A stretch of DNA of 64,000 nt, from contig NZ_WIOK01000027.1 in NCBI RefSeq assembly GCF_009467825.1, positions 1 through 64,000 of the forward strand. The letters run 5' to 3'. Below the pieces are notes generated by a model. It had not been told where the DNA came from and searched no databases. It worked only from the letters and a program-made list of their open reading frames with translations. The stretch's first letter is position 1. Each line of letters starts with the position of its first letter. Below, piece by piece: positions 1 through 64,000 of the stretch. The position numbers and the translations under genes were made by a program. Source of the DNA: Cyclobacterium xiamenense (lineage in GTDB: Bacteria > Bacteroidota > Bacteroidia > Cytophagales > Cyclobacteriaceae).

Positions 1-96
1 AAAAAGCCTAAAAGTGACTATTTTCGGGGTTTTTAAATTAAATTACCTCTATTTAATTCATTGGATATCAGTTTTTTAGGGATTCAGAAAGAAGCC

Positions 97-1044
97 CTAA
101 AGCGATCGCAGGTACTGGCGGTCCTCTTCGTCCAGGTACCGGAATCCGCTGGTGTTTTCCACGGCCTGTCGGGGTGTTTTTATCCCTGGGATCACCGAAG
201 ATACCCCCTCGAAACTCAGAATAAAACTCATGGCCAGCTCGGTTTTTGTAAGGCGGTACTTGGCACACAGGGGCCATACCTTTTGCTCAAGTACATCGAG
301 GGCGCGGGCCAGTAGCTCGGGTGGCAACCGAAAAACCCGGTGATCATCCTTTGAAAATTGCGTCGATCTGGAAAATTTACCGGTCAAAAGCCCGAACTGC
401 AAGGGCATTCTCGCAAGGATACCATACCCCATCTCTCGGGATTTTTCTACAATGGGCAGGGCTTCCTGATTCATCAGATTCAATACCAGCTGCATGCCGT
501 CGGCAATCCGGTGGGTATACAGGTAGCTGGCTTCGGGTGCTGGTTCAAAGGTATTCAGGGATAGTCCCCAGTATCGGATTTTCCCCTGCTTTTTGAGCTG
601 TTCCATCGCTTCCACACAGTCTCCCTTTTCCAAATCCGCCACCTTGGCCGTATGCAGCTGATAATAATCAATCACGTCCCGGTTTAGTCGGCGGAGACTC
701 TCCTGACAGGAATGAACGATGTGTTGCCTGGAATAATCCGTATAAATACCACCATTTGGGTCCAGGCGGTGCCCCACTTTACTTGCGAGAACCACATCTT
801 TTCTATTGCCCAGCACCTTTCCGAGCAAGTGCTCGGAATGACCCAAACCGTAGAAATCAGCCGTGTCAAAAAAATTAACTCCTACATCGAGCGCCGTTTT
901 TATCGCTTCCAGTGAGGTTTGATCGTCTACATTTCCCCAGCCGATCGGAACTTTTCCTGCCATAACGGGTCCACCGATCCCCCATGCGCCAAATCCGACT
1001 TCGCTCAACCGAAGCGAGGTATTTCCAAATTTACGGTAGTTCAT
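97..1044 (-). CDS. Aldo/keto reductase
   Basis: Predicted NAD(P)H-dependent oxidoreductase of the aldo/keto reductase superfamily, 315 residues, a full-length TIM-barrel size. The catalytic tetrad of the family can be placed at Asp60 and Tyr65 (FFDTADFYG), Lys89 (LASKVG) and His131 (YYQLH). The C-terminal segment VIPGIKTPRQ is the usual cofactor-binding end of bacterial AKRs. No signal peptide, so cytosolic. It is transcribed leftward, divergent from the acetyltransferase that begins about 200 bases away, and no operon partner lies downstream inside the window. The substrate cannot be told from sequence; the closest look is to general AKR enzymes acting on sugars or aldehydes. Confidence 0.93.
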   Translation of the reverse strand: MNYRKFGNTSLRLSEVGFGAWGIGGPVMAGKVPIGWGNVDDQTSLEAIKTALDVGVNFFDTADFYGLGHSEHLLGKVLGNRKDVVLASKVGHRLDPNGGIYTDYSRQHIVHSCQESLRRLNRDVIDYYQLHTAKVADLEKGDCVEAMEQLKKQGKIRYWGLSLNTFEPAPEASYLYTHRIADGMQLVLNLMNQEALPIVEKSREMGYGILARMPLQFGLLTGKFSRSTQFSKDDHRVFRLPPELLARALDVLEQKVWPLCAKYRLTKTELAMSFILSFEGVSSVIPGIKTPRQAVENTSGFRYLDEEDRQYLRSL

Positions 1045-1250
1045 TTTTCCGGCGTCCAGTAGTGTTTGTGAATGGCTAATCGGGTCTTTCCAACGAAAGC
1101 CTAAAGCGAAGAAAACAAATATTTGGGCGAAAAAAAATCACACAGGGTAGTTTTTTGGAAGATGGCTCCGGTTTGCGTGTGGTATTGCATCGACTGGCAA
1201 AACTGCTTACCTTGCGCAGGGGTTGTTTGAGGAACTTCCACACTATCCGC

Positions 1251-1763
1251 ATGAACAAGATTCGACTATCACCGGCTGGCCCGCTTCAGATCCCCCTGGT
1301 GCAGGAGATTGCGCGCAAAACCTGGCCTTCGACTTTTGGGGCAATTCTGAGCAGAGAGCAATTGGCCTACATGATGGAACGCATGTACAGCAACGCTTCC
1401 CTGACACAACAGATGGCGGCCGGGCATCGTTTTTTGCTTGCTTACGAAAGGGAAACGGCCTGCGGGTTTACTTCCTTTGAAGTCAATTACCAACAAACGG
1501 CAATCTTAAAAATACATAAATTATACATTTTGCCGGAAGCCCAGGGGAAAGGTGTGGGAAAAAGAATTCTGGAAAAGTTAGAGCGAATCGCTCAGGAGGA
1601 ATCCCAGAACGCACTGGAACTAAACGTTAATAAATACAATCAGTTGGCCATTGATTTTTATTTCAAGAGGGGTTTTGTGACCGTTAAAGAAGAAGTGATT
1701 CCCATCGGAGAAGGATTTGTCATGGATGATTTTTGCCTCAAAAAAGCGCTTCCTGCCGGTTAA
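1251..1763 (+). CDS. GNAT family N-acetyltransferase
   Basis: Predicted acetyl-CoA dependent N-acetyltransferase of about 170 residues. The acetyl-CoA binding stretch is seen as LYILPEAQGKGVGKRILEKL, the classical motif A (Q/R-x-x-G-x-G/A). The C-terminal part, NKYNQLAIDFYFKRGF, is the standard GNAT motif B. An in-frame ATG exists 96 bases upstream, but the residues it would add have no family resemblance, so the ATG at 1251 (MNKIRLSPAG) is preferred. A possible promoter is ATTG at 1184 with TACCTTG at 1208. Its stop codon overlaps the stop of the convergent gene on the other strand. The acceptor substrate is unknown. Confidence 0.88.
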   Translation: MNKIRLSPAGPLQIPLVQEIARKTWPSTFGAILSREQLAYMMERMYSNASLTQQMAAGHRFLLAYERETACGFTSFEVNYQQTAILKIHKLYILPEAQGKGVGKRILEKLERIAQEESQNALELNVNKYNQLAIDFYFKRGFVTVKEEVIPIGEGFVMDDFCLKKALPAG

Positions 1764-2776
1764 TTGTTCTTCTCTGGCATATCGATGTTTTGTGACTTTT
1801 CGTTGATATCCTTTATTACGTCATCCAATTCATCTGCAGAAAACACAATGTGGTTCAATAATTCTTTTTTCTCTGCTGGCAAATCAGACAGTTCAATTTC
1901 CAGCAAATTCACCAGCCCCATAAGGCGTGCAAGCGGAGCCCGTACCACATGCGACTGCACCCAGGCAATGTCTCGCAGCCGCTTATTTTGCTGCTCCACG
2001 GTTTGTATGTAGGCTTTTTTCTGTGTGACATCATTGGCAAGAACCAATTTTGCGGGTACCCCGTCAAAACTTATCCTATTGGAGCTAATTTCCACGGTAA
2101 TCAACTGTCCGTTTTTTTTGGTATGTAGAAAGGTGCCTGCGCTTCGTAGCCCAGGAATTGCTTTGCCTTCCTCCACCGCTTCGTACATCTTTTTCCGCTC
2201 CTGTTCGGGACGTATATCCGCGATGGTCATGGACAGAAACTCGCTGCGGGAATAGCCGTACGATTGAATTGCCGCTTCGTTAACATCGAGGAATCGGAGT
2301 GAATCCTGATCGTATACCCACATCGGGAGCGGGCTCAAGTGAAACAGCTCCCGGTACCGAAGTTCGGATTGTTCGAGGCGATTAAAAACTTTTTTCCGTT
2401 CGATGCTGTACACGATGCTTCGGGAAAGGATATCCGGATGAATTTCGTCTTTGACGAGGTAATCCGACATGCCAAGTGCAATGGACTTGATGGCAAAATT
2501 TCGGTCTACGTACCCGGTCAGCACCACCACGGGAACTTTACCGGCGAGGCGAAGAATTTCCTTGATCAACTCTTCTCCGCTTTTATCCGGCAAGGTCAAA
2601 TCAAGTAATACCAGGTGGTAGTCCTGTATTCGCTTGGTGGAAGCACTTTCGAAAGTAGGCGCCCGGTCAATGCTGCACGAAGGGAAAATTTCTTCAATCG
2701 CTTCCGATACCAGTACAAAGTCTCCTTCGTTGTCTTCGATTACTAAAAGATTTAGGTAGTCGTATCCAGGTGACAT
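1760..2776 (-). CDS. Receiver-PAS-DHp signalling protein lacking a kinase catalytic domain
   Basis: A 338-residue two-component protein. Domains in order: receiver (1-125, phospho-acceptor Asp59 in LLDLTLP), PAS (about 135-255, HLSPLPMWVYD...), and a DHp/HisKA-like helix pair (about 260-330) with an H-box SHVVRAPLARLMG at His276. The protein ends 62 residues after His276, so the HATPase_c domain of an ordinary hybrid kinase is absent. It cannot phosphorylate itself and may act as a phosphotransfer hub or dimer partner (inference). A longer reading frame exists upstream but would overlap the neighbouring regulator gene; the ATG at 2776 is preferred because it starts 5 bases after that gene. 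It belongs to a leftward cluster of four two-component genes. Confidence 0.85.
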   Translation of the reverse strand: MSPGYDYLNLLVIEDNEGDFVLVSEAIEEIFPSCSIDRAPTFESASTKRIQDYHLVLLDLTLPDKSGEELIKEILRLAGKVPVVVLTGYVDRNFAIKSIALGMSDYLVKDEIHPDILSRSIVYSIERKKVFNRLEQSELRYRELFHLSPLPMWVYDQDSLRFLDVNEAAIQSYGYSRSEFLSMTIADIRPEQERKKMYEAVEEGKAIPGLRSAGTFLHTKKNGQLITVEISSNRISFDGVPAKLVLANDVTQKKAYIQTVEQQNKRLRDIAWVQSHVVRAPLARLMGLVNLLEIELSDLPAEKKELLNHIVFSADELDDVIKDINEKSQNIDMPEKNN

Positions 2777-2780
2777 GGAA

Positions 2781-3206
2781 TCAGTTTTTTGACGGAAGCT
2801 GAACCAGAGAAAACCAGAATGCTTCGACTTTCTGAAGTATTTCCTGATAACTTTCAGCCCCCACAGGTTTGGTAATATAGCTATTCGCGTGGTTTTGGTA
2901 CGATTCAAGCACGTCCCGATGACTGGAAGAAGTGGTCAACATAATTACCGGTAATTGCTTCAAGTCGTTTGATGTTTTAATGAAGCGCAAAACCTCCTGT
3001 CCGTTCTTCTTGGGAAGATTGATATCCAGTAAAACCAGGTCCGGTACCCCATTTCCGGACGCGTTGATGCAGGCAGTAAGAAGGGCTACGGCCTCTTCCC
3101 CGTCTTTGGCGTAGGTTACGTGCAAGGGAATGCGCAGGTCTTCCAGCGCTTCGGAGATCAACAAAATGTCCCCTTCATTGTCTTCAATTAAAAAAAGCTT
3201 CAACAT
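2781..3206 (-). CDS. Single-domain response regulator (CheY/Rcp1-like)
   Basis: A 141-residue stand-alone receiver domain with no output domain. The acidic pocket is IEDN (residues 7-10), the phospho-acceptor is Asp61 (LVLLDINLPKKNG), the conserved Thr is at 91-92 (MLTTSS), and Lys113 is in ITKPVG. The INLPKKNG context is typical of the Rcp1-like regulators that pair with phytochrome-type or PAS/GAF histidine kinases. It precedes the receiver-PAS-DHp gene with a 4-base gap and follows the PAS/GAF kinase gene by about 180 bases, so it is probably a partner of that kinase and passes phosphate within this cluster. That assignment is an inference from position. Confidence 0.92.
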   Translation of the reverse strand: MLKLFLIEDNEGDILLISEALEDLRIPLHVTYAKDGEEAVALLTACINASGNGVPDLVLLDINLPKKNGQEVLRFIKTSNDLKQLPVIMLTTSSSHRDVLESYQNHANSYITKPVGAESYQEILQKVEAFWFSLVQLPSKN

Positions 3207-3384
3207 GGCTATCCATCAAAATTTTCGGAATCAATTGGTTCCTCGTTAATTTTTACCGGCAATTTAATGAAAAAAAATAGATTTCTTTTTTAAATACAAC
3301 TAAAACCCTACATGTTTTTATACAGCGGAAAGGTTTGATTTATTCTCGGGACCAACTCCTGTATTTTTGAACCCAAATGCATTC

Positions 3385-5373
3385 CTATGCCGGCCCCTCG
3401 GGGATCGAAAAGTAAAATTTACTGCCCTTGTCCGGTGCTGATTCCAACCAGATGGTGCCTCCGTGATTTTCGATGATTTTTTTGCAAATGGGCAAACCCG
3501 TGCCTGTTCCGGAAAATTCGTCCCGACCATGAAGCCGTTGAAAGAGCAAGAATATTTTTTCGTGGTACGCTTTGTCGATCCCCAATCCATTATCCTGCAC
3601 GCAGAAAACAACCTTTCCCTTTTTGGTAAAACTGCTGAGTTCGACTTCTGCCGTCCGCATGGGCGGTTGGTACGTAATCCCGTTGAGAATCAGGTGTTGA
3701 AAAACCTGGAACAACCGCTTTTTATTTCCCCAGATTCGAGGCAATTCTCCGACGCGTACCCGAGCAGCGGTTTGTTCCAAATAGGCCTGATTTTCCACTA
3801 GTATGTCGTTTACCAGTTCAGCGCTTTCCAACCATTGGGCTTGAAGTTTCTGTTCCTCTCTTCCAATTGTAGAATACTCGAGCAAATCAAGAATCTGCTT
3901 ACGCATGTGTTCGGCTCCGCTTCGGGCAAATAAGAGGTACTTGCGGGACTTTTCATCCAACTGATGGTGTTGGGAGCGATCGAGTTTATCCATAAAGCCA
4001 ATAACCATCCGAAGCGGTTCTTGCAGGTGATGCGAGGCGATGTATGCGTACCGTTCCAACTCGGCATTGGTGGCTTCCAGGTCCCGGGTGCTGGCTGCGA
4101 GAATCTTGTTTAACTCTTCCAGCGAGCTTCGGTATTCGTATTGGGCAGATACGTCTCGCATGGCTCCTACCATCCGCAGTGCCGCACCTTTCTGATCCCT
4201 GACTACCAATCCTTTGTCCTCGACCCGAAGGTAATTTCCATCCGCTTTCCGGAAACGGTATTCCATGGTCCAGGTTTTTTTCCGGCCGTCGATGATTTTC
4301 TGAATGCTGCTGGTGACTTCCTCGAAATCATCGGGGTGGATAAAGTCGGACCAGGAACTACCGGGCATTTCCTCTTCCCGATGGGGGTGACCAAAGAGGG
4401 TATGGTAGCCTTGACTCCACACGACAGTGCCCTTTGGTAAATCCGCATCCCATATGGCTTCGGAAGTGGCTTCACGTACGTATTGAAATCGCTGATCACT
4501 TTCCTTCAGCGATTGGATATTTTCGTGGTTTTCCAGAATGATCGCCAGAATTTTGCTGGACCTGTCAATGAAATCCAGTTCCATCGGTTCGGGCGATTTT
4601 TTCTTTTTGTAGTAAATGGCAAAGGTCGCCAACACCTTATCCGAAGCAGAGATGATTGGGTGGGACCAACAGGCCTGCAATCCGTAAGGAAGTGCTGCTG
4701 ATTTGTAGTCCTCCCAGCGGAAATCCGTGGAAATATCCGCTACAAGGACGCCCGATTTTAAGAAGGCAGCCGTGCCACAAGAACCCGCCCTGGGACCAAT
4801 AGGGACACCATTTATCAATTCCAGATAGGCTTGTGGAAGACTCCTGGACGACCAGCAATATACGCGGTCGTCGACCACTTTCATTAGCGAACAAATCATA
4901 TCGGGAAAGATTTGCTCCAAGCCCAGGATAAACTCATCCAAAACCTCTTCCAGGGTATAATAGGAGAGCGCATTCTTTTCCAAGACATTTCGCTCCAACT
5001 GGTCGAGTTCCTTAAATATCACTTCCCGGCTAATATCTTCCGCTATGCATGCAAAGTGGCTGTTTTGTAATGGCATCAAAAACACATTCAACCAAACCTG
5101 CCTTTCATCAATTCGGATCACTTTTAGTTCAAAGGGAGAAAGCCGGGTTAACGAATTCGCCTTGATCGCATTAAATCCGAAATTAGCATCTTTTTTCTCA
5201 AAAATATCGTCCCAATTACGCCCGCTTAATTCCTTTTCGGTATAACCCGTCACCCGCAAAAAATTGGCATTTCCTCGTTCCCATTTGCCCTCGGAATCGA
5301 CAAATGCAATCCCGACTTTCGCATTTTCAAAGACCGACAATAGATCGATCGAATATCCTGTACTGTTCTTCAT
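3385..5373 (-). CDS. PAS-GAF-PAS sensor histidine kinase
   Basis: A soluble 662-residue histidine kinase. An N-terminal PAS domain (about 8-120) is followed by a GAF-like region (about 150-300), a second PAS with PAC (about 305-425), DHp and HATPase_c. The H-box reads IASHHLQEPLR, so the phospho-acceptor His is present. The catalytic region carries DNGLGID and GTGTGLPICKKI, an intact ATP lid. There are no membrane segments, so it senses a cytosolic signal. The H-box type (SHHLQEPLR) is the HWE/phytochrome-like class that usually pairs with single-domain regulators like the one encoded next to it. Its start codon overlaps the stop of the upstream kinase gene by 4 bases, indicating translational coupling. 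Confidence 0.93.
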   Translation of the reverse strand: MKNSTGYSIDLLSVFENAKVGIAFVDSEGKWERGNANFLRVTGYTEKELSGRNWDDIFEKKDANFGFNAIKANSLTRLSPFELKVIRIDERQVWLNVFLMPLQNSHFACIAEDISREVIFKELDQLERNVLEKNALSYYTLEEVLDEFILGLEQIFPDMICSLMKVVDDRVYCWSSRSLPQAYLELINGVPIGPRAGSCGTAAFLKSGVLVADISTDFRWEDYKSAALPYGLQACWSHPIISASDKVLATFAIYYKKKKSPEPMELDFIDRSSKILAIILENHENIQSLKESDQRFQYVREATSEAIWDADLPKGTVVWSQGYHTLFGHPHREEEMPGSSWSDFIHPDDFEEVTSSIQKIIDGRKKTWTMEYRFRKADGNYLRVEDKGLVVRDQKGAALRMVGAMRDVSAQYEYRSSLEELNKILAASTRDLEATNAELERYAYIASHHLQEPLRMVIGFMDKLDRSQHHQLDEKSRKYLLFARSGAEHMRKQILDLLEYSTIGREEQKLQAQWLESAELVNDILVENQAYLEQTAARVRVGELPRIWGNKKRLFQVFQHLILNGITYQPPMRTAEVELSSFTKKGKVVFCVQDNGLGIDKAYHEKIFLLFQRLHGRDEFSGTGTGLPICKKIIENHGGTIWLESAPDKGSKFYFSIPEGPA

Positions 5374-6332
5374 GGCTGAAAAAACTCGTGGGCTTTGAAT
5401 GAGATGAAAAATGTACTACCCTCACCCGGTACGGAGGTGGCCCAGATTTTACCTCCTACATCTTCTACAATTTTTTTGCAGATGGCCAATCCCATACCGG
5501 TACCCCGCTTGATAAATCCATCGTCGTAGCGTTGCAAAACGTAAAATATCCGCGGTAGGTATTCGGGCGCAATCCCCTTTCCGTTGTCCTGTACGGCAAG
5601 GGTGTGGATATCTCCCGCTCGGGTAGCACTTACCGATACGCGTAAAACTCGCTCCGGATTTCTGAATTTGACCGCATTGTTCAATAAATGATCAAACAGC
5701 TGGGTAAACCGCTGAAAATCACCCTTTACAATTGGAAGCACCTCCTTGCGTAAATGTATGTTGTGCTCCCGTATCTTTTTTGAATTCAAGTGAATCACTT
5801 TCTCCAGCACTTCGTTTAGATCCACCTTCTCATGCGTCGTTTCTTTTTCCGAAAGCTGAGAAAACGTCACCAAATCCTGAATCACTCCCTTAATTCGAAT
5901 AAAATTATCCAACGTAAGCCGTAAAAAAGACATGGATTTATCCGGTAGGTTGGCTTCGTTTTTCCGAATAAATAGTTCCAAAAACCCCTGACTTTGTCTG
6001 ACGGGGCCCGCCAGATCATTTGCCGCAACCAAAATAAATTGATCCAGTTGGTTTTTGGCATGTTCTGATTTCAACCGCTCTTCTTCCAATTTGGAATTGG
6101 TGAGTTCCAACTCTTTGACTTTTCGGTCCAGGTAGCGATACTGCTTCTTTATCAACATATACAAGAGAAGCCCTGTCAGTAGCACAAAAAACACGCCCTT
6201 TGCCAGCTGCAACTGCGCCAGCTGCGTTTCATCCAGCTGATCGCGCACCAAAAGCATCAATTTATCGCTGCCAAAAATCCAAAGAATACCTATCACCACA
6301 TAAATAATGGAAATCTTTTTACTCGCTGCCAT
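5370..6332 (-). CDS. Membrane histidine-kinase-like protein with Asn at the phospho-acceptor site
   Basis: A 320-residue protein with two N-terminal membrane segments (about 8-22 and 44-62) that flank a short exposed loop, then a coiled coil (65-95), a DHp-like region and an HATPase_c domain. The H-box position reads LVAANDLAGPVRQSQGF. By comparison with the usual ASHDLQEP pattern the acceptor His is Asn105, and the codon is AAT on the coding strand. The ATP-binding part looks intact: LLNNAVKF (N box), DNGKGIA (G1) and GTGMGLAICKK (G2). It may therefore be a pseudo-acceptor kinase that dimerises with or phosphorylates the coupled 662-residue kinase (inference). First gene of the leftward two-component cluster. 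Confidence 0.88.
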   Translation of the reverse strand: MAASKKISIIYVVIGILWIFGSDKLMLLVRDQLDETQLAQLQLAKGVFFVLLTGLLLYMLIKKQYRYLDRKVKELELTNSKLEEERLKSEHAKNQLDQFILVAANDLAGPVRQSQGFLELFIRKNEANLPDKSMSFLRLTLDNFIRIKGVIQDLVTFSQLSEKETTHEKVDLNEVLEKVIHLNSKKIREHNIHLRKEVLPIVKGDFQRFTQLFDHLLNNAVKFRNPERVLRVSVSATRAGDIHTLAVQDNGKGIAPEYLPRIFYVLQRYDDGFIKRGTGMGLAICKKIVEDVGGKIWATSVPGEGSTFFISFKAHEFFQP

Positions 6333-6442
6333 TTTCCTTAACGGTTAGCTCCAACCGGAACTTCTCTCTCTCACTTTTTGAACCTGTGGTTGAAAATACA
6401 AAACTAAATTGACTACAAAAGAAAACTACACCAAATTTAATC

Positions 6443-6450
6443 CAAAGGTA
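6443..6450 (-). promoter_or_regulatory. Candidate -7 element for the two-component cluster
   Basis: On the minus strand this reads TACCTTTG, a perfect match to the Bacteroidota -7 consensus TANNTTTG. It lies about 110 bases before the start of the first kinase gene. No convincing TTTG lies 19 bases further upstream, so this is only a partial promoter match. Confidence 0.4.
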
Positions 6451-6540
6451 ACAGGTATTTTTTCATTTCTCCTTTTATCAGAACGGAAAATTCCAGTAAC
6501 TTGCTACAGAAAATCGAGCACTTAATCGAATCTTCATACC

Positions 6541-7623
6541 ATGTCTATTCCGGTTTCTTGTACGTGTATCTTCGCGTTATTGGCCATGCTATCCTGCGGC
6601 AGCACTGTCGAAACAGCCGTACCGGAGCGTCAGGATATTACCTTGTCGGTATACGCCTCGGGGAAAGTGGTGAGTAAAAATCAATACGAAGTAAAACCAA
6701 CTGCCAGTGGTACCATTCAGGAAGTTTACGTCCAGGAAGGCGATCTTGTAGAACCGGGTGCCGTATTGTTTTCCGTGCGAAACGAAACCGCCCTACTCAA
6801 CCGGGAAATTGCCTCCCTTACCAAGGCCTTTGCCGATAAAAAAAACAATCTGGAAAAAATTCAGGACATGGAAGTCCGGATCGAGCTTGCAGAAGCCCGG
6901 CTGGTACAGGATTCGGTTATGGTGGAAAGGCAAAATCGCCTCAAAAAACAAGGCATCGGCACCGACCTGGAGTTGGAACAACGTACGCTGAGCTACGAGC
7001 AAACCAAAACGGAGTTGGCAGGACTCCGGCTACAAAAAGAGACACTCCGTCGGGAGTTGGCCCATAATGAAACCACCGCCACAAAAAACTTCGAAATTGC
7101 CGCCGCTGCCGCAGAGGACCTGGATGTGAAAAGCGACATACAAGGCAAGGTATATGCGCTCTACGTTGAACGCGGAGAATTGGTGAATTCGCAGACGCCG
7201 GTTGCCGTCCTGGGAGATGAAAAGGAATTTTTGTTGGAGTTGCTCGTGGACGAGTACGACATCTCCCAAGTACAGATGGGGCAAGAGGTAAAAGTAAGCC
7301 TGGATAGCTACAGGGGCGAGGTATTTGATGCCCGGATCTCAAAAATTCATCCCATGATGGACTCGGGAAACAAAAGTTTTGTGGTGGAAGCCAGCTTTGT
7401 GAACCAGCCACCAACCCTCTACCCGAACCTTAGTCTGGAGGCAAATATCGTCATCGAGGTGAAGAAAAATGCGCTACTGGTTCCCAGTTCCTTTGTATTT
7501 AAAAACAATCAGGTGATTACCGCCGATGGGGACACCATCGAGGTACAAACCGGAATAAAAAATTACCGCCATACAGAAATAATCGGTGGTATCGATGAAA
7601 ACGCAGCGCTAATCAAGCCATGA
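6541..7623 (+). CDS. HlyD/MacA-type periplasmic adaptor lipoprotein
   Basis: A 360-residue membrane-fusion protein for an ABC exporter. The N-terminus is a lipoprotein signal with the lipobox MLSC (Cys19). It is followed by a biotinyl-lipoyl-like half motif (ASGTIQEVYVQEGDLVEPGA), a long coiled coil (about 90-180), the second lipoyl half (KSDIQGKVYALYVERGELV) and a beta-barrel domain. This order is standard for RND/MacA adaptors. Its stop codon overlaps the start of the permease gene by 4 bases, and the ATPase gene follows, so the three form one tripartite exporter. No outer-membrane channel gene is adjacent. The cargo is unknown. Confidence 0.9.
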   Translation: MSIPVSCTCIFALLAMLSCGSTVETAVPERQDITLSVYASGKVVSKNQYEVKPTASGTIQEVYVQEGDLVEPGAVLFSVRNETALLNREIASLTKAFADKKNNLEKIQDMEVRIELAEARLVQDSVMVERQNRLKKQGIGTDLELEQRTLSYEQTKTELAGLRLQKETLRRELAHNETTATKNFEIAAAAAEDLDVKSDIQGKVYALYVERGELVNSQTPVAVLGDEKEFLLELLVDEYDISQVQMGQEVKVSLDSYRGEVFDARISKIHPMMDSGNKSFVVEASFVNQPPTLYPNLSLEANIVIEVKKNALLVPSSFVFKNNQVITADGDTIEVQTGIKNYRHTEIIGGIDENAALIKP

Positions 7624-8879
7624 AATACGGCTTGTTGATACAGATCGCCCGGTCCCTGATGCTGGCAAGACTCAAGCAAACGATGGTCGCCGCAGTGGGG
7701 GTCACCTTTAGCATCACGATGTTTGTGGCGCTTTTGGGTTTTATGAATGGGCTGAATCAACTGCTGGACGGGTTGGTATTGAATCGTACGCCGCATATCC
7801 GTTTTTACAACGAAATCAAACCGAATCCGGATCAACCCATCGACCTTTCGGAAAGCTACCGGGATTTCGAAAATACCATCCGAACGATCAAACCAAACAG
7901 CAGCCGGCTACGCATCTACAACAGTGCCGCCATCATCGAAACCCTACAGGCAGACAATCGGGTACTCGGAGTCGCACCAAAGGTCTCCACTCAGGTCTTT
8001 TTTAATGTTGGTACAAGCGATATCAGCGGTACCATCAACGGGATTGACGTTCAGGCAGAGAACGCGCTTTTTTCCTTTGCCGATTACGTCACGGAAGGAA
8101 ATGGTAGCGACCTGGACCAAACCAATAATGGCATCATTCTGGGAAAAGGTGCCGCCGACCGCATGCTGGCAACGATAGGAGACGTGATTCAGGCCACCAC
8201 CGCTCGGGGAGATCGGATACAGCTAAAGGTAGTGGGCTATTACCAGTCGGGCCTGGGTGACCTTGACAACGTACAAAGCTACGCTTCCCTACAAACGGTC
8301 CAAAAAATGCTCGGCGAACCCCCTTCCTACATTACCGATATACAGGTGAAGCTGCACGAACTGGACCTCGCTCCCCCCATGGCGAAGGACTACGAGGCAC
8401 TTTTCCGGGTGACGGCGGATGATATTCAGACGGTAAACGCCCAATTTGAAACCGGTACGGAAATCCGAAACCTGATCAGTTATGCGGTAGGAATTACCTT
8501 GCTCATTGTATCCGGCTTTGGGATTTACAATATATTGAACATGATGATTTACGAAAAGATGGACACCATCGCCATACTGAAGGCGATCGGCTTTTCTGGA
8601 AGGGATGTAAACATTATTTTTATTATCATTGCCCTGATCATCGGAGTCGTTGGTGGCACCGTTGGGTTGATGCTGGGATACCTGGCAGGCCTTGGTATTG
8701 ACCGGCTGCCTTTTGAAACCGAAGCACTACCTACCATCAAAACCTTTCCCGTGGACTTTAATCCCCGGTATTACATCATTGGGGGGATATTTAGTTTAAT
8801 TACCACCTACCTGGCGGGGTATTTTCCCGCCAGAAAAGCAAGTGCCGTGGATCCGGTAGAAATCATCAGAGGAAAATAG
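7620..8879 (+). CDS. ABC transporter permease, MacB/LolC (FtsX) type
   Basis: A 419-residue inner-membrane permease. One transmembrane helix near the N-terminus (about 22-44) is followed by a large periplasmic domain (about 50-285) and three C-terminal helices. The FtsX-domain signature is visible around YNILNMMIYEKMDTIAILKAIGFSGRDV, and the C-terminus ends ARKASAVDPVEIIRGK, typical of LolC/LolE/MacB proteins. It sits between the adaptor and ATPase genes and is coupled to the adaptor by a 4-base overlap. Members of this family move lipoproteins or antibiotics and peptides out of the inner membrane by mechanotransmission. The presence of a MacA-like adaptor favours export across the envelope. 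Confidence 0.92.
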   Translation: MKYGLLIQIARSLMLARLKQTMVAAVGVTFSITMFVALLGFMNGLNQLLDGLVLNRTPHIRFYNEIKPNPDQPIDLSESYRDFENTIRTIKPNSSRLRIYNSAAIIETLQADNRVLGVAPKVSTQVFFNVGTSDISGTINGIDVQAENALFSFADYVTEGNGSDLDQTNNGIILGKGAADRMLATIGDVIQATTARGDRIQLKVVGYYQSGLGDLDNVQSYASLQTVQKMLGEPPSYITDIQVKLHELDLAPPMAKDYEALFRVTADDIQTVNAQFETGTEIRNLISYAVGITLLIVSGFGIYNILNMMIYEKMDTIAILKAIGFSGRDVNIIFIIIALIIGVVGGTVGLMLGYLAGLGIDRLPFETEALPTIKTFPVDFNPRYYIIGGIFSLITTYLAGYFPARKASAVDPVEIIRGK

Positions 8880-8880
8880 G

Positions 8881-9564
8881 ATGGCAAAACAACTGGTATT
8901 GGAGGCCAGGAATATTGATAAGTATTTCTACAGCCCTCAAAAAACACAAGTACTCAAAAAAATCTCTTTTACCATCAATCGGGGAGAATTTGTCTCGGTT
9001 ATGGGTAAGTCCGGCTGCGGCAAATCAACCCTGCTATACATTTTATCCACCATGGATACCAGCTATCAGGGACAGCTCCTAATCGATCAGGAGATGATCA
9101 CCGGCAAACCTCCGGAATACCTTTCCAAAATCAGGAACGAAAAAATCGGGTTTGTTTTTCAGTTCCACTACCTATTGAATGAATTTTCGGTGTTGGAAAA
9201 TGTCTTGATACCCGGGCTCAAACTGGGTAAACTGGGCCGGGAAGCGCTGGAGGTAAACGCCATGGAAAAACTGCGAATTTTCGGCATGGAAGAGCATGCC
9301 CTGAAAAAAGCATACCAACTCTCCGGTGGCCAAAAACAACGCGTAGCCATCGCACGAGCACTTATCAACGATCCCCTGATCATCATGGGAGACGAACCCT
9401 CTGGCAATCTGGACAAAAAAAACAGCGACATTGTTTTTGGGATTTTTAAAGAATTGGCAACCGAGTTCAATCAAACCTTGCTGATTGTTACGCACGACCC
9501 GGAATTTGCCGAAAAGACCGATCGCACCATCGAAATGGAAGACGGAAACATCATTGCCCAATAA
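8881..9564 (+). CDS. ABC transporter ATP-binding protein, LolD/MacB type
   Basis: A 227-residue ATPase subunit. The Walker A motif is GKSGCGKST (42-50), the Q-loop is in FVFQFHYLL (91-99), the signature is LSGGQKQR (147-154), Walker B is [10 protein letters not shown] (166-175) and the switch His is in VTHDPE. Length and motif context match the LolD/MacB branch. It begins one base after the permease stop codon, completing an adaptor-permease-ATPase operon. Cytosolic, attached to the membrane through the permease. Confidence 0.95.
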
Positions 9565-9680
9565 ATCCCTAAATTTTTGATAAACATCAGCGCTTTCTGT
9601 GACTTTTGTCATAGAGGAAAGGGCACTGATTTCTTACATTAGTTGTGTAAAAAATGCATTTCCAGTATCTAAAAAAGCGA

Positions 9681-10133
9681 ATGATGAAAAGTCCAGCCAA
9701 ATTTAGAGACAACTTCTGGCCCCGCACTTTTTCTGACTTTTTTGAGTCAGAGAATCTGCCAGAATGGAGCAAGCGGTTTTACGATGGGGAATCAAAATTT
9801 GAAATCCCCTCAGTAAATATTAAAGAAAATGAAAGTGACTTTCAGGTGGAAGTCGCAGCACCCGGTTTCGAAAAAAAAGATTTCAAGATCGATTGCAGCG
9901 ATGGCATGCTGACACTGCAAGCAGAAAGGGAAGAAAAAAAAGAGGCAGCGGAAAAAGGAGAAATGAAGCGAAGGGAATTCTCGTATTCCTCTATTAAGCG
10001 GTCGTTTAATTTGCCCGCCAACATTGACGAAGAAGGAATCAGTGCCAGGTACGAAAACGGCATCTTGCACCTTCAGCTTCCAAAGGTGAAATCGGCAGAA
10101 GCACCGCCTGCAAAGACTATTAAAGTTGGTTAG
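9681..10133 (+). CDS. Small heat shock protein, Hsp20 family
   Basis: An ATP-independent holdase of about 150 residues. An N-terminal arm rich in aromatics (FRDNFWPRTFSDFF) is followed by an alpha-crystallin domain of about 90 residues, with FQVEVAAPGFEKKDF and the conserved YENGILHLQLPK near its end (A-x-x-x-NG-x-L). An in-frame ATG 27 bases upstream (9654) would add MHFQYLKKR; the ATG pair at 9681/9684 agrees better with family N-termini. The gene is monocistronic and ends in a strong terminator. A small palindrome (TGAC-TTTT-GTCA, 9600-9611) lies upstream and could be an operator, although this is weak evidence. Confidence 0.92.
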   Translation: MMKSPAKFRDNFWPRTFSDFFESENLPEWSKRFYDGESKFEIPSVNIKENESDFQVEVAAPGFEKKDFKIDCSDGMLTLQAEREEKKEAAEKGEMKRREFSYSSIKRSFNLPANIDEEGISARYENGILHLQLPKVKSAEAPPAKTIKVG

Positions 10134-10146
10134 GTCTAGTGAAAAG

Positions 10147-10175
10147 GCTCCGACCGTTTGGTCGGGGCTTTTTTT
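10147..10175 (+). terminator. Rho-independent terminator of the hsp20 gene
   Basis: GCTCCGACC (10147-10155) and GGTCGGGGC (10160-10168) form a 9-pair stem with one G-T pair and a GTTT loop. A run of seven T follows. It begins 14 bases after the Hsp20 stop codon. Confidence 0.88.
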
Positions 10176-10180
10176 ATACG

Positions 10181-11056
10181 GTTAACCTGAGTAAGATTTT
10201 AATTGATGGCAAGTGGGGTCGTTTGAACGGTTTTGTAGTTGATTCCGGTCATTTTTGGAAAAAAATATTCAACCCTCTCCCGGGCTGCAGGAAGGGTCGA
10301 TTGGCTCATAAGCCCCGGATTATTGTTGTTGAAGCCCCACTGGCTACGGAGTCGAATAGGAGCTTTTTTTGGGAGAAGTGATAGCGGACTTCACTTCATC
10401 GGGTTGGGCTAAAGAAAAGTTATTTTCTTTATATGCGGTTTCTGCCTGTTGATACTTCACTCTGCAAATGCAGGCCTGAAGGGCCTGAACAAAATAACCG
10501 TGGGAGCAACCCACGACTCGTTGACCTCCAATTAGCTCCAACCCTGGAAGGGGTTGAACCGGAATTGCCTGCCATGCAAGAAAAACGCTTCCGGAGATAG
10601 AGTCATTCGATCGATCCTATATCGACAGAGGAGAACCTGCTGGCTCTAGTATTCGCTACACCCTTTTACTTGAGAATCTACACTAATTGAGTAGCGCAAT
10701 CCTCAAAAGGCCATTTGCGATGGCAAAAGACAAAACTATTAATCCGAGATCGGGGTGGAAATTTGTCAAAAAGCCGTCGTTACAAGGCATTGGTTTGAAT
10801 CGAGAAAGCCGTGGGAAATTCCAACTTAGCAAGACTGCCAAACCTTTCCCCTCCTCGCTACCCAGCTAAATGAGTCTGGATTGACGATTTAGACAGTTTT
10901 TTATGAAAAACAGTTCGAAATCAGGTGTTTAGATCTTACCGAAATGCCATCGTACTGGAAACATACGGGACATTTTGGGTATAAAACGTACCTTTCGATT
11001 TATGCAACGTACGGATACTTTCTATTGCTACTCAAAAAACCCGCTATTACGGCAGC
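10181..11056. other. Long non-coding stretch between hsp20 and the MATE gene
   Basis: About 880 bases without a convincing gene on either strand. The open frames present are short, have no family-like composition and lack initiation context. A cluster of three small palindromes lies at 10471-10556 and is described separately. A CT/AG-rich segment around 10268-10300 could form a weaker hairpin. The stretch may be the remains of a lost gene or a repeat insertion; nothing further can be supported. Confidence 0.6.
10471..10556. repeat. Cluster of three consecutive small palindromes (REP-like)
   Basis: Three hairpins follow each other at short intervals. They are CAGGCC-TGAAG-GGCCTG (10471-10487), CGTGGG-AGCAA-CCCACG (10499-10515) and CAACCC-TGGAAG-GGGTTG (10539-10556). 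Each has a perfect 6-pair stem. Similar GC-rich palindrome trains occur in Bacteroidota intergenic regions and resemble REP elements mobilised by IS200-like transposases. No transposase is present nearby, so that origin is an inference. Confidence 0.55.
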
Positions 11057-12388
11057 CTAAAGTGCGTCGGTGCCCTTCTTGAGGTAAAAATAGGAAATGG
11101 CGGCAGCTCCGGTATCTGCCAGGGGGAAGGAGTACCAAATCCCCTCCAATCCGAAAAATATCGGCAATACAATCACCAGGGGAACAAGAAAGATACCTTG
11201 CTTGCTCAACGCCAGCAATAAGGCAGACTTTGGCTTTCCAATGGCTTGAAAATACGCACTACCAATCAGACTAAACGCCAGCAAGGGGGTCGCTAAAAAG
11301 GCTTTTCGCATCGCGGGTATCGTTTCTAGAATCAGGGTTTCGTCCGAAGTAAATATCTGGACCAGGGAGCCCGTAAAGCTCATGATCAGCACAAAAATAA
11401 GCAGAGCGATCAGACTGGAAGCACGAAGCGCCAGACGAATGGCTTTGTGAACACGTTCGTTCAGCTTTGCTCCGTAGTTGTATCCCGCGATGGGCACAAA
11501 TCCCTGCGTAATCCCCAATACAGGGAAATTGGCGAACATCATGACCCGGTTGATAACCCCATAAACCGACAGTCCCATCTCACCTCCATAGTTGAAAAGT
11601 TCGTTGTTTAGTACAATCGCTAAAATACTCACCATTCCCTGCCTTGCCAGCGTTACTGCCCCTAGTGCTGCAATCTCTTTGGCCAGACCAAGATCCGGGG
11701 TAAACCAGGAAGCCTTCACCTTCATGATGGATTTTCCAAACAAAAAGAACCACAAGGTATAGGCGGCGCTGGCGATGTAAGAGATGGTCGTAGCCCAGGC
11801 AGCTCCCTCTAAGCCCATATCCAGCCACACGATGAATATCGGATCCAAGATTATGTTAAAAACCGCCGGAACAATTAAGGTATACATGGCCACCTTCGGG
11901 TATCCTTCAGCGCGAATCACGTTATTGCTCATCATGGCCCAGGCAAGGAAGGGAATACCAATCAGAATGATGTTGAAATACGATTTGGCAGGCTCAAGTA
12001 CCTCGCCTTTCCCTCCAAAAAGCTGTAAAATCTCATCTGCAAATAGAAATCCCAGCCCAACAAATAGAATCGCCAGGGTTAGGGTCATGCCAATTTGGTT
12101 TCCAAAGGTAGAGAATGCCCTCGCTTCGTTTCCATCGCCAAAAGCCCTGGAAATGACAGAGGCTCCCCCTACCCCGATGGACATGCCAATACTAGAAATC
12201 AAAAAGGTAATCGGCAGGACCACAGTAATGGTGGCGATGCCGATGGAACCCACAAAACGTCCGACAAAAATCGTGTCAACTATCCCGTAAATAGACAAAA
12301 CCAAAATGCCGACAGCGGCCGGGACCGCTTGTTGCAGCAGTAATTTACCAATGGGCGAATGACCAAAAGTATGGTTGTTTTTTTCCAT
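11057..12388 (-). CDS. MATE family efflux transporter
   Basis: A 443-residue integral membrane protein with about 12 hydrophobic segments in two related halves, the size and layout of the MATE (NorM/DinF) family. Recognisable segments are PIGKLLLQQAVPAAVGILV near the N-terminus, GIATITVVLPITFLISSIGM and VGGASVISRAFGDGN in the first half, and GFVPIAGYNYGAK in the second, matching conserved MATE motifs. Proteins of this family export drugs, flavins or metabolites in exchange for sodium ions or protons. It is transcribed alone, leftward, with about 100 bases between it and the next gene upstream. Confidence 0.93.
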   Translation of the reverse strand: MEKNNHTFGHSPIGKLLLQQAVPAAVGILVLSIYGIVDTIFVGRFVGSIGIATITVVLPITFLISSIGMSIGVGGASVISRAFGDGNEARAFSTFGNQIGMTLTLAILFVGLGFLFADEILQLFGGKGEVLEPAKSYFNIILIGIPFLAWAMMSNNVIRAEGYPKVAMYTLIVPAVFNIILDPIFIVWLDMGLEGAAWATTISYIASAAYTLWFFLFGKSIMKVKASWFTPDLGLAKEIAALGAVTLARQGMVSILAIVLNNELFNYGGEMGLSVYGVINRVMMFANFPVLGITQGFVPIAGYNYGAKLNERVHKAIRLALRASSLIALLIFVLIMSFTGSLVQIFTSDETLILETIPAMRKAFLATPLLAFSLIGSAYFQAIGKPKSALLLALSKQGIFLVPLVIVLPIFFGLEGIWYSFPLADTGAAAISYFYLKKGTDAL

Positions 12389-12485
12389 AAGATGAGAATT
12401 TCACAAAAAAGGAAATCCCTGAAATGATTTATCCGGGCAAATTACCGATTTTATCTCAATGGATGAACCTCAATTACAGGAACAC

Positions 12486-13940
12486 CTAAAAAGTTTTGGT
12501 AAATTGAATTTTCACTTTCAGCTGCAGATCCCTGATCACCTTGAATATTTCCTTGATGGTGACGGCCTGAACTTTGGTCAAACTACTGATCTTAATGTAA
12601 TTCACCGGGTCTTTTCGCTCGCGGATAACGGCTATTGCTTGTTTTTCCAAACGAAGGCCCATTAGGTAATAGTAGCCCTGGTAAAGCTCTTCGGCCTCCT
12701 TTGCAGAAAAGACGCCTTTTTTCGTCAGAATTTTCAGGCGTTTACCCGTATTGGTTTCAAAAACCCGGTTGGCTAAGGCGTACAAACGGATGGCATCGAC
12801 CATGGGTGTCATGGCTTTTTTTATATCAAATACCTGCTCCTTTTCTACCTTGAACGTGCGAATGTTACGCAGCCAGGTCAACTGTGGATCGTATTGCAAG
12901 GTATTTTGAGCCATATTGAAGAAAAACCGCTCCAAGGGGTGCTGCAGCTGCTCGTCCATAAAATTCTTTAATCCCTGAAGTAGTGAAAAATCACCGTAAA
13001 TGGGCCTGCAATCAAAAAACGTTCCGTAGGTCATTACGGTTTCCATCGAGGACTCCTGAAACCAACCGGCATAATTGGCTTTCCAATGAGAAAGAGAATG
13101 AGTCCACTTGGGATTGCTAGCCATAAACCCTCCCTTGCAGTAGTTAAATCCAATCTCGTCCAACCGGTCGGAAACAGCCCGGGACATGTCCAAAAAATAG
13201 GATCGCACCAATTCCCGCTGCTCGTTTGCTTTGTCTTCGTAAATGATCGCATTGTCCTGATCTGTTTTCAGCGTTTGTTCCTTCCTCCCCTCACTTCCCA
13301 GCACAAAAAATACAAATTTCGCCGGCGGAGACCCTTTTTCCTTGATTACCTGCTCAATAACCCGCAACGCAATGGAGTCGGCGATGGTCGAAATAATCTG
13401 ATTGATGATCTCGGCCCGGACGCCGCGCTGAATCAATTGGTCTACAATTCCCGGTACCTGCTTCCACTTATCGCGGAGCTCTTCCTTGCCCAGCGCGAGT
13501 TTTACAGATTGGATAAAAACAAAGGGAGACTGGGATTGGATCGTCAGTATTTTATTCCGGCTCGTAACACCTACGTAGGCACCCTGCTCCGTCACGAGCA
13601 GGTACCTGCTCTTGGTCCGAAACATCAACAACAGGGCCTCGTACACAAATGCTTCCCGCTCGATCGAAACCAGCGTTGGGTCCATGATCTGATACACCGG
13701 GGTTTCCGATGACAAACCGGCTGCCAGAACGTTGTCGCGTAGCGTAATATCGGTAATCACCCCCTGAATATCCCCGCTCCCCGTACCTACAAAAAGACAG
13801 CTGGATTTTTCATCCCGCATCAGGCTAGCCGCTTTCGATACCGGTGTATCGGGCAGGCAAAATAGAATTTCCTTCAAAGGAATATCACCGACAGTCCTGA
13901 CATAAAAGTCATCAATAGGGCTTAATGGCTCCTGCGTCAT
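12486..13940 (-). CDS. CBS-pair / DUF294 nucleotidyltransferase-like signalling protein
   Basis: A cytosolic protein of 484 residues. A CBS-domain pair (about 20-135) is followed by a DUF294 nucleotidyltransferase-like domain with FFVLGSEGRKEQ (residues 211-222) and TDQDNAIIYED (226-236). These match the GS...D-x-D pattern of GlnD-like enzymes. A helical DUF294 C-terminal domain (about 330-484) completes the family layout. CBS pairs usually bind adenine nucleotides, so an energy-sensing role is likely but the reaction is unknown. An upstream in-frame ATG would add 39 residues with no resemblance and would run into the tRNA-locus promoter, so the start at 13940 is chosen. Confidence 0.85.
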   Translation of the reverse strand: MTQEPLSPIDDFYVRTVGDIPLKEILFCLPDTPVSKAASLMRDEKSSCLFVGTGSGDIQGVITDITLRDNVLAAGLSSETPVYQIMDPTLVSIEREAFVYEALLLMFRTKSRYLLVTEQGAYVGVTSRNKILTIQSQSPFVFIQSVKLALGKEELRDKWKQVPGIVDQLIQRGVRAEIINQIISTIADSIALRVIEQVIKEKGSPPAKFVFFVLGSEGRKEQTLKTDQDNAIIYEDKANEQRELVRSYFLDMSRAVSDRLDEIGFNYCKGGFMASNPKWTHSLSHWKANYAGWFQESSMETVMTYGTFFDCRPIYGDFSLLQGLKNFMDEQLQHPLERFFFNMAQNTLQYDPQLTWLRNIRTFKVEKEQVFDIKKAMTPMVDAIRLYALANRVFETNTGKRLKILTKKGVFSAKEAEELYQGYYYLMGLRLEKQAIAVIRERKDPVNYIKISSLTKVQAVTIKEIFKVIRDLQLKVKIQFTKTF

Positions 13941-14004
13941 ATCCACTTTTTTTGTAAAGATCCGTAATCCCTTTGAGTAATTAAAAAGTAATTGCCAATT
14001 ACTA

Positions 14005-14035
14005 TTTGTAATTAAAAAAAACCGCCTTACATTTG
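14005..14035 (+). promoter_or_regulatory. Bacteroidota-type promoter of the tRNA-Arg/tRNA-Lys locus
   Basis: TTTG at 14005-14008, a 19-base spacer and TACATTTG at 14028-14035 match the housekeeping consensus TTTG-N19-TANNTTTG exactly. The predicted transcription start is near 14041, ahead of a structured leader, a tRNA-like sequence and two tRNA genes. Confidence 0.8.
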
Positions 14036-14040
14036 CACAA

Positions 14041-14150
14041 GCTTTTGAAAAAAGCACTCCCAGACAGGCTGAAAAGCCTGTTTCTGTTTACAGACAACGG
14101 TTCCATCGCTACCGCTGAGTAAGCCTCACCCCATTTTGAATGGGGCGTTT
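14041..14150 (+). ncRNA. Structured leader or small RNA ahead of the tRNA genes
   Basis: Directly downstream of the strong promoter three perfect hairpins follow in about 105 bases. They are GCTTTT-GAA-AAAAGC (14041-14055), ACAGGCT-GAAA-AGCCTGT (14064-14081) and CCCCATT-TTG-AATGGGG (14129-14145); the last is followed by CGTTTT. The stretch has no open reading frame. It could be the processed 5' leader of the tRNA precursor or a separate small RNA ending at the last hairpin. No known RNA family is recognised. Confidence 0.4.
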
Positions 14151-14187
14151 TGGAAGAAGCATTACCGGCTGGATGTGACCAAAAAAA

Positions 14188-14252
14188 GGTCCTGTAGCGC
14201 AACCGGATAGCGCATCCCGACTGCTGGGTCGGGAAGGGTTCAGGTCCAGGAG
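14188..14252 (+). pseudogene. Degenerate tRNA copy lacking a T arm
   Basis: The first 26 bases (GGTCCTGTAGCGCAACCGGA and following) match the 5' half of the tRNA-Arg at 14278 almost exactly, including the preceding A-run. The D arm (GCGC/GCGC) is intact. The anticodon arm is extended: ATCCCGAC can pair with GTCGGGA around a 6-base loop. The T arm is missing: only about 12 bases separate the anticodon arm from CAGGA, which can still pair with TCCTG of the 5' end. It is best read as a decayed duplicate of the tRNA-Arg gene, co-transcribed with the real one. Confidence 0.65.
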
Positions 14253-14277
14253 TAGACAGTAAGTAAACAGCAAAAAA

Positions 14278-14351
14278 GGTCCTGTAGCTCAACCGGATAG
14301 AGCAACTGCCTTCTAAGCAGTAGGTTTCAGGTTCGAGTCCTGACAGGATCA
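14278..14351 (+). tRNA. tRNA-Arg (anticodon TCT)
   Basis: A complete cloverleaf of 74 bases. The acceptor stem is GGTCCTG/CAGGATC with one G-T pair, the D arm is GCTC...GAGC, the anticodon stem ACTGC/GCAGT encloses the loop CTTCTAA with anticodon TCT, and the T arm is TCAGG-TTCGAGT-CCTGA. CCA is not encoded. It lies between the degenerate copy and tRNA-Lys. Confidence 0.95.
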
Positions 14352-14411
14352 CAGCCAGTTAGGAGTACCTGAAACGTGAAAAGACGTTGTGTACACTAAT
14401 GCAAAGCAATT

Positions 14412-14484
14412 GATTCCGTAGCTCAGCTGGTAGAGCATAACACTTTTAATGTTAGGGTCCTGGGTTCGAACCCCAGCGGGATCA
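14412..14484 (+). tRNA. tRNA-Lys (anticodon TTT)
   Basis: A complete cloverleaf of 73 bases. The acceptor stem is GATTCCG/CGGGATC with one T-G pair, the D arm is GCTC...GAGC, the anticodon stem TAACA/TGTTA encloses CTTTTAA with anticodon TTT, and the T arm is CTGGG-TTCGAAC-CCCAG. CCA is not encoded. It is followed by a terminator. Confidence 0.95.
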
Positions 14485-14493
14485 CACCCATAT

Positions 14494-14526
14494 AAAAATC
14501 CTGTGAGAATTCGCAGGATTTTTTAT
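14494..14526 (+). terminator. Rho-independent terminator of the tRNA locus
   Basis: AAAAATCCTG (14494-14503) pairs with CAGGATTTTT (14514-14523) around TGAGAATTCG, and the stem runs into the T tract. It lies 10 bases after tRNA-Lys. Confidence 0.85.
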
Positions 14527-14664
14527 TTCCCCACCTCGTCTCGTCACTGCGAAAAATGCATGGAGCATCCCGGCTGGGCTGAAATTAGCAGGGGACTCAT
14601 ATCCAGAAAAATTCCGGTGGTAGGATTCAGGGGTGCCTTTTTCGCTTACTGGAATCCGGAAAAT

Positions 14665-14702
14665 AAAAAAGCAGCTACCAACAAATCGGTAGCTGCTTTT
14701 TT
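14665..14702. terminator. Bidirectional terminator between the tRNA locus and aconitase
   Basis: A perfect 15-pair hairpin: AAAAAAGCAGCTACC (14665-14679) and GGTAGCTGCTTTTTT (14688-14702). It has an A-run on one side and a T-run on the other, so it can stop transcripts in both directions. It lies 14 bases after the aconitase stop codon. Confidence 0.9.
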
Positions 14703-14715
14703 TAATTGCTTCGTG

Positions 14716-17496
14716 TCAGGATTTCAAAAATTGGCGTAAGACGTAATGCAAAATGCCGCCGTTTTTGTAATACTCAATTTCGATGGCCGAATCCAGTCTG
14801 GCAATGACATCAAAATTGATCAAACTTCCGTCGTCTTTGATTGCGGTCGCTTTTAGCACTTTTAAAGGACTCAGGCTGTCCTTTATCCCTTCGATAGAAA
14901 TTTGTTCCTTTCCGGTAAGTCCCAGGCTTTCAGCGGTTTGACCCTCCGCAAACTGCATGGGTAAGACCCCCATTCCGACAAGATTAGACCGGTGTATTCG
15001 CTCGTAACTTTCGGCAATGACCCCTTTGATCCCCAGAAGTGAGGTACCCTTGGCTGCCCAATCTCTGGAAGAACCGCTACCGTATTCTTTGCCCGCAAGT
15101 ACCAAAAGGGGCACCTGTTCGCTTCGGTAGCGCTCAGATGCATCAAAAACTGTCATTTCCTCACCAGAAGGCATGTGAACCGTATAGCCTCCCTCCTTCG
15201 AGGTTAGCTGATTCTTGATCCGTACATTGGCAAAAGTTCCCCGAACCATGACCTCATCGTTCCCTCTTCTGGAACCATACGAATTAAACATACTTTGGTC
15301 CACACCTTTTGCGATGAGGTACTTGCCGGCGGGCGATGAAGGTGAAAACGATCCTGCTGGAGAAATATGGTCGGTGGTGATGGAGTCTCCCAATTTTAGT
15401 AGAACCCTTCCGTCGACAATGTCAGCTGCCGCAGCTACCTCCTCAGCGATACCGTTAAAGAAGGGTGCCTCTTTGATGTAGGTAGAAGAATCCGACCATT
15501 GGTACACCTTGTCTTCGGGCGCTTTGAGGCTGCGCCACTGTTCGTTTCCTTCGAAGATTTCCCCGTAATTTTTCTTGTAATCGTTTGGAGAAAGCACCCT
15601 ATTGGCTACTTCGAATATTTCTTCGTTGGACGGCCAGATGTCTTTTAGGTAAACGGGTTCCAGATTGGGATCGTACCCAAGGGGTTCGTTATTGAGATCC
15701 ACATCCACCCTGCCGGCCAATGCGTACGCCACCACCAACATGGGCGACATGAGGTAGTTCATTTTTACCTGCGGGTGTACTCGTGCTTCAAAATTTCTGT
15801 TTCCGGAAAGGACCGAAGCGACGACCAGATCATTTTCCTCAACTGCTTTGGCGATATGGACCGGTAAGGGTCCCGAATTGCCGATACAACTGGTACAGCC
15901 GTAGCCAACCACGTGGAAGCGCAGGGCTTCCAAATCATCGAGTAATTCGGAATGCCTCAGGTAATCGGTCACTACCTTGGAGCCAGGAGCGAGAGAGGTT
16001 TTGACCCATGGTTTTACGTCCAAGCCCCGTTCTCTTGCTTTTCGCGCCACAAGTCCCGCGCCGATCATCACACTGGGGTTTGAGGTATTGGTACAGGAAG
16101 TGATGGCAGCAATTACCACCGAACCGTCATGAAGCGCAAATTCTTCGTTATTCAATTGCACCATAACGGTTTTTAAACCGTTTTTAACCTTTGTTTCAAT
16201 CTCTACCTCCTTCTCTCCACTCGGATCGGGTGTTTTCACTGGCTGATTGCCTCCCCCTTCTGCGTACCATCTTCCAACATCTCGTTTGTTGATAGGAATG
16301 TAATCCCTGCCATGTACCTCCTTTAGCAACGCGCCAAATTTGTCCTTAAATTCGCGCATGAGGATCTTATCTTGCGGACGCTTCGGCCCAGAGACGGTGG
16401 GTTCGACGGTACCCAGATCCAACTCAACCACGGTGGAATAGTTGATGTCGTCTTCATTAGCCCGCCACAGCATGTTGGCTTTTGCATAGGTTTCCACGAG
16501 TTCGATTTGCTCCCGTGAACGGTTCGTACGGGACATGTAGTCCAATGTGCGGTCATCGATGGGAAAATAGGTCACCGTACACCCAAATTCCGGAGACATA
16601 TTGGCGATCGTGGCCCTGTCCGGAACGGATAACCCATCCAACCCGGGTCCAAATACCTCCACAAACTTCCCCACGACACGCTGTCGGCGGAGTAATTCCG
16701 TAATGGTTAGCACCATATCGGTGGCAGTGGTACCCAGGGGAAGGGCACCTGTAAGTCGCAGACCCACTACTTCCGGCATGATGAAATAAATGGGCTGGCC
16801 CAATAGGGCGGCTTCTGCTTCAATCCCGCCTACTCCCCATCCGACTACACCTATCCCGTTGACCATGGGGGTGTGGGAATCGGTACCTACCAGCGTGTCT
16901 GGGAAAACGTTTCCGTCCCTGGCGATGACCCCCTGGGCCAGGTATTCGAGATTGACCTGATGGCAAATACCCATTCCGGGCGGAACCACGGAAAAATTAT
17001 GAAACGATTTTTGCGCCCACTTTAGAAATTCGTACCGCTCACCGTTGCGTTCGTATTCTACATCTACGTTTCTCTTGTACGAATAATTGGTACCGAAAAA
17101 ATCCACTTGTACGGAATGATCCACCACCAAATCTACCGGAATCAAAGGGTTGATTTTTTCCGGATCTTTTCCCTTTCGAACGGCTTCCGCCCGAAGTGAG
17201 GCAATGTCCACCACCGCGGGCACGCCGGTAAAATCCTGCATCAATACCCTGGCTGGCTTGTAGGGAATTTCTTTATCCGAAGCCTGCGGCTTCCAATTCA
17301 GCAGGGTTTCTATGTTTTCTTGGGTAATAGCAAAATCATCAAAATTCCTAAGCGCATTTTCGAGAAGAATGCGAATGGAGAAAGGTAGTTTGTTAATCGG
17401 GTATCCCTTTTGCTGTAAGGCTTCCAGACTCCAGTAAGTCAGGTCACCTTTGGGAGATGGTAATTTCTTCTTTATTTGATATGGATCATTAGCCAT
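14716..17496 (-). CDS. acnA: Aconitate hydratase (AcnA type)
   Basis: Interconverts citrate and isocitrate in the TCA cycle. At 926 residues it has the full length of the AcnA/IRP branch, with the swivel domain at the C-terminus. The [4Fe-4S] cluster ligands are seen in AITSCTNTSNPSVM and GYGCTSCIGNSG. Substrate-site motifs include DHSVQVDFFGT, GTDSHTPMVNG, GDSITTDHISPAG, SRRGNDEVMVRGTFANVR and KEYGSGSSRDWAAKG. It is transcribed alone, leftward, with a strong bidirectional terminator behind it. It begins with MANDPYQIKKK, and no longer frame is plausible. Confidence 0.97.
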   Translation of the reverse strand: MANDPYQIKKKLPSPKGDLTYWSLEALQQKGYPINKLPFSIRILLENALRNFDDFAITQENIETLLNWKPQASDKEIPYKPARVLMQDFTGVPAVVDIASLRAEAVRKGKDPEKINPLIPVDLVVDHSVQVDFFGTNYSYKRNVDVEYERNGERYEFLKWAQKSFHNFSVVPPGMGICHQVNLEYLAQGVIARDGNVFPDTLVGTDSHTPMVNGIGVVGWGVGGIEAEAALLGQPIYFIMPEVVGLRLTGALPLGTTATDMVLTITELLRRQRVVGKFVEVFGPGLDGLSVPDRATIANMSPEFGCTVTYFPIDDRTLDYMSRTNRSREQIELVETYAKANMLWRANEDDINYSTVVELDLGTVEPTVSGPKRPQDKILMREFKDKFGALLKEVHGRDYIPINKRDVGRWYAEGGGNQPVKTPDPSGEKEVEIETKVKNGLKTVMVQLNNEEFALHDGSVVIAAITSCTNTSNPSVMIGAGLVARKARERGLDVKPWVKTSLAPGSKVVTDYLRHSELLDDLEALRFHVVGYGCTSCIGNSGPLPVHIAKAVEENDLVVASVLSGNRNFEARVHPQVKMNYLMSPMLVVAYALAGRVDVDLNNEPLGYDPNLEPVYLKDIWPSNEEIFEVANRVLSPNDYKKNYGEIFEGNEQWRSLKAPEDKVYQWSDSSTYIKEAPFFNGIAEEVAAAADIVDGRVLLKLGDSITTDHISPAGSFSPSSPAGKYLIAKGVDQSMFNSYGSRRGNDEVMVRGTFANVRIKNQLTSKEGGYTVHMPSGEEMTVFDASERYRSEQVPLLVLAGKEYGSGSSRDWAAKGTSLLGIKGVIAESYERIHRSNLVGMGVLPMQFAEGQTAESLGLTGKEQISIEGIKDSLSPLKVLKATAIKDDGSLINFDVIARLDSAIEIEYYKNGGILHYVLRQFLKS

Positions 17497-17631
17497 GCGT
17501 TGTATTGGTTAAATGATAAAAAAGAGTTTACGTAATCTGGAACCGCTTTCGGTTTCCAATACCACTAATATAGGTTATTTTTGGCGAATTTCGAAGCAAA
17601 TCTGCGCCTGTAAGCCGGGAACATCCCCCCA

Positions 17632-18606
17632 CTATTCGGCTTTGTCTTTTGCCTTTTCCATCTTTCGGAAAGATCCCCGAAACAGCCAGTTGTAGCGCAA
17701 TGCCTCGAGGGTCTCGTTTAAGCGCACCGTTCCAGTATCGAGATTGACCATAGTGTTTTTGAGGTAGGCGGCAAATTGTTCGTCATTCAGCAACATCCCC
17801 AGGGCATTGTCGGAATCCTGCAGGTTTTCGCTCACCGATTTAAAGTTTTCCGAGACATCGTTTACCTGCCTGCCGGTCGCTTCCAAATCGAGAACGGTGG
17901 ACTTTAAGCTGGCAAAAACGGTTGTATCGGTCAATAATTCATCGATGAGTCCGCCTTTTTGATTGAGCTGCCTGGAAAAATCAGCCAACTCGGCCGTCAT
18001 CCGGGTGCTATTCGCAGCCGTACGCTCGAGATTGACCATGATCTGCTTGAAGTTTTGCACAAGCAGGCTATCGGTAAGCACTGCACCCACAATTCCTTCC
18101 CCGCTAGCTATCTTATGAGTCAACACCTTCAAATCCTCTGTAATGGAAACCAGGTTATTGTTATTTACCTGAAGGGTCTCCATCATCTTGTCGGTATCCA
18201 GGGGCATCTCGGCATCCAACCGGTCTCCTTCTTCGATGGAGGGGCCTTGCCCCGACCCGCCGTAGATGACGATTATTTTATTACCGATCAACCCATCCGA
18301 ACTGATGGTTGCTTTGGAGTTTTTCTTTATGTACTCTTTGGACGAGGATTCGATGTTCATTTCGATCTCTACCTGAGATTCTCCGTAAAAGTTAATTTTC
18401 TTGACGGTCCCGATTTTTACACCAGAAAACCACACATTATTTCCTGGCTGCAAACCTCCCACATCATCGAAAACCGAAAATACCCGAATGCTACTCACGA
18501 ATGCTTTCTGTTGCGCACCCAATGTAAGTATCCCGGTCACCAAAATTATTATTCCAATCAGCACAAATATGCCGACGGTAACCGATTTTTTGTTATCGTT
18601 TCTCAT
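17632..18606 (-). CDS. mlaD: MlaD-like MCE-domain substrate-binding protein
   Basis: A 324-residue protein with one N-terminal membrane anchor (about 11-31), an MCE domain (about 38-118, with FDDVGGLQPGNNVWFSGVKIG) and a long helical C-terminal region. Such proteins form hexameric rings in the periplasm that shuttle phospholipids between membranes. It is the last gene of an mlaE-mlaF-mlaD operon and overlaps the ATPase gene by 4 bases. The long coiled C-terminal extension is longer than in the proteobacterial MlaD (about 180 residues) and is typical of MCE proteins from other phyla. Confidence 0.9.
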   Translation of the reverse strand: MRNDNKKSVTVGIFVLIGIIILVTGILTLGAQQKAFVSSIRVFSVFDDVGGLQPGNNVWFSGVKIGTVKKINFYGESQVEIEMNIESSSKEYIKKNSKATISSDGLIGNKIIVIYGGSGQGPSIEEGDRLDAEMPLDTDKMMETLQVNNNNLVSITEDLKVLTHKIASGEGIVGAVLTDSLLVQNFKQIMVNLERTAANSTRMTAELADFSRQLNQKGGLIDELLTDTTVFASLKSTVLDLEATGRQVNDVSENFKSVSENLQDSDNALGMLLNDEQFAAYLKNTMVNLDTGTVRLNETLEALRYNWLFRGSFRKMEKAKDKAE

Positions 18607-19361
18607 TGCTTGATGAAATTATAGTCATAAAATGATTTTACTCTGCCGTCTTCGGCATACTCAAATACCTCTTCGAACTTTCCAGTCGCACCAAAAACCC
18701 CATCCAACAGTACCGCCATGCGGTCTCCGGTCACCTTCGCACAGGTAAGGTCATGGGTAATGATGATGGATGTTGTTTTGTACATTTCGTTTACCTGATT
18801 GATTAAATTGTTGATGTCCATGCAGGTAATGGGATCCAACCCTGCCGTAGGCTCGTCGTACAACATGATCTCGGGTTTCAAGATAAGTGTCCTGGCGATT
18901 CCTATTCGCTTCCGCTGTCCGCCGGAAAGCTCGGAAGGCATTTGATTAATCGTTTGCAGCAAACCCACACTGTCGAGCACCTCCTCCACCTTTTTATCTT
19001 TTTCTTCCTTACTCAGGTTCTTTACGTTTCGAACCAGCGGAAACTCCAGGTTTTCCCGCACGGTCATGCTATCGTACAAGGCACTTGCCTGAAACGAAAA
19101 GCCTATCTTCAGGCGAAGTTCGTTGAGCTTTCTGGAGTTCAGGTCTTTTACTTCCTTCCCCAGTACCTTGACCGAACCTTCGTCCTGCGTCAGCAGGCCG
19201 ACCATGATTTTGATCAAAACCGATTTGCCGCTGCCCGACTTACCGAGAACTACCAGGTTTTCTCCTCGATATAGATCCAAATCGACCCCCTTAAGAACGT
19301 GAAGGTCTCCGAATGATTTGATCAGGTTTCGAACTTGTACTACTGATTCTCTCATGGTCAA
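18603..19361 (-). CDS. mlaF: MlaF-like ABC transporter ATP-binding protein
   Basis: A 252-residue ATPase of the phospholipid (Mla/MCE) transporter. Walker A is GKSGSGKS, the signature is LSGGQRKRIGIART, Walker B is EIMLYDEPTAGLDP and the switch His lies in IITHD. The GGQRKR form of the signature is typical of MCE-associated ATPases. It is coupled by 4-base overlaps to the permease gene before it and the MCE gene after it. Confidence 0.94.
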   Translation of the reverse strand: MTMRESVVQVRNLIKSFGDLHVLKGVDLDLYRGENLVVLGKSGSGKSVLIKIMVGLLTQDEGSVKVLGKEVKDLNSRKLNELRLKIGFSFQASALYDSMTVRENLEFPLVRNVKNLSKEEKDKKVEEVLDSVGLLQTINQMPSELSGGQRKRIGIARTLILKPEIMLYDEPTAGLDPITCMDINNLINQVNEMYKTTSIIITHDLTCAKVTGDRMAVLLDGVFGATGKFEEVFEYAEDGRVKSFYDYNFIKQ

Positions 19362-20155
19362 AGTTGTCTAAAGAAATTGGTTACCTGCAAGGAGAGCAAC
19401 TCCTCAATGAAAATCAAAAACATGGCCATCACCACCGCGGAATTGGCCGCCTTGCCCACTCCTTCGGTTCCCTTGGTAGAATTGTATCCCTTGTAACAGC
19501 CCACGATCCCGATGGTAAAGCCAAAAAACAGGGACTTTACCATCGATGAAGTAATGTCCAGAAAGGATATCGCATCAAATACCTGCACAAAAAACGTGCT
19601 TAGACTTACCAACTCGTTGAAATGAACATTTACGAATGCTCCCAATAACGCTACAAAATCCGTGTACAATACCAAAACAGGAATCATAAAGGTACTGGCA
19701 AGGACGCGGGTTACGACCAGGAATTTAAAGGGGTTGGTTGCCGAAACCTCCATGGCATCAATTTGCTCGGTTACTTTCATCGAACCGATTTCGGCACCAA
19801 TGCTGGAGCCGACCTTACCCGCGGCTATAAGGGCCGTAACCAGCGGGCCCATGGCCCGAACCACCGCGATGGATATCAGGGCCGGCAGCCAGGACGTGGC
19901 TCCAAACTCCGAAAGCGATGGTCTGGATTGATTCGTGAATACAACCCCTACGATAAATCCAGTTAACGAAATCAGGGGTAGGGAGTTGTAGCCAATTTGG
20001 TAACATTGCCGAATTACCTCTTTAAACTCGTAGGGCGGAAACCAAACTTCCTTAAAAAACCTTTTGACAAAATCGTAGGCACGTTCCAAACCGATAAAAA
20101 ACCGATCGATCCGTTTGCTGATTACTTTGTCTTTGTTTGTGGGCTCTCCCGACAT
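19358..20155 (-). CDS. mlaE: MlaE-like permease
   Basis: A 265-residue inner-membrane permease of the MlaE/YrbE family with about five hydrophobic helices. The family hallmark is seen in PLVTALIAAGKVGSSIGAEIGSMKVTEQIDAMEVSATNP (its start and end are given, continuous in the protein around residues 105-145). This includes the E-x-G-x-M-x-x-x-E-Q-I-D-A signature. First gene of the mlaE-F-D operon. No mlaC or mlaA homologue lies next to it. Confidence 0.94.
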   Translation of the reverse strand: MSGEPTNKDKVISKRIDRFFIGLERAYDFVKRFFKEVWFPPYEFKEVIRQCYQIGYNSLPLISLTGFIVGVVFTNQSRPSLSEFGATSWLPALISIAVVRAMGPLVTALIAAGKVGSSIGAEIGSMKVTEQIDAMEVSATNPFKFLVVTRVLASTFMIPVLVLYTDFVALLGAFVNVHFNELVSLSTFFVQVFDAISFLDITSSMVKSLFFGFTIGIVGCYKGYNSTKGTEGVGKAANSAVVMAMFLIFIEELLSLQVTNFFRQL

Positions 20156-20210
20156 ATCATGGTGATTTTAGTTGGAACTATAATTCGAATACAAAAATCA
20201 AGCTATACTT

Positions 20211-21374
20211 CTAATTGGCCAAAAATTCGGCGATATTTTCATCTTTTAGGGGTTTTACTAAAAAGCCAGTCACTTGTTTATAGCCCTTACTTTTTTCCAG
20301 ATCATCCGGGTCCAGGGAGGAAGTAAGCATTTTCACTTCCCGCTTGATGCCTTTTTGCTCCATCAGATTCAAGAAATACCAGCCGTCCATTTCCGGCATG
20401 TTGATATCGAGTAATACCACGTCTGCCGCATTTTTCTCCAGCCAATCCAGCGCCTCGTAGGGGTTTTCAAAAAAAACCAACTTCAGCTTTTCGTTGACCT
20501 TTAATAAAATCCGCTTATTGATCATGTGCTGCACTTTGTCGTCGTCAACAAATACGATCGTTTGCTCTTTTTGCTCCACCTCTTTTGTTTTTAGGTCCTT
20601 ATCCATCAATAATTCATTCATGTGTTGAATCTCGGTGTCCAAACGGACCGCCGCATCCTTCAACATCGCCAGGGCATCGCCAGAAATACCCTGCTCCTCT
20701 ACCTGTAGTAAGCCCAGTATATTGGTCAAATGTGAACGGATGGTATGAGAATTGATAAAGGAGAATTCTTTCAATTGTTGATTCTGTTGTTGTAAAGAAT
20801 CCGACAATTTTCGAATCTTATCCAACGAACGGTGGACTTCCGAGTGGTCCACTGCCATTACCAATACCATGCGCTTCGTCACACTCGTAAATGGAATACT
20901 GAAAAGATCGACATACCGGGGTTCGTAAAACTTATCAATCATCACGACATTTCGAAAGGTGTGGTACTCTCCATCGACTACCTTTGCCCCTATTTTGGAC
21001 GTGAAAAACAGGGACTGAAAACTTTGGAAAGGGTCCGGACGGCTGGCAAGTGCATAAATTGAATCCGCCATTTCATTGGAAAGTTCCAGCTTTCGATTCG
21101 CTAATGAAAATACCCACACACAATTTGGTAATTTATTGAAAATCTGGTGGGAAATCCCTCCTGCCAGATCGTTTTTTTTTACTTGTGAGGTTAGGAAAAT
21201 CCAGGAAAATACCACCAGCAAGCCTCCCGAAAAAAGACCATAAAACTGCACGAACTGCCAGCTGTCTTCCTGAGAGGAAATCCATTGAAAATCTCGGATC
21301 AGAAAAGGAGATGCAAGTAACGCCAGTCCACCTGTCAACCCAACTAGCCAAACCGAATGAATTGTAGGTTTCAT
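20211..21374 (-). CDS. Membrane PAS-like/DHp/receiver protein lacking a kinase catalytic domain
   Basis: A 387-residue protein with two membrane helices (about 8-27 and 43-63), a PAS-like sensor region (about 75-180), a coiled-coil DHp region with the H-box INSHTIRSHLTNILGLL (His210), then directly a receiver domain (270-387). The receiver has its acidic pair in FVDDD, the acceptor Asp323 in LLDINMPEMDG and Lys374 in LVKPL. The HATPase_c domain expected between DHp and receiver is missing. It resembles the receiver-PAS-DHp protein at 1760-2776 in carrying DHp without a catalytic domain. It may serve as a membrane phospho-relay element (inference). It is monocistronic, upstream of the mla operon on the same strand. 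Confidence 0.83.
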   Translation of the reverse strand: MKPTIHSVWLVGLTGGLALLASPFLIRDFQWISSQEDSWQFVQFYGLFSGGLLVVFSWIFLTSQVKKNDLAGGISHQIFNKLPNCVWVFSLANRKLELSNEMADSIYALASRPDPFQSFQSLFFTSKIGAKVVDGEYHTFRNVVMIDKFYEPRYVDLFSIPFTSVTKRMVLVMAVDHSEVHRSLDKIRKLSDSLQQQNQQLKEFSFINSHTIRSHLTNILGLLQVEEQGISGDALAMLKDAAVRLDTEIQHMNELLMDKDLKTKEVEQKEQTIVFVDDDKVQHMINKRILLKVNEKLKLVFFENPYEALDWLEKNAADVVLLDINMPEMDGWYFLNLMEQKGIKREVKMLTSSLDPDDLEKSKGYKQVTGFLVKPLKDENIAEFLAN

Positions 21375-21430
21375 CTTCTATGTCAAAGAGCTAAAGGTAA
21401 ACATTTTCGCCCAATATCGAAAGTGCCTGC

Positions 21431-24304
21431 CTATCTGGAACATATTTCTGAAAACGGGCAATAGGTACATTTTGTCAGGTCCCCGGTCTGATCAAAGGGC
21501 TGACCGGGATCAAAAATCTCCGCGAGCAATTCCGTGAGTCCGGCAATAAATTCCTCCCGGTAATCCGCATAATTGGTGACTTCTCTTTTTTGGCTACGTG
21601 GTACTTTTTCCAGCAAATACGGAGAAAAATCCTCCTTAAAAATTTCCCGCAGGTTAAACAGTGCCGGCTTCAGCGGCAACTCATTCTCCGGATGCCTGGA
21701 TTCGTAAAGCAATCCATAAAACAAGGTTTGCATCACCGCTTTGTTTCGGGAGGTGTCCTCCCTGTCAAAAAGGCTTGAAATACCGGAAAACTCCTTTTTA
21801 TCGGCCCCAGACTTGTAGTCGATCAGGCGGATGGTTGACCCTACGCGGTCCACCCGGTCAATGATTCCTCCCAAATTGACCCAAACGCTACCCGAAGGGG
21901 TGTCGACCAGCAATTTTGCCTGGTATTTTTTATTCCCTTCCAGCGAAATAATGGTAAAAGGGGCCGTAATGCGGTCCTGTTCCAGAACTCCCGCCAGGTA
22001 TTTTTGCAGCACATCCCGAGCAATGGTCAATTGACCGTTCAGTTTCATAGCCGCCCCTTCTTCCACAAAATACTGCGATCGGATTGCTTTCTCCACAGCA
22101 GGCCCGATGTATTTTTTTAACGAATCGATATCGGATGCTTCCACCCGGCTTCGGTCTTTCCTGCCGATAAACCCGGTATACAGGTTTTCCAGCGACTGAT
22201 GAACCAGGTTTCCAAAAACTGCAGGATCTACCGCTTCCTGTACCTCCTCTGGTTCATCCAGCCCAGCAATGTAGGTAAGGTAAAACTTAAGCCTACAATC
22301 CAGGTATCGATTGAGCGCCGAAGGGGAAAAGGCCGTTCCTACCTGATCGCTTTCGCTGCGATCGGTGTACCGTTCCAGAACCTTCAAAATGTGGGGATCT
22401 TTCTCAATGGTGATGGGGCTTGCTTTTGTTAAACTTACCGGTACGTGCACCAGGCGGTCCTTTTTTTGTACACCCGCTTGATCCATTTCGATCTGCAGTT
22501 GCTGAATGTACCGGCTTTTTTCGCCCACCTGTCCCTGGGCAGCTGCGGTGGAATAAATCAGATGTACCTCCTCCGCCCGGTGTAGCAGCCGGTAAAACGT
22601 ATAGGCATAGATCGCATCGTTTTGTTCCTGGACGGGCATTTGGAACGCACGCCTTAGGTTATAGGGAATAAGGGTATCCATGGTCCTGGAGGGCGGGAAA
22701 CTTCCCTCATTCATCGAACAAATGATGACCCGTTTAAAATCAAGATTTCGGGTTTCCAGCACGCCCATCACTTGAAGACCTTCCAGGGGCTCACCCTCAA
22801 ACGGCAACCGTGTTTCCGCAAATACCTGGCGGAAAAGTTTGATAAAAAAACCAACACTTACCTCCTCTTTGACCTCGTTTTCAAATAGCTCCCGGAGTCG
22901 ATTCATCTGTTTATAGCACTGAAACAGATAGGTGCGCTCCATGCTGTTTTCGTCCATAGAAACAGCCAATTCACGAATCCAGTCCATGACCACCTCCAGG
23001 ATCGTATCCGAGTGCAGCTGCTGAAAAATGTGCGCAAAGATTCTTCCCCCCTTTTGAAGCGCTTCGGCTGGGTAATATATGGAATTTGTCCGAACCAATT
23101 CGTCGAGCAGGTGCTCCGTGAAATCGGGCGCCACCCCCCGAAGGTATACGTTATTGAGGAGTTCTTTTAGCGGCTTGTGGTAAAAAACCAGCACGCCCTC
23201 CTCCAATTTGGCGTACCGCTGAAGCTCTAGCGCCGCTTCCAGGAAGGTATACACCGGCGTTTGCTTAACCGGATAGCCCATCGTGACATTTACGCGATTT
23301 ACCTGATCCGGAAGCACGTTCAATAGCGGAAATAATAGTTGCTCCTCTGGTAATATCACCACCGTTTCTTCCCAACACTCCTCCCCCTCAAGTGCACCCA
23401 ACAGCCCGGCCACCAGATTGGCCTGGTTAATCTTCAAGGGAACGGTGTAGGTCTGGATGCTGGCGTTTTGTTGTTGAATGTGCCGGGGAATGGGATTGGG
23501 AAACGTGGGACCAAAAACTGGATCTTTTAGGTATTGCCGAAAAAAAAGACCCGCCTCCTGTTCAGGTTGGTCCAGGTAGTACGCGTCTACGTCCCAAAAA
23601 ATCTCGGCCCCAAAATACTTCACTGCATGCTTAATGAGTGTTTCTTCCGCCGCTGTAAATGCATTGAATCCTACAAATACCAGCTGCTCGGCAGGTTTCT
23701 GAATACTTTCCAGACCCGACGCCACCTCCCGGTAGATTTTTCCGCTATAAGCCAGGCCCTGACGTTCGATCGAAGCGTTAAATCGGGTATACAAGGGATG
23801 GAGCATGTCCCAGAATCGTAAAAATTTCTCCTGATGATGCCGGTCCCTACCCTCAAATGAGGCCCAAAATTCCTGTATCAATTTCACTTGCTCGGGACTC
23901 AGAAAACTCCAGTCACTCTCGAGTATTTTTTGTTCCTTCAGGTTGGTAAATAGTTTTTGTGGATCAACTAAAAACTGGTCCAGGTCATTGAAATCCTTTA
24001 GGATCATTTCTCCCCAAAAATAGAACCGGTCAAAACTCTCCTCCCGCTGGGTCAAGCTGCGAAACTGCTGGTACAATTCGTAAATCAAGGTCAACTTGTC
24101 CGCCGGCTTTTTTCCTGCCCACTGGTAAAACAAGGATTCAATGGTGATTATTTCCGGCATCCATACGGGTGTATCGACCAATTGGCTAAGGTACCGGGTA
24201 AAGAACAGGCCTGCTCTGCGGTTTGGTAAAATAACTTGTACCCCTTTCAAATCGCCTTTGCTGTCCAACAAACGGGCGGCTGTCTCTTTTAAAAAACTAT
24301 TCAT
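21431..24304 (-). CDS. addB: AddB-like PD-(D/E)XK nuclease/inactive helicase
   Basis: A 957-residue partner of the helicase-nuclease encoded just upstream. The N-terminus, VQVILPNRRAGLFFTRYL, is the AddB-like helicase fold without a classical Walker A. The C-terminal nuclease domain shows VRLIDYKSG-type residues (IRLIDYKSGADKK). Four cysteines fit an iron-sulphur nuclease: one in YLDCRLKFYL and three in CTYCPFSEIC at the very end, as in AddB. It begins directly at the stop codon of the helicase gene. The pair would process double-strand breaks for RecA loading, and recR in this window acts in the parallel gap-repair route. Confidence 0.85.
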   Translation of the reverse strand: MNSFLKETAARLLDSKGDLKGVQVILPNRRAGLFFTRYLSQLVDTPVWMPEIITIESLFYQWAGKKPADKLTLIYELYQQFRSLTQREESFDRFYFWGEMILKDFNDLDQFLVDPQKLFTNLKEQKILESDWSFLSPEQVKLIQEFWASFEGRDRHHQEKFLRFWDMLHPLYTRFNASIERQGLAYSGKIYREVASGLESIQKPAEQLVFVGFNAFTAAEETLIKHAVKYFGAEIFWDVDAYYLDQPEQEAGLFFRQYLKDPVFGPTFPNPIPRHIQQQNASIQTYTVPLKINQANLVAGLLGALEGEECWEETVVILPEEQLLFPLLNVLPDQVNRVNVTMGYPVKQTPVYTFLEAALELQRYAKLEEGVLVFYHKPLKELLNNVYLRGVAPDFTEHLLDELVRTNSIYYPAEALQKGGRIFAHIFQQLHSDTILEVVMDWIRELAVSMDENSMERTYLFQCYKQMNRLRELFENEVKEEVSVGFFIKLFRQVFAETRLPFEGEPLEGLQVMGVLETRNLDFKRVIICSMNEGSFPPSRTMDTLIPYNLRRAFQMPVQEQNDAIYAYTFYRLLHRAEEVHLIYSTAAAQGQVGEKSRYIQQLQIEMDQAGVQKKDRLVHVPVSLTKASPITIEKDPHILKVLERYTDRSESDQVGTAFSPSALNRYLDCRLKFYLTYIAGLDEPEEVQEAVDPAVFGNLVHQSLENLYTGFIGRKDRSRVEASDIDSLKKYIGPAVEKAIRSQYFVEEGAAMKLNGQLTIARDVLQKYLAGVLEQDRITAPFTIISLEGNKKYQAKLLVDTPSGSVWVNLGGIIDRVDRVGSTIRLIDYKSGADKKEFSGISSLFDREDTSRNKAVMQTLFYGLLYESRHPENELPLKPALFNLREIFKEDFSPYLLEKVPRSQKREVTNYADYREEFIAGLTELLAEIFDPGQPFDQTGDLTKCTYCPFSEICSR

Positions 24305-27300
24305 CTATGTCAATTTGATTATGGAACCGGACTCTAAGTAACAGATATATCCAATGACCGTGTTGCCGGGTTCAAGTTTCCGGATTAAGTCCATGTACCC
24401 CTGCACCTGATCCCTGTAGCGGTCTACTTCCTTTCCCGTTTTGAAATCCACAACTTCCACAAGGTCCTCCTTAAATACCAAGCGATCGGGCCGTTTGCTG
24501 CCACCACCTGGAAGCAAAATTCCCTGCTCCGTCAAAATTTGGTAACTTTCATCAAACCAACCATTAAATTCGGGAACCTGACAGAGGTGGTTGAACTGTG
24601 CCTGTAACGTCTCCCGTTCGGCTGCATCCACCGATCCATCAAAATACAACGCATCCAATTCCAGGAAAAAATCCCGTTTGGTTTTGGATTTTTCAATCAA
24701 TGCATGCACCAGCTGACCAAAATTACGCCGGCTGAAAACCCCCGACTCATCAAAACTACCCACAACCTGCCGTACCTGCAGGCTGTCTTCCCAGGGACGG
24801 TAGTTCCAGGCCATCTTCTCCTGCGGTGGTGCTACCAAACCGGATGTACCTCCTGCATCGGGCCATTTACCCAGTTCAAAGGTCATTTTTTCGTCGTCGA
24901 AATAATCTGGAAAATCCACTGCCTCTCCTCCTCCCCGAAGGGCCATCGCCTGCAATAGCAAGTCCGCTACCGTTGTGAGATTGCTGGATGACTGGTTTTT
25001 CTGGGGAGCCAGTCCCCATATCACCTCCTCTGCCCGCGTAAATGCCACGTAAAGCATGTTTAGGTTATCCAAATGACTCAACAAGGATTCCAGTCGGTAC
25101 ACCCCTGCAAATTCAGAATTGAGTAAACCCTTCCGAATGGTCAATGGCATGACTACCGGCGGCATCCCCGGCTCCCACGGATACTGCGTCCACACAATGG
25201 AGTCCTTTACCGTATCGAAAAGCTTCCAGTCCAAAAAAGGCAACACGACGACTTTAAACTGGAGGCCTTTTGATTTGTGGATGGTGAGAATCCGGATTGC
25301 ATTGTGGGTATCCGGCAACTTTACCGTGCGTTTGTGTCCATGAAGCGCCCACCATTCTAAAAAATTACCCAAATCGGCCCTGTTTTTGGCGACAAAATCA
25401 TAAACGGATTCTTTTAAACCCGACAAGTAGGCCCGTTCTTCCAGCGCTTCGTTAAAGCCCAGCAAGTCAATCAAAGCCTCCAGCAAATCCAATAAGGGAA
25501 GCCGTTTAAATCCCTCCATTTTCGCATAAAACGCTGTTTCATGACCGGCAAATGGTGCAGGCAAGGCACCCGTTAGGAAGAAGTCCGGAGACAATGCCTG
25601 CTGTTTGGCACGCGCCCATTGCACCCAAAGGTTGGTTTTGGCCAGGTCCTCGCTTGGATCACTGACAAGTTTTAAAGCCGCCAGCAAACACCTAACCACA
25701 GCGGATTTATTCAAAAACAAGGCCTCATCCGAAATGACATCGTATTTTTTATCCGGATGTTGGTGGCCATGAGCCATCAGAATATCGGCGATTTGCGCTG
25801 CCTGCCCGTTTTTTCGCACCAGTAAGGCAATGTCTTTCAACTGGTACCCCTTCGCCAATAACTCGTCGATCATTCCCGGTAGGGCTTCCAGGGCGGTCTC
25901 CGAAAAATTCCGATCGTTTTCCGGCACTAAAAATTCGAGCTTCACTTTTCCAGACTTACCCTTGGCTAGTTGCCGGGGCGACACCTTTTGGTGAATTTCC
26001 GCGTAGGCCTTGGCGATCAAAATACCCATGTCCTCTCCGAGGTCTTCCGACAACGCTGCCTCGAGCAGTCCGGAAAGCCCCGAAAACAGGCTGTTGTTGA
26101 ATGCAACCACCTGCGGCAAACTACGAAAATTGGTGTCCAATTGGTTAATTTCCAATCCAAAATGCCCGGTATCGCGTTCCACCTGCTCCATCAGCAGACG
26201 CATCTCCCCTCCGCGCCAGCGGTAGATTGACTGCTTTACGTCTCCTACGATGAGGTTGGTATTTCCCATGGAAAGGGAATTGAGAAGCAGCGGCCGGAAG
26301 CTTTCCCATTGAAATCCGGAGGTGTCCTGAAACTCATCCAGTAAAAAATGCCGGAAACGGTTCCCTACTTTCTCGTAAATAAACGGGGCATCGTTTTCTG
26401 CCGTGATAGAACGGAGAAAATCGCTTGCTTCTGAAATTAGTAGAATATTTTCCTCCTCCTTTAACGCATTCAGCTCTTCCAATAAATAGCCAAACAGACC
26501 GAAGACGTAGAGGTTTTTACTCATGGCATCCAGGGTATTCCATTTACCTCTCAGGGGCTCAAATCGGGCAAAAATTGCCGCAAGCCCCTCCCGGTTTGCC
26601 GCGATAATCGCGGCTTTCTTCGTACTGGTCTTCGTATACCAGGTATCGGGGTCGGGAATATTATCTTTTTGGGAGTCGGAGAGCTCCGGTACCGGATTGG
26701 AGGGAATGCCCAGTTTTTCTAGCTGATGGGCAAACGACCGCTGCCCCCCCCTAAAATCCGTCCATTCCAAACCGTGACGTTCGCGTATTCGCTGTGCTTC
26801 GGCTTTCAATTCCACTGCCTCCGATACGACCAATCGTTTTTGGCGATGCAGGTATTCGCCAAACTTTTTCAGGTTTTCGGGGCCCTCCAGAAACGTTTTG
26901 ATCTCCGGCTGTGCACGCTTAAAATCTTCCTGAAAAATCTTCTTTCCGAGGTCAAAGATTGCCTTTTTTGTATCCCAGGTTTTCCCTTCCTGTATTTTGT
27001 GAAGGGAAAATGCCACCAACCAGCGGTGCAAATCCGGCTCGTCTACCACGCGTGTCATGAGTCGGTCCACGATTCTTTCCATGACGCGGTCCAGGTCCAA
27101 CTCCACGTCGTATTTTGCCTGCAAATCGATCTCGCGTGCGAAAGCCCGAATTACTTGCTGAAAAAAACTGTCAATGGTGCTTACTGAGAAAGCAGCGTAA
27201 TCGTGGAGGATTGCCGTCAGCGTTGCAGCAGCCCGGGCGGACAATTCAGCCGGTGCCAATGCCCATTTTGCCATGAGGTCCTGATCCATTTGCTGGGTTT

Positions 27301-27508
27301 CGTCCACCTTCCCCCGTAGCCGAAGCAGTTCTTCCAGGATCCGTTCTTTCATTTCCTGCGTGGCTTTGTTGGTAAAGGTCACCGCGAGTATTTGCCGGAA
27401 TGCCAGGGGATTTGCGAGTGCCAACTTGAGGTAAGCTGTCGTCAGCGTGTAGGTCTTTCCAGAACCTGCCGATGATTTGTAGAGCTGAAAGGGAGTAGGA
27501 ATTGCCAT
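24305..27508 (-). CDS. addA: AddA-like UvrD/Rep-family helicase-exonuclease
   Basis: A superfamily 1 helicase of about 1067 residues. Walker A is SSAGSGKTYTL, motif II sits in LLDEFQDTSGFQW, motif III near VGDVKQSIYRWRGG, and motif VI in MLYVAFTRAEE. The C-terminal RecB-type nuclease motif is VEVVDFKTGKEVDRYRDQVQGYM. Helicase plus C-terminal nuclease is the AddA layout. The in-frame ATG at 27544 would add 12 residues ahead of MAIPTPFQLYKSSAG; the family usually starts close to the Walker A, so 27508 is preferred. It forms an operon with the AddB-like gene, with no gap between stop and start. Confidence 0.88.
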   Translation of the reverse strand: MAIPTPFQLYKSSAGSGKTYTLTTAYLKLALANPLAFRQILAVTFTNKATQEMKERILEELLRLRGKVDETQQMDQDLMAKWALAPAELSARAAATLTAILHDYAAFSVSTIDSFFQQVIRAFAREIDLQAKYDVELDLDRVMERIVDRLMTRVVDEPDLHRWLVAFSLHKIQEGKTWDTKKAIFDLGKKIFQEDFKRAQPEIKTFLEGPENLKKFGEYLHRQKRLVVSEAVELKAEAQRIRERHGLEWTDFRGGQRSFAHQLEKLGIPSNPVPELSDSQKDNIPDPDTWYTKTSTKKAAIIAANREGLAAIFARFEPLRGKWNTLDAMSKNLYVFGLFGYLLEELNALKEEENILLISEASDFLRSITAENDAPFIYEKVGNRFRHFLLDEFQDTSGFQWESFRPLLLNSLSMGNTNLIVGDVKQSIYRWRGGEMRLLMEQVERDTGHFGLEINQLDTNFRSLPQVVAFNNSLFSGLSGLLEAALSEDLGEDMGILIAKAYAEIHQKVSPRQLAKGKSGKVKLEFLVPENDRNFSETALEALPGMIDELLAKGYQLKDIALLVRKNGQAAQIADILMAHGHQHPDKKYDVISDEALFLNKSAVVRCLLAALKLVSDPSEDLAKTNLWVQWARAKQQALSPDFFLTGALPAPFAGHETAFYAKMEGFKRLPLLDLLEALIDLLGFNEALEERAYLSGLKESVYDFVAKNRADLGNFLEWWALHGHKRTVKLPDTHNAIRILTIHKSKGLQFKVVVLPFLDWKLFDTVKDSIVWTQYPWEPGMPPVVMPLTIRKGLLNSEFAGVYRLESLLSHLDNLNMLYVAFTRAEEVIWGLAPQKNQSSSNLTTVADLLLQAMALRGGGEAVDFPDYFDDEKMTFELGKWPDAGGTSGLVAPPQEKMAWNYRPWEDSLQVRQVVGSFDESGVFSRRNFGQLVHALIEKSKTKRDFFLELDALYFDGSVDAAERETLQAQFNHLCQVPEFNGWFDESYQILTEQGILLPGGGSKRPDRLVFKEDLVEVVDFKTGKEVDRYRDQVQGYMDLIRKLEPGNTVIGYICYLESGSIIKLT

Positions 27509-27668
27509 AAAAAAGCCGGAAGTAGTTGCACCAACAGGCCACACGCAGGGGCAGCCAGACCAAGCGTTGAAGTTAAAAAGAAAAACAACCGGTGGCAGCT
27601 TATTTTAGGATATTTTTATTAATTAGTGTCCCCTAAGACATGTGAATCACCGATAACTCCCTGCTGGT

Positions 27669-28445
27669 ATGTTTTTTTTTATTTCGCAAGTGGCCAGTTT
27701 TCTAATCATGCCATTCTCTATCTGCCTGGCGATGCTAGTGTCAGGCCTTGTATTTATACGCAAAGACTGGGGAAAGCAACTGATTATGGGCGGAACCGCA
27801 CTCTTGCTGTTTTTCTCCAATAGCTACGTTTCCAACCGGCTGATGCATGCCTGGGAACCCGAGCCCAGGCAATTTGAAGGGCTTCCCGAATACGATGTGG
27901 GCATCGTGCTGACGGGCGTAACGCTTATCGACAAACTGCCGAAGGATAGGACATTTTTCAACAAGGGGGCGGACCGGGTGACACATACGATCCAGCTATA
28001 CAAAATGGGGAAACTGAAGAAAATTTTGATCAGCGGAGGACTTGGATTTTCTCCCATTCACCCCAAATCAGAGGCAGCATCTCTGGCGGAATTCATGATT
28101 TGGGCGGGGGTCAAAAAATCCGATCTGATTTTGGAAACCGAAGCCAAAAACACCCGGGAAAATGCCCTTTTCAGCCACCGTACCCTGCAAGAAAACGGAT
28201 ATGAGGACTTCCCTTCCACCAAAATCTTGCTAATTACCTCTGCCTTTCACATGAAACGAGCAAAGGCCTGTTTTGTGAAAACAGGCCTTTGTCCGGATAC
28301 ATTTCCTACCGATTACTACAGTTCGTCACCAAATCTGACCAGCAAATCCTTGATAGAGCCAAGTATTCACTCCATTTCGATCTGGCATGTTCTGGTGAAA
28401 GAATGGGTGGGACTGTTGGCTTACCAAATGGCCGGGTACATCTGA
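27669..28445 (+). CDS. DUF218/YdcF (SanA/ElyC-like) membrane protein
   Basis: A 258-residue protein with N-terminal hydrophobic segments (about 1-25 and 33-55) and a C-terminal DUF218 domain. The domain is recognised from YDVGIVLTGV, a SGGLGFSP segment, ETEAKNTRENALFS and LLITSAFHMKRAKACF. Family members (E. coli ElyC/SanA) act in envelope biogenesis; their chemistry is not settled. It is transcribed rightward, divergent from the addA-like gene and convergent with the CBS-pair gene. A perfect 14-pair inverted repeat lies within the coding region at 28261-28291. Confidence 0.88.
   Translation: MFFFISQVASFLIMPFSICLAMLVSGLVFIRKDWGKQLIMGGTALLLFFSNSYVSNRLMHAWEPEPRQFEGLPEYDVGIVLTGVTLIDKLPKDRTFFNKGADRVTHTIQLYKMGKLKKILISGGLGFSPIHPKSEAASLAEFMIWAGVKKSDLILETEAKNTRENALFSHRTLQENGYEDFPSTKILLITSAFHMKRAKACFVKTGLCPDTFPTDYYSSSPNLTSKSLIEPSIHSISIWHVLVKEWVGLLAYQMAGYI
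28261..28291. repeat. Perfect 14-pair palindrome inside the DUF218 gene
   Basis: CAAAGGCCTGTTTT (28261-28274), a GTG loop, and AAAACAGGCCTTTG (28278-28291). It encodes part of the conserved C-terminal half of the domain (AKACFVKTGLC). It looks like the stem of a strong terminator, but no T tract follows. Confidence 0.8.
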
Positions 28446-28470
28446 CAGGTCAACACCCCGCCGCTTCGTC

Positions 28471-28929
28471 TTACCAGGTGGAAGCCTTCAACTTGGGCAT
28501 GGCCCGTACGATATCGCTGACACTGATTTGCCCAATGAGGTTCCCATCTTTGACCACCGGAAACCGGCGAATTTTGAGCGTCAGGAACCGATCTGCTGCA
28601 TCGAATATGGAAATGTCTGGAGGCAAGGTTCGCACGTCCTTCGTCATGTGTTCGGCCACTGCTGCCGGAAACTTCGGGGTATTCGTGTATTGCCCCTTGA
28701 TGATTTCTTTCAGGCAATCCCCTTCTGAAATCATCCCAACCAGCTTACCTGTCTCGTCTACCACAGGAGCGCCTGAAATTCGCTTTCTCGTCAGCACACG
28801 GATCACAAAATCGATGGAATCTTCGGGGCGAAATGTGACCAAATTGGTTGACATGTAGTCGCTTACCAATATGGGCTGATTACTCGGTTTGATAGGGGCT
28901 TCCCGCACCCCCTGAAAACTCTTTACCAT
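28471..28929 (-). CDS. CBS-domain pair protein
   Basis: A small cytosolic protein of 152 residues formed almost entirely of two CBS domains. The first (about 20-80) carries VSDYMSTNLVTFRPEDSI and ISGAPVVDETGKLVGMISEGD; the second (about 90-145) carries VAEHMTKDVRTLPPDISI and RRFPVVKDGNLIGQISVSDI. Stand-alone pairs usually bind AMP, ATP or related nucleotides and regulate partner enzymes. No catalytic domain is fused and the partner is unknown. It is transcribed leftward, ending 25 bases from the convergent DUF218 gene. Confidence 0.92.
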   Translation of the reverse strand: MVKSFQGVREAPIKPSNQPILVSDYMSTNLVTFRPEDSIDFVIRVLTRKRISGAPVVDETGKLVGMISEGDCLKEIIKGQYTNTPKFPAAVAEHMTKDVRTLPPDISIFDAADRFLTLKIRRFPVVKDGNLIGQISVSDIVRAMPKLKASTW

Positions 28930-28988
28930 ACGTTATAGGGTTTATTGAATACATAATATACCACTACAAACGGGTATTCACAAATTTT

Positions 28989-29756
28989 TCAGGATAAATC
29001 CCTCGTAAGGTCGTCCAATGCTTCCCGAAACGAACGGACGAGTGCCGGGTCAACGGTTAGGATTTTTCTTTCCATTTCATCCAAAAGAGACAGCCTGACC
29101 GGGGCATCCGGTGGCACGCTATCCGACGGCCGCAGCATCTTGCAGGAGCGGTGCACCTCCCGAAGCTGACCGGTGCGGGCCAGGGGAGCAAGGTTTTTCG
29201 TAGCCAGGCCTCCTCCCGGCATGACAGTGATTCGTTCTCCAGCGTGAGTCAATACCTCCGCTAAAACCGATAAACCTTCCGAGACGGTGTTGCTTCCGCC
29301 CGAAGTGAGGATCCGTTTAAAACCCAGGGAACTGATACGATCCAGAGCGGTCAGCTTGTCTGGAATTAGGTCAAAGGCACGATGAAAGGTGCAGGGCTTG
29401 CCTTCGGCCGCATTAATCAGGGCGGCACAGGCCGTTTCGTTTACCGCTCCGGAAGGGTGCAACACACCCAATACAAAGCCATCGGCGCCCAATCCCCCCA
29501 GGATCCGGATGTCCTCCCCCATGGCCTGTAGCTCGTACCGGGAATAAACGAAATCTCCGCCCCGAGGCCGAATCATGACAAATACAGGAACTGCTACATG
29601 CGCTTTGACGACCTTCAGCAAACCGGCACTCGGACTGGTCCCCCCTTCTCCAAAATCCGCACACAATTCCAGCCGATCCACACCGTTGGATGCCGCCAGA
29701 ATGGCTGCTTCCAGGGTGTACACAGGCGCTTCGAAAACGATTCGTTTGTCCATCAA
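28989..29756 (-). CDS. cutC: CutC family protein
   Basis: A 255-residue TIM-barrel protein of the CutC family. Characteristic segments are NGVDRLELCADFGEGGTSPS, VMIRPRGGDFVYS, DGFVLGVLHPSG, TFHRAFDL, RILTSGGSNTVSEG and VMPGGGL. CutC was named from a copper-tolerance phenotype in E. coli, but its biochemical role remains uncertain. It lies 3 bases after the glycosylasparaginase gene and is probably co-transcribed with it. A second in-frame ATG directly follows the first, so the start is ambiguous by one residue. Confidence 0.94.
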   Translation of the reverse strand: MMDKRIVFEAPVYTLEAAILAASNGVDRLELCADFGEGGTSPSAGLLKVVKAHVAVPVFVMIRPRGGDFVYSRYELQAMGEDIRILGGLGADGFVLGVLHPSGAVNETACAALINAAEGKPCTFHRAFDLIPDKLTALDRISSLGFKRILTSGGSNTVSEGLSVLAEVLTHAGERITVMPGGGLATKNLAPLARTGQLREVHRSCKMLRPSDSVPPDAPVRLSLLDEMERKILTVDPALVRSFREALDDLTRDLS

Positions 29757-29759
29757 TTT

Positions 29760-30743
29760 CTAGTTAAACCAACTCCCTGCATCGATCAGCGACCTGCCGT
29801 TCGCATGGTGTTGGGCAAAATTAAATCCGGGACGGATGGCATAGCCTCCAAAACTCCCCTCTTTGTTCAACGCAAGAAAGCCAATCTGTGTGGAATCCAG
29901 GTTTTTACTTTTTGCAACCGCTCGTCTGACGGCCTCTTCACAGGCTTCCTGAGGGGTTCTTCCCTGTCGCATCAGTTCCACGATCAAAAACGCCCCACAG
30001 ATTCGGATGACTTCTTCTCCCAAACCGGTCGCAGTGGCGGCGCCAACTTCGTCGTCCACGAAAAGGCCGGCACCGATAATCGGACTGTCGCCAACCCTTC
30101 CGTGCATTTTGTAGGCCAGACCACTGGTGGTGCAAGAGCCGGCAAGGGATCCCGTTTCGTCGAGGCCAATCATCCCAATGGTATCGTGGTTTTCAATATT
30201 GATAATGGGTTGGTATTTTGCGTTTTCTTTCCACCGTTCATAGGCCTTTTCCGCATTGGGGCTGAGCACTTCCTCTTCCAGGGGCATCCCTTCTGCGATC
30301 GCAAACTGCCGGGCTCCCTCTCCCGCGAGTAATACGTGCGGCGTATTCTCCATCACTTTTCTTGCCAGGGAAATGGGATGTTTGACTTGCCTGACAAACG
30401 CCACGGCGCCACAGGACCCGTCTCCTTTCATGATGGAAGCATCCAGCGTGACAATCCCCTCCCTATCCGGTAGGCCTTGTAAGCCCACCGATAAATTACT
30501 CAGATCGTTTTCGGTGACCATCACACCTTGCTCTACCGCATCCAGGATGGATCCACCAGTCTCCAACACCTCCCAGGCTTTGTCATTTGCTGGCATGCCG
30601 TGATTCCAGGTGGATAAAATGTGGGGCTTATATGCAGTAGTTTCCGCTGTTTTCCCCGACAGGTTTCTGGCAATTCCCGCCAATGGAACCGTTGCAAGGG
30701 TTGACATTACCGAATGTTTGATAAATTTTCTTCTGCCTTTCAT
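29760..30743 (-). CDS. N4-(beta-N-acetylglucosaminyl)-L-asparaginase (glycosylasparaginase)
   Basis: A 327-residue N-terminal nucleophile amidohydrolase that cleaves the GlcNAc-Asn bond left after N-glycoprotein breakdown. The autoproteolysis site and nucleophile are seen as ENHDTIGMIGLD with Thr188. Substrate-site segments such as SCTTSGLAYKMHGRVGDSPI and DDEVGAATATGLGEE are also present. The N-terminus MKGRRKFIKHSVMSTLATVP is a twin-arginine signal, so the protein is probably exported folded to the periplasm, as in flavobacterial homologues. It is paired with cutC. The released GlcNAc could feed the amino-sugar cassette encoded divergently upstream (inference). Confidence 0.93.
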   Translation of the reverse strand: MKGRRKFIKHSVMSTLATVPLAGIARNLSGKTAETTAYKPHILSTWNHGMPANDKAWEVLETGGSILDAVEQGVMVTENDLSNLSVGLQGLPDREGIVTLDASIMKGDGSCGAVAFVRQVKHPISLARKVMENTPHVLLAGEGARQFAIAEGMPLEEEVLSPNAEKAYERWKENAKYQPIINIENHDTIGMIGLDETGSLAGSCTTSGLAYKMHGRVGDSPIIGAGLFVDDEVGAATATGLGEEVIRICGAFLIVELMRQGRTPQEACEEAVRRAVAKSKNLDSTQIGFLALNKEGSFGGYAIRPGFNFAQHHANGRSLIDAGSWFN

Positions 30744-30866
30744 GATTGTTCACAGAGTTGATTCGTCTATAGGTTACAGTTCAGAACAAACATGATAAAA
30801 TATTTTCAAAAAATAGCTTGGCTTTATATATTTTTATAAATAACTTAACTTTTCTTTAGCTGATTC

Positions 30867-30897
30867 ATCCATGCCTAATAGGTAAGTTAGCATGGAT
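30867..30897. promoter_or_regulatory. Inverted repeat in the divergent promoter region, candidate ROK operator
   Basis: ATCCATGC (30867-30874) and GCATGGAT (30890-30897) form a perfect 8-pair inverted repeat separated by 15 bases. It lies in the 272-base AT-rich gap between the divergent glycosylasparaginase and ROK repressor genes. The spacing of about 23 bases between half-site centres fits binding by a dimeric winged-helix repressor. No T tract follows, so a terminator is less likely. Confidence 0.4.
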
Positions 30898-31015
30898 TAC
30901 TAAAATACATAAATCTGAACCCGACAAAACTCCCGATTGAAGGTTAAATAATTTTTTACATGAAGTTGTGGTTGTTTGGTAAAATTTTTTATTAATTTGC
31001 ATTAAAATCATTTCA

Positions 31016-32260
31016 ATGAATCTGATAGACCCAAAAATAGTACTGGAGAAAAAAGAAGGAGTCGTAGAAATAAAAAACTACATCAATAAGCTAAAAATCG
31101 TTAAGGAACTGTACACCCTGGGCAACAATACTGCCAGCAATATTTGCCAGCTAGTGGGGATCAGTTTGCCTACAGTCAACCTGTTGCTTACCGACCTGTT
31201 GGAGGAAAATATCGTTGTAAAAGAGGGTCGGGGGCAATCGCAAGGAGGGCGAAAACCGGATTTATACGGTTTGGCTCCGGATTCGTTTTTTATTTTAGGA
31301 ATGGACCTCAGCCGGTACGGCGCCAAAGCGGCGGTTTACAACACCAAAAATGAAAAAGTTACCAAAGTAAAAACCGTAAAGCTGCCTTTGAACAACGAGC
31401 CGGATACCTTGGACAGGATTCACGAGTTTGCCCGGGACGTTATTCAATCTTCGGGAATACCGGATGAAAAAGTCATAGCGGTAGGCATTAGTATGCCCGG
31501 TCTGGTAGACAGCGTAGCCGGTGTCAACCACACCTACCTCAAATCGGGAAAGAAATCATTAACGGCACAACTGGAAGCCAAGTTTGAACGCAAAGTCTTC
31601 ATCGAAAACGACGCCCGGGCAAAAACCCTTGCCGAATTTAAGTTTGGCAACAAAAACACCCATAAAAACGTCCTGGGGATATTTGTTGACTGGGGCATCG
31701 GTCTTGGAATCATTATCGACGAAAAACTCTACCGGGGCTATTCTGGCTTTGCAGGTGAGTTTAGCCATTCGCCGCTTTTTGACGCAAAGGAGATCAGTTG
31801 TAGTTGCGGCAAGAGGGGTTGCCTGGAATCCGTCGCTTCCGGAGGTGCCGTGGTCCGCCTTGCCAAAGAAGCCATCGCTCTGGACAAAGATTCCATTCTG
31901 GCACGTCTATCGGAAGGAAAAGAAGAGAACCTGGAACCCGCCATTGTGGTAGAGGCAGCCATGGCCGGAGACCAGCGCGCCATTAGCATTCTGTCCGATG
32001 TAGGATTAGACCTGGGCCGCGGTATCGCTATTCTCATACAGTTGTTAAATCCAGAACTGATAATTTTAGGAGGGGCTATTGCGGAGGCCAATCAGTACAT
32101 TACCACACCCATCCAGCAGGCTTTGAATATATACAGCATGGCAAAACTTCGGGAGAAGACATCCATCGAGTTATCTAAACTAGGCAAAGAGGTGGGCTTA
32201 CGCGGCGCCATTGCCATTGTCAACGAACACATCTTTGAGGACACCATCCAATCGCACTAA
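31016..32260 (+). CDS. ROK family transcriptional repressor (NagC/Mlc-like)
   Basis: A 414-residue sugar-responsive regulator. The N-terminal winged helix (about 25-90) contains NTASNICQLVGISLPTVNLLLTDL (given by its ends: NTASNICQ to LLLTDL). The ROK domain has LGMDLSRYGAKAAVY, the sugar-site residues IENDARAKTLAE and GFAGEFSHSPLF, and the zinc motif CSCGKRGCLES. Proteins of this layout repress amino-sugar or glucose genes and are released by a phosphorylated sugar. It begins a rightward cassette with the deaminase-like fusion 15 bases behind and a ROK kinase further on. It probably controls that cassette and itself. A TTAATTTG box lies at 30992, a near match to the -7 consensus. Confidence 0.92.
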   Translation: MNLIDPKIVLEKKEGVVEIKNYINKLKIVKELYTLGNNTASNICQLVGISLPTVNLLLTDLLEENIVVKEGRGQSQGGRKPDLYGLAPDSFFILGMDLSRYGAKAAVYNTKNEKVTKVKTVKLPLNNEPDTLDRIHEFARDVIQSSGIPDEKVIAVGISMPGLVDSVAGVNHTYLKSGKKSLTAQLEAKFERKVFIENDARAKTLAEFKFGNKNTHKNVLGIFVDWGIGLGIIIDEKLYRGYSGFAGEFSHSPLFDAKEISCSCGKRGCLESVASGGAVVRLAKEAIALDKDSILARLSEGKEENLEPAIVVEAAMAGDQRAISILSDVGLDLGRGIAILIQLLNPELIILGGAIAEANQYITTPIQQALNIYSMAKLREKTSIELSKLGKEVGLRGAIAIVNEHIFEDTIQSH

Positions 32261-32275
32261 AAAAGAAAAAAGCAT

Positions 32276-34603
32276 ATGTTAGCAAATTACCCACTTTCCA
32301 AAACTGAACAGGCGTTTTTTAAGGATTCTGAAATAGAAACCATCACGACCAGAATCCCCTACCTGACCGTCGATAATTTTCCAAAATTGGGATTACTTAC
32401 TGCTTGCCGGTTTTTAGAATGGGTTTCAACCAACCCAGAAGGTGTTATCAGCCTACCTACCGGCAAAACTCCCGAGTATTTCATCAAATGGACCCAGTTT
32501 TTGCTGGACAATTGGGACAAGAAAAAAGGGTTGGAAATTCGAGAAAAATACGGACTAAAAGACTGCAAGAAACCGGTATTAAAGGATTTGCAATTCGTAC
32601 AAATAGACGAATTTTACCCCATTTCTTCCCAGCAGAAAAATAGTTTTTACCACTATGTAAATAAGTTTTACATCGAAGGATTTGGCCTGGACCCGAAAAA
32701 AGCCCTGTTGATCAATTCCGACGAAATACCATTGGCAGAAGGGAAATCTTACCGCGAGGTATTTCCGGATTCCAAGGTAGACTTGTCTCTCCGGGTTAGG
32801 GCGTACACCACGCCTCTAGAGAAATTGCAGCAGGAATCCATCTACCTTATCGACCAATGGTGCGGAGACTACGAAGCCCGAGTCCGGGAAAAAGGAGGTA
32901 TCGGTTTTTTTGTGGGAGGCATTGGTCCCGACGGGCACATCGCTTTTAACACCAGAGGCTCGGACATTTTTTCGACCACCCGGCTTACGGAAACGAATTT
33001 TGAGACACAGGCGGTAGCCGCAGGCGACCTGGGAGGAATCGAAATCTCTGCCAATCGTCTCGTAATCACCATCGGTTTGGACACGATAGTGCACAACCCC
33101 GAGGCCGTAGCAATCATCATTGCGGCAGGGGAAGCCAAAGCTCCCATTGTAAAGGAATCGCTGGAACGCTCCATGACAAACGTGTACCCCGCCACGGTGC
33201 TTCAAAAACTAAAGAATGGACGGTTTTACATAACGAAAGGGGCTGCTTCCAAGCTTACGGACAGCACCGATCAGTACTATTTTACCGGAAAGTGGACCGA
33301 TACCAAAACGGAACGGGCCGTTCTGGATCTGTGCAAAAAAATTCAAAAATACGGACACCGCATTACCCTGGAGGATTTAAAAAACGACAAATACACCAGT
33401 CAAATACCAGACTTGAACGAAAACACCGTCAAAGAGGTCATCGAGCGCATTAGCGGGAAAATCGACAAAGGAATGGAGGAAGAAAAAAACGAGGTCTTCC
33501 TACATACCGGTCCGCACCACGACGATATCTCCCTCGGTATTCTGCCGCAAATCACCAAACAACTGCACGAAAACACCAATCAGGCGCATTTCGCCGTGCT
33601 TACGTCGGGATTTACGGCGGTGACCAATTCCTTTGTTATCGACACCCTGAAAAGCACCAAGAAATTTCTGGACGAAGGCCGCATACAGATGGTGAAATTC
33701 GACGACTTCTACGAGTCCGGATACAAGCTGAAAATGGATAAGGATGTCTACCACTACCTGACCAACGTGGCTTCCGAAAATGCGGAGGAGCGCTTGAGGG
33801 GTTTGTGCCACCGGGTAGTGCGCGCCATTGTGTTTACGTTTGGTATCAAAACTACCATGCAGCTACGGGAACAAATCAATGAAATCATCACGGTGCTGAA
33901 AAATTCCTACGATGGGGAGAAAAACCCGAAAAATATCCAAACGCTCAAAGGCATGATACGGGAGTTTGAAGAGGAACTGGTCTGGGCTCATTTTGGTGTT
34001 CAGGTCAAAAATGTCCATCACCTACGTCTTGGATTTTATACCGGGGATATCTTTACCGAGCAGCCGGATAAAAAACGGGATGTGGAACCCATACTGAACA
34101 TGCTTCGGGAAATCAAGCCCACCAAACTCAGCCTCACCCTGGATCCGGAAGGAAGTGGACCAGATACCCATTACAAGGTATTGCAAGCCACGGCGGAGGC
34201 CGTTCGGCAATGGAGTCTGGAAGAGGATTTAAGTGGTTTCAAGATTATTGGATACCGAAATGTTTGGTTTAAATTTGACGCGGCAGAATCAAACGTGATC
34301 GTGCCCGTTTCCCTGGGAGACATGTCGGTCATGGAAGATTCCTTTTCCAATTGTTACCTGAGCCAGGTAAACGCCTCCTTCCCAAGCTATGCCCACAATG
34401 GCAAATTCAGTACTTTGGCGCGCAGAACCTGGGTCAATCAATTAAGCGATGTGCAACTGCTATTGGGTAAAAATTATTTCTACCAGCACCATACCGCAAA
34501 AGTAAGGTCCAGCCATGGACTGATCTTTTTCAGGGAAATGGGCGTAGAAGAATTTCTGGTGGAAGCCCGTGAATTGGAAAAATCCACCGAGGGAATGCTT
34601 TGA
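32276..34603 (+). CDS. Glucosamine-6-phosphate deaminase-like / LmbE-like fusion protein
   Basis: A 775-residue two-domain protein. The N-terminal half (about 30-340) is NagB/6-phosphogluconolactonase-like, with the sugar loop SLPTGKTPEYF, the acid pair in QIDEFYP (Asp111) and the catalytic loop GGIGPDGHIAFNTRGSD (Asp219, His221). In E. coli NagB the loop is followed by a catalytic Glu; here that position is Thr226. The C-terminal half (about 405-775) is LmbE/PIG-L-like: HTGPHHDDISLG gives a His/Asp/Asp metal site and DTHYKVLQATAEAV a possible third ligand. Similar fusions are known in Bacteroidota. It could act on phosphorylated N-acetyl sugars by deacetylation plus isomerisation or deamination, but the reaction is not established. 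A terminator follows. Confidence 0.87.
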   Translation: MLANYPLSKTEQAFFKDSEIETITTRIPYLTVDNFPKLGLLTACRFLEWVSTNPEGVISLPTGKTPEYFIKWTQFLLDNWDKKKGLEIREKYGLKDCKKPVLKDLQFVQIDEFYPISSQQKNSFYHYVNKFYIEGFGLDPKKALLINSDEIPLAEGKSYREVFPDSKVDLSLRVRAYTTPLEKLQQESIYLIDQWCGDYEARVREKGGIGFFVGGIGPDGHIAFNTRGSDIFSTTRLTETNFETQAVAAGDLGGIEISANRLVITIGLDTIVHNPEAVAIIIAAGEAKAPIVKESLERSMTNVYPATVLQKLKNGRFYITKGAASKLTDSTDQYYFTGKWTDTKTERAVLDLCKKIQKYGHRITLEDLKNDKYTSQIPDLNENTVKEVIERISGKIDKGMEEEKNEVFLHTGPHHDDISLGILPQITKQLHENTNQAHFAVLTSGFTAVTNSFVIDTLKSTKKFLDEGRIQMVKFDDFYESGYKLKMDKDVYHYLTNVASENAEERLRGLCHRVVRAIVFTFGIKTTMQLREQINEIITVLKNSYDGEKNPKNIQTLKGMIREFEEELVWAHFGVQVKNVHHLRLGFYTGDIFTEQPDKKRDVEPILNMLREIKPTKLSLTLDPEGSGPDTHYKVLQATAEAVRQWSLEEDLSGFKIIGYRNVWFKFDAAESNVIVPVSLGDMSVMEDSFSNCYLSQVNASFPSYAHNGKFSTLARRTWVNQLSDVQLLLGKNYFYQHHTAKVRSSHGLIFFREMGVEEFLVEARELEKSTEGML

Positions 34604-34626
34604 TCCTTCCCCCAACACGGCTTACT

Positions 34627-34659
34627 CCGCAGGTAGGTGTAACACCTGCGGTCATTTTT
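34627..34659 (+). terminator. Terminator after the NagB-LmbE fusion gene
   Basis: CCGCAGGT (34627-34634) pairs with ACCTGCGG (34644-34651) around a 9-base loop, followed by TCATTTTT. It lies 23 bases after the stop codon and may reduce read-through into the kinase gene. Confidence 0.7.
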
Positions 34660-34771
34660 CCCCTTTGTGGTTCCCGCGGATGATCCGGGGGAATCCGTAG
34701 GGGAAGAATACCGGGAACTCCGGGCTTCTCTAACAACTAAAATCGGGAAAAACCCGAAAACCATTCGTACA

Positions 34772-35671
34772 ATGAAAGCAAATAACATGGTTCTTGGATT
34801 GGATATCGGGGGTACCAAGATTAGCTCCGGAATGATCCGGGATGGAAAACTATCGGAAAGAAAAGAAACCCGCACACCGGCCAGTTTGCCACAGGAAGAA
34901 ATACTGGATGCTATATCTACCCAAATTGAGCATTATACCCCATTCGGTTTCAAATCCATTGGCATTGGGATCCCGGGATTGGTAGATCCGATCGAAGGAA
35001 TCGTGTACAACCTGGCCAACATCCCGTCTTTTCAAAAAGTTAACCTAAAGGCCTATTTGGAAAAAAAATTCAATGTACCGGTGGTGATCAACAACGATGC
35101 CAACTGTTTTGCTCTCGGCGAATACAAATTTGGCCCGGCGCGTGATCACCGGCACGTGATCGGCATCACGCTGGGCACCGGGATCGGTACGGGAATCGTT
35201 GCAAATGGCCACCTTTACACCGGAAGGCTTTGCGGCGCCGGAGAATGGGGAGGCGTCCCCTACCTGGAACATACATTTGAAGACTATTGTAGCAGCAAAT
35301 TTTTTAAAAGGGAGTTTAAGCAAAGTGCCAAAAAACTGGCAATAAGTGCCGAAAACGGCGCGCAGGAAGCCCTGGATATTTTTAAGGCGTATGGAAATCA
35401 CCTGGGACAACTGATTTATCGATTGCTTTTGGCCTATGCACCCGAAGCAATCGTGATCGGAGGGTCCATCCGAAAGGCATATCCCTTTTTTGAAAAAGGA
35501 ATTCAGGATGTTATCGATCAATTTCCCTACAAACCCATTTCTGAAAATCTTAAAATTTACGTTTCCGAATTGGACGATTCGGCTATTTTGGGCGCCATTT
35601 CCCTGGTGAAAGAAAATGAATTTCTGATAAAAGGAGAAGCCCCGGTAGGCAGCAGCACCTTTATCGCCTGA
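34772..35671 (+). CDS. ROK family sugar kinase without the zinc motif
   Basis: A predicted cytosolic hexose or amino-sugar kinase of about 299 residues. The phosphate loop is LGLDIGGTKISSGMI, the catalytic Asp lies in VINNDANCFALGE, and the second phosphate motif is GITLGTGIGTGIV. The sugar-site segment is GAGEWGGVPYLEH. The usual ROK zinc motif C-x-C-G-x-x-G-C-x-E after this point is absent: the sequence reads EHTFEDYCSSKFF. An in-frame ATG at 34667 lies within the upstream terminator region; the start at 34772 (or 34787) gives the normal N-terminus. Third gene of the amino-sugar cassette; the substrate is probably glucose, GlcNAc or ManNAc. Confidence 0.88.
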   Translation: MKANNMVLGLDIGGTKISSGMIRDGKLSERKETRTPASLPQEEILDAISTQIEHYTPFGFKSIGIGIPGLVDPIEGIVYNLANIPSFQKVNLKAYLEKKFNVPVVINNDANCFALGEYKFGPARDHRHVIGITLGTGIGTGIVANGHLYTGRLCGAGEWGGVPYLEHTFEDYCSSKFFKREFKQSAKKLAISAENGAQEALDIFKAYGNHLGQLIYRLLLAYAPEAIVIGGSIRKAYPFFEKGIQDVIDQFPYKPISENLKIYVSELDDSAILGAISLVKENEFLIKGEAPVGSSTFIA

Positions 35672-35734
35672 TACGTTCCGGGTTTCGGGCTGGCTTCCTA
35701 CACCCAATCCTCGCGTATAGATAGGTTCGTGAAG

Positions 35735-35765
35735 TTGGGTATTCCCCGATATTTCAATAAATTTG
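35735..35765 (+). promoter_or_regulatory. Candidate promoter of the haloperoxidase gene
   Basis: TTG at 35735-35737, a 20-base spacer and TAAATTTG at 35758-35765. The -7 box matches TANNTTTG exactly, and the start codon lies 22 bases further. Confidence 0.5.
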
Positions 35766-35787
35766 GGGGTATTGTAAGGCAACTGGC

Positions 35788-37164
35788 ATGGCAAAACTCC
35801 TGTATACCGCTTTTCTGTTTTTCTTTGTGGGATACCTATACCCATTGTATGCAGTGGGCACCAACCCACCCGATTCGGAGCGGGAAAAACAAGAACTGGA
35901 CTGGATGATTGATCACCTGTTTTCGATCACCGAAGTGATGGTCAACGACGTGGCCAGCCCTCCAGGTGCGGCACGTTTCTACAGCTATAGTTTATTGGCG
36001 GCGCATTTGGCTTTCCAACAAGGGCAGGATTTCGCCGCCGATCCATTGCTTAGTCAATTAAAAGGCCCCTTTCCTAATTCCCTGCCAACGCTTCCTTCGG
36101 AAAAGGAGCAAAGCAATACTTCTTTTTCTGCCCAATATGCCATGTTGGAAGTGGGTAAGCGGCTTATGCCTTCTGGGAAAAAATTGCAGGAAGCCCAGGA
36201 AAAACTACAAAAACAATACCTAAGCAACCGATACCTCAAAAAAAGGGACATGGCCGAATTAGTCGTCTACGGGGAGCAGCTGGCCCAGTGGGTAATTGAC
36301 TACGCCGCCGAAGATGGCTACCGTTTTCTCAGCACCCTGAAGCGCTACAGTCCTTCCGGAGAGGAAGGAAAGTGGTACCCTACCCCGCCGGCCTACATGG
36401 CTGCCATCGATCCGGAGTGGCGGACTATTCGCCCTTTCTTCCTGGATAAAGCCAGTGACTTTGCTCCACCTCCTCCTGCCCCTTTTTCCTTGGAGCCCGG
36501 AAGCAGTTTTTACGAACAATTGCATGAGATTTATCGGGTCACCGGGGACTTGGACGAAGAACAGCAATTGATTGCGAACTTCTGGGACTGCAACCCTTTC
36601 AATGTAACCTACAGTGGCCACATGGCAATTGGCCTAAAAAAAATAACCCCCGGCGGCCATTGGATCGGCATTACGGGAATCGCCTGTAAAGATGCCGAAT
36701 TGAACGTAAAACAAAGTATCTACATTCACTCCCTCGTTGCCATGAGCCTGCACGATGCATTTATTAGTTGCTGGGATGAGAAGTACCGCAGTGATCGGAT
36801 TCGGCCCCTTACGGCCATTAACGAACACATTGACGACACCTGGCGACCACAGCTGCAGACACCTCCTTTTCCTGAATACACCAGCGGGCACAGCGTTATT
36901 TCCCGAACAAGCGCGATCATTCTTACGGATTTTTTTGGCGAGGGGTTCGAATTCATCGATACTTCGGAAGTGTTTTTTGGACTACCTGAACGCGCCTTTG
37001 ACTCCTTCCTTCAGGCATCAGACGAAGCGGCGATTTCCAGACTCTACGGGGGGATACACTTTCGGGATGCCATCGAGGAAGGTACAAAGCAAGGCGATGC
37101 AATTGCCCAATATATTCTGAAAAAAGTCAATTCCCCCAAAGAAATGTTGCTATCCAACGAATAG
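35788..37164 (+). CDS. Vanadium-dependent haloperoxidase / PAP2-like secreted protein
   Basis: A 458-residue protein with an N-terminal signal peptide (MAKLLYTAFLFFFVGYLYP). The vanadate/phosphate site of the superfamily is complete. The first motif is in EKYRSDRIRPLTAIN (Lys and Arg), the second is PPFPEYTSGHSVIS (Ser-Gly-His), and the third is YGGIHFRDAIEEG (Arg/His). This three-part pattern and the length fit bacterial haloperoxidase-like proteins rather than the shorter lipid phosphatases. It would act in the periplasm or outside. Whether it binds vanadate (halide oxidation) or works as an acid phosphatase cannot be decided from sequence. It has its own promoter. Confidence 0.88.
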   Translation: MAKLLYTAFLFFFVGYLYPLYAVGTNPPDSEREKQELDWMIDHLFSITEVMVNDVASPPGAARFYSYSLLAAHLAFQQGQDFAADPLLSQLKGPFPNSLPTLPSEKEQSNTSFSAQYAMLEVGKRLMPSGKKLQEAQEKLQKQYLSNRYLKKRDMAELVVYGEQLAQWVIDYAAEDGYRFLSTLKRYSPSGEEGKWYPTPPAYMAAIDPEWRTIRPFFLDKASDFAPPPPAPFSLEPGSSFYEQLHEIYRVTGDLDEEQQLIANFWDCNPFNVTYSGHMAIGLKKITPGGHWIGITGIACKDAELNVKQSIYIHSLVAMSLHDAFISCWDEKYRSDRIRPLTAINEHIDDTWRPQLQTPPFPEYTSGHSVISRTSAIILTDFFGEGFEFIDTSEVFFGLPERAFDSFLQASDEAAISRLYGGIHFRDAIEEGTKQGDAIAQYILKKVNSPKEMLLSNE

Positions 37165-37250
37165 TGAAAATTTTCAAACATATTTTTTCGTCTTTTGTAA
37201 GAGAAATTTGATTTTTTTCTATATTCATGAAAAATCCATTTTGCTTCATG

Positions 37251-37468
37251 AAATCGAGCCTACCTACCGGATAGACATGCACGACGAGAACCTCACACAG
37301 TGAGGTGATTATCGTAGCGAGATTCCATCTGACGTATGAAAATCAAATTATAAACAGATAAAATCGAGCCTGCCTTCCGGACAAGCAGGCATGACGTAGA
37401 CGACACACAGAGGGATGATTATCATTGCGAGATTCCATGTGCCCATTAAAAATCAATTATAAACACAT
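37251..37468. repeat. Imperfect tandem duplication, period 110 bases
   Basis: Two copies of a 110-base unit (37251-37360 and 37361-37468) stand head to tail. Shared blocks include AAATCGAGCC, TTCCGGA-like segments, GATGATTATC/GTGATTATCG, GCGAGATTCCAT and AATCAA-TTATAAACA. The second copy ends on the start codon of the amine oxidase gene. GC-rich segments such as GCCTGCCTTCCGGACAAGC form small hairpins. Confidence 0.85.
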
Positions 37469-38831
37469 GAAAAGACGAGATTTCCTGCAGGCGACTGCCC
37501 TATTGGGTGGTGCGCTTACCCTTCCCACAAAAGGATACCCCACCTTTTTGCCGGCTAAGAAACCCAAACACGTATTGATTATTGGCGCCGGATTTTCCGG
37601 GCTTGCCGCTGCTTACAAACTCAAAAAGGCCGGCGTAAAAACGACCGTTTTGGAAGCCAGAAACCGGGTGGGTGGACGCGTGTTTTCCCACCAACCGATA
37701 AAAGGAGAATCCCAAACCATCGAATTGGGAGCAGAATGGGTAGGTGCGTCTCACGAACGGGTGATTGAGTTGTGCAAGGAATTTGATCTGGCGCTCTTTG
37801 ATAACCGTTTTGAAACCGACTTGATTTACCGCGGAAATCACAGCAAAGCGGGCACCTGGCAACTCTCCCCGGAGATGGAGGCGTTTTGGGATCAAAAAAC
37901 GAAGTACTGGGAAAAACTCAGCGCGAAGGAAAAACAAAAATTAGACCGGATGGACTGGTGGCGATTTTTATCCAGAAAGGGATTTACGGACCGCGATATT
38001 GACATTCGCGAACTCCTGGATAGCACCGATTTTGGGGAGTCGATCCGTAAGGTTTCTAGCTTTGGTGCCTTGGCTGAATATGCCGAAAGCAGCGAAAAAA
38101 ATGAAATGGACTTCAAAATACGCGGGGGAAACGACCTGCTGGCGAAAAAAATGGCCGAGGCCCTCGGAGAAGCATCCCTGCAACTGGGCCGAAAAGTCAC
38201 CCGGGTGGAGCAGTCCAAAGAAGGAGTGACCGTGCGCTGTACCAATGGAGAAGTGTATCAAGCAGACCAACTCATTTGTACCGCTCCTACCTACATGGTG
38301 CTAAAAATTGACTGGCAACCCGGCTTGCCCATCGCCATGTCGGATGCCTTGCATGCACTTCAATACGCTCGGATTGGAAAATTCCCAATCGTTTTTTCGG
38401 AGCGCTTCTGGGGCAGGGAAGACTTCGATTGCGTCACCGACGGGGTAGGTCATTACTTCTATCACGGTACAAAGGACCAACCCGGTAAAAAAGGGGTATT
38501 GGTAGCCTATGCCGTGGGCGACAAAGCAGAGGTCTTGCACGCGCAGCCAAAAGCCGCCCGCCTCCAATTGATTCTCGATACCCTGCGTCCCGCTTTTGGT
38601 GATCTCCGTTCTCTGGTATCCGGAGAAACCAGTTATTACTGGGGCAAAGACGAGTACTCCTACGGCGCCTATGCCCAATACGGAATCGGCCAATGGTTTA
38701 ATGTGATGCCGGTGTTAAAAAAACCGTTCCAATTGGTGCATTTTGCTGGCGAACACCTGGCCGACTGGCAGGGCTTTATGGAAGGTGCCATAAATTCCGG
38801 AGAGGAAGTAGTGGAACAGATGCTTTCCTGA
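37467..38831 (+). CDS. Flavin-containing amine oxidase with Tat signal
   Basis: A 454-residue FAD-dependent amine oxidase of the monoamine oxidase family. The twin-arginine signal MKRRDFLQATALLGGALTLP indicates export in folded form. The FAD-binding Rossmann motif is VLIIGAGFSGLAAAYKL with EARNRVGGR, and the C-terminal flavin segment is VHFAGEHLADWQGFMEGAI. The longer in-frame start at 37425 would place 14 residues ahead of the signal and is rejected. The start codon is created inside the second copy of a 110-base tandem repeat. Likely substrates are primary or polyamines, or an amino acid. It is convergent with the DUF1349 gene 1 base away. Confidence 0.92.
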   Translation: MKRRDFLQATALLGGALTLPTKGYPTFLPAKKPKHVLIIGAGFSGLAAAYKLKKAGVKTTVLEARNRVGGRVFSHQPIKGESQTIELGAEWVGASHERVIELCKEFDLALFDNRFETDLIYRGNHSKAGTWQLSPEMEAFWDQKTKYWEKLSAKEKQKLDRMDWWRFLSRKGFTDRDIDIRELLDSTDFGESIRKVSSFGALAEYAESSEKNEMDFKIRGGNDLLAKKMAEALGEASLQLGRKVTRVEQSKEGVTVRCTNGEVYQADQLICTAPTYMVLKIDWQPGLPIAMSDALHALQYARIGKFPIVFSERFWGREDFDCVTDGVGHYFYHGTKDQPGKKGVLVAYAVGDKAEVLHAQPKAARLQLILDTLRPAFGDLRSLVSGETSYYWGKDEYSYGAYAQYGIGQWFNVMPVLKKPFQLVHFAGEHLADWQGFMEGAINSGEEVVEQMLS

Positions 38832-38832
38832 G

Positions 38833-39393
38833 TTACCCCTCGGGAAATGACGGAGGGTCAAAGCTAACTTCAAAACCCCTCCCTTTTGGAGAGGCAGCCA
38901 TTGGACCTACCTGCAGGGATGTTGCCGGAGGAAAATACGCCACGCGCAACATTTCAAAACGGAGGGCATCGGTGCTGTACGATAGCTCTACGTGATCCCT
39001 GCCTCGCCGGGCCCTGATCCAAAAGTTAGCTGGCGTTTCCGGTAAATCCCGGATGGACCAGTCAGAAAAATCCCGGGTCACCACCACACTTGCCTTTGGT
39101 AGCCCATCTACCCATTCGATTCCAGCCTTTATCCAGTTGGTTTCGTTCACACGCAACATCAGGCCTGCCTGGTCGTACAGATCCCGGTAGGTACCGGAAA
39201 ATCGCAGCAATACATCGAAGGTTCCCGGTACCTCCCGGAAAAAGAAATGACCGTTGTCCTGAATAAAATCATGCTCGGTAACGCGCCAGAAATCGGTCTC
39301 CCCGTCGGTTAGCAATCGAAGCGAATTTTGTTCGAATGACCAACTCCCTGGTTCGTTCATCCATCGAAATCCCTCCCAATAATTTTCAGCCAT
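38833..39393 (-). CDS. DUF1349 domain protein (concanavalin-like fold)
   Basis: A 186-residue protein matching the DUF1349/YesU family, a beta-sandwich of the concanavalin A-like glucanase type. Typical segments are GFRWMNEPGSWSF, FFFREVPGTFDVLLRFSGTY, YDQAGLMLRVNETNWIKAGIE and FWIRARRGRDHVELSYSTD. No signal peptide is present, so it is probably cytosolic. Such proteins often stand next to carbohydrate genes, but no enzymatic residues are recognised. It ends one base from the convergent amine oxidase gene. Confidence 0.88.
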   Translation of the reverse strand: MAENYWEGFRWMNEPGSWSFEQNSLRLLTDGETDFWRVTEHDFIQDNGHFFFREVPGTFDVLLRFSGTYRDLYDQAGLMLRVNETNWIKAGIEWVDGLPKASVVVTRDFSDWSIRDLPETPANFWIRARRGRDHVELSYSTDALRFEMLRVAYFPPATSLQVGPMAASPKGRGFEVSFDPPSFPEG

Positions 39394-39443
39394 GTGTATG
39401 TGACGTTAACGTAACTGAGCGCACCCGCTTAAAATCGATCGGG

Positions 39444-40157
39444 TCACTGCTTGGTTAAAGTTACCTTGATTTCCTGGTAGTACAAAACGGTTTTCCCTTC
39501 AAACCCCGAATCCGTACCCACAATTAACCAGAGCTTGCCTTCAGAATCAGCCAACACCTCCTGAGGACGATTACGATTGTCGCGCTGAATGATTTCGTAA
39601 ACGAACGCATCTCCAGCGATACCAATGGTACCCAACCCATACATGTCCTCCCCATCCTGGGATTGATTTCCCTTATTGATATTCATTCGATAGTAGGTAG
39701 TGCTCGCTTCCTCCACCGGCTCCGGCATGGGTTCCTGGTTGACGGCTCCGGCTTTCAAAAACACCGATCCGCCAGGACTTCCGCCAATCCCAATCGAATT
39801 TTCCGGATAGCTGGAGGCCAGTCGCAGCTCAAATACCGCCCGGTAGCTGGCTCCCGGGTCCAATCCGGAAATCTCCTTCTTTAAAAACATAAACAAATCA
39901 TCGCTCCGATTATGTCCCTGAATCCGAATGGCCGGATCGGTTTTCCCGGTCTCTTCGGGCAGCTTATCGAGCGCAACGTCCAGTTCGTAACTGTCCAAAC
40001 CATCCACCGGCAAATCTGCAAATCCCCCCTCCCATCCTTGCATGCCGGCTTCAAAATTATCGGCTATCACGCGTGCTTCCACCCCTGGATCGGGATCCTC
40101 TCCCACGCAGCTGACTACTGCCAGCAGTATCAGACAGGCCGCTAGTGGACGTACCAT
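39444..40157 (-). CDS. Lipoprotein of unknown function
   Basis: A predicted lipoprotein of 237 residues. From the chosen start the signal MVRPLAACLILLAVVSC places the lipidated Cys at 17. An upstream ATG at 40193 would add 12 basic residues and overlap the next gene by 4 bases, so both starts are possible. The mature part is beta-rich with FEAGMQGWEGGFADLP near the start, which resembles carbohydrate-binding or jelly-roll domains found in surface proteins. No family is recognised with confidence. It follows a second lipoprotein gene on the same strand and is probably co-transcribed with it. Confidence 0.75.
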   Translation of the reverse strand: MVRPLAACLILLAVVSCVGEDPDPGVEARVIADNFEAGMQGWEGGFADLPVDGLDSYELDVALDKLPEETGKTDPAIRIQGHNRSDDLFMFLKKEISGLDPGASYRAVFELRLASSYPENSIGIGGSPGGSVFLKAGAVNQEPMPEPVEEASTTYYRMNINKGNQSQDGEDMYGLGTIGIAGDAFVYEIIQRDNRNRPQEVLADSEGKLWLIVGTDSGFEGKTVLYYQEIKVTLTKQ

Positions 40158-40189
40158 TGATTTTCGATTGATTTTTTGTTTTCTTGGTT

Positions 40190-40639
40190 TCATAGATACA
40201 TCGGTTTAAATCGCATTTCTATTTTTTCTCCGCGCAATCGCAAGTGACTTTTTTCCAGGAACCCCTTAGAAACAGCCTGCAAGGCTTCCACCAATGCATG
40301 CGAATAATCGCTCGCACAACATCCGTTTTTTACCCAGGCGAGTTCCCGAAACTGCATGCTATTGCGCTCCAGATCGTAAGCATACCGTCCATGGACCAGT
40401 GCGCCATCGAGACGAAACAAAAACGTGGAATCGTTGAGAAACTCCAGTGCGTAGCTGGGCCTTTTCAATAGCTCGCCGGCCGGGCTTTCCGGTTGGTAGG
40501 GCTGCAATCGCCAGGTGGAAGCCGCAAGGGAAACGCGCGGTACAGGGGCCGCCTGATGAGATTCCACACAGGCAAGCGTACCGGCACCCGCGAGTAAAAT
40601 CCAAAGGAAGGGAATGTATGTTTTCTTTGCTGCCGTCAT
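40190..40639 (-). CDS. META/HslJ-like small lipoprotein
   Basis: A predicted lipoprotein of about 149 residues with the signal ILLAGAGTLAC (lipid Cys at residue 24 from the chosen ATG). The mature part resembles the META/HslJ beta fold: STWRLQP near the start, LEFLNDSTFLFRLDGALVHGRYAYD in the middle (residue 54 onwards) and a Cys pair in KNGCCASDY followed by ALVEALQAVSKGF. The function of such proteins is mostly unknown. An upstream start at 40678 would place 13 residues before the signal and is less likely. It precedes the other lipoprotein gene on the same strand. Confidence 0.7.
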   Translation of the reverse strand: MTAAKKTYIPFLWILLAGAGTLACVESHQAAPVPRVSLAASTWRLQPYQPESPAGELLKRPSYALEFLNDSTFLFRLDGALVHGRYAYDLERNSMQFRELAWVKNGCCASDYSHALVEALQAVSKGFLEKSHLRLRGEKIEMRFKPMYL

Positions 40640-41064
40640 CCTGTCCGAATAGTATCCGCGTGTTACCTGAGGTTCCATTTTTGCACCTCACATCGACTTT
40701 CGTCAGTCGGAGGCGGGAAAAGTGCCTTTTAGCTTCTCACAAAGCCTTTCCACGGTCTCCTTTACTAGGTAGGACGCAAGAATCGATCCATTTGCTACAT
40801 TCGCCGCTGGCATGATTTTGGCACTAGTCGCCGGTACAACTAAAAAGCCTGAAAATGATGCGTATCAACCAAGCAATTGTGACGCCATTCCTTCCGCATT
40901 TCTCGGGAGATGGGGTCGATAAAGGATCCAATAGGGAAACTCCGGATACTGAGGGAGAAGGGCCCCGTCCTCCCCGGAGAAACGAATATCCCGAGCAGAA
41001 AGAGGAGAAGCGCAAGCAACCAAAAAAAGAAAAAAAGAAGTGAATGGAGAATCCGTTTTTACGA
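40640..41064. other. Non-coding gap between lipoprotein and phosphoesterase genes
   Basis: About 420 bases without a convincing gene. A purine-rich segment on the plus strand (about 40960-41042) gives short frames full of Lys and Glu that look like base composition rather than coding. No clear hairpin with a T tract was found. Confidence 0.5.
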
Positions 41065-42150
41065 TCAGGGGTCCAAACGAAAGGTAAACGTCTCATACGC
41101 TCCGGTACCCCAGGCCAAATGCCGGGTAGCGGGAGAAATGGCAAACAGCGGAGAAAAGGTTTTGACCGTCACTTCCAGACCGTTGAACTCAAGTAGCCGC
41201 AACCAGCCGTCCCCACCGTTGCCGTGCCATCCCCCACCGAGGGCCTGGGCATTGAAGGTCATTTGATGAACTTTTCTACCTGCGGCATTGGTATCGGTCC
41301 GGAAGCCCACATGCCCCTCGGGGTTGTCTGGGTCTCCGATATGACCGGAAAATACCAATTCGATATTCTTAGACGGTTTTACCAATTTCTCCCAGACCGC
41401 TTTCCCGTAGTTTCGATCGCTGATCGGGTAAGCCTCCGTTTCGATGAACTCGCTGTTTCGGTCCAGGTAGCTGTGATTCAATAAAATTACCCGGTGGTCG
41501 GCATACGCTTCCCGGCTTATCAATTCTCTGGCCCATTCCAGGCTCGCATCCCTTGGTGCAAACTCAATAACCAGGATCAGAAATTTGTCTCCGTCGGGCG
41601 ATTCAAACTCGTAACTCGCATTGAGTAAGGTGGGCATTCCCTGCGCATCCAATCCATGATCCCGAAGCATCCCTCGCGTAAAGCGGTTTTTTTCAATCGG
41701 AAAATACCGATCGTAATAGCTGACCCTGTTTTCGACGTTTTTTATTCCAAAATCATGATTACCAGTCGTGGCAATAAACGGTACCTGCTGATCAAATTTC
41801 CCCATAGACCGGGAAACGGCCTCCCATTGTTCCCTTCCCGTTTGGTCAGCGATGATGCCGTCCGGAATTTGCAGGGCATTGTGTTCCACCAGATCGCCCA
41901 CATGCAACACCAGTTCGACCTGCAGGGGCTCGATCTGATCCAACACCCAATGAACCATTAGGTCCAAAATGGGTTGGTTACGCTGAAATTTCACATAGGA
42001 TTGTGTATCGGGAAAAAGCACCAATGTCCAGGCGTCTTCGTCTTCCAGTGATGGGGATTGAAACGGTTTTTCTTGCGTCTGCGCAAGTGCATTTCCACCA
42101 CTAAAGGCGAGTAATAGTACGAAAAGCAAGCGAAAGGCAGCCCTGTTCAT
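41065..42150 (-). CDS. Secreted metallophosphoesterase (calcineurin-like)
   Basis: A 361-residue protein with a cleavable signal peptide (MNRAAFRLLFVLLLAFSGGN, cut near ALAQ). The metal-binding motifs of the calcineurin-like family occur in order: LFPDTQSY, HVGDLVEHN, TTGNHDFG, LLNHSYL and FSGHIGDPD. The first motif has Gln where many members have His, which is common in this PDTQ-type branch. It acts in the periplasm or outside on a phosphoester that is unknown. It lies downstream of the phosphohexomutase-like gene on the same strand with a 37-base gap. Confidence 0.92.
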   Translation of the reverse strand: MNRAAFRLLFVLLLAFSGGNALAQTQEKPFQSPSLEDEDAWTLVLFPDTQSYVKFQRNQPILDLMVHWVLDQIEPLQVELVLHVGDLVEHNALQIPDGIIADQTGREQWEAVSRSMGKFDQQVPFIATTGNHDFGIKNVENRVSYYDRYFPIEKNRFTRGMLRDHGLDAQGMPTLLNASYEFESPDGDKFLILVIEFAPRDASLEWARELISREAYADHRVILLNHSYLDRNSEFIETEAYPISDRNYGKAVWEKLVKPSKNIELVFSGHIGDPDNPEGHVGFRTDTNAAGRKVHQMTFNAQALGGGWHGNGGDGWLRLLEFNGLEVTVKTFSPLFAISPATRHLAWGTGAYETFTFRLDP

Positions 42151-42187
42151 GATGAATATCTTGTTGGATGGATGTAGAAAAAGCCGA

Positions 42188-43234
42188 TCAGTTCACATTG
42201 ATGACCATTTTGCCCAAAGATACAACAATTTTCAATAAGCGATCGTGGATGTTTTTTCGCGAGGTAGCGAAGGACTCCTTGTTGTAACAGTCCGTAAAAT
42301 CACTCAAATGCAAAAACAATTTTTCACCTCCCTGGCTCAGTTCCACCGTGATTTTAAGGCCGCTGCTGTACTCCAATTGGACAATGTCCACCTGCCGAAG
42401 TTCTGGTTCACTTTTTCTTCCGGTAAGCTTGTTGAAAAAAAGTTGTTTTTTGTAATCGGAAATACTGACCAATTCCTCGTGCATGGCATCGGAAGGCGGC
42501 TTGCTGCGAAAGCGGTCGAAAATCTTCTTGTTCTCCCCTTCCGAGCTGATATTAAACGTCTTTTCTCCGTATAATTTGTAGCGAATTTGCAGGTCTACAT
42601 GAAAGTCGAACAAGCTTTTTTCTTGCTGCTTTATTTTCTTTACCAGGGAATAAATGAGCCCCAGTTGCTTTTCCACATTCTTTTCCTTCTCCAGGTCCAT
42701 CAGCACGTGGTTGCGCTCGTCAAATGCCAGAAACTCGGCAAAATCCTCCGCTGTATCCAACACCCGTTCGCGTAGGTCTTCGAATCCGGCGTGGGACTCC
42801 TTGTAGGCACCGTTATTTTTCGTGACGATTTTATCAATTTGCTGAGACAAAACAATCCCTTTGATCACCAATTTGGTTTTATCCCGGTCAAAATCGGGGT
42901 ACTCCTCTTCGAATAAAAACGCCTGCGCCAACAATGCCGCCTGCTGATGGGCATTGAACACCAAAAATTTCCCTTCCGGATTGGGATATCCGATGATGGT
43001 TCGATCGAGGGAATGATCAAAGCCCACCACAAAATCGTAATCCAGTCCTTTGACTTTTTCCAGGGCTGGAAGCAAAAATTTGTAGTTGAGGTTTTCGTCC
43101 GGATTGTCTTCCGGAGAGTAATACAGAGCTTCGAGCTCCCAGTCACTTACCAGATTTGATCCTTTCCTGGAATCCGGTAGGTAAATCAATCCTTTGGGCA
43201 TCACATTAACTTCAACAGGCTGGTCGTTTTCCAT
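42188..43234 (-). CDS. Degenerate phosphohexomutase-like protein (probable pseudoenzyme)
   Basis: A 348-residue protein that aligns by eye with the C-terminal two thirds of alpha-D-phosphohexomutases such as PgcA. The metal loop D-x-D-x-D-R appears as DHSLDR (73-78), then FNAHQQAALLAQAFL (compare TGNQIGALLLDYL), LVIKGIVLSQQIDKI (compare VVKTIVTS) and ESHAGFEDL (compare DTLTGFKFI). The sugar loop GYEES is FDERN (171-175), KQQEKSLFD and FRSKPPSDAM follow in family order, and the phosphate loop RPSGTEPK is ELSQGGEK (298-305). Domain I with the phospho-serine is absent. The reading frame is intact and continuous, so it is not a simple pseudogene. A regulatory or structural role is likely (inference). 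Confidence 0.75.
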   Translation of the reverse strand: MENDQPVEVNVMPKGLIYLPDSRKGSNLVSDWELEALYYSPEDNPDENLNYKFLLPALEKVKGLDYDFVVGFDHSLDRTIIGYPNPEGKFLVFNAHQQAALLAQAFLFEEEYPDFDRDKTKLVIKGIVLSQQIDKIVTKNNGAYKESHAGFEDLRERVLDTAEDFAEFLAFDERNHVLMDLEKEKNVEKQLGLIYSLVKKIKQQEKSLFDFHVDLQIRYKLYGEKTFNISSEGENKKIFDRFRSKPPSDAMHEELVSISDYKKQLFFNKLTGRKSEPELRQVDIVQLEYSSGLKITVELSQGGEKLFLHLSDFTDCYNKESFATSRKNIHDRLLKIVVSLGKMVINVN

Positions 43235-43551
43235 GGGTGCGTATTTTCAAATTTGAGGATGTACTTGGTTTGTGTACATTTCCGATGAGCAAGCCCGGAT
43301 GATCAGGTAACGTATTTCCGCGTTTCCGGGCGGAAGGATTAAAGGTCAAAATTATGTTTTAAAAGACGACAAAGCAAGTCGGCAACGGAAGCATTATTAA
43401 ATAATTCTCAGATTCCTGACAAATTCCACAGCTGGTTCCATCGACTGACGAACAGCCTTCTTCTCGTTTTCCCTGTTTGCGGCCTTGAATGGGGTTTTAT
43501 TCCGTAGAGGATTTCGCTTTTCTGAAAAAGGAGTGACGAAGCCGGCTTCCC
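43235..43551. other. Gap between the sulfotransferase-like and phosphohexomutase-like genes
   Basis: About 317 bases without a gene. A palindrome TCAAATTTGA lies at 43249-43258 just before the start of the phosphohexomutase-like gene, and a TTCCGC...GCGGAA hairpin lies near 43316-43335. Neither has the features of a terminator. Confidence 0.5.
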
Positions 43552-44283
43552 TCACAGGGAAAAAACCTGCAATTTCCGGTAAATGGGTTCGCATTCGGAG
43601 AGAAGGCCGCGTAAATGCTCCGGAAATGGTTCGCTTTTTTCCGTGTAGGGCTGAAACCCGGTGGACTTGTGCACACTTGCGTACCAATAGTTTGCCCAAA
43701 CACCGTCTTCTGGAATCGGTCCGGCCTTCCAATGCATCATGTTGGGATCAAAGTCAATGCCGCAAGTTTTGCATAATTTTCGCAGCTGACCTTCCGGGTC
43801 CTGTAGAAACTTTTTTGCCTCCAGTACCACAAAAGGGAATTCATTTGTTTTCAGGTATTGCAATAGCCGCCATTGCATGGCATAGCCTATGTCTTCCATG
43901 ACCGGTTTTTCAATGATCTTGGAAAAGGACAGGAGCATCGCTTTGGGCTCCCGGGTGAGAAGGATGTTCATGCCCTGCCCCATAAACGACCAGTCCAGAT
44001 CGATCAGGTGGTGCGTCATATTTTTAAAAAAGAGCAGGGGTTTCCCACTTTTGGAAAGCATGTGCTGCACTACTTTTTGCCCATCGTTCTCCATTTTTTC
44101 CAGAATGGTAGCTGCCCCTGGATGGTAGGGGCTGGCGAGGGAACGACTGAGGTAGTGTGCATACAGGGGTTCGTCTTCCACGGCGGCATCCGCTCGCTGC
44201 GAAAAACTGTACATCAAGGCCGTAGAAATATTTCTGGGTCCCGACCATAGAAAAAGCCGCTTGACGGCAGGGGAGGTACTCAT
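43552..44283 (-). CDS. P-loop sulfotransferase-like protein
   Basis: A 243-residue protein of the sulfotransferase/P-loop class. The 5'-phosphosulfate-type loop is LFLWSGPRNISTALMYSF near the N-terminus. Further family-like segments are FFKNMTHHLIDLDWSF and NILLTREPKAMLLSFSK, the position of the 3'-phosphate loop. The start at 44283 overlaps the stop of the aminotransferase gene by 4 bases; a longer frame would run well into that gene. The close coupling to a class IV aminotransferase suggests that both act on one substrate. The true substrate and whether PAPS is used are unknown. Confidence 0.85.
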   Translation of the reverse strand: MSTSPAVKRLFLWSGPRNISTALMYSFSQRADAAVEDEPLYAHYLSRSLASPYHPGAATILEKMENDGQKVVQHMLSKSGKPLLFFKNMTHHLIDLDWSFMGQGMNILLTREPKAMLLSFSKIIEKPVMEDIGYAMQWRLLQYLKTNEFPFVVLEAKKFLQDPEGQLRKLCKTCGIDFDPNMMHWKAGPIPEDGVWANYWYASVHKSTGFQPYTEKSEPFPEHLRGLLSECEPIYRKLQVFSL

Positions 44284-45194
44284 GCTTGTATTTCCTGTTC
44301 GATCCATTCTTCGTACCAATTACTCAACTGCCGGGTAAGCGGGCCGGCACCCGATTCACCAATGGGCTTCCCATCTATTTTCACAACTGGCGTAAGCCCA
44401 CCAAAGGTACCCGTGACAAATGCCTCGTCGGCACCGTAGACGTCAAACAGGGAAAAATTCTTCTGGTAGCAGGGTAGGCCCTTCTTCTCACAAATGGCCA
44501 ACACCTTCCCCCGAGTGATTCCGTTCATGCAATACTGCCCGGTAGAAGTCCATACCTCCCCATCTTTGACCATAAAAAAGTTCGTAGCGTTGCAGGTTGC
44601 TACAAAACCCTGCGTATCCAGCATCAGGGCCTCATCGGCTCCGGCTTCGATGGCCTGAATCAGGGCCTGTACTTCGTGGAGCTTGCTGTGGCAGTTTAAC
44701 CGCGGATCCAGGTAATCCGGTGACCCACGGCGGTAGGTACTGGTAAACAGACGAATCCCCTCCTGCTTACTTTCGCCGGCGGCTTCCTTGTGTTCGGCAA
44801 TGATTACCAGATTTGGTCCGGAAATGGTCAGTCGCGGATCCTGAGAGGGTGTTTTTTTGATGCCCCGGGTGATCATGACCCGTACGTGAATGTGATCCCA
44901 CATCCCGTTGATGGCCAACGTTTCCTGAACGTGTGCTATCAGGGTTTCTTTGGAGAACGGCAGGGCAATTCCTATTACTTTCGCCGACTGCCAGAGGCGA
45001 TTCAGGTGATCGTCGATAAATACCAGCTTGCCCTTGTGTACGCGGAACGCTTCCCACACCCCGTCGCCGACCAGGTAGCCACTGTCGAATACCGAAATAC
45101 GGGCCTCCTCCCGGGCATAAAAGGTTCCGTTTATAAAAATTTGCACGTCTTTGTTTCTGGGATCTTCTTTCGCCTGATGGGTACCCTTGACCAT
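44280..45194 (-). CDS. Class IV (branched-chain/D-amino acid type) aminotransferase
   Basis: A 304-residue PLP enzyme of fold type IV. Family segments are IFINGTFYAREEARISVFDSGYLVGDGVWEAFRV (residues 19-52), MITRGIKK, LDPRLNCHSKLHEVQAL with the PLP Lys, and ATCNATNFFMVKDGEVWTS. The C-terminal stretch ADEAFVTGTFGGLTPVV is also typical. It could act as a branched-chain, D-amino acid or aminodeoxychorismate-type enzyme; motifs do not fix the choice. It is translationally coupled to the sulfotransferase-like gene. Plant relatives of this enzyme are known in which a P-loop domain is fused to the aminotransferase. Confidence 0.9.
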   Translation of the reverse strand: MVKGTHQAKEDPRNKDVQIFINGTFYAREEARISVFDSGYLVGDGVWEAFRVHKGKLVFIDDHLNRLWQSAKVIGIALPFSKETLIAHVQETLAINGMWDHIHVRVMITRGIKKTPSQDPRLTISGPNLVIIAEHKEAAGESKQEGIRLFTSTYRRGSPDYLDPRLNCHSKLHEVQALIQAIEAGADEALMLDTQGFVATCNATNFFMVKDGEVWTSTGQYCMNGITRGKVLAICEKKGLPCYQKNFSLFDVYGADEAFVTGTFGGLTPVVKIDGKPIGESGAGPLTRQLSNWYEEWIEQEIQA

Positions 45195-45264
45195 TGCCTT
45201 CGTTGTGTATCGTTGTTTGGAGTATGTTTACCAATGTTCTGCAGCCTTACCAACTGCGAAAAAA

Positions 45265-46239
45265 CTAATCCGCCGGAAGTACTTCCAGACTATTCAATTC
45301 GGGATTTCCTCCCCGGTTACCGCACCCTGCAGCCAGGTAGAGATCTCCATCGATGGCTACCACCGGAAATCCGTGCCTGCCGCGTTCGAGTCGGTTCAGT
45401 AAGGTCCATCCTTTTTCCGGGTGAAAATACTCCACTTCATCGTGTGCCGCTACCTGGGAGTCGCTTTCTCCCCCTATCACCAAAAACCCATCCTTATAAC
45501 CAATGGTGGAACTACCCGCCCGCTCGGTTGGCAGGGGATGCTCTGCAAGTGTGGTCCATTTTTGGGAATCAAAATCGTACACATCTACCTCCTCGAATGT
45601 TAGCTCAAAACCGTGGCCTTCTTTCGCAAAAGACCTGCGTCCACCCACCGCATAAAGCCGGTCATTTAGCACCACGGCCTGAAAGTGATCCCGAACCCGG
45701 GGCATGGAGGGCAAGGACTTCCACTCGCCGGTTTTCGGATCGTATTCGTCCAGGTAATCCCTATTGTCTGCCCAATGTCCATCCTGGGCCCCTCCCAACA
45801 AGTAAAACTTATCCTGATGCACTACTACTCCCGCTGCTCCTCTTCTGCGGGCCTCGGGAATTTCATGGCTTTTGGTCCAGGTATCGGCAGCCGGATCGTA
45901 AATGTATACGTGCGGTACGGGCGTTTCGTGCGGATAGCCCCCGGTAAACGCCCCCATGACGTATATTTTATCCCGATATGCGACCGCTTGAAAATGGTGC
46001 ATTTCGAAAGGCGCCGCACCCTTCATTTCCCAATTTCCACTGGCGGGGTCGTACACCTCCACCGGTTTTTCTCCGCGTCCTCCCATCAGGTAGAACTTAC
46101 CGCCTACGGCGGCTCCGGCGCATTCGTGCCGCTCCGTGCAGGTGTTTTGGGGGGTCAATGTCTGCCAGTTCTGGGCAGCTGCAGGGTGCAACAACAGAAG
46201 GAGAAATGCAGGCAAGGCAATAGCAGTAATCCAATTCAT
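45265..46239 (-). CDS. Secreted Kelch-repeat beta-propeller protein
   Basis: A 324-residue protein with a signal peptide (MNWITAIALPAFLLLLLHPA, cut near AAAQ). Six Kelch-type blades follow, each with a Gly-Gly pair and spaced aromatic residues: FYLMGGRGEKPVEVYDP, KIYVMGAFTGG, KFYLLGGAQDG, RLYAVGGRRSF, FLVIGGESDSQ and LYLAAGCGNRGG. Such propellers bind sugars, proteins or act like galactose-oxidase-type or sialate mutarotase (NanM) folds. No enzyme residues are recognised here. Leftward, downstream of thrC by about 200 bases on the same strand. Confidence 0.93.
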   Translation of the reverse strand: MNWITAIALPAFLLLLLHPAAAQNWQTLTPQNTCTERHECAGAAVGGKFYLMGGRGEKPVEVYDPASGNWEMKGAAPFEMHHFQAVAYRDKIYVMGAFTGGYPHETPVPHVYIYDPAADTWTKSHEIPEARRRGAAGVVVHQDKFYLLGGAQDGHWADNRDYLDEYDPKTGEWKSLPSMPRVRDHFQAVVLNDRLYAVGGRRSFAKEGHGFELTFEEVDVYDFDSQKWTTLAEHPLPTERAGSSTIGYKDGFLVIGGESDSQVAAHDEVEYFHPEKGWTLLNRLERGRHGFPVVAIDGDLYLAAGCGNRGGNPELNSLEVLPAD

Positions 46240-46451
46240 AGCGGTTCGGGTTCAGTTAGGAATACGATTCATTGGTGAAATTACGAAATTAGCTGGTTTT
46301 CGGGAAGGAAACAATCAAAATTGGCAGGTACTCCTGCCGAGATCGATCGCTATTCGGCTTGCTTTCGACTCCGGATAGTCCCAACCGTACTACTTCATTT
46401 GGTTTCCCCAAAGTACGCGTATGACCACCGAAATCACTTGACCCAATCGGA

Positions 46452-47747
46452 CTAGCTTCTTAGCAAATAATTTTTAAACGCCTGGTAATCGTTGGCCATT
46501 TTCTCGGCTTTCTTCTCCCGCATTAAAAAGGCCTGCAGGCGCTCTGGCAAGGGCAACTCAAGATCAAGTGTTTCTTCCACGACGTTTCGGAATTTGCCGG
46601 GGTGCGCCGTTTCCAAAAAGACCCCCTGATACTCACCAGGCTCGGTTTGCATGAAATCCTTCAGACCCAGGTAGGCAATCGCCCCGTGCGGATCCATGAT
46701 ATAGCCAGAATCGCGTTTCACCGCTCGCATGGCTTCCCGGGTCTGCTCGTTGGTATAAAAATACCCTTTCACCTTTTCCTTGAGCAAGGATTCATCGTTG
46801 TCAAACAAGGCGAGTAGGCGGTAAAAATTACTCGGATTTCCTACATCCATGCTATTGCTAATGGTTTGCAGGGAAGGTTTTGCGGCAAAGGGAGCCCCAT
46901 TGAGGTAATCTGGAACCACTTTATTGATATTGGTAGCCGCCACGAAGCCGGCGATTGGCAAGCCCATCCGCTCGGCAAGAATACCGGCGGCAAGGTTTCC
47001 AAAGTTTCCGCTAGGCACGGCAAATACCGCCTTCTTGTCGGATAGTGGCAAGCGGGACCAGGCGTAAAAATAATACAGGCACTGCGGAATCCACCGGGCT
47101 ATGTTGATCGAGTTGGCCGAGGTAAGCAACATACGGCTATTTAAATCGGGGTCCAAAAAGGCTTTCTTTACCATTTGCTGGCAATCGTCGAATACACCCG
47201 CTACTTCCAGGGCCCGCACGTTGCCACCCAATGTGGTAAATTGCTTTTCCTGCAGGTCGCTTACCTTTCCCGAGGGGTAGAGAATGATCACTTCCACGCC
47301 ATCCACCCCATAAAACCCGTTGGCAACGGCGCTTCCGGTATCCCCGGAGGTAGCCACCAATACTTTCAATTCGCGCTTATCCTGAAGCATGCTCATGAGT
47401 TTGGAGCAGAAGCGTGCGCCAAAGTCTTTGAATGCAAGGGTGGGGCCATGAAACAACTCCAGGCTAAATAGTCCATCCTCTACCTGAACCAACGGCGCAT
47501 CAAATATCAGCGTATGGTCCACCAGTTCGTGGATTTGGCTGGGGGTTAAATCCTCGGAAAAGAGTGCGCCGACGATTTCATAGCCCATCTCCCGGAACGA
47601 CAGGGACGACAAACGGGTGAAAAATTCTGCAGGCAGGACCGGTATCGTTTCGGGCATGTACAGCCCCTGATCCGGAGCCAAACCCTTGATAACAGCCTCT
47701 TTTAAGGCAACTTTGTGGTTGGGATTATTGGTACTGAAATAGTTCAT
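46452..47747 (-). CDS. thrC: Threonine synthase
   Basis: Converts O-phosphohomoserine to threonine with PLP, the last step of the pathway. The 431-residue protein begins MNYFSTNNPNHKVALKEAV, the usual N-terminus of the bacterial type. The PLP Lys is in FHGPTLAFKDFGARF, the phosphate cup in ATSGDTGSAVANGFYG, and PSGNFGNLAAGILAERMG is also conserved. Third gene of the thrA-thrB-thrC operon with a 27-base gap to thrB. It is expected to be under the attenuator upstream of thrA. Confidence 0.96.
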   Translation of the reverse strand: MNYFSTNNPNHKVALKEAVIKGLAPDQGLYMPETIPVLPAEFFTRLSSLSFREMGYEIVGALFSEDLTPSQIHELVDHTLIFDAPLVQVEDGLFSLELFHGPTLAFKDFGARFCSKLMSMLQDKRELKVLVATSGDTGSAVANGFYGVDGVEVIILYPSGKVSDLQEKQFTTLGGNVRALEVAGVFDDCQQMVKKAFLDPDLNSRMLLTSANSINIARWIPQCLYYFYAWSRLPLSDKKAVFAVPSGNFGNLAAGILAERMGLPIAGFVAATNINKVVPDYLNGAPFAAKPSLQTISNSMDVGNPSNFYRLLALFDNDESLLKEKVKGYFYTNEQTREAMRAVKRDSGYIMDPHGAIAYLGLKDFMQTEPGEYQGVFLETAHPGKFRNVVEETLDLELPLPERLQAFLMREKKAEKMANDYQAFKNYLLRS

Positions 47748-47774
47748 TGCAAGGTTTCCTGTAGGGACGGTGGT

Positions 47775-48719
47775 TCAAATTTCCTCTTCAAGTATATAGG
47801 CGCCCCGGGTATTGATGGCCGAAACATACAAATCAATCGGGAGCTGCATGGTGTCAAATACTTGTTGGGCCAGGCGGCTTACTTCCCAGGCAATCTCCTC
47901 CGAAGGAGAAAGAACAAAAATCGTAGGTCCCGAACCCGAGATCCCGCAACCCAACGCACCTGCAGGCTTGATGCCTTCCTTAACTTCATCATAGCCCGGG
48001 ATAAGCACGGAGCGGGAAGGTTCCGCAATCACGTCATTCAGGGAGCGACTAATCAGGGCCATGTCCTCCTGAAACAATCCTGCCACGAGCCCCGCAATAT
48101 TACCAGACTGGGTAGTAGCATCCTGAAGGGAAACACTTCTCCGCAAAACGCTTCGGGAATCAGAGGTATTTAGCACCAGATGGGGATGCACGAGGGTGCA
48201 GTACAGGCCCCGCGGCACGTGTAGGGGGATGACATCCAGCGGATGGTACTCCCGGATCAAAACGAATCCTCCCAGAAGTGCCGGAGCGACGTTATCGGCA
48301 TGTCCGGCCCCGCAGGCTATTCGCTCCGATTCGATGGCAAATGGTAGCAGATCTTTTTTTTCAAAGGGATTTCCCAGGAGGGTATTGGCTGCCATGAGTG
48401 CTGCGACGGCGCTGGCTGCGCTGGAACCCATACCGCTTCCCAGGGGTAGGCCCTTGTAAAGCTCGATTTCCAGCCCTCCTTCGAAATTCAGTGCCTCTGT
48501 CATGGCCCGAATCGCAACGGAGCAGGTGTTTTTTTCGATTTCGTAGGGCAACTTCCCCTTATCGCCTTCAATATGGGTCACGCGTATCCCCGGGATATCG
48601 GATAGAGAAACGGATACTTTATCGCCCAAATCCTCTACCGCAAAGCCCAATATGTCAAAACCACAGGATACATTCGCTACAGTAGCCGGTGCAAATGCGG
48701 TCACTTTTTGCTTTTCCAT
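47775..48719 (-). CDS. thrB: Homoserine kinase
   Basis: Phosphorylates homoserine using ATP. A 314-residue GHMP kinase with the ATP loop LPLGSGMGSSAASAVAALMA, the N-terminal FAPATVANVSCGFDILGFA and the C-terminal GCGISGSGPTIFVLS. It starts one base after the thrA stop codon, so translation is likely coupled to thrA, and thrC follows. Together the three genes carry aspartate to threonine apart from the aspartate-semialdehyde dehydrogenase step, whose gene is not in the window. Confidence 0.96.
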   Translation of the reverse strand: MEKQKVTAFAPATVANVSCGFDILGFAVEDLGDKVSVSLSDIPGIRVTHIEGDKGKLPYEIEKNTCSVAIRAMTEALNFEGGLEIELYKGLPLGSGMGSSAASAVAALMAANTLLGNPFEKKDLLPFAIESERIACGAGHADNVAPALLGGFVLIREYHPLDVIPLHVPRGLYCTLVHPHLVLNTSDSRSVLRRSVSLQDATTQSGNIAGLVAGLFQEDMALISRSLNDVIAEPSRSVLIPGYDEVKEGIKPAGALGCGISGSGPTIFVLSPSEEIAWEVSRLAQQVFDTMQLPIDLYVSAINTRGAYILEEEI

Positions 48720-48720
48720 T

Positions 48721-51168
48721 TTACCTTGAATAATTTCCTAATCGGATGATATCTGCAAATACGCCCGCAGCGGTAACATCCGCTCCGGCGCCCGGCCCTC
48801 TGATAATCATCGGAAACTCGTGGTAGCGCTCGGTGGTAAACAGGATCATGTTATCGCTTCCGACGAGTGAATAAAAGGGATGGGTGCTATCCACCGACTT
48901 CAGCCCTACCGTGGCTTTTCCGTTTTCCAGTACCGCCATAAACCGAAGCTTCTCATTTTTTTGATCGGCCTCGGCCAGCAATTGTTTGAAATGGCCGTCG
49001 TGGTCTTTTAACTTCTCGAGAAACACATCAACCGAGTCCAAGTGGGCACAATCCTCGGGCACCATGCTTTGAACAGAGACGTCTTCGAAATGCAATTCCT
49101 GTTCGGCTTCCCTCCCCAGGATTAGAATTTTTCGGGCCACATCCATTCCACTCAAATCGTCCCTCGGATCTGGTTCGGTATAGCCTTTTTCTTTGGCCTG
49201 CGCCACCACCTCACTAAACGGCGCACCTTTACTCAGCTCGCTGAAAATGTAATTCATCGAACCACTCAGCACCCCTTCGATCTTGATCACCTTATCCCCA
49301 CTTAAAATCAAATCCTGCAGGGTATTGATAACAGGAAGCCCGGCAGCCACGTTCGTTTCGTAGAGGAACTTGATGTTTCGCTGACCCGAAAGCTTTTTTA
49401 GGGCTTTGTATTTTTCCAGTGGTCCCGAATTGGCTTTCTTATTTGGGGTGACAATGGCGACCTTGGATTCAAGCACGCGTTCATAGGTATCCGCCACTTC
49501 CTGGCTGGCGGTGCAATCCACCAACACGGAATTGGAAAAATTCATGCTATTCATGGTATTTAGAAAAACCTGCAGATTCATCGGCAAGTCTTTCTCGGCG
49601 GGGACAGGGACGGTAGACAGGTCAAATCCATCTTCATCGAAGGACATGAATCGGGAGTTGGCCAAGCCGTGGATTTTGATATCCAGCATGTATTCCTCCT
49701 GCAATTTAGCCAATTGACTTTGGATCATCTTTATCAATGCCTTCCCGATCAGACCTACTCCAATCAGGAATACATGGAGTACCTTGTTGTCCGACAGAAA
49801 AAAGGCTTCGTGCAAAGCATTGAGTCCTTTTTGCAAATCGGATTGCTTGATCACCGCCGAAATATTCAACTCGGAGCTTCCCTGTGCAATGGCTGAGACA
49901 TTGATGTTGTTTCTACCCAATGCCTGAAATAACCGTCCGCTTGCGCCGGGATGATGCTTCATGTTTTCTCCGACCACGGCAATCACCGCCATGTTTGGCA
50001 TGATCTGCACCTTATCCATTTCTCCGGCCAGGATCTCGTAATGAAATTCGGATTCCAGCACTTCCCTGGCCAGGTCCGCATCGTCACTTTTTATGGCGAT
50101 GCAGATGCTGTGCTCGGAAGAGGCCTGGCTTATCAGCACCACATTTACCTGGGCCCTTGCCAGGGTACCGAATACCCGACTACTAACGCCCACGACCTCG
50201 ACCAATCCGGAGCCCTGTACATTTAACAGAGAGATGTGGCTCAAGGAGGAGATGCCTTTGATCAATTTGCTATTTTCGGAGGTCTCGCAAATCAGCGTAC
50301 CTTCGGCTTCGGGCTGAAAGGTGTTTTTGATGTAAACAGGCACCTTTCGCCGCATGGCCGGCTGCATGGTGGCAGGAAAGACTACTTTTGCACCAAAATG
50401 AGACAACTCCATGGCTTCACTGTAGCTAAGCTGGGGGATCGTAATGGCCGAATACACCAGCTTGGGGTCTGCTGTCATCACCCCGGATACGTCTGTCCAT
50501 ATCTCCAGGCTAGTTGCCTTCAAGGCGGCTGCAAAAATGGCGGCGGTGTAATCCGACCCACTTCTTCCCAGGGTAGTGGTCTCCCCTTTGTCCGTAGATG
50601 CCACAAATCCCGTAATTACCAACAAGCCCTTATTTTTGGAGTAAAAATCGTATATCAACTGATTGGTAGTCGGAAAAATAACCTTGGCGTTGCCAAACCG
50701 ATCGTTGGTACGGATAAGGTCTCGGGCATCCACAAACCGGGCATTCAGTCCAGCCACCTTCAATGCCTCTGCCAGAACAAATGCGGATATACGCTCTCCA
50801 AAACTCACCACGTAATCAGAAGTACGCGGAGAAAATTCTTTGATCAGAAAAATCCCGTGGTACAGGTCCTCCAATTCGTTAAACCGCACTTTAACATAGG
50901 TCAGTACACTGGATTGCTTTTGTACCGGAATCAGTTGCTTTACCAGTTGCAGGTGTCTCTTCTCCATGTCCAGCAGCAAGGCCTGGTAAGACGGATCGTT
51001 TTGCCTGGCCAAATGGGCACATTTCAGCAGGTTTTCCGTCACTCCCCCAAAGGCAGAAAAAACCACTGCCAACTCTTCCTCTTGCGATGCTTTTTGTATG
51101 ATCGACAGCACGGTGGTGATGCTATCCAAATCAGCGATTGACGAACCTCCGAATTTTACTATTTTCAT
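48721..51168 (-). CDS. thrA: Bifunctional aspartokinase / homoserine dehydrogenase
   Basis: An 815-residue fusion that performs the first and third steps of threonine synthesis. The aspartokinase domain (about 1-290) begins MKIVKFGGSSIADLDSI and includes GRSGSDYTAAIFAAAL. Two ACT-type regulatory segments (about 310-455) follow, and the homoserine dehydrogenase (about 465-815) has the NAD site VFLIGVGLIGKAL, TPNKKANSGP and the catalytic KEKGYTEPDPRDDLSGMDVARK region. The ACT region implies feedback inhibition by threonine. First gene of thrA-thrB-thrC, preceded by a Thr/Ile-rich leader and hairpins, so transcription is probably attenuated too. Confidence 0.97.
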   Translation of the reverse strand: MKIVKFGGSSIADLDSITTVLSIIQKASQEEELAVVFSAFGGVTENLLKCAHLARQNDPSYQALLLDMEKRHLQLVKQLIPVQKQSSVLTYVKVRFNELEDLYHGIFLIKEFSPRTSDYVVSFGERISAFVLAEALKVAGLNARFVDARDLIRTNDRFGNAKVIFPTTNQLIYDFYSKNKGLLVITGFVASTDKGETTTLGRSGSDYTAAIFAAALKATSLEIWTDVSGVMTADPKLVYSAITIPQLSYSEAMELSHFGAKVVFPATMQPAMRRKVPVYIKNTFQPEAEGTLICETSENSKLIKGISSLSHISLLNVQGSGLVEVVGVSSRVFGTLARAQVNVVLISQASSEHSICIAIKSDDADLAREVLESEFHYEILAGEMDKVQIMPNMAVIAVVGENMKHHPGASGRLFQALGRNNINVSAIAQGSSELNISAVIKQSDLQKGLNALHEAFFLSDNKVLHVFLIGVGLIGKALIKMIQSQLAKLQEEYMLDIKIHGLANSRFMSFDEDGFDLSTVPVPAEKDLPMNLQVFLNTMNSMNFSNSVLVDCTASQEVADTYERVLESKVAIVTPNKKANSGPLEKYKALKKLSGQRNIKFLYETNVAAGLPVINTLQDLILSGDKVIKIEGVLSGSMNYIFSELSKGAPFSEVVAQAKEKGYTEPDPRDDLSGMDVARKILILGREAEQELHFEDVSVQSMVPEDCAHLDSVDVFLEKLKDHDGHFKQLLAEADQKNEKLRFMAVLENGKATVGLKSVDSTHPFYSLVGSDNMILFTTERYHEFPMIIRGPGAGADVTAAGVFADIIRLGNYSR

Positions 51169-51198
51169 TGCTACTTTTTATCGGTTAAACTATAAGAG

Positions 51199-51234
51199 AA
51201 AAGGCTGTGAGAAACCTTTTAGGACTGGGAAAGG
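51199..51234 (-). promoter_or_regulatory. Candidate threonine-operon attenuator hairpins
   Basis: On the minus strand, between the leader peptide and thrA, three short complementary segments occur in order. They are CCTTT (51234-51230), AAAAGG (51220-51215) and CCTTTT (51204-51199). AAAAGG can pair with either neighbour: with the first it would act as antiterminator, with the last as a terminator hairpin running into CTCTTAT. GAGAAAC just after the leader stop can also pair with GTTTCTC in the terminator loop. The stems are short and AU-rich, so this is a candidate only. Confidence 0.5.
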
Positions 51235-51252
51235 ATGCATCGTTTCTCGGGA

Positions 51253-51360
51253 TTACCCCGTGATGGTCGTGGTGGTACCGGTAGAAAAAATACGGCAGTC
51301 AGCTGTCCGGATTGCTCCGGAAGCCGTGTAATGGAAACTACTTCTTACTGCGAAAACCAT
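51253..51360 (-). CDS. Threonine leader peptide
   Basis: A 35-codon reading frame with an ATG at 51360 and stop at 51253-51255, 85 bases before thrA. Its last nine residues are TGTTTTITG: six Thr and one Ile, using ACC and ACG codons. This is the hallmark of attenuator leaders for thr operons (E. coli thrL is likewise a run of Thr and Ile). Ribosome stalling at these codons under threonine or isoleucine shortage would favour the antiterminator form of the downstream hairpins. A TAAAATTTG segment at 51400-51392 may be part of the promoter. The N-terminal 26 codons show no special bias; the exact start is uncertain. Confidence 0.7.
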   Translation of the reverse strand: MVFAVRSSFHYTASGAIRTADCRIFSTGTTTTITG

Positions 51361-51682
51361 GCTTCTTTGTTTGAAGGGACAATTCTAAGGACAAATTTTA
51401 TATATCACAAGTTTTTCAGCGTAGAAATGCCCTCAGAACCAGGTACAGCAGCGGGATTACCGCTGCGAATGCTCGCGATCCTCCGCACCCTTCATGCAAT
51501 GGGCAGGTAACCCGCGCCGCTACCTGACAAGGCATCCCGCTGTTGTCCCAAAACCCCGACCTCAGCACCAAAACGTTCGCAGTAGCGTCGGGCTATTGAC
51601 GAAAAAACCGGCCCGAACCGGGAAACAGGGCAGCAACGACTTGCTTCGTGAGAGGCAATTCCGTTGCCGCACCCCTCGTTGA
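51361..51682. other. Gap between thr leader and GIN-domain gene
   Basis: About 320 bases without a gene. It should contain the thr operon promoter: an AT-rich segment at 51390-51410 includes TAAAATTTG on the minus strand. A small GGCAA-TTCCG-TTGCC hairpin lies near 51655-51669. Nothing else is supported. Confidence 0.5.
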
Positions 51683-52369
51683 CTACCATTTTTCGATGGC
51701 TCCTCCGACAGTCTCTTTGATGTCGATGACGTTAGGCGTTCCTTTGTATTTTACCCGACCCCGAGTGGCTGCCGACCCTTTGAGTGACTCTGTCACTTCA
51801 AAAGAACCGGAAGCATTGGTATTTGTACGTACTTCCGCATGGGTGACCTGCAGGTCTTCGCCATCGATTTCCGCATTGGTAAACGCATTGTAGTCCAGGT
51901 TATTTGCCTTACCCTTGACATACATTTTTGAATTGGTCTGTGCACGTAGGTACAGATCATCCGCATTCACTTCCGCCTCCAGGTAGCCGTTACTGGCAAC
52001 CTGAAGCCGTATGGATTTACTTTCCAAGGCATTTTTCAGGATCACACGCGCCCCTGTATCCACCTCTACATCGTCCAGTTTGACGTAGGTAAGCACCACT
52101 TTCACGGAACTGGATTTTGGGTTGCTACCGGGAACGGAGATTTCCAATTTTCGCTTGTTCACTTTTGTTTCTACATTCCCGGGATCGATTCCAGATGCAG
52201 TAATGGTTACTTCGTACTGATCACCAGCAACAAGCTCTGCTTCAATGGAATTGCTTATCAGGAGTTGATCAAAAGCGGAAAGGCTGCGCGATTCGGAAAC
52301 GGTCTGGGCCTGAAGCAGGGTGGAAAAACACAGCGCTGCAAAGATTGAGAATACGTTTATATTATTCAT
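51683..52369 (-). CDS. GIN-domain (DUF2807) exported protein
   Basis: A 228-residue protein with a signal peptide (MNNINVFSIFAALCFSTLLQ, cut after QAQ). The rest is a right-handed beta-helix type GIN domain (DUF2807), seen from LSAFDQLLISNSIEAELVAGDQYEV, VKVVLTYVKLDDVEVDTGARV and the repeated alternation of short beta strands. These proteins are very common in Bacteroidota, usually in the periplasm or on the surface, and their function is unknown. A longer start at 52396 would overlap the SDR stop codon, so 52369 is preferred. It lies 10 bases after the SDR gene and is probably co-transcribed. Confidence 0.9.
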   Translation of the reverse strand: MNNINVFSIFAALCFSTLLQAQTVSESRSLSAFDQLLISNSIEAELVAGDQYEVTITASGIDPGNVETKVNKRKLEISVPGSNPKSSSVKVVLTYVKLDDVEVDTGARVILKNALESKSIRLQVASNGYLEAEVNADDLYLRAQTNSKMYVKGKANNLDYNAFTNAEIDGEDLQVTHAEVRTNTNASGSFEVTESLKGSAATRGRVKYKGTPNVIDIKETVGGAIEKW

Positions 52370-52379
52370 AGTTGCTTTT

Positions 52380-53060
52380 TTAATGAACACCACCATACAA
52401 TTTAAAGGTCATGTTTCGAAGCGCTGTATTGGTTGCCGCATAATGCATGGCTTCGGCAATCTCAGCAGGCTTTACCCATTGACCGAAATCCGCATCGGGC
52501 ATGGACTCCCGGTTGGGTGGAGTGTCAATAATACTGGGAACAAACACGTGCGACCGCACCTTGAGATCGGCTGTCTCGTTGGCGATAAATTCCGCCAGAT
52601 CAATCACCAATCCCTTACTCAGCGCATAGGCCACGACGTCCTTTCCCTCGTTGGGTTGCAAGGCAGGTTTGGCCCCTACAAAAAGAAAGGTGCCGTTATT
52701 GGCTTTCTTCATGATCGGAAGGAAGTTTTTCACCATGTTAAAGGCACTAAAGAAGTTGAGACGAATCATGTTTTCCAGGTCCTTGGTCCCAGTGGTTTCG
52801 ATGCCCCCCATCCCAAAACCGCCTACCAGCAATGCGACGCACTCCAGGTCCCCGTACTGCAACTGGTACTCTTTCGCAAAAGCTGCCACTGCGGATTCGT
52901 CGGTAACGTCCACCTGATAGGTATCATCCGCTTCCTCTACTTCGTGTCCACTATCGGGCTCGATGACGGCGATCACTTGAAACCCCTCTCGTTTAAATTT
53001 ACTCACTACTGCCCTACCTAAATTCCCAGCACTTCCCGTAATGATAATATTTCTATTCAT
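52380..53060 (-). CDS. Short-chain dehydrogenase/reductase
   Basis: A 226-residue SDR oxidoreductase. The nucleotide-binding glycine motif is IIITGSAGNLGRAVV, an acidic stretch after beta-2 (VIEPDSG) favours NAD(H), and the catalytic pair is in YALSKGLVI (Tyr and Lys, Y-x-x-x-K). The active-site Ser region differs from the usual pattern (FLFVGAKPA). The ATG at 53060 gives a family-like N-terminus; a start at 53111 would add 17 unrelated residues. The substrate is unknown. It probably shares a transcript with the GIN-domain gene. Confidence 0.88.
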   Translation of the reverse strand: MNRNIIITGSAGNLGRAVVSKFKREGFQVIAVIEPDSGHEVEEADDTYQVDVTDESAVAAFAKEYQLQYGDLECVALLVGGFGMGGIETTGTKDLENMIRLNFFSAFNMVKNFLPIMKKANNGTFLFVGAKPALQPNEGKDVVAYALSKGLVIDLAEFIANETADLKVRSHVFVPSIIDTPPNRESMPDADFGQWVKPAEIAEAMHYAATNTALRNMTFKLYGGVH

Positions 53061-53142
53061 GCGATTATTTAGTTTGGTTACAATCTGGTACTTTTGCATG
53101 GCGAAAGCCAAAACATAAAATTAAGATTTATTTTTAAGAAAC

Positions 53143-54027
53143 ATGGTCGAATTGGGAAAAAGCAAGCTAGAGGCAAACGAACGCAAACGACGAATCGCCT
53201 TTGCGGTGAAGGTTCTCGCCTACATGAGCTTGTTTTTTCTTCAGGAGATTCTGGATTGGGAAAAAGAGCCCCTGCTACGTCGATTGTCCTCCCTGATGGA
53301 TGCGCTGATTTTTCTTCTGGCAGGCAACCTACTGGTTTCGCTGGGAAGGCTGTTTCTGGTCCGGTTTTACCTGCGAAAAAAGAAATCCGAGTCCCTCCAC
53401 TCCAATTTCGTACTGGGGATCAATCACATCGCCAACCTGCTGAATGTGGTTTTTTTCCTGTTTGCCGTGATGATCTTTTTTCAGATCAAACCGATCGAAT
53501 TTTTAGGTAGCATTGCCCTGGTGGCAGCAGCCATCGCCATATTGTCCAAAGATTACATCACCAATATGTTCAACGGGCTGATCATCATGTTTTCGGATCA
53601 GATCACCCTGGGAGATTACATTCAGGTAACCGATCAGAAAGGTAAAATACAAGATATCACGCTGCTCAATGTAGTGCTAATGAACGACGACGGAGATTTG
53701 GTGCTGATTCCAAACAGCCTGATCCTCTCTTTTCAGGTGGTTAACCACAGCCGCCAAAGCATACGCAGGCTGACGTTCGAGTTTGAACTCGGCAATCGTC
53801 CGGGGCTCAACGTGGATCGGATGGAAGAAACGCTAAAAGCAGTTCTAAAACCCTTCAAACACGAAGTAAAGCAGGACGGGCTCAGCTTGCGAGCAATGGA
53901 AGTACGGAAAGAAGCCGTCAAAATGAAACTTCAAATTCAACTCAATACACCGTCCAGGGAGGCAGAAAAGAAAATCAGAAGGAAAATCAATCAAACCCTT
54001 ATTGATTTGGAACATGAAGCAAGATAA
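53143..54027 (+). CDS. MscS family mechanosensitive channel protein
   Basis: A 294-residue membrane protein with about four hydrophobic segments and a soluble C-terminal domain. The MscS pore helix region is recognised in SIALVAAAIAILSKDYITNMFNGLIIMFSD, and the following beta domain in ITLGDYIQVTDQKGKIQDITLLNVVLMNDDGD (positions about 170-202), with LIPNSLIL. Such channels open on membrane tension during osmotic downshock. A TACTTTTG box at 53089-53096 matches the -7 consensus and could drive it. Its 3' end overlaps the alkyltransferase-like gene by 14 bases. Confidence 0.9.
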   Translation: MVELGKSKLEANERKRRIAFAVKVLAYMSLFFLQEILDWEKEPLLRRLSSLMDALIFLLAGNLLVSLGRLFLVRFYLRKKKSESLHSNFVLGINHIANLLNVVFFLFAVMIFFQIKPIEFLGSIALVAAAIAILSKDYITNMFNGLIIMFSDQITLGDYIQVTDQKGKIQDITLLNVVLMNDDGDLVLIPNSLILSFQVVNHSRQSIRRLTFEFELGNRPGLNVDRMEETLKAVLKPFKHEVKQDGLSLRAMEVRKEAVKMKLQIQLNTPSREAEKKIRRKINQTLIDLEHEAR

Positions 54028-54352
54028 AACCAACTTTTTTGAACTGGTGTACCAGGTAGTCCGACTGATACCACCGGGACGGGTGAGCAGCTACGGAGCC
54101 ATTGCAGCCTATCTTGGCAGCAAAGGAAGCGCCCGCATGGTGGGTTGGGCCATGAATGCTTCCCATCAGCAGGCGGACATCCCCGCCCATCGGGTGGTCA
54201 ACCGACAGGGACTGCTTAGCGGCAAACACCATTTCTCCGACCCGCAAGCCATGCAACGACTGCTTGAAAAAGAAGGCATTGCGGTTGAATCTGACCGCGT
54301 AAAGGACTTTGACCGACTGTTTTGGGACCCCGCCCAACACCTCCATCTTTGA
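54014..54352 (+). CDS. Alkyltransferase-like protein (ATL)
   Basis: A 112-residue protein of the MGMT DNA-binding fold. The helix-turn-helix region is VRLIPPGRVSSYGAIAAYLG and the recognition segment RMVGWAMNASHQ. The active-site motif of O6-alkylguanine methyltransferases is PCHR; here it reads PAHRV with Ala58 in place of Cys. The protein therefore cannot accept an alkyl group and belongs to the ATL type, which binds alkylated guanine and directs it to nucleotide excision repair. It overlaps the MscS gene by 14 bases. The ATG at 54014 is preferred over 54002. Confidence 0.92.
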   Translation: MKQDKTNFFELVYQVVRLIPPGRVSSYGAIAAYLGSKGSARMVGWAMNASHQQADIPAHRVVNRQGLLSGKHHFSDPQAMQRLLEKEGIAVESDRVKDFDRLFWDPAQHLHL

Positions 54353-54675
54353 TATTTAGCGGTCAAAACCCCTGAAAAAGACCGTTCCTTTCTTTCATGC
54401 AAGCTTTTTGATGTAAAAGGCAAACTTTCGACAGGTAGACAGGTACGAACCGTTTTATAGAATGTATAAAATTTAGTCTTAAAAATTAACTTTTTGTTAA
54501 TTTTTTGTCGATTTAGGTTATTATTATCAAAAATATTAATTAAAAATTAGGAAATTAAACCACTTTAATCTAGTTTTGAAATACATTTTTAGAAAGACAA
54601 AATTCCATCATTGGTTTTGTGGCATGATAATGGTTGGGGAGGTTTAATTCGAAAATTAGAAAAAAAAACTACCAT
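54353..54675. other. AT-rich region upstream of the sugar transferase gene
   Basis: About 320 bases without a gene. GCGGTC (54359-54364) and GACCGT (54380-54385) followed by a T-rich run may be a weak terminator for the MscS-ATL pair. A perfect 10-pair AT hairpin, AAAAATTAAC and GTTAATTTTT (54481-54505), lies in the middle. The remainder is unusually AT-rich and probably holds the promoter and leader of the sugar transferase gene; no exact -33/-7 pair was found. Confidence 0.55.
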
Positions 54676-55365
54676 ATGGCCTCTACTATTACAGAGAGAA
54701 AACCAAAGTCAAAAAGAATACACCGAGTAGGTAGGAAGGTACGTTCGTTCCCGGTCGTATTTTTCGACGAATCCCAGCAAGTTATCAAACGAACGCTGGA
54801 CTTGCTGATCAGTTTTACCTTGGTGGTATTTGTGTTCTTCTGGTTATTCCCCATCATTGGGGTGCTGATCAAGCTCACCTCTAAAGGTCCACTGATTTTC
54901 AAACAGCTCCGGCATGGAAAAGACAACGTTCCTTTTTACTGTTACAAGTTCCGGACCATGTATATCAACGATCAGGCAGATACCGTACAGGCTACAAAGA
55001 ATGATCCCCGGATCACCCCAATTGGAAAATTTTTGCGGAAAACCAGTCTCGATGAATTGCCTCAGTTTTTCAATGTCATCAAAGGCGATATGTCCATCGT
55101 GGGACCCAGGCCACATGCTGTTCCCATGAATTACAAGTTTTCTGCGGAGATTGATAACTTCATGTTCCGTCATACGGTCAAACCCGGGATCACGGGTCTG
55201 GCACAGGCAAAAGGATTCCGGGGGGAAACACGGGACTTCTACGACATTTATTCCCGATGCAAGCTCGATATTTTTTATGTCAACAATTGGTCACCCCTAT
55301 TGGATCTAAAGATCATCTTCTGGACATTCCTTTCCTTGTTGCTTCATAAGGACCAGGCGTATTGA
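54676..55365 (+). CDS. Undecaprenyl-phosphate sugar phosphotransferase (bacterial sugar transferase)
   Basis: A 229-residue initiating sugar transferase that transfers a sugar-phosphate to the lipid carrier for surface polysaccharide or glycan assembly. One hydrophobic segment (about 40-65) is followed by the cytosolic catalytic domain. Signature segments are IKRTLDLLISF, GKDNVPFYCYKFRTM, RKTSLDELPQFFNVIKGDMSIVGPRPH and KPGITGLAQ. The lack of the N-terminal four-helix part makes it a short, PglC-like form. An ATG 42 bases upstream gives no better N-terminus. It stands alone, with a long AT-rich leader, not inside a visible glycan cluster. Confidence 0.93.
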   Translation: MASTITERKPKSKRIHRVGRKVRSFPVVFFDESQQVIKRTLDLLISFTLVVFVFFWLFPIIGVLIKLTSKGPLIFKQLRHGKDNVPFYCYKFRTMYINDQADTVQATKNDPRITPIGKFLRKTSLDELPQFFNVIKGDMSIVGPRPHAVPMNYKFSAEIDNFMFRHTVKPGITGLAQAKGFRGETRDFYDIYSRCKLDIFYVNNWSPLLDLKIIFWTFLSLLLHKDQAY

Positions 55366-55385
55366 CCTTAGGTGTCGCTCGTGCC

Positions 55386-56837
55386 TTAATGGATCGGTTT
55401 CTGCCGGACAAGCAAAAGACCCAAAAACATCAACGCCCCGTTTAGGATCAGCAGTTCAAAACCAAAGCGGTAGCCTCCCAGCCATTGCTCGGATTGGTAC
55501 GAAATCAAAAAAGAAAGCAAGGGTGCCAGCAGGGCCAGGTAGGGAACCCATTTGTCACGAACCTGAAATCGGGTAAACAGACCAAAGCTATACAGCCCAA
55601 GCAAGGGTCCATAGGTATATCCGGCGATGGTAAAAACCGCGTTGATCACACTCTGATCGTTGATCCATCGGAAGGCAAGTATCACAAAAAACATCAGCAG
55701 GGTAAATCCCAGGTGGACTTGTTTCCGGATTCGAACGGCAGCAGCGGCTTCGTAGCGTTTCGTAATTTCAAGAAAATCGTAGCAGAAAGAAGTAGTCAAA
55801 GCGGTAAGCGTGGAATCCGCACTGCTGTAAGCGGCAGCAGTGATCCCCAATACAAATACCACCCCTGCAAACGTGGAAAAATACGAGGTGGCCAGGAACG
55901 GATACAAATCATCCGACCGCTCCGGCAGCGTCAATTGATTTTTCGCAGCGTATAGGTATAGCAATACACCCAAGGCCAAAAAAATCAGGTTGACCACCAC
56001 CAGGATGTTTGTAAACCAAAACATGTTTTTCTGGGCATCCTTCAGGTTTCGGCACGTGAGATTTTTTTGCATCATGTCCTGGTCCAAACCTGTCATGACA
56101 ATGACGATAAAAGCTCCTGAGAAAAACTGCTTGAAAAAGTTTGTCCCGGAACGCCAGTCCCAGTCGAAAATCCGGGAATAGGGCTGATCCGCTACCATCC
56201 CTACCAATTCGCCGACACCGCTAATCCCCAACTCTCTCGAAACCAACACCATGCTCACCCCAACGGCCAGCAACATAAACAGCGTTTGGAGGGTATCTGT
56301 CCACACCACGGTTTTGATGCCTCCCCGAAACGTGTATAGCCAGATAAGGGTAACGGTGATCAATACGGCACCCCAAAACGGAATTCCCCACCGATCGAAT
56401 AAAATCAGTTGCAACACCGCCGCTACCAAAAATACGCGGATGGACGATCCAAGGGTCCGGGAAAGAATAAAGAAAAAGGCCCCGGTCTTATACGACCAAA
56501 AACCAAAACGATCTTCCAGGTAAGCGTAGATGGAAACCAGCTCCAATCGGTAATACAAAGGAAGCAGCACCTTGGCGATCACCGCATAGCCTACGGTATA
56601 GCCCAACACCAATTGGAAATAATAAAAGTTACTATTGCCCACTTCCCCAGGGACGGAAATAAAGGTCACCCCGGACAGGGACGCTCCGATCATTCCAAAA
56701 GCCACCAAAAACCAGGGCGATTGCCTGTCACCGGTAAAAAACGTATCTGCCGTTAATTTTCTGGAAGTAAGCCAGGAAATAAGGAACAACAATAAAAAAT
56801 AGGACGTTATGACAATTACTACTACATTTGAATCCAT
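55386..56837 (-). CDS. Sodium:solute symporter (SSS family)
   Basis: A 483-residue integral membrane protein with about 13 hydrophobic helices, the layout of the SSS family. Family segments are WFLVAFGMIGASLSGVTFISVPGEV in the N-terminal half, RGGIKTVVWTDTLQTLFML in the middle and ITAAAYSSADSTLTALTTSF near the second sodium site. Substrates of relatives include sugars, amino acids and sialic acid; motifs do not decide. It is transcribed leftward, divergent from clpS and convergent with the sugar transferase gene. Confidence 0.92.
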   Translation of the reverse strand: MDSNVVVIVITSYFLLLFLISWLTSRKLTADTFFTGDRQSPWFLVAFGMIGASLSGVTFISVPGEVGNSNFYYFQLVLGYTVGYAVIAKVLLPLYYRLELVSIYAYLEDRFGFWSYKTGAFFFILSRTLGSSIRVFLVAAVLQLILFDRWGIPFWGAVLITVTLIWLYTFRGGIKTVVWTDTLQTLFMLLAVGVSMVLVSRELGISGVGELVGMVADQPYSRIFDWDWRSGTNFFKQFFSGAFIVIVMTGLDQDMMQKNLTCRNLKDAQKNMFWFTNILVVVNLIFLALGVLLYLYAAKNQLTLPERSDDLYPFLATSYFSTFAGVVFVLGITAAAYSSADSTLTALTTSFCYDFLEITKRYEAAAAVRIRKQVHLGFTLLMFFVILAFRWINDQSVINAVFTIAGYTYGPLLGLYSFGLFTRFQVRDKWVPYLALLAPLLSFLISYQSEQWLGGYRFGFELLILNGALMFLGLLLVRQKPIH

Positions 56838-56890
56838 ATTGCTTCAGGCTAAAGGCCGATAAAGTTGTGATTAATTATTAACTTTGCAAA

Positions 56891-57178
56891 ATGAAACCTT
56901 TAGAACATTTAGCGGAAACAGAAGAAGAATTATTGCTTGATGAGCAGGTAGATAAAGAGGAACACGACCTGGTGGTTTTCAACGATGACTTCAATACGTT
57001 CGAACACGTCACCAAGATTCTGATCAAGGTTTGCAAGCACAGCCAGGAACAAGCCGAGCAGTGCACCATGATCATTCATTACAAAGGCAAGTGCTCCGTA
57101 AAAAAAGGCAGCATTGGAAAGTTGAAACCCATGTGTGAGTCCATTCTCGATGCAGGCATTCAAGCCACCATTGTCTAA
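56891..57178 (+). CDS. clpS: ATP-dependent Clp protease adaptor ClpS
   Basis: A 95-residue adaptor that binds N-degron substrates and hands them to the ClpA/ClpC chaperone. The core reads LVVFNDDFNTFEHVTKILIKVC, followed by EQCTMIIHYKGKCSVKKG, matching the ClpS motif with the substrate-pocket Asn-Asp pair and the conserved His. A TAACTTTG box at 56879-56886 lies only five bases before the ATG, so the message may have almost no leader. recR starts 11 bases after the stop codon, so the two may share a transcript. Confidence 0.94.
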   Translation: MKPLEHLAETEEELLLDEQVDKEEHDLVVFNDDFNTFEHVTKILIKVCKHSQEQAEQCTMIIHYKGKCSVKKGSIGKLKPMCESILDAGIQATIV

Positions 57179-57189
57179 CTCCGCCTTTG

Positions 57190-57810
57190 GTGAATTTCCC
57201 TTCAAAATTAATAGAAGATGCGGTCGCCGAAATCAGCCGCCTTCCGGGTATCGGTAAGAAAACAGCCCTACGGCTGACACTACACCTACTCAAACAAAAC
57301 GAACCCGTCACGGTTTCGCTGGCGGAATCCCTGCTTTCCCTACGAAAGAATATCCGGTATTGCACCCGCTGCCACAACGTATCCGATGGAGAAATTTGTA
57401 GCATCTGCGCGGGGAACAAGCGGGACAAAAGCATCATTTGCGTGGTAGAAGACCTACCCGACTTACTGGCCATCGAAAACACCAATCAGTATTCCGGGCT
57501 GTACCATGTGCTGGGAGGAGTGATTTCTCCCATTCAGGGCATCGGTCCGGACGAGTTGAAAATTGAATCGCTGATCCAACGGATCGATCAGCCAGATGGT
57601 GAGCAGCCGGTATCGGAGATCATTATGGCCCTTCCGGGCACCATGGAAGGAGACACCACCGCTTTTTACCTCACACGTAAACTGCAAGACAAGGGTATCA
57701 AGATAAGTACCATTGCCCGGGGAATTCCAGTGGGCGGAGAGCTGGAATACACCGACGAGGTGACGCTTGGACGAAGCATCCTGACGCGTATAAAATATTC
57801 CACGGAATAA
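57190..57810 (+). CDS. recR: Recombination protein RecR
   Basis: A 206-residue component of the RecFOR gap-repair system. The helix-hairpin-helix region is SRLPGIGKKTALRLTLHLL, the four-cysteine zinc finger is CTRCHNVSDGEICSIC, and the Toprim domain follows with CVVEDLPDLLAIE. The length matches the family. No ATG exists near the N-terminus; the frame opens with TTG at 57187 or GTG at 57190, of which GTG is preferred. It lies behind clpS and before the tRNA-Ala promoter. Confidence 0.95.
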   Translation: MNFPSKLIEDAVAEISRLPGIGKKTALRLTLHLLKQNEPVTVSLAESLLSLRKNIRYCTRCHNVSDGEICSICAGNKRDKSIICVVEDLPDLLAIENTNQYSGLYHVLGGVISPIQGIGPDELKIESLIQRIDQPDGEQPVSEIIMALPGTMEGDTTAFYLTRKLQDKGIKISTIARGIPVGGELEYTDEVTLGRSILTRIKYSTE

Positions 57811-57841
57811 TTTGGTGATTGGATTTCCCTATTTATATTTG
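57811..57841 (+). promoter_or_regulatory. Bacteroidota-type promoter of tRNA-Ala
   Basis: TTTG at 57811-57814, exactly 19 bases, then TATATTTG at 57834-57841: a perfect match to TTTG-N19-TANNTTTG. It begins immediately after the recR stop codon, and the tRNA follows 11 bases later. Confidence 0.85.
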
Positions 57842-57852
57842 CACTCCCATTT

Positions 57853-57929
57853 GGGGGATTAGCTCAGTTGGCTAGAGCGCTACACTGGCAGTGTAGAGGT
57901 CATCGGTTCGAATCCGTTATCCTCCACCA
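57853..57929 (+). tRNA. tRNA-Ala (anticodon GGC), CCA encoded
   Basis: A complete cloverleaf of 77 bases including CCA. The acceptor stem is GGGGGAT/ATCCTCC with a G-T pair, the D arm is GCTC...GAGC, the anticodon stem CTACA/TGTAG encloses CTGGCAG with anticodon GGC, and the T arm is ATCGG-TTCGAAT-CCGTT with one mismatch. Unlike the Arg and Lys tRNAs in this window it encodes its CCA end. Confidence 0.95.
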
Positions 57930-57941
57930 CCATCACTACTG

Positions 57942-57975
57942 AAACCCTGCGGCATTTCTGTCGCAGGGTTTTTTC
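57942..57975 (+). terminator. Rho-independent terminator of tRNA-Ala
   Basis: AAACCCTGCG (57942-57951) pairs with CGCAGGGTTT (57962-57971) around a 10-base loop, followed by TTTT. It is 12 bases after the tRNA and a few bases from the convergent sulfatase stop codon. Confidence 0.88.
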
Positions 57976-57978
57976 TTG

Positions 57979-59340
57979 CTACCGCCGTTGATGGGCCAGG
58001 GCATCCAACTCGGTTTGCTGTCCCTCGTCGCCACAGGCTTCCATCCAGGCCAGCAATTCCCCACGCAATTCCCGGATCACTTCCGCATAGGTAGGATCTC
58101 CCGCAAGGTTGACCAGGCACCACCGGTCGTTCTTGATGTGGTACAGCTCTTCGGTTGGCCGATGACTGTATTTCCTTACCAGGTTTTCCGCCCCTTCGTC
58201 GGTCTGCGCAGCCGCAAGCCAGGACTTGTACCAGTCACTTACCCGGTCTCCGTTTGTCTCGATATTGCGGAACGGCACCTCGGGCGTCAGGTTCCAAATG
58301 TACCGGTACTCGGCATCCACCACCGAACGGATGCCGTAATGCTCGCTTCCGTGGATGATTCCACGAGTCGTCTGTAAACTAAATGAGTAATCCTTTCCCG
58401 CCTCGCTACGGCCTTCAAGCAAGGGCCACAGGCTATGTCCATCCAGGTGCTCCGGTGCCGTCCCTCCCCCCAGCTCGATGAAGGTCGGTACCAAATCGGT
58501 ATAGTCCACGATGGCCTCCGACTCCGAACCAGCCGGTATGCGATCGGGCAGTCGGGCGATCAGCGCCGACTTCACTCCCGCTTCGTACAGGGTCCATTTC
58601 GCAAAGGGAAAACTGTTGCCCTGCTCGCTTGCAAAAACAAACAGGGTATTTTCATCCAAATTGTATTTTCCCAGCAGGTCCAGGGCCTGTCCCACCTGCC
58701 CGTCCATGTAGCTGATTTCCGCCAGGTACCGGGAAAAAGCATCCCGCGTTTCCGGAGTATCAACGAAGTTTGGCGGGAGTTGAATCGATTGCGCATTGTA
58801 CTGCGTAGGGTTTCCCTTATCCCAGGGACTATGCGGCTCATTGGAGCAGAGAAATAGGGCAAAGGGCTGCTTCGAGGCCGTCACTTCTTGTAGAAACCCT
58901 TCCACTTTTACAAAATCGGGGTTTTTATCATTGTCCAGGTATTCGAATGGAAAAACTTCTTCCGGATAAATGTGGCGTTTGCCCGCCTGGGCCACCCGGT
59001 ATCCGAGCGGTTCCAGGTAATGAACCAGGCTCTTGGTGCCTTCCTCCGCAAACGTATGGTTGGGGTAGGCACCGGTTTTTACCGGGTACAGACCGGTTAG
59101 CAGATTGTGCCGGGTAGGCGAACACATGGGTGCTGCCTGGTAACACCGGTTGAATTTCATTCCCTCCCGGGCGAGCCGGTCAATGGCTGGCGTCTTTGCA
59201 TCCGGGCTACCGTAGGAAGACAGGTCCCAGTTGGTGCAATCGTCTGCCAGGAAGAAAACAATATTCGTTTTTTGTGCGACGGCAGGTAGGCAGCCGAATA
59301 GGCAACAAGCAAGGAACAGGTACTGAAACGGTTTCTTCAT
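57979..59340 (-). CDS. Secreted sulfatase (type I, formylglycine-dependent)
   Basis: A 453-residue sulfatase with a signal peptide (MKKPFQYLFLACCLFGCLPA, cut after VAQ). The metal-site segment is IVFFLADDCTNWDL, and the formylglycine motif C-x-P-x-R is CSPTR with Cys73 in APMCSPTRHNLLTGLYP. The general organisation (GSPDAKTPAIDRLAREGM) resembles heparan N-sulfatase (SGSH) type enzymes. It needs an anaerobic or FGE-type maturase encoded elsewhere. It would remove sulfate from glycans in the periplasm or outside. Leftward, alone, convergent with tRNA-Ala. Confidence 0.92.
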   Translation of the reverse strand: MKKPFQYLFLACCLFGCLPAVAQKTNIVFFLADDCTNWDLSSYGSPDAKTPAIDRLAREGMKFNRCYQAAPMCSPTRHNLLTGLYPVKTGAYPNHTFAEEGTKSLVHYLEPLGYRVAQAGKRHIYPEEVFPFEYLDNDKNPDFVKVEGFLQEVTASKQPFALFLCSNEPHSPWDKGNPTQYNAQSIQLPPNFVDTPETRDAFSRYLAEISYMDGQVGQALDLLGKYNLDENTLFVFASEQGNSFPFAKWTLYEAGVKSALIARLPDRIPAGSESEAIVDYTDLVPTFIELGGGTAPEHLDGHSLWPLLEGRSEAGKDYSFSLQTTRGIIHGSEHYGIRSVVDAEYRYIWNLTPEVPFRNIETNGDRVSDWYKSWLAAAQTDEGAENLVRKYSHRPTEELYHIKNDRWCLVNLAGDPTYAEVIRELRGELLAWMEACGDEGQQTELDALAHQRR

Positions 59341-59510
59341 GAGTATTGGGTTTAGCGATATGCAAATAACCTTAGCGAGATCAGGTATAATCGGCCAATC
59401 ACGGGGGGAAAACGAACGCTTTTCATGCCTCTATCGGGACGTAGGTTGGGTCCGCTACCCGGAAATCGCCGGACAAAACAGCTCTAAAAACCGTACAAGA
59501 CTCCCGAAGG

Positions 59511-59897
59511 CTAACGGGCATCCTTTCTGGCGATATAAAACCCATAACTGTAATGTACCTGGTGCCGTTCGTAAAGGTTAATTTCCTGCTGATGTGCGGC
59601 AACTACCTTTTTCGCCAGTTCCGAATGCTTGTGCCGCGTCAAAAAAGCCGGAAACCGCTCCTGCAATGGTTTGTAATAATTTGATAGCCAGCTTTGGGGA
59701 GATAGGAAGAAATACCCTACCAGGGAGTACCCGTTGGCTTCCAGCTGATTGATTTTCGTTGCGGCGGTGCCGATTTCCGGGTATTCCCTAGACCAAAATT
59801 CGACGATTTCCTTCGGACGGCTAGAGCTGACCCAGGTAACTTCACTGACAGCCAGGTAGCCCCCTACCTTCAGGTACTCCTTCCACTGCCGGATACC
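59511..59897 (-). pseudogene. 5'-truncated SAM-dependent methyltransferase
   Basis: An open frame of 128 codons without a start codon. Its translation begins GIRQWKEYLKVGGYLAVSEV, continues with EFWSREYPEIGTAATKINQ, and ends HYSYGFYIARKDAR. This matches the C-terminal half of a class I SAM-dependent methyltransferase of about 255 residues found in Bacteroidota. The SAM-binding N-terminal half (motif I) is missing. The fragment begins at the base directly after the stop codon of the outer-membrane protein gene, so an ancestral deletion probably joined the two. No other part of the methyltransferase was found in the window. Confidence 0.75.
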
Positions 59898-60452
59898 TTA
59901 CTTAAAACCAACCCCTATGCCCAATCCAAACCAGCCCGCAGTAAAGCCGGTTCCTCTCAAGATTAATGGGTTCCAGTGAAACTGAAACATAACGCCCGAT
60001 TTCTTTGGTTGATACCGGTACCCCATGGAAAGAAAGCCACCTACCACGGCAAATCCTTCGCCGGTGATGTACTCGTAATCGTCCAGGGTGCCGGCTTCCG
60101 AGCTAAAACTGGCGTAGACAGGAAGCAGGCCCGCACCGGTCACAAACGAGCTTCGCTTTTTCCCCACCAAATGGTTGATTTCCAGCGGAAAGGTAACGAT
60201 TCCTAACGACACTTCAGAATCTATATCCGAGGTAGTGGTGGAGATTCCGCCTACCCCTGCCCGAAACCCAATGCCGTCCATGACACCTTTTTTTAACCGC
60301 ATGTCGTAATTTACCCCCGCTAGGATGTGACTTCCCAAAAACTCCGCGTAGACATTCTTGTGGCGGGTGTCGAATTGCGGGATCTTATCCTGTGCAAAAG
60401 CGAGTGGCTGTAGTGCCAAAAATAGCGCGATGATCAAAACACTTTTTTTCAT
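59898..60452 (-). CDS. Outer-membrane beta-barrel protein of unknown function
   Basis: A 184-residue protein with a signal peptide (MKKSVLIIALFLALQPLAFA). The mature part alternates Gly and aromatic residues in short strands (GIGFRAGVGG, SSFVTGAGLLPVY, FLSMGYRYQPKKSGVMFQF) and ends in an aromatic-rich strand, GLGIGVGFK. This is the layout of a small 8-strand outer-membrane barrel common in Bacteroidota. The function is unknown. The stop codon abuts the methyltransferase fragment without any spacer. Confidence 0.85.
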   Translation of the reverse strand: MKKSVLIIALFLALQPLAFAQDKIPQFDTRHKNVYAEFLGSHILAGVNYDMRLKKGVMDGIGFRAGVGGISTTTSDIDSEVSLGIVTFPLEINHLVGKKRSSFVTGAGLLPVYASFSSEAGTLDDYEYITGEGFAVVGGFLSMGYRYQPKKSGVMFQFHWNPLILRGTGFTAGWFGLGIGVGFK

Positions 60453-60749
60453 GGTTTTTATAAACTAATGGATAAAAGAAAATCACGTGTACCAAACCCG
60501 GCGATCAAGACAACGGGGATTATCGAGTGGGAAATCACTGGAGACAAATCCTGCGTATTCTCACCGCTTTGCATTCACCGTAACGAACGATACAAATCCG
60601 TGACATGCACCTTCGGTCGCTCTTCCTTCGGTATCCACAGGACGGCCAGGTACACCTACCTCTCCTGACCCTTAGACGCCTAAAAATAAATAAATTATTC
60701 ATTGCATGGGGCAGATCAACGAAAAAAAAATTACGATTCGTGCCGGCAC
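60453..60749. other. Gap between glycerate kinase and the barrel protein gene
   Basis: About 297 bases. No gene, tRNA or clear hairpin was found. An AT-rich segment at 60690-60710 could belong to a promoter, but no consensus pair is seen. Confidence 0.5.
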
Positions 60750-61868
60750 CTACACCGGATATCCATCCAAACTACCGTTTAGCCGCTGCAGTAGCGCCGC
60801 CCGTAGATTCGATTCGGCCTCAAGGGCCAGCCTTGGCGAGGAAAAATTCAGGTCCGGAAGGCGCAGTACTTCGTCAAATCCGGCATCCTTGCCCTCCTCA
60901 CCAGAGGTGATTAGCCAACACTTTTTGCCGTGTTTTTTTGCCAACTGCAGCAATTCGTAACTTCCTTTTCCATGGGCCGACTGGGAATCAAACCTGCCCT
61001 CACCGGTAAGTACCAAATCCGCCTGCCGGATTCGCTCTTCCATACCGGTTTTTTCAAAAAAATACCGGGCTCCCTGTTTCAAATCCACCGGAAAAAAGGC
61101 CCGTAGCCCCAATGCAATCCCTCCGGCTGCCCCAAAACAGGCCTGATCCTCCAGCGCCCATTTGGACTTTTTCTGCATCAATGCAAAAAGCTTTCCGGCA
61201 GCTTCCAAAAACGGACCTTGCTTGGGTTCGGTGAGGCCCTTTTGGGGACCAAAGACCGGAACGGCCCCTTCCGGTCCAAAAAAGGTATTGCCGACATCAC
61301 AAAGGCAGGTTATTCGCAGCGAGGGAAGGCGTACCGGCAACTGTATGTGTGCGATTTTTGCCAGAAAACCGGGTGCAAACGGAATCAGTTCCCGTCCATT
61401 TTTGTCCAAAAACTGCAGTCCCAGTGCCTGAAGGATACCGGTCCCCATATCGATGGTGGCGCTCCCACCCAGGCCCAGCACCAGGTGGGCGGCACCCTCC
61501 GCCAGGGCCAGCCGGATTAATTCCCCTGTCCCGTAGGTACTGCTGGTCCAGGGATCCCTTTCGTAATCGGTAAGCCCCTTGATTCCGGAAACCGTGGATA
61601 CATCCAAAAAGGCGGAGCGGGTGGCCGGTTCGTACCCGAAAAAGCCCCGCTTGGGCCTGCCCAATGGACCGCATACCCAGGCCTCCACTTTTTCCAGACC
61701 CAGCTGTTGGCTCAGCAGAAAACAGGTGCCATCTCCACCGTCAGCGATGGGACAGCTATCGATGCGATCATCGCGCCGAAAGCTGCCAATGACCTCCGCA
61801 ATAATCGCAGCGGCATGGTCCGCTTCCAGCGTGCCCTTAAACGCATTTGGTGCAATCAACCAATTCAT
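60750..61868 (-). CDS. Glycerate kinase (GarK/GlxK type)
   Basis: A 372-residue glycerate kinase that makes 2- or 3-phosphoglycerate from glycerate. Family segments are LIAPNAFKGTLEADHAAAII at the N-terminus, IADGGDGTCFLL, VLGLGGSATIDMGTGILQALG and LVLTGEGRFDSQSAHGKG near the C-terminus. This is the GarK family, distinct from the MOFRL-type enzyme. It overlaps the AGCS symporter gene by 4 bases, so uptake and glycerate use may be coupled, for example serine taken up and converted via hydroxypyruvate (inference). Confidence 0.94.
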   Translation of the reverse strand: MNWLIAPNAFKGTLEADHAAAIIAEVIGSFRRDDRIDSCPIADGGDGTCFLLSQQLGLEKVEAWVCGPLGRPKRGFFGYEPATRSAFLDVSTVSGIKGLTDYERDPWTSSTYGTGELIRLALAEGAAHLVLGLGGSATIDMGTGILQALGLQFLDKNGRELIPFAPGFLAKIAHIQLPVRLPSLRITCLCDVGNTFFGPEGAVPVFGPQKGLTEPKQGPFLEAAGKLFALMQKKSKWALEDQACFGAAGGIALGLRAFFPVDLKQGARYFFEKTGMEERIRQADLVLTGEGRFDSQSAHGKGSYELLQLAKKHGKKCWLITSGEEGKDAGFDEVLRLPDLNFSSPRLALEAESNLRAALLQRLNGSLDGYPV

Positions 61869-63223
61869 TTTTCGTCGAGAAGCTTCATCCGTTCAAAATA
61901 ATCTTTGGTGGCTGCGATCACCTTTGGAGAGAGGTAAAGCGCTGAGATCATGGTGGGAAAGGCCATCACGGCGTACATCCCGTCCACAAAACTCATGACC
62001 ACACTTAGGGAAGTGACCGCCCCCCCGACGATCGTGATGAGGTAAAAGTAATTGTAATAATCCGCCTTGTCGGCACCAAACAGGTAATTGAAGCATTTGT
62101 GCCCATAATACGAGTACGTAAACATGGTCGAGAGAGCAAAAATCAGTACAGCCGCCATAAGCAGGTATTTGCCAATGCCCGGCAGTCCTTGTTCGAAAGC
62201 CGAAAGCGTCAACAACACCCCATCCCGTTCACCGGATTTCCAAACCCCGGTAACCAGAATAACCAGGGCGGTCAGGGTACATACCACGATGGTATCGATG
62301 AAGGGGCCCAGCATGGCGATCAGACCTTCCCGCACCGGCTCGCTGGTTTTGGAGGCCCCGTGGACCATGGGGGCGGTACCGATTCCCGCTTCATTAGAGA
62401 ACGCGGCCCGTCTGGCACCGATAATGATCACCTGACCCACTGCTCCGCCCAGAACCGCCTTTCCTGTAAACGCATCTTCGATGATGTACAGGATCATGGA
62501 CGGTACCTCACCCAGGTTTTTAAAAAGGATGATGAATACACAAACGAAATACATGGACACCATAAAAGGCACCAACCTGGAAGCTACTTTGGCTATGCGC
62601 TGGATGCCTCCCAAAATGACCAGTGCCACCAGCAGCATGACCGTGACCCCGATTATCCAGCGGGATGTCTGTCCCCAGTCCAGGCCAAAGGGACGCAGCA
62701 GCACCACCCGCAGCACCTCGGTAAGCTGATTGGCCTGAAAGATGGCCAGTAAGCCCATGATTCCGGCCACACAAAAGATCACCGAGAGAAAGCGCCATTT
62801 CTTCCCCATGCCCTCTTCGATCACATACATGGGACCACCCTGAATATGCCCGGATGAATCCTTGCCCCGATACATGATCGCCAGGGTACAGGTGAAAAAC
62901 TTGGTGGCCATTCCCACAAATGCCGAGACCCACATCCAGAAAATAGCACCTGGACCTCCCGTGCCAATGGCCAGGGCCACCCCGCTGATATTTCCCAAGC
63001 CCACGGTGGCCGCAATGGCCGAAGACAGGGCCTGCAAGGAGGTGATGTCTCCGGAGGCATTCGGATCATCGTACTTGCCCCCTACCACTTTCATGGCATG
63101 CCGCAAGCCCCGAAAGGGAATCAGCCGGGAATACAACAACATAAAAAAGCCACCTCCCATCAACAAAACCAACAAAGGTGTGCCCCAAATCCAATTACTG
63201 AAGGCAATGATTAACTCTCCCAA
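61865..63223 (-). CDS. Sodium:alanine (AGCS) family symporter
   Basis: A 452-residue amino acid:sodium symporter with about 11 hydrophobic helices. AGCS signatures are GLGNISGVALAIGTGGPGAIFWMW, GGPMYVIEEGMG and the Ala-rich GAVGQVIIIGARRAAFSNEAGIGTAP stretch (about residues 255-282). Members import alanine, glycine or serine with sodium. First gene of a two-gene leftward operon with glycerate kinase; divergent from proB. Confidence 0.94.
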   Translation of the reverse strand: MGELIIAFSNWIWGTPLLVLLMGGGFFMLLYSRLIPFRGLRHAMKVVGGKYDDPNASGDITSLQALSSAIAATVGLGNISGVALAIGTGGPGAIFWMWVSAFVGMATKFFTCTLAIMYRGKDSSGHIQGGPMYVIEEGMGKKWRFLSVIFCVAGIMGLLAIFQANQLTEVLRVVLLRPFGLDWGQTSRWIIGVTVMLLVALVILGGIQRIAKVASRLVPFMVSMYFVCVFIILFKNLGEVPSMILYIIEDAFTGKAVLGGAVGQVIIIGARRAAFSNEAGIGTAPMVHGASKTSEPVREGLIAMLGPFIDTIVVCTLTALVILVTGVWKSGERDGVLLTLSAFEQGLPGIGKYLLMAAVLIFALSTMFTYSYYGHKCFNYLFGADKADYYNYFYLITIVGGAVTSLSVVMSFVDGMYAVMAFPTMISALYLSPKVIAATKDYFERMKLLDEK

Positions 63224-63349
63224 GATACGTGCGTTTTTTTGGTCAAAATTTGCTTATTTTTCCTCCAAAGTAAGGATAAAATCCGAAAATACACCCGGCC
63301 CGATGGGATAAATGGGGCTGCCGTAGTAGCCTATTTGCCGAAAGCTTTC

Positions 63350-63357
63350 TATTTTTG
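63350..63357 (+). promoter_or_regulatory. Candidate -7 element of proB
   Basis: TATTTTTG, a perfect TANNTTTG match, lies 26 bases before the preferred proB start. The region about 19 bases upstream lacks a TTTG, so only the -7 part is supported. Confidence 0.4.
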
Positions 63358-63383
63358 CGGGAATGCCCGCTAATCTTTTGCCC

Positions 63384-64000
63384 ATGATCCGTAAACCGCA
63401 AACCCTTGTCATCAAAATAGGCTCCAATGTACTGACCCTGGACGATGGCAGTCCGGACATGGAACGCATGCGAAATCTGGTGGACCAAATGGCATTTTTA
63501 CTGGAAAAAGGGCTACGGGTGGTTTTGGTTACATCCGGAGCGGTTGCCTTTGGCCGAAAATCGCAGTCCCTCGCCACCAAAACCGACGCCGTCTCCCGAA
63601 AACAAGTCTGGGCGGCCATTGGGCAAATTGCCCTTATCCGCGCCTACCAGGAATTGTTTGCCCAAAAAGGCCATCCCATTGCCCAATTGATGGTGACCAA
63701 GGAAGATTTCCGGGACCGAACCCATTACCTGAACATGAAAAACTGCCTGGATGGGCTGCTCAAAAATCAGGTGGTGCCCGTGATCAATGAAAACGACGCG
63801 GTAGCTGTTACCGAACTCATGTTTACCGATAACGACGAGCTGGCCGGATTGGTGGCCGCCATGATTGATGCCGACAGCCTGATTTTGCTGACCAATGTGG
63901 ACGGCATTTACAAAGGGCACCCTTCCGATCCGGAATCCGAATTAATCACCCATGTGGGACAAAAAATGCCCGATCTCAGCCAATACATTGCTACCCAAAC
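63384..64000 (+). CDS. proB: Glutamate 5-kinase, N-terminal part (runs off the window)
   Basis: First enzyme of proline synthesis, phosphorylating glutamate. The visible 205 residues belong to the amino acid kinase fold: TLVIKIGSNVLT, LVTSGAVAFGR, QIALIRAYQELF and QLMVTKEDFRDR come first. PVINENDAVAVTEL, FTDNDELAGLVAAM and LLTNVDGIY follow, all as in ProB. An in-frame ATG also exists at 63363; 63384 is preferred because the -7 box at 63350-63357 would start transcription near 63363. The gene continues past base 64000, so the C-terminus and any PUA domain are not seen. proA may follow. Confidence 0.93.
   Translation, partial: MIRKPQTLVIKIGSNVLTLDDGSPDMERMRNLVDQMAFLLEKGLRVVLVTSGAVAFGRKSQSLATKTDAVSRKQVWAAIGQIALIRAYQELFAQKGHPIAQLMVTKEDFRDRTHYLNMKNCLDGLLKNQVVPVINENDAVAVTELMFTDNDELAGLVAAMIDADSLILLTNVDGIYKGHPSDPESELITHVGQKMPDLSQYIATQ

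Follow-up and report, generated by a model that had tools for sequence, protein, structure and literature searches.

A phosphoglucomutase relative without domain I, kept by selection in Cyclobacterium and very probably turned to a non-enzymatic role

What is a protein for that has the body of a phosphohexomutase, has lost the domain and loops that catalyse, and is kept nonetheless? The question is raised by a reading frame in the window, the whole stretch of 64,000 nucleotides of Cyclobacterium xiamenense DNA analysed here. On the minus strand this frame runs unbroken from ATG to stop over 348 amino acids; the same frame on the plus strand of 42188-43234 is interrupted by stops. A preliminary description had called the frame intact and had quoted from its product the loops DHSLDR, FDERN and ELSQGGEK, all of which we recovered, within residues 72-78, 169-176 and 297-305, respectively. 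Relatives of similar build, called short forms below, fall into four subgroups, A to D, the window protein being a member of A; PGM denotes the full-length phosphoglucomutase. The protein and its parts are as follows.

42188..43234, minus strand: open reading frame of a phosphohexomutase homologue without domain I, 348 amino acids and stop, with orthologues
42956..43189, minus strand: domain II counterpart, about residues 16-93 (from A-to-B and B-to-PGM profile alignments; approximate limits)
43001..43021, minus strand: counterpart of the metal loop, FDHSLDR (DPDADR in PGM), residues 72-78, from alignment and conservation
42947..42949, minus strand: His96 of NAHQQ, invariant in 25 short forms (alignment A3); the PGM consensus has Asn
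42620..42955, minus strand: domain III counterpart, about residues 94-205 (from profile alignments; approximate limits)
42707..42730, minus strand: counterpart of the sugar loop, LAFDERNH (GGEES in PGM), residues 169-176; subgroup A conserves its remodelled form
42191..42619, minus strand: domain IV counterpart, about residues 206-348, where conservation is highest
42320..42346, minus strand: counterpart of the phosphate loop, VELSQGGEK (RPSGTEPK in PGM), residues 297-305, from alignment and conservation

When its own genome was searched, the window protein matched, besides itself, only the full-length PGM (G000:C51, L002; E 5.9e-11), to which it is 19% identical and which is itself matched by all four Pfam PGM domains, though only weakly by domain IV. 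The window protein matched none of PGM_PMM_II, III and IV; its sole Pfam match was to an unrelated family, below the cut-off (E 0.044), and searches of NCBIfam and of PDB sequences returned no match. PGM_PMM_II was matched by two of 21 short forms, both below that domain's cut-off. Against a PGM from a related genome the E value was 1.1e-22, and matches at E ≤ 0.001 were obtained in 111 of 118 genomes of the same family, most of them PGM-sized frames (~575-600 amino acids) covering query residues ~50-340. Profile-profile comparison with PGM gave 99.5% for subgroup A (E 2.3e-22, raw score 170.7), 99.9% for B (E 8.7e-32, raw score 238.8), 99.6% for C (raw score 176.1) and 99.7% for D. In a control, five column shuffles of subgroup A reached at most 0.6%, and 20 column shuffles each of A, B and C gave top raw scores of 35.9, 22.3 and 25.2, the true score of A being nearly five times the best of its shuffles; chance similarity was rejected on these shuffle-controlled scores. 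Since a direct search of PDB sequences with profile A2 gave no match, the relationship is visible via the PGMs of related bacteria. A structure predicted from an alignment of nine close sequences was poor (mean pLDDT 48); a Foldseek search of the PDB with this model reached no E value of 0.001 or lower, and the 26 top hits, weak as they were (E from 2.5e-3 up), all belonged to the phosphohexomutase superfamily. Together, the alignments indicate that the 348-residue frame descends from a phosphoglucomutase and covers domains II to IV, with domain I absent.

The extent of domain II bears on what was lost. In subgroup B the alignment with PGM begins where domain II begins and is interrupted by a short deletion at the PNPEE region; residue 6 is where subgroup A starts to align with B. 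Consequently, only domain I appears to have been lost, not half of domain II as well, and domain II of the window protein is by alignment essentially complete, although its residues 6-56 are placed indirectly, from A to B and from B to PGM, since a direct local match with PGM begins only at residue 57. The preliminary description was thus right about the homology, about domains III and IV and about their order, and wrong in allowing the protein only the late part of domain II.

The consensus of 28 PGMs retains TASHNP, the metal loop, GEES, RDKD and RPSGTEPK (loops are named as in the herring PGM5 paper, PMC7761743). Subgroups A (n=17), B (n=17), C (n=6) and D (n=1) lack domain I and have none of these motifs in consensus; the ancestral loop set is retained in none of the 41 aligned short forms, and four further short-form loci also lack domain I and have altered loops. 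In the window frame the phospho-serine motif TASHNP is absent, as had been claimed, and the RDKD loop is gone; FDHSLDR does not fit the metal loop DxDxDR, no subgroup consensus having three Asp and Arg, and LAFDERNH and VELSQGGEK do not fit GEES and RPSGTEPK. Some B members have half-way metal loops (DPEGDR in L046, DPEFDR in L042), and loop 4 is shortened by deletion in subgroups B and C. We also considered a split gene with domain I encoded elsewhere. This was rejected, as PGM_PMM_I matches occur at only two places in the genome, both in open frames of their own (642 and 490 amino acids). Judged from its residues, the window protein can have no phospho-serine, for want of domain I, and ordinary bisphosphate binding would not be expected in the absence of the metal and phosphate loops.

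We searched 390 genomes of the window's family, which we take to be the Cyclobacteriaceae, with profile A3. The 54 short-form matches came from 52 genomes, which represent 14 of the 84 genera; all 12 Cyclobacterium genomes were among them, one with a partial match. They scored E 1.6e-72 or better; the next matches began at 2.9e-57 and were PGM-sized frames from there onward, bar one of 311 amino acids (G888) whose upstream end coincides with the end of a 5.3 kb contig. Among 390 genomes of the order, the matches listed outside the family (to ~1e-45) all lay in frames of at least 512 amino acids, and among 395 genomes of the phylum a single match beyond the family passed 1e-53, in an open frame of 589 amino acids; more divergent short forms may occur outside the family. 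Nine Cyclobacterium loci matched residues 1-348 at 70-84% identity, and of the nine named loci of this genus eight carry an intact short form. In the remaining one, of the Cyclobacterium qasimii draft, the short form is frameshifted (L010 8001-9046), which suggests assembly errors, since the full PGM of the same draft is also broken into several frames (L115, L116, L126). Two divergent short forms per genome were seen in two of the 52 genomes: at L042 they lie at 172-1176 and 2025-3071, ~0.85 kb apart on opposite strands, and the second case is genome G205 (G205:C70 and G205:C26; L100, L181).

The full-length enzyme coexists with the short form in all 29 short-form genomes checked, frameshifted in one draft. 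A PGM match was found in 10 of 10 Cyclobacterium genomes (the broken one included) and in 19 of 19 others, the latter with 56-80% identity to the window genome's PGM and in frames of at least 576 amino acids. Stops in some rows of this last set most likely belong to the stretch aligned with the query frame's long upstream part, judging by the nine intact Cyclobacterium PGM frames, which have 580-642 codons.

Selection on the short form was estimated by the Nei-Gojobori method from nine Cyclobacterium copies (36 pairs). The median dN/dS was 0.036 for the short form, dS being usable in 10 of 36 pairs and saturated or too small for use, the copies being too close, in the others; for the PGM of the same strains it was 0.033, from 21 of 36 pairs. 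The short form is under strong purifying selection within Cyclobacterium, nearly matching that on PGM. It changes somewhat faster than the PGM of the same strains, with pN to its own copy of 0.095-0.167 versus 0.066-0.115. Mean pN was 0.049 in domain IV versus 0.143, 0.117 and 0.155 in the other parts. Two features of a pseudoenzyme, lost catalytic residues and purifying selection, are therefore present. The preliminary description had held that the protein is kept by selection, which these values bear out, and had allowed that it might be a recent decayed copy if orthologues with intact loops and a full domain I existed; none was found among the 41 aligned short forms and the four further loci. 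Recent decay was rejected on the distribution (52 of 390 genomes) and on the dN/dS of ~0.04.

We then asked where along the protein the constraint lies, using conservation percentiles from 11 subgroup A sequences in comparison with PGM. The metal-loop counterpart ranked at percentile 45, the phosphate loop at 34 and loop 3B at 29, while the PGM catalytic loops rank at 79-99; the sugar-loop counterpart reached 93, NAHQQ 100 and domain IV 99, and domain III overall stood at 2. Thus, the conservation of this protein is not that of a mutase. Since the NGNQ stretch already ranks at 91 in PGM, what is new at NAHQQ is the residue and not the constraint. His96, Lys225 and Asp260 are invariant across the 25-row alignment of all four subgroups, and Lys125 (VKT in PGM) is nearly invariant in short forms. 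By these rankings, conservation has shifted off the metal and phosphate loops to domain IV, the NxHQ motif and the remodelled sugar loop.

The identity of the window protein to the short forms of B, C and D is only ~18-22%, and the subgroups therefore need not share one role. The PGMs of A, B and C hosts, on the other hand, retain ~68-80% identity. B hosts have PGMs with 71-76% identity to that of the window genome, but their B short forms reach only ~18-22% identity to the window protein; the divergence points to a burst of change after domain I was lost, followed by constraint. When 41 short forms and 28 PGMs were placed in one tree, the short forms all fell on one side (split support 100) and A, B and C were split from D and PGM (support 96), long branches weakening the tree. 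In the host PGM tree, where re-rooting may have displaced labels close to the root, A hosts form a clade (99), as do the four C hosts (100); a clade uniting the A, B and C hosts has support 80, or 100 with the outside genome N_G104 added; B hosts form no clade and the D host lies elsewhere. This pattern broadly fits one ancestral gene inherited vertically in a core group, with D separate or older. Against so simple a picture runs genome G040 (L046, L169), whose PGM joins the A hosts (support 97) and whose short form falls within B.

What, then, might the protein do? Because the catalytic domain and loops are lost and yet the gene is kept by selection, it very probably has a new, non-enzymatic job. 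We give about even chances to the more specific reading that it is a non-catalytic pseudoenzyme acting by contact with another protein. An ancestral duplicate of the phosphoglucomutase gene would have lost the whole of domain I, including the phospho-serine, and afterwards the metal-, substrate- and phosphate-binding loops, and would have been retained as a free-standing gene for a non-catalytic role. Another protein would be bound through the conserved body of domain IV and through the domain III face (NxHQ and the remodelled sugar loop) that domain I presumably once covered, and the bound enzyme, one of sugar-phosphate or envelope metabolism, may thereby be tuned. A protein-binding regulator is favoured because constraint sits in domain IV and at two domain III-side sites of the old cleft. 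We infer the mechanism, since the gene neighbourhoods revealed neither a partner nor a constant operon, and likewise the surface placement, as the structure model is poor (pLDDT 48). The window protein is probably cytosolic; inspection of its N-terminus by eye revealed nothing signal-like.

A new small-molecule site could explain the conserved AFDERN loop and the retained Lys125 just as well. The protein would then be a ligand sensor, whose cleft, with domains II-III on one side and IV on the other, now accommodates another small molecule, or a sugar phosphate in an altered manner, with the AFDERN loop, His96 and Lys125 contacting the ligand and a conformational change of domain IV passing on the signal. 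The high ranks of the sugar-loop counterpart (93rd percentile) and NAHQQ (top) in subgroup A and the near invariance of Lys125 speak for such a site, and herring PGM5, which is inactive, is reported still to bind glucose-1-phosphate (PMC7761743). However, the counterparts of the phosphate, metal and RDKD loops are ordinary or low in conservation, loop 4 is deleted in B and C, and without domain I the cleft is one wall short; we consider a sensor rather unlikely. Binding of a sugar phosphate as a signal had been proposed at the outset; in its ancestral manner it is weakly disfavoured, the metal, phosphate and RDKD loops being changed and no longer specially conserved.

Less probable again is a regulatory subunit or decoy that pairs with the full-length PGM and alters its activity or stability. 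Coexistence in 29 of 29 genomes, one PGM frameshifted, speaks for this reading, but PGM-type matches occur in most of the family, including genera that lack the short form, so that co-occurrence says little. Furthermore, the surface of domain 1, which forms the dimer in GlmM (PMC8573169), is absent. That the old scaffold carries a new enzyme with a different catalytic centre seems very unlikely: His96, Asp172, Arg/Lys174, Asn175, Asp260 and Lys263 are conserved in subgroup A, but only His96 and Asp260 of these are invariant in the 25-row alignment of four subgroups, and no enzyme family model of Pfam or NCBIfam matches the window protein. A decaying pseudogene or a chance resemblance, for which only the frameshifted C. 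qasimii orthologue L010 speaks, is scarcely credible given the broken PGM of that same draft, the dN/dS, the eight intact loci and the margin over the shuffled profiles.

As a rule a pseudoenzyme is spotted from point losses in its active site. In this case an entire catalytic domain has disappeared, and the three domains that remain are constrained nearly like the parent enzyme, in a family that is invisible to Pfam. Subgroups A to D offer a natural series of the change from enzyme to something else, with metal loops from DPEGDR to wholly changed, and the series points to a probably regulatory protein in Cyclobacterium and its relatives. It is possible, if somewhat less than an even bet, that the short forms are a bacterial pseudoenzyme family which began when the catalytic domain was cleanly lost and whose members now act as dedicated regulatory adaptors, with the former phosphate-binding domain IV as their working surface.

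Comparison with known relatives places the protein more closely. With its own PGM (G000:C51) it shares the order and spacing of domains II, III and IV and has retained the positions Lys125 (VKT), Glu224, Asp260 (DYQ) and Ser311; unlike that protein of ~580 residues, it has 348 and lacks the TASHNP domain and the catalytic loops. The nearest described case in the open-licence literature searched is PGM5, the inactive PGM1 paralogue of vertebrates, which has four domains, a nearly whole metal loop and glucose-1-phosphate binding (PMC7761743), whereas the window protein has lost an entire domain and the loops; among inactive phosphohexomutases it would be a domain-I-less variant. A precedent for this fold as a protein-binding regulator is GlmM, which inhibits the c-di-AMP cyclase CdaA via domain 2 contacts and, unlike the three-domain window protein, is a four-domain enzyme (PMC8573169). 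Slr1334-type proteins, glucose-1,6-bisphosphate synthases said to be widespread in Bacteroidetes, likewise form a distinct phosphohexomutase subfamily but are active enzymes of a superfamily described by four conserved regions (PMC9426568). Among the open-licence papers listed, judged by title and start of abstract, we found no domain-I-less phosphohexomutase family, and in that literature no report on phosphoglucomutase in Cyclobacterium. The suggestion that this protein type is not a described one therefore stands for the domain-I-less architecture and falls for inactive phosphohexomutases at large, since PGM5 is known.

Of the 35 loci whose surroundings were compared, 30 have 163 nt or more between the gene and the nearest upstream frame (some such frames are spurious), which suggests a promoter of the gene's own. 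The features flanking the gene are as follows.

43347..43377, minus strand: promoter-like element TTG-N20-TAATTTTG, both hexamer-like parts invariant in 10 aligned Cyclobacterium loci
43235..43346, minus strand: conserved leader of ~112 nt with two possible hairpins
41065..42150, minus strand: calcineurin-like phosphoesterase gene (PF00149), beginning 37 nt past the short-form stop

The form TTG-N20-TAATTTTG resembles Bacteroidota promoters. In the 10 Cyclobacterium loci, element and leader (43235-43377) show strong conservation, greater than that of the sequence farther upstream. The possible hairpins pair 43325-43331 with 43293-43299 and 43274-43279 with 43259-43264; compensatory changes were seen in 0 of 13 pairs, which leaves the structure unproven, and no Rfam family matches in the leader, the two matches elsewhere (E 0.39 and 0.94) being far under the gathering scores.

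No neighbour or operon partner is constant across the 35 neighbourhoods compared; gene context therefore does not name the function, and an operon partner was rejected as a clue to it. The genes upstream in Cyclobacterium encode a sulfotransferase and a class IV aminotransferase. The phosphoesterase lies immediately downstream in six of the 12 subgroup A loci compared and is absent from that place in L003, L007 and L008 of the same genus. By BLAST, the phosphoesterases of the window, L052, L053 and L058 form one cluster and those of L054 and L055 another, PF00149 being confirmed in L052, L055 and the window. Of 16 subgroup B loci, eight have an MFS transporter, eight a methyltransferase and eight a SulP permease; such recurrent neighbours in B and C may reflect shared ancestry of place. 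SulP-family permease genes lie near the short form in L041, L042, L046, L048, L092, L094, L097, L098 and L099, and in the last of these, a subgroup C locus, the SulP gene is 48 nt upstream of the short form.
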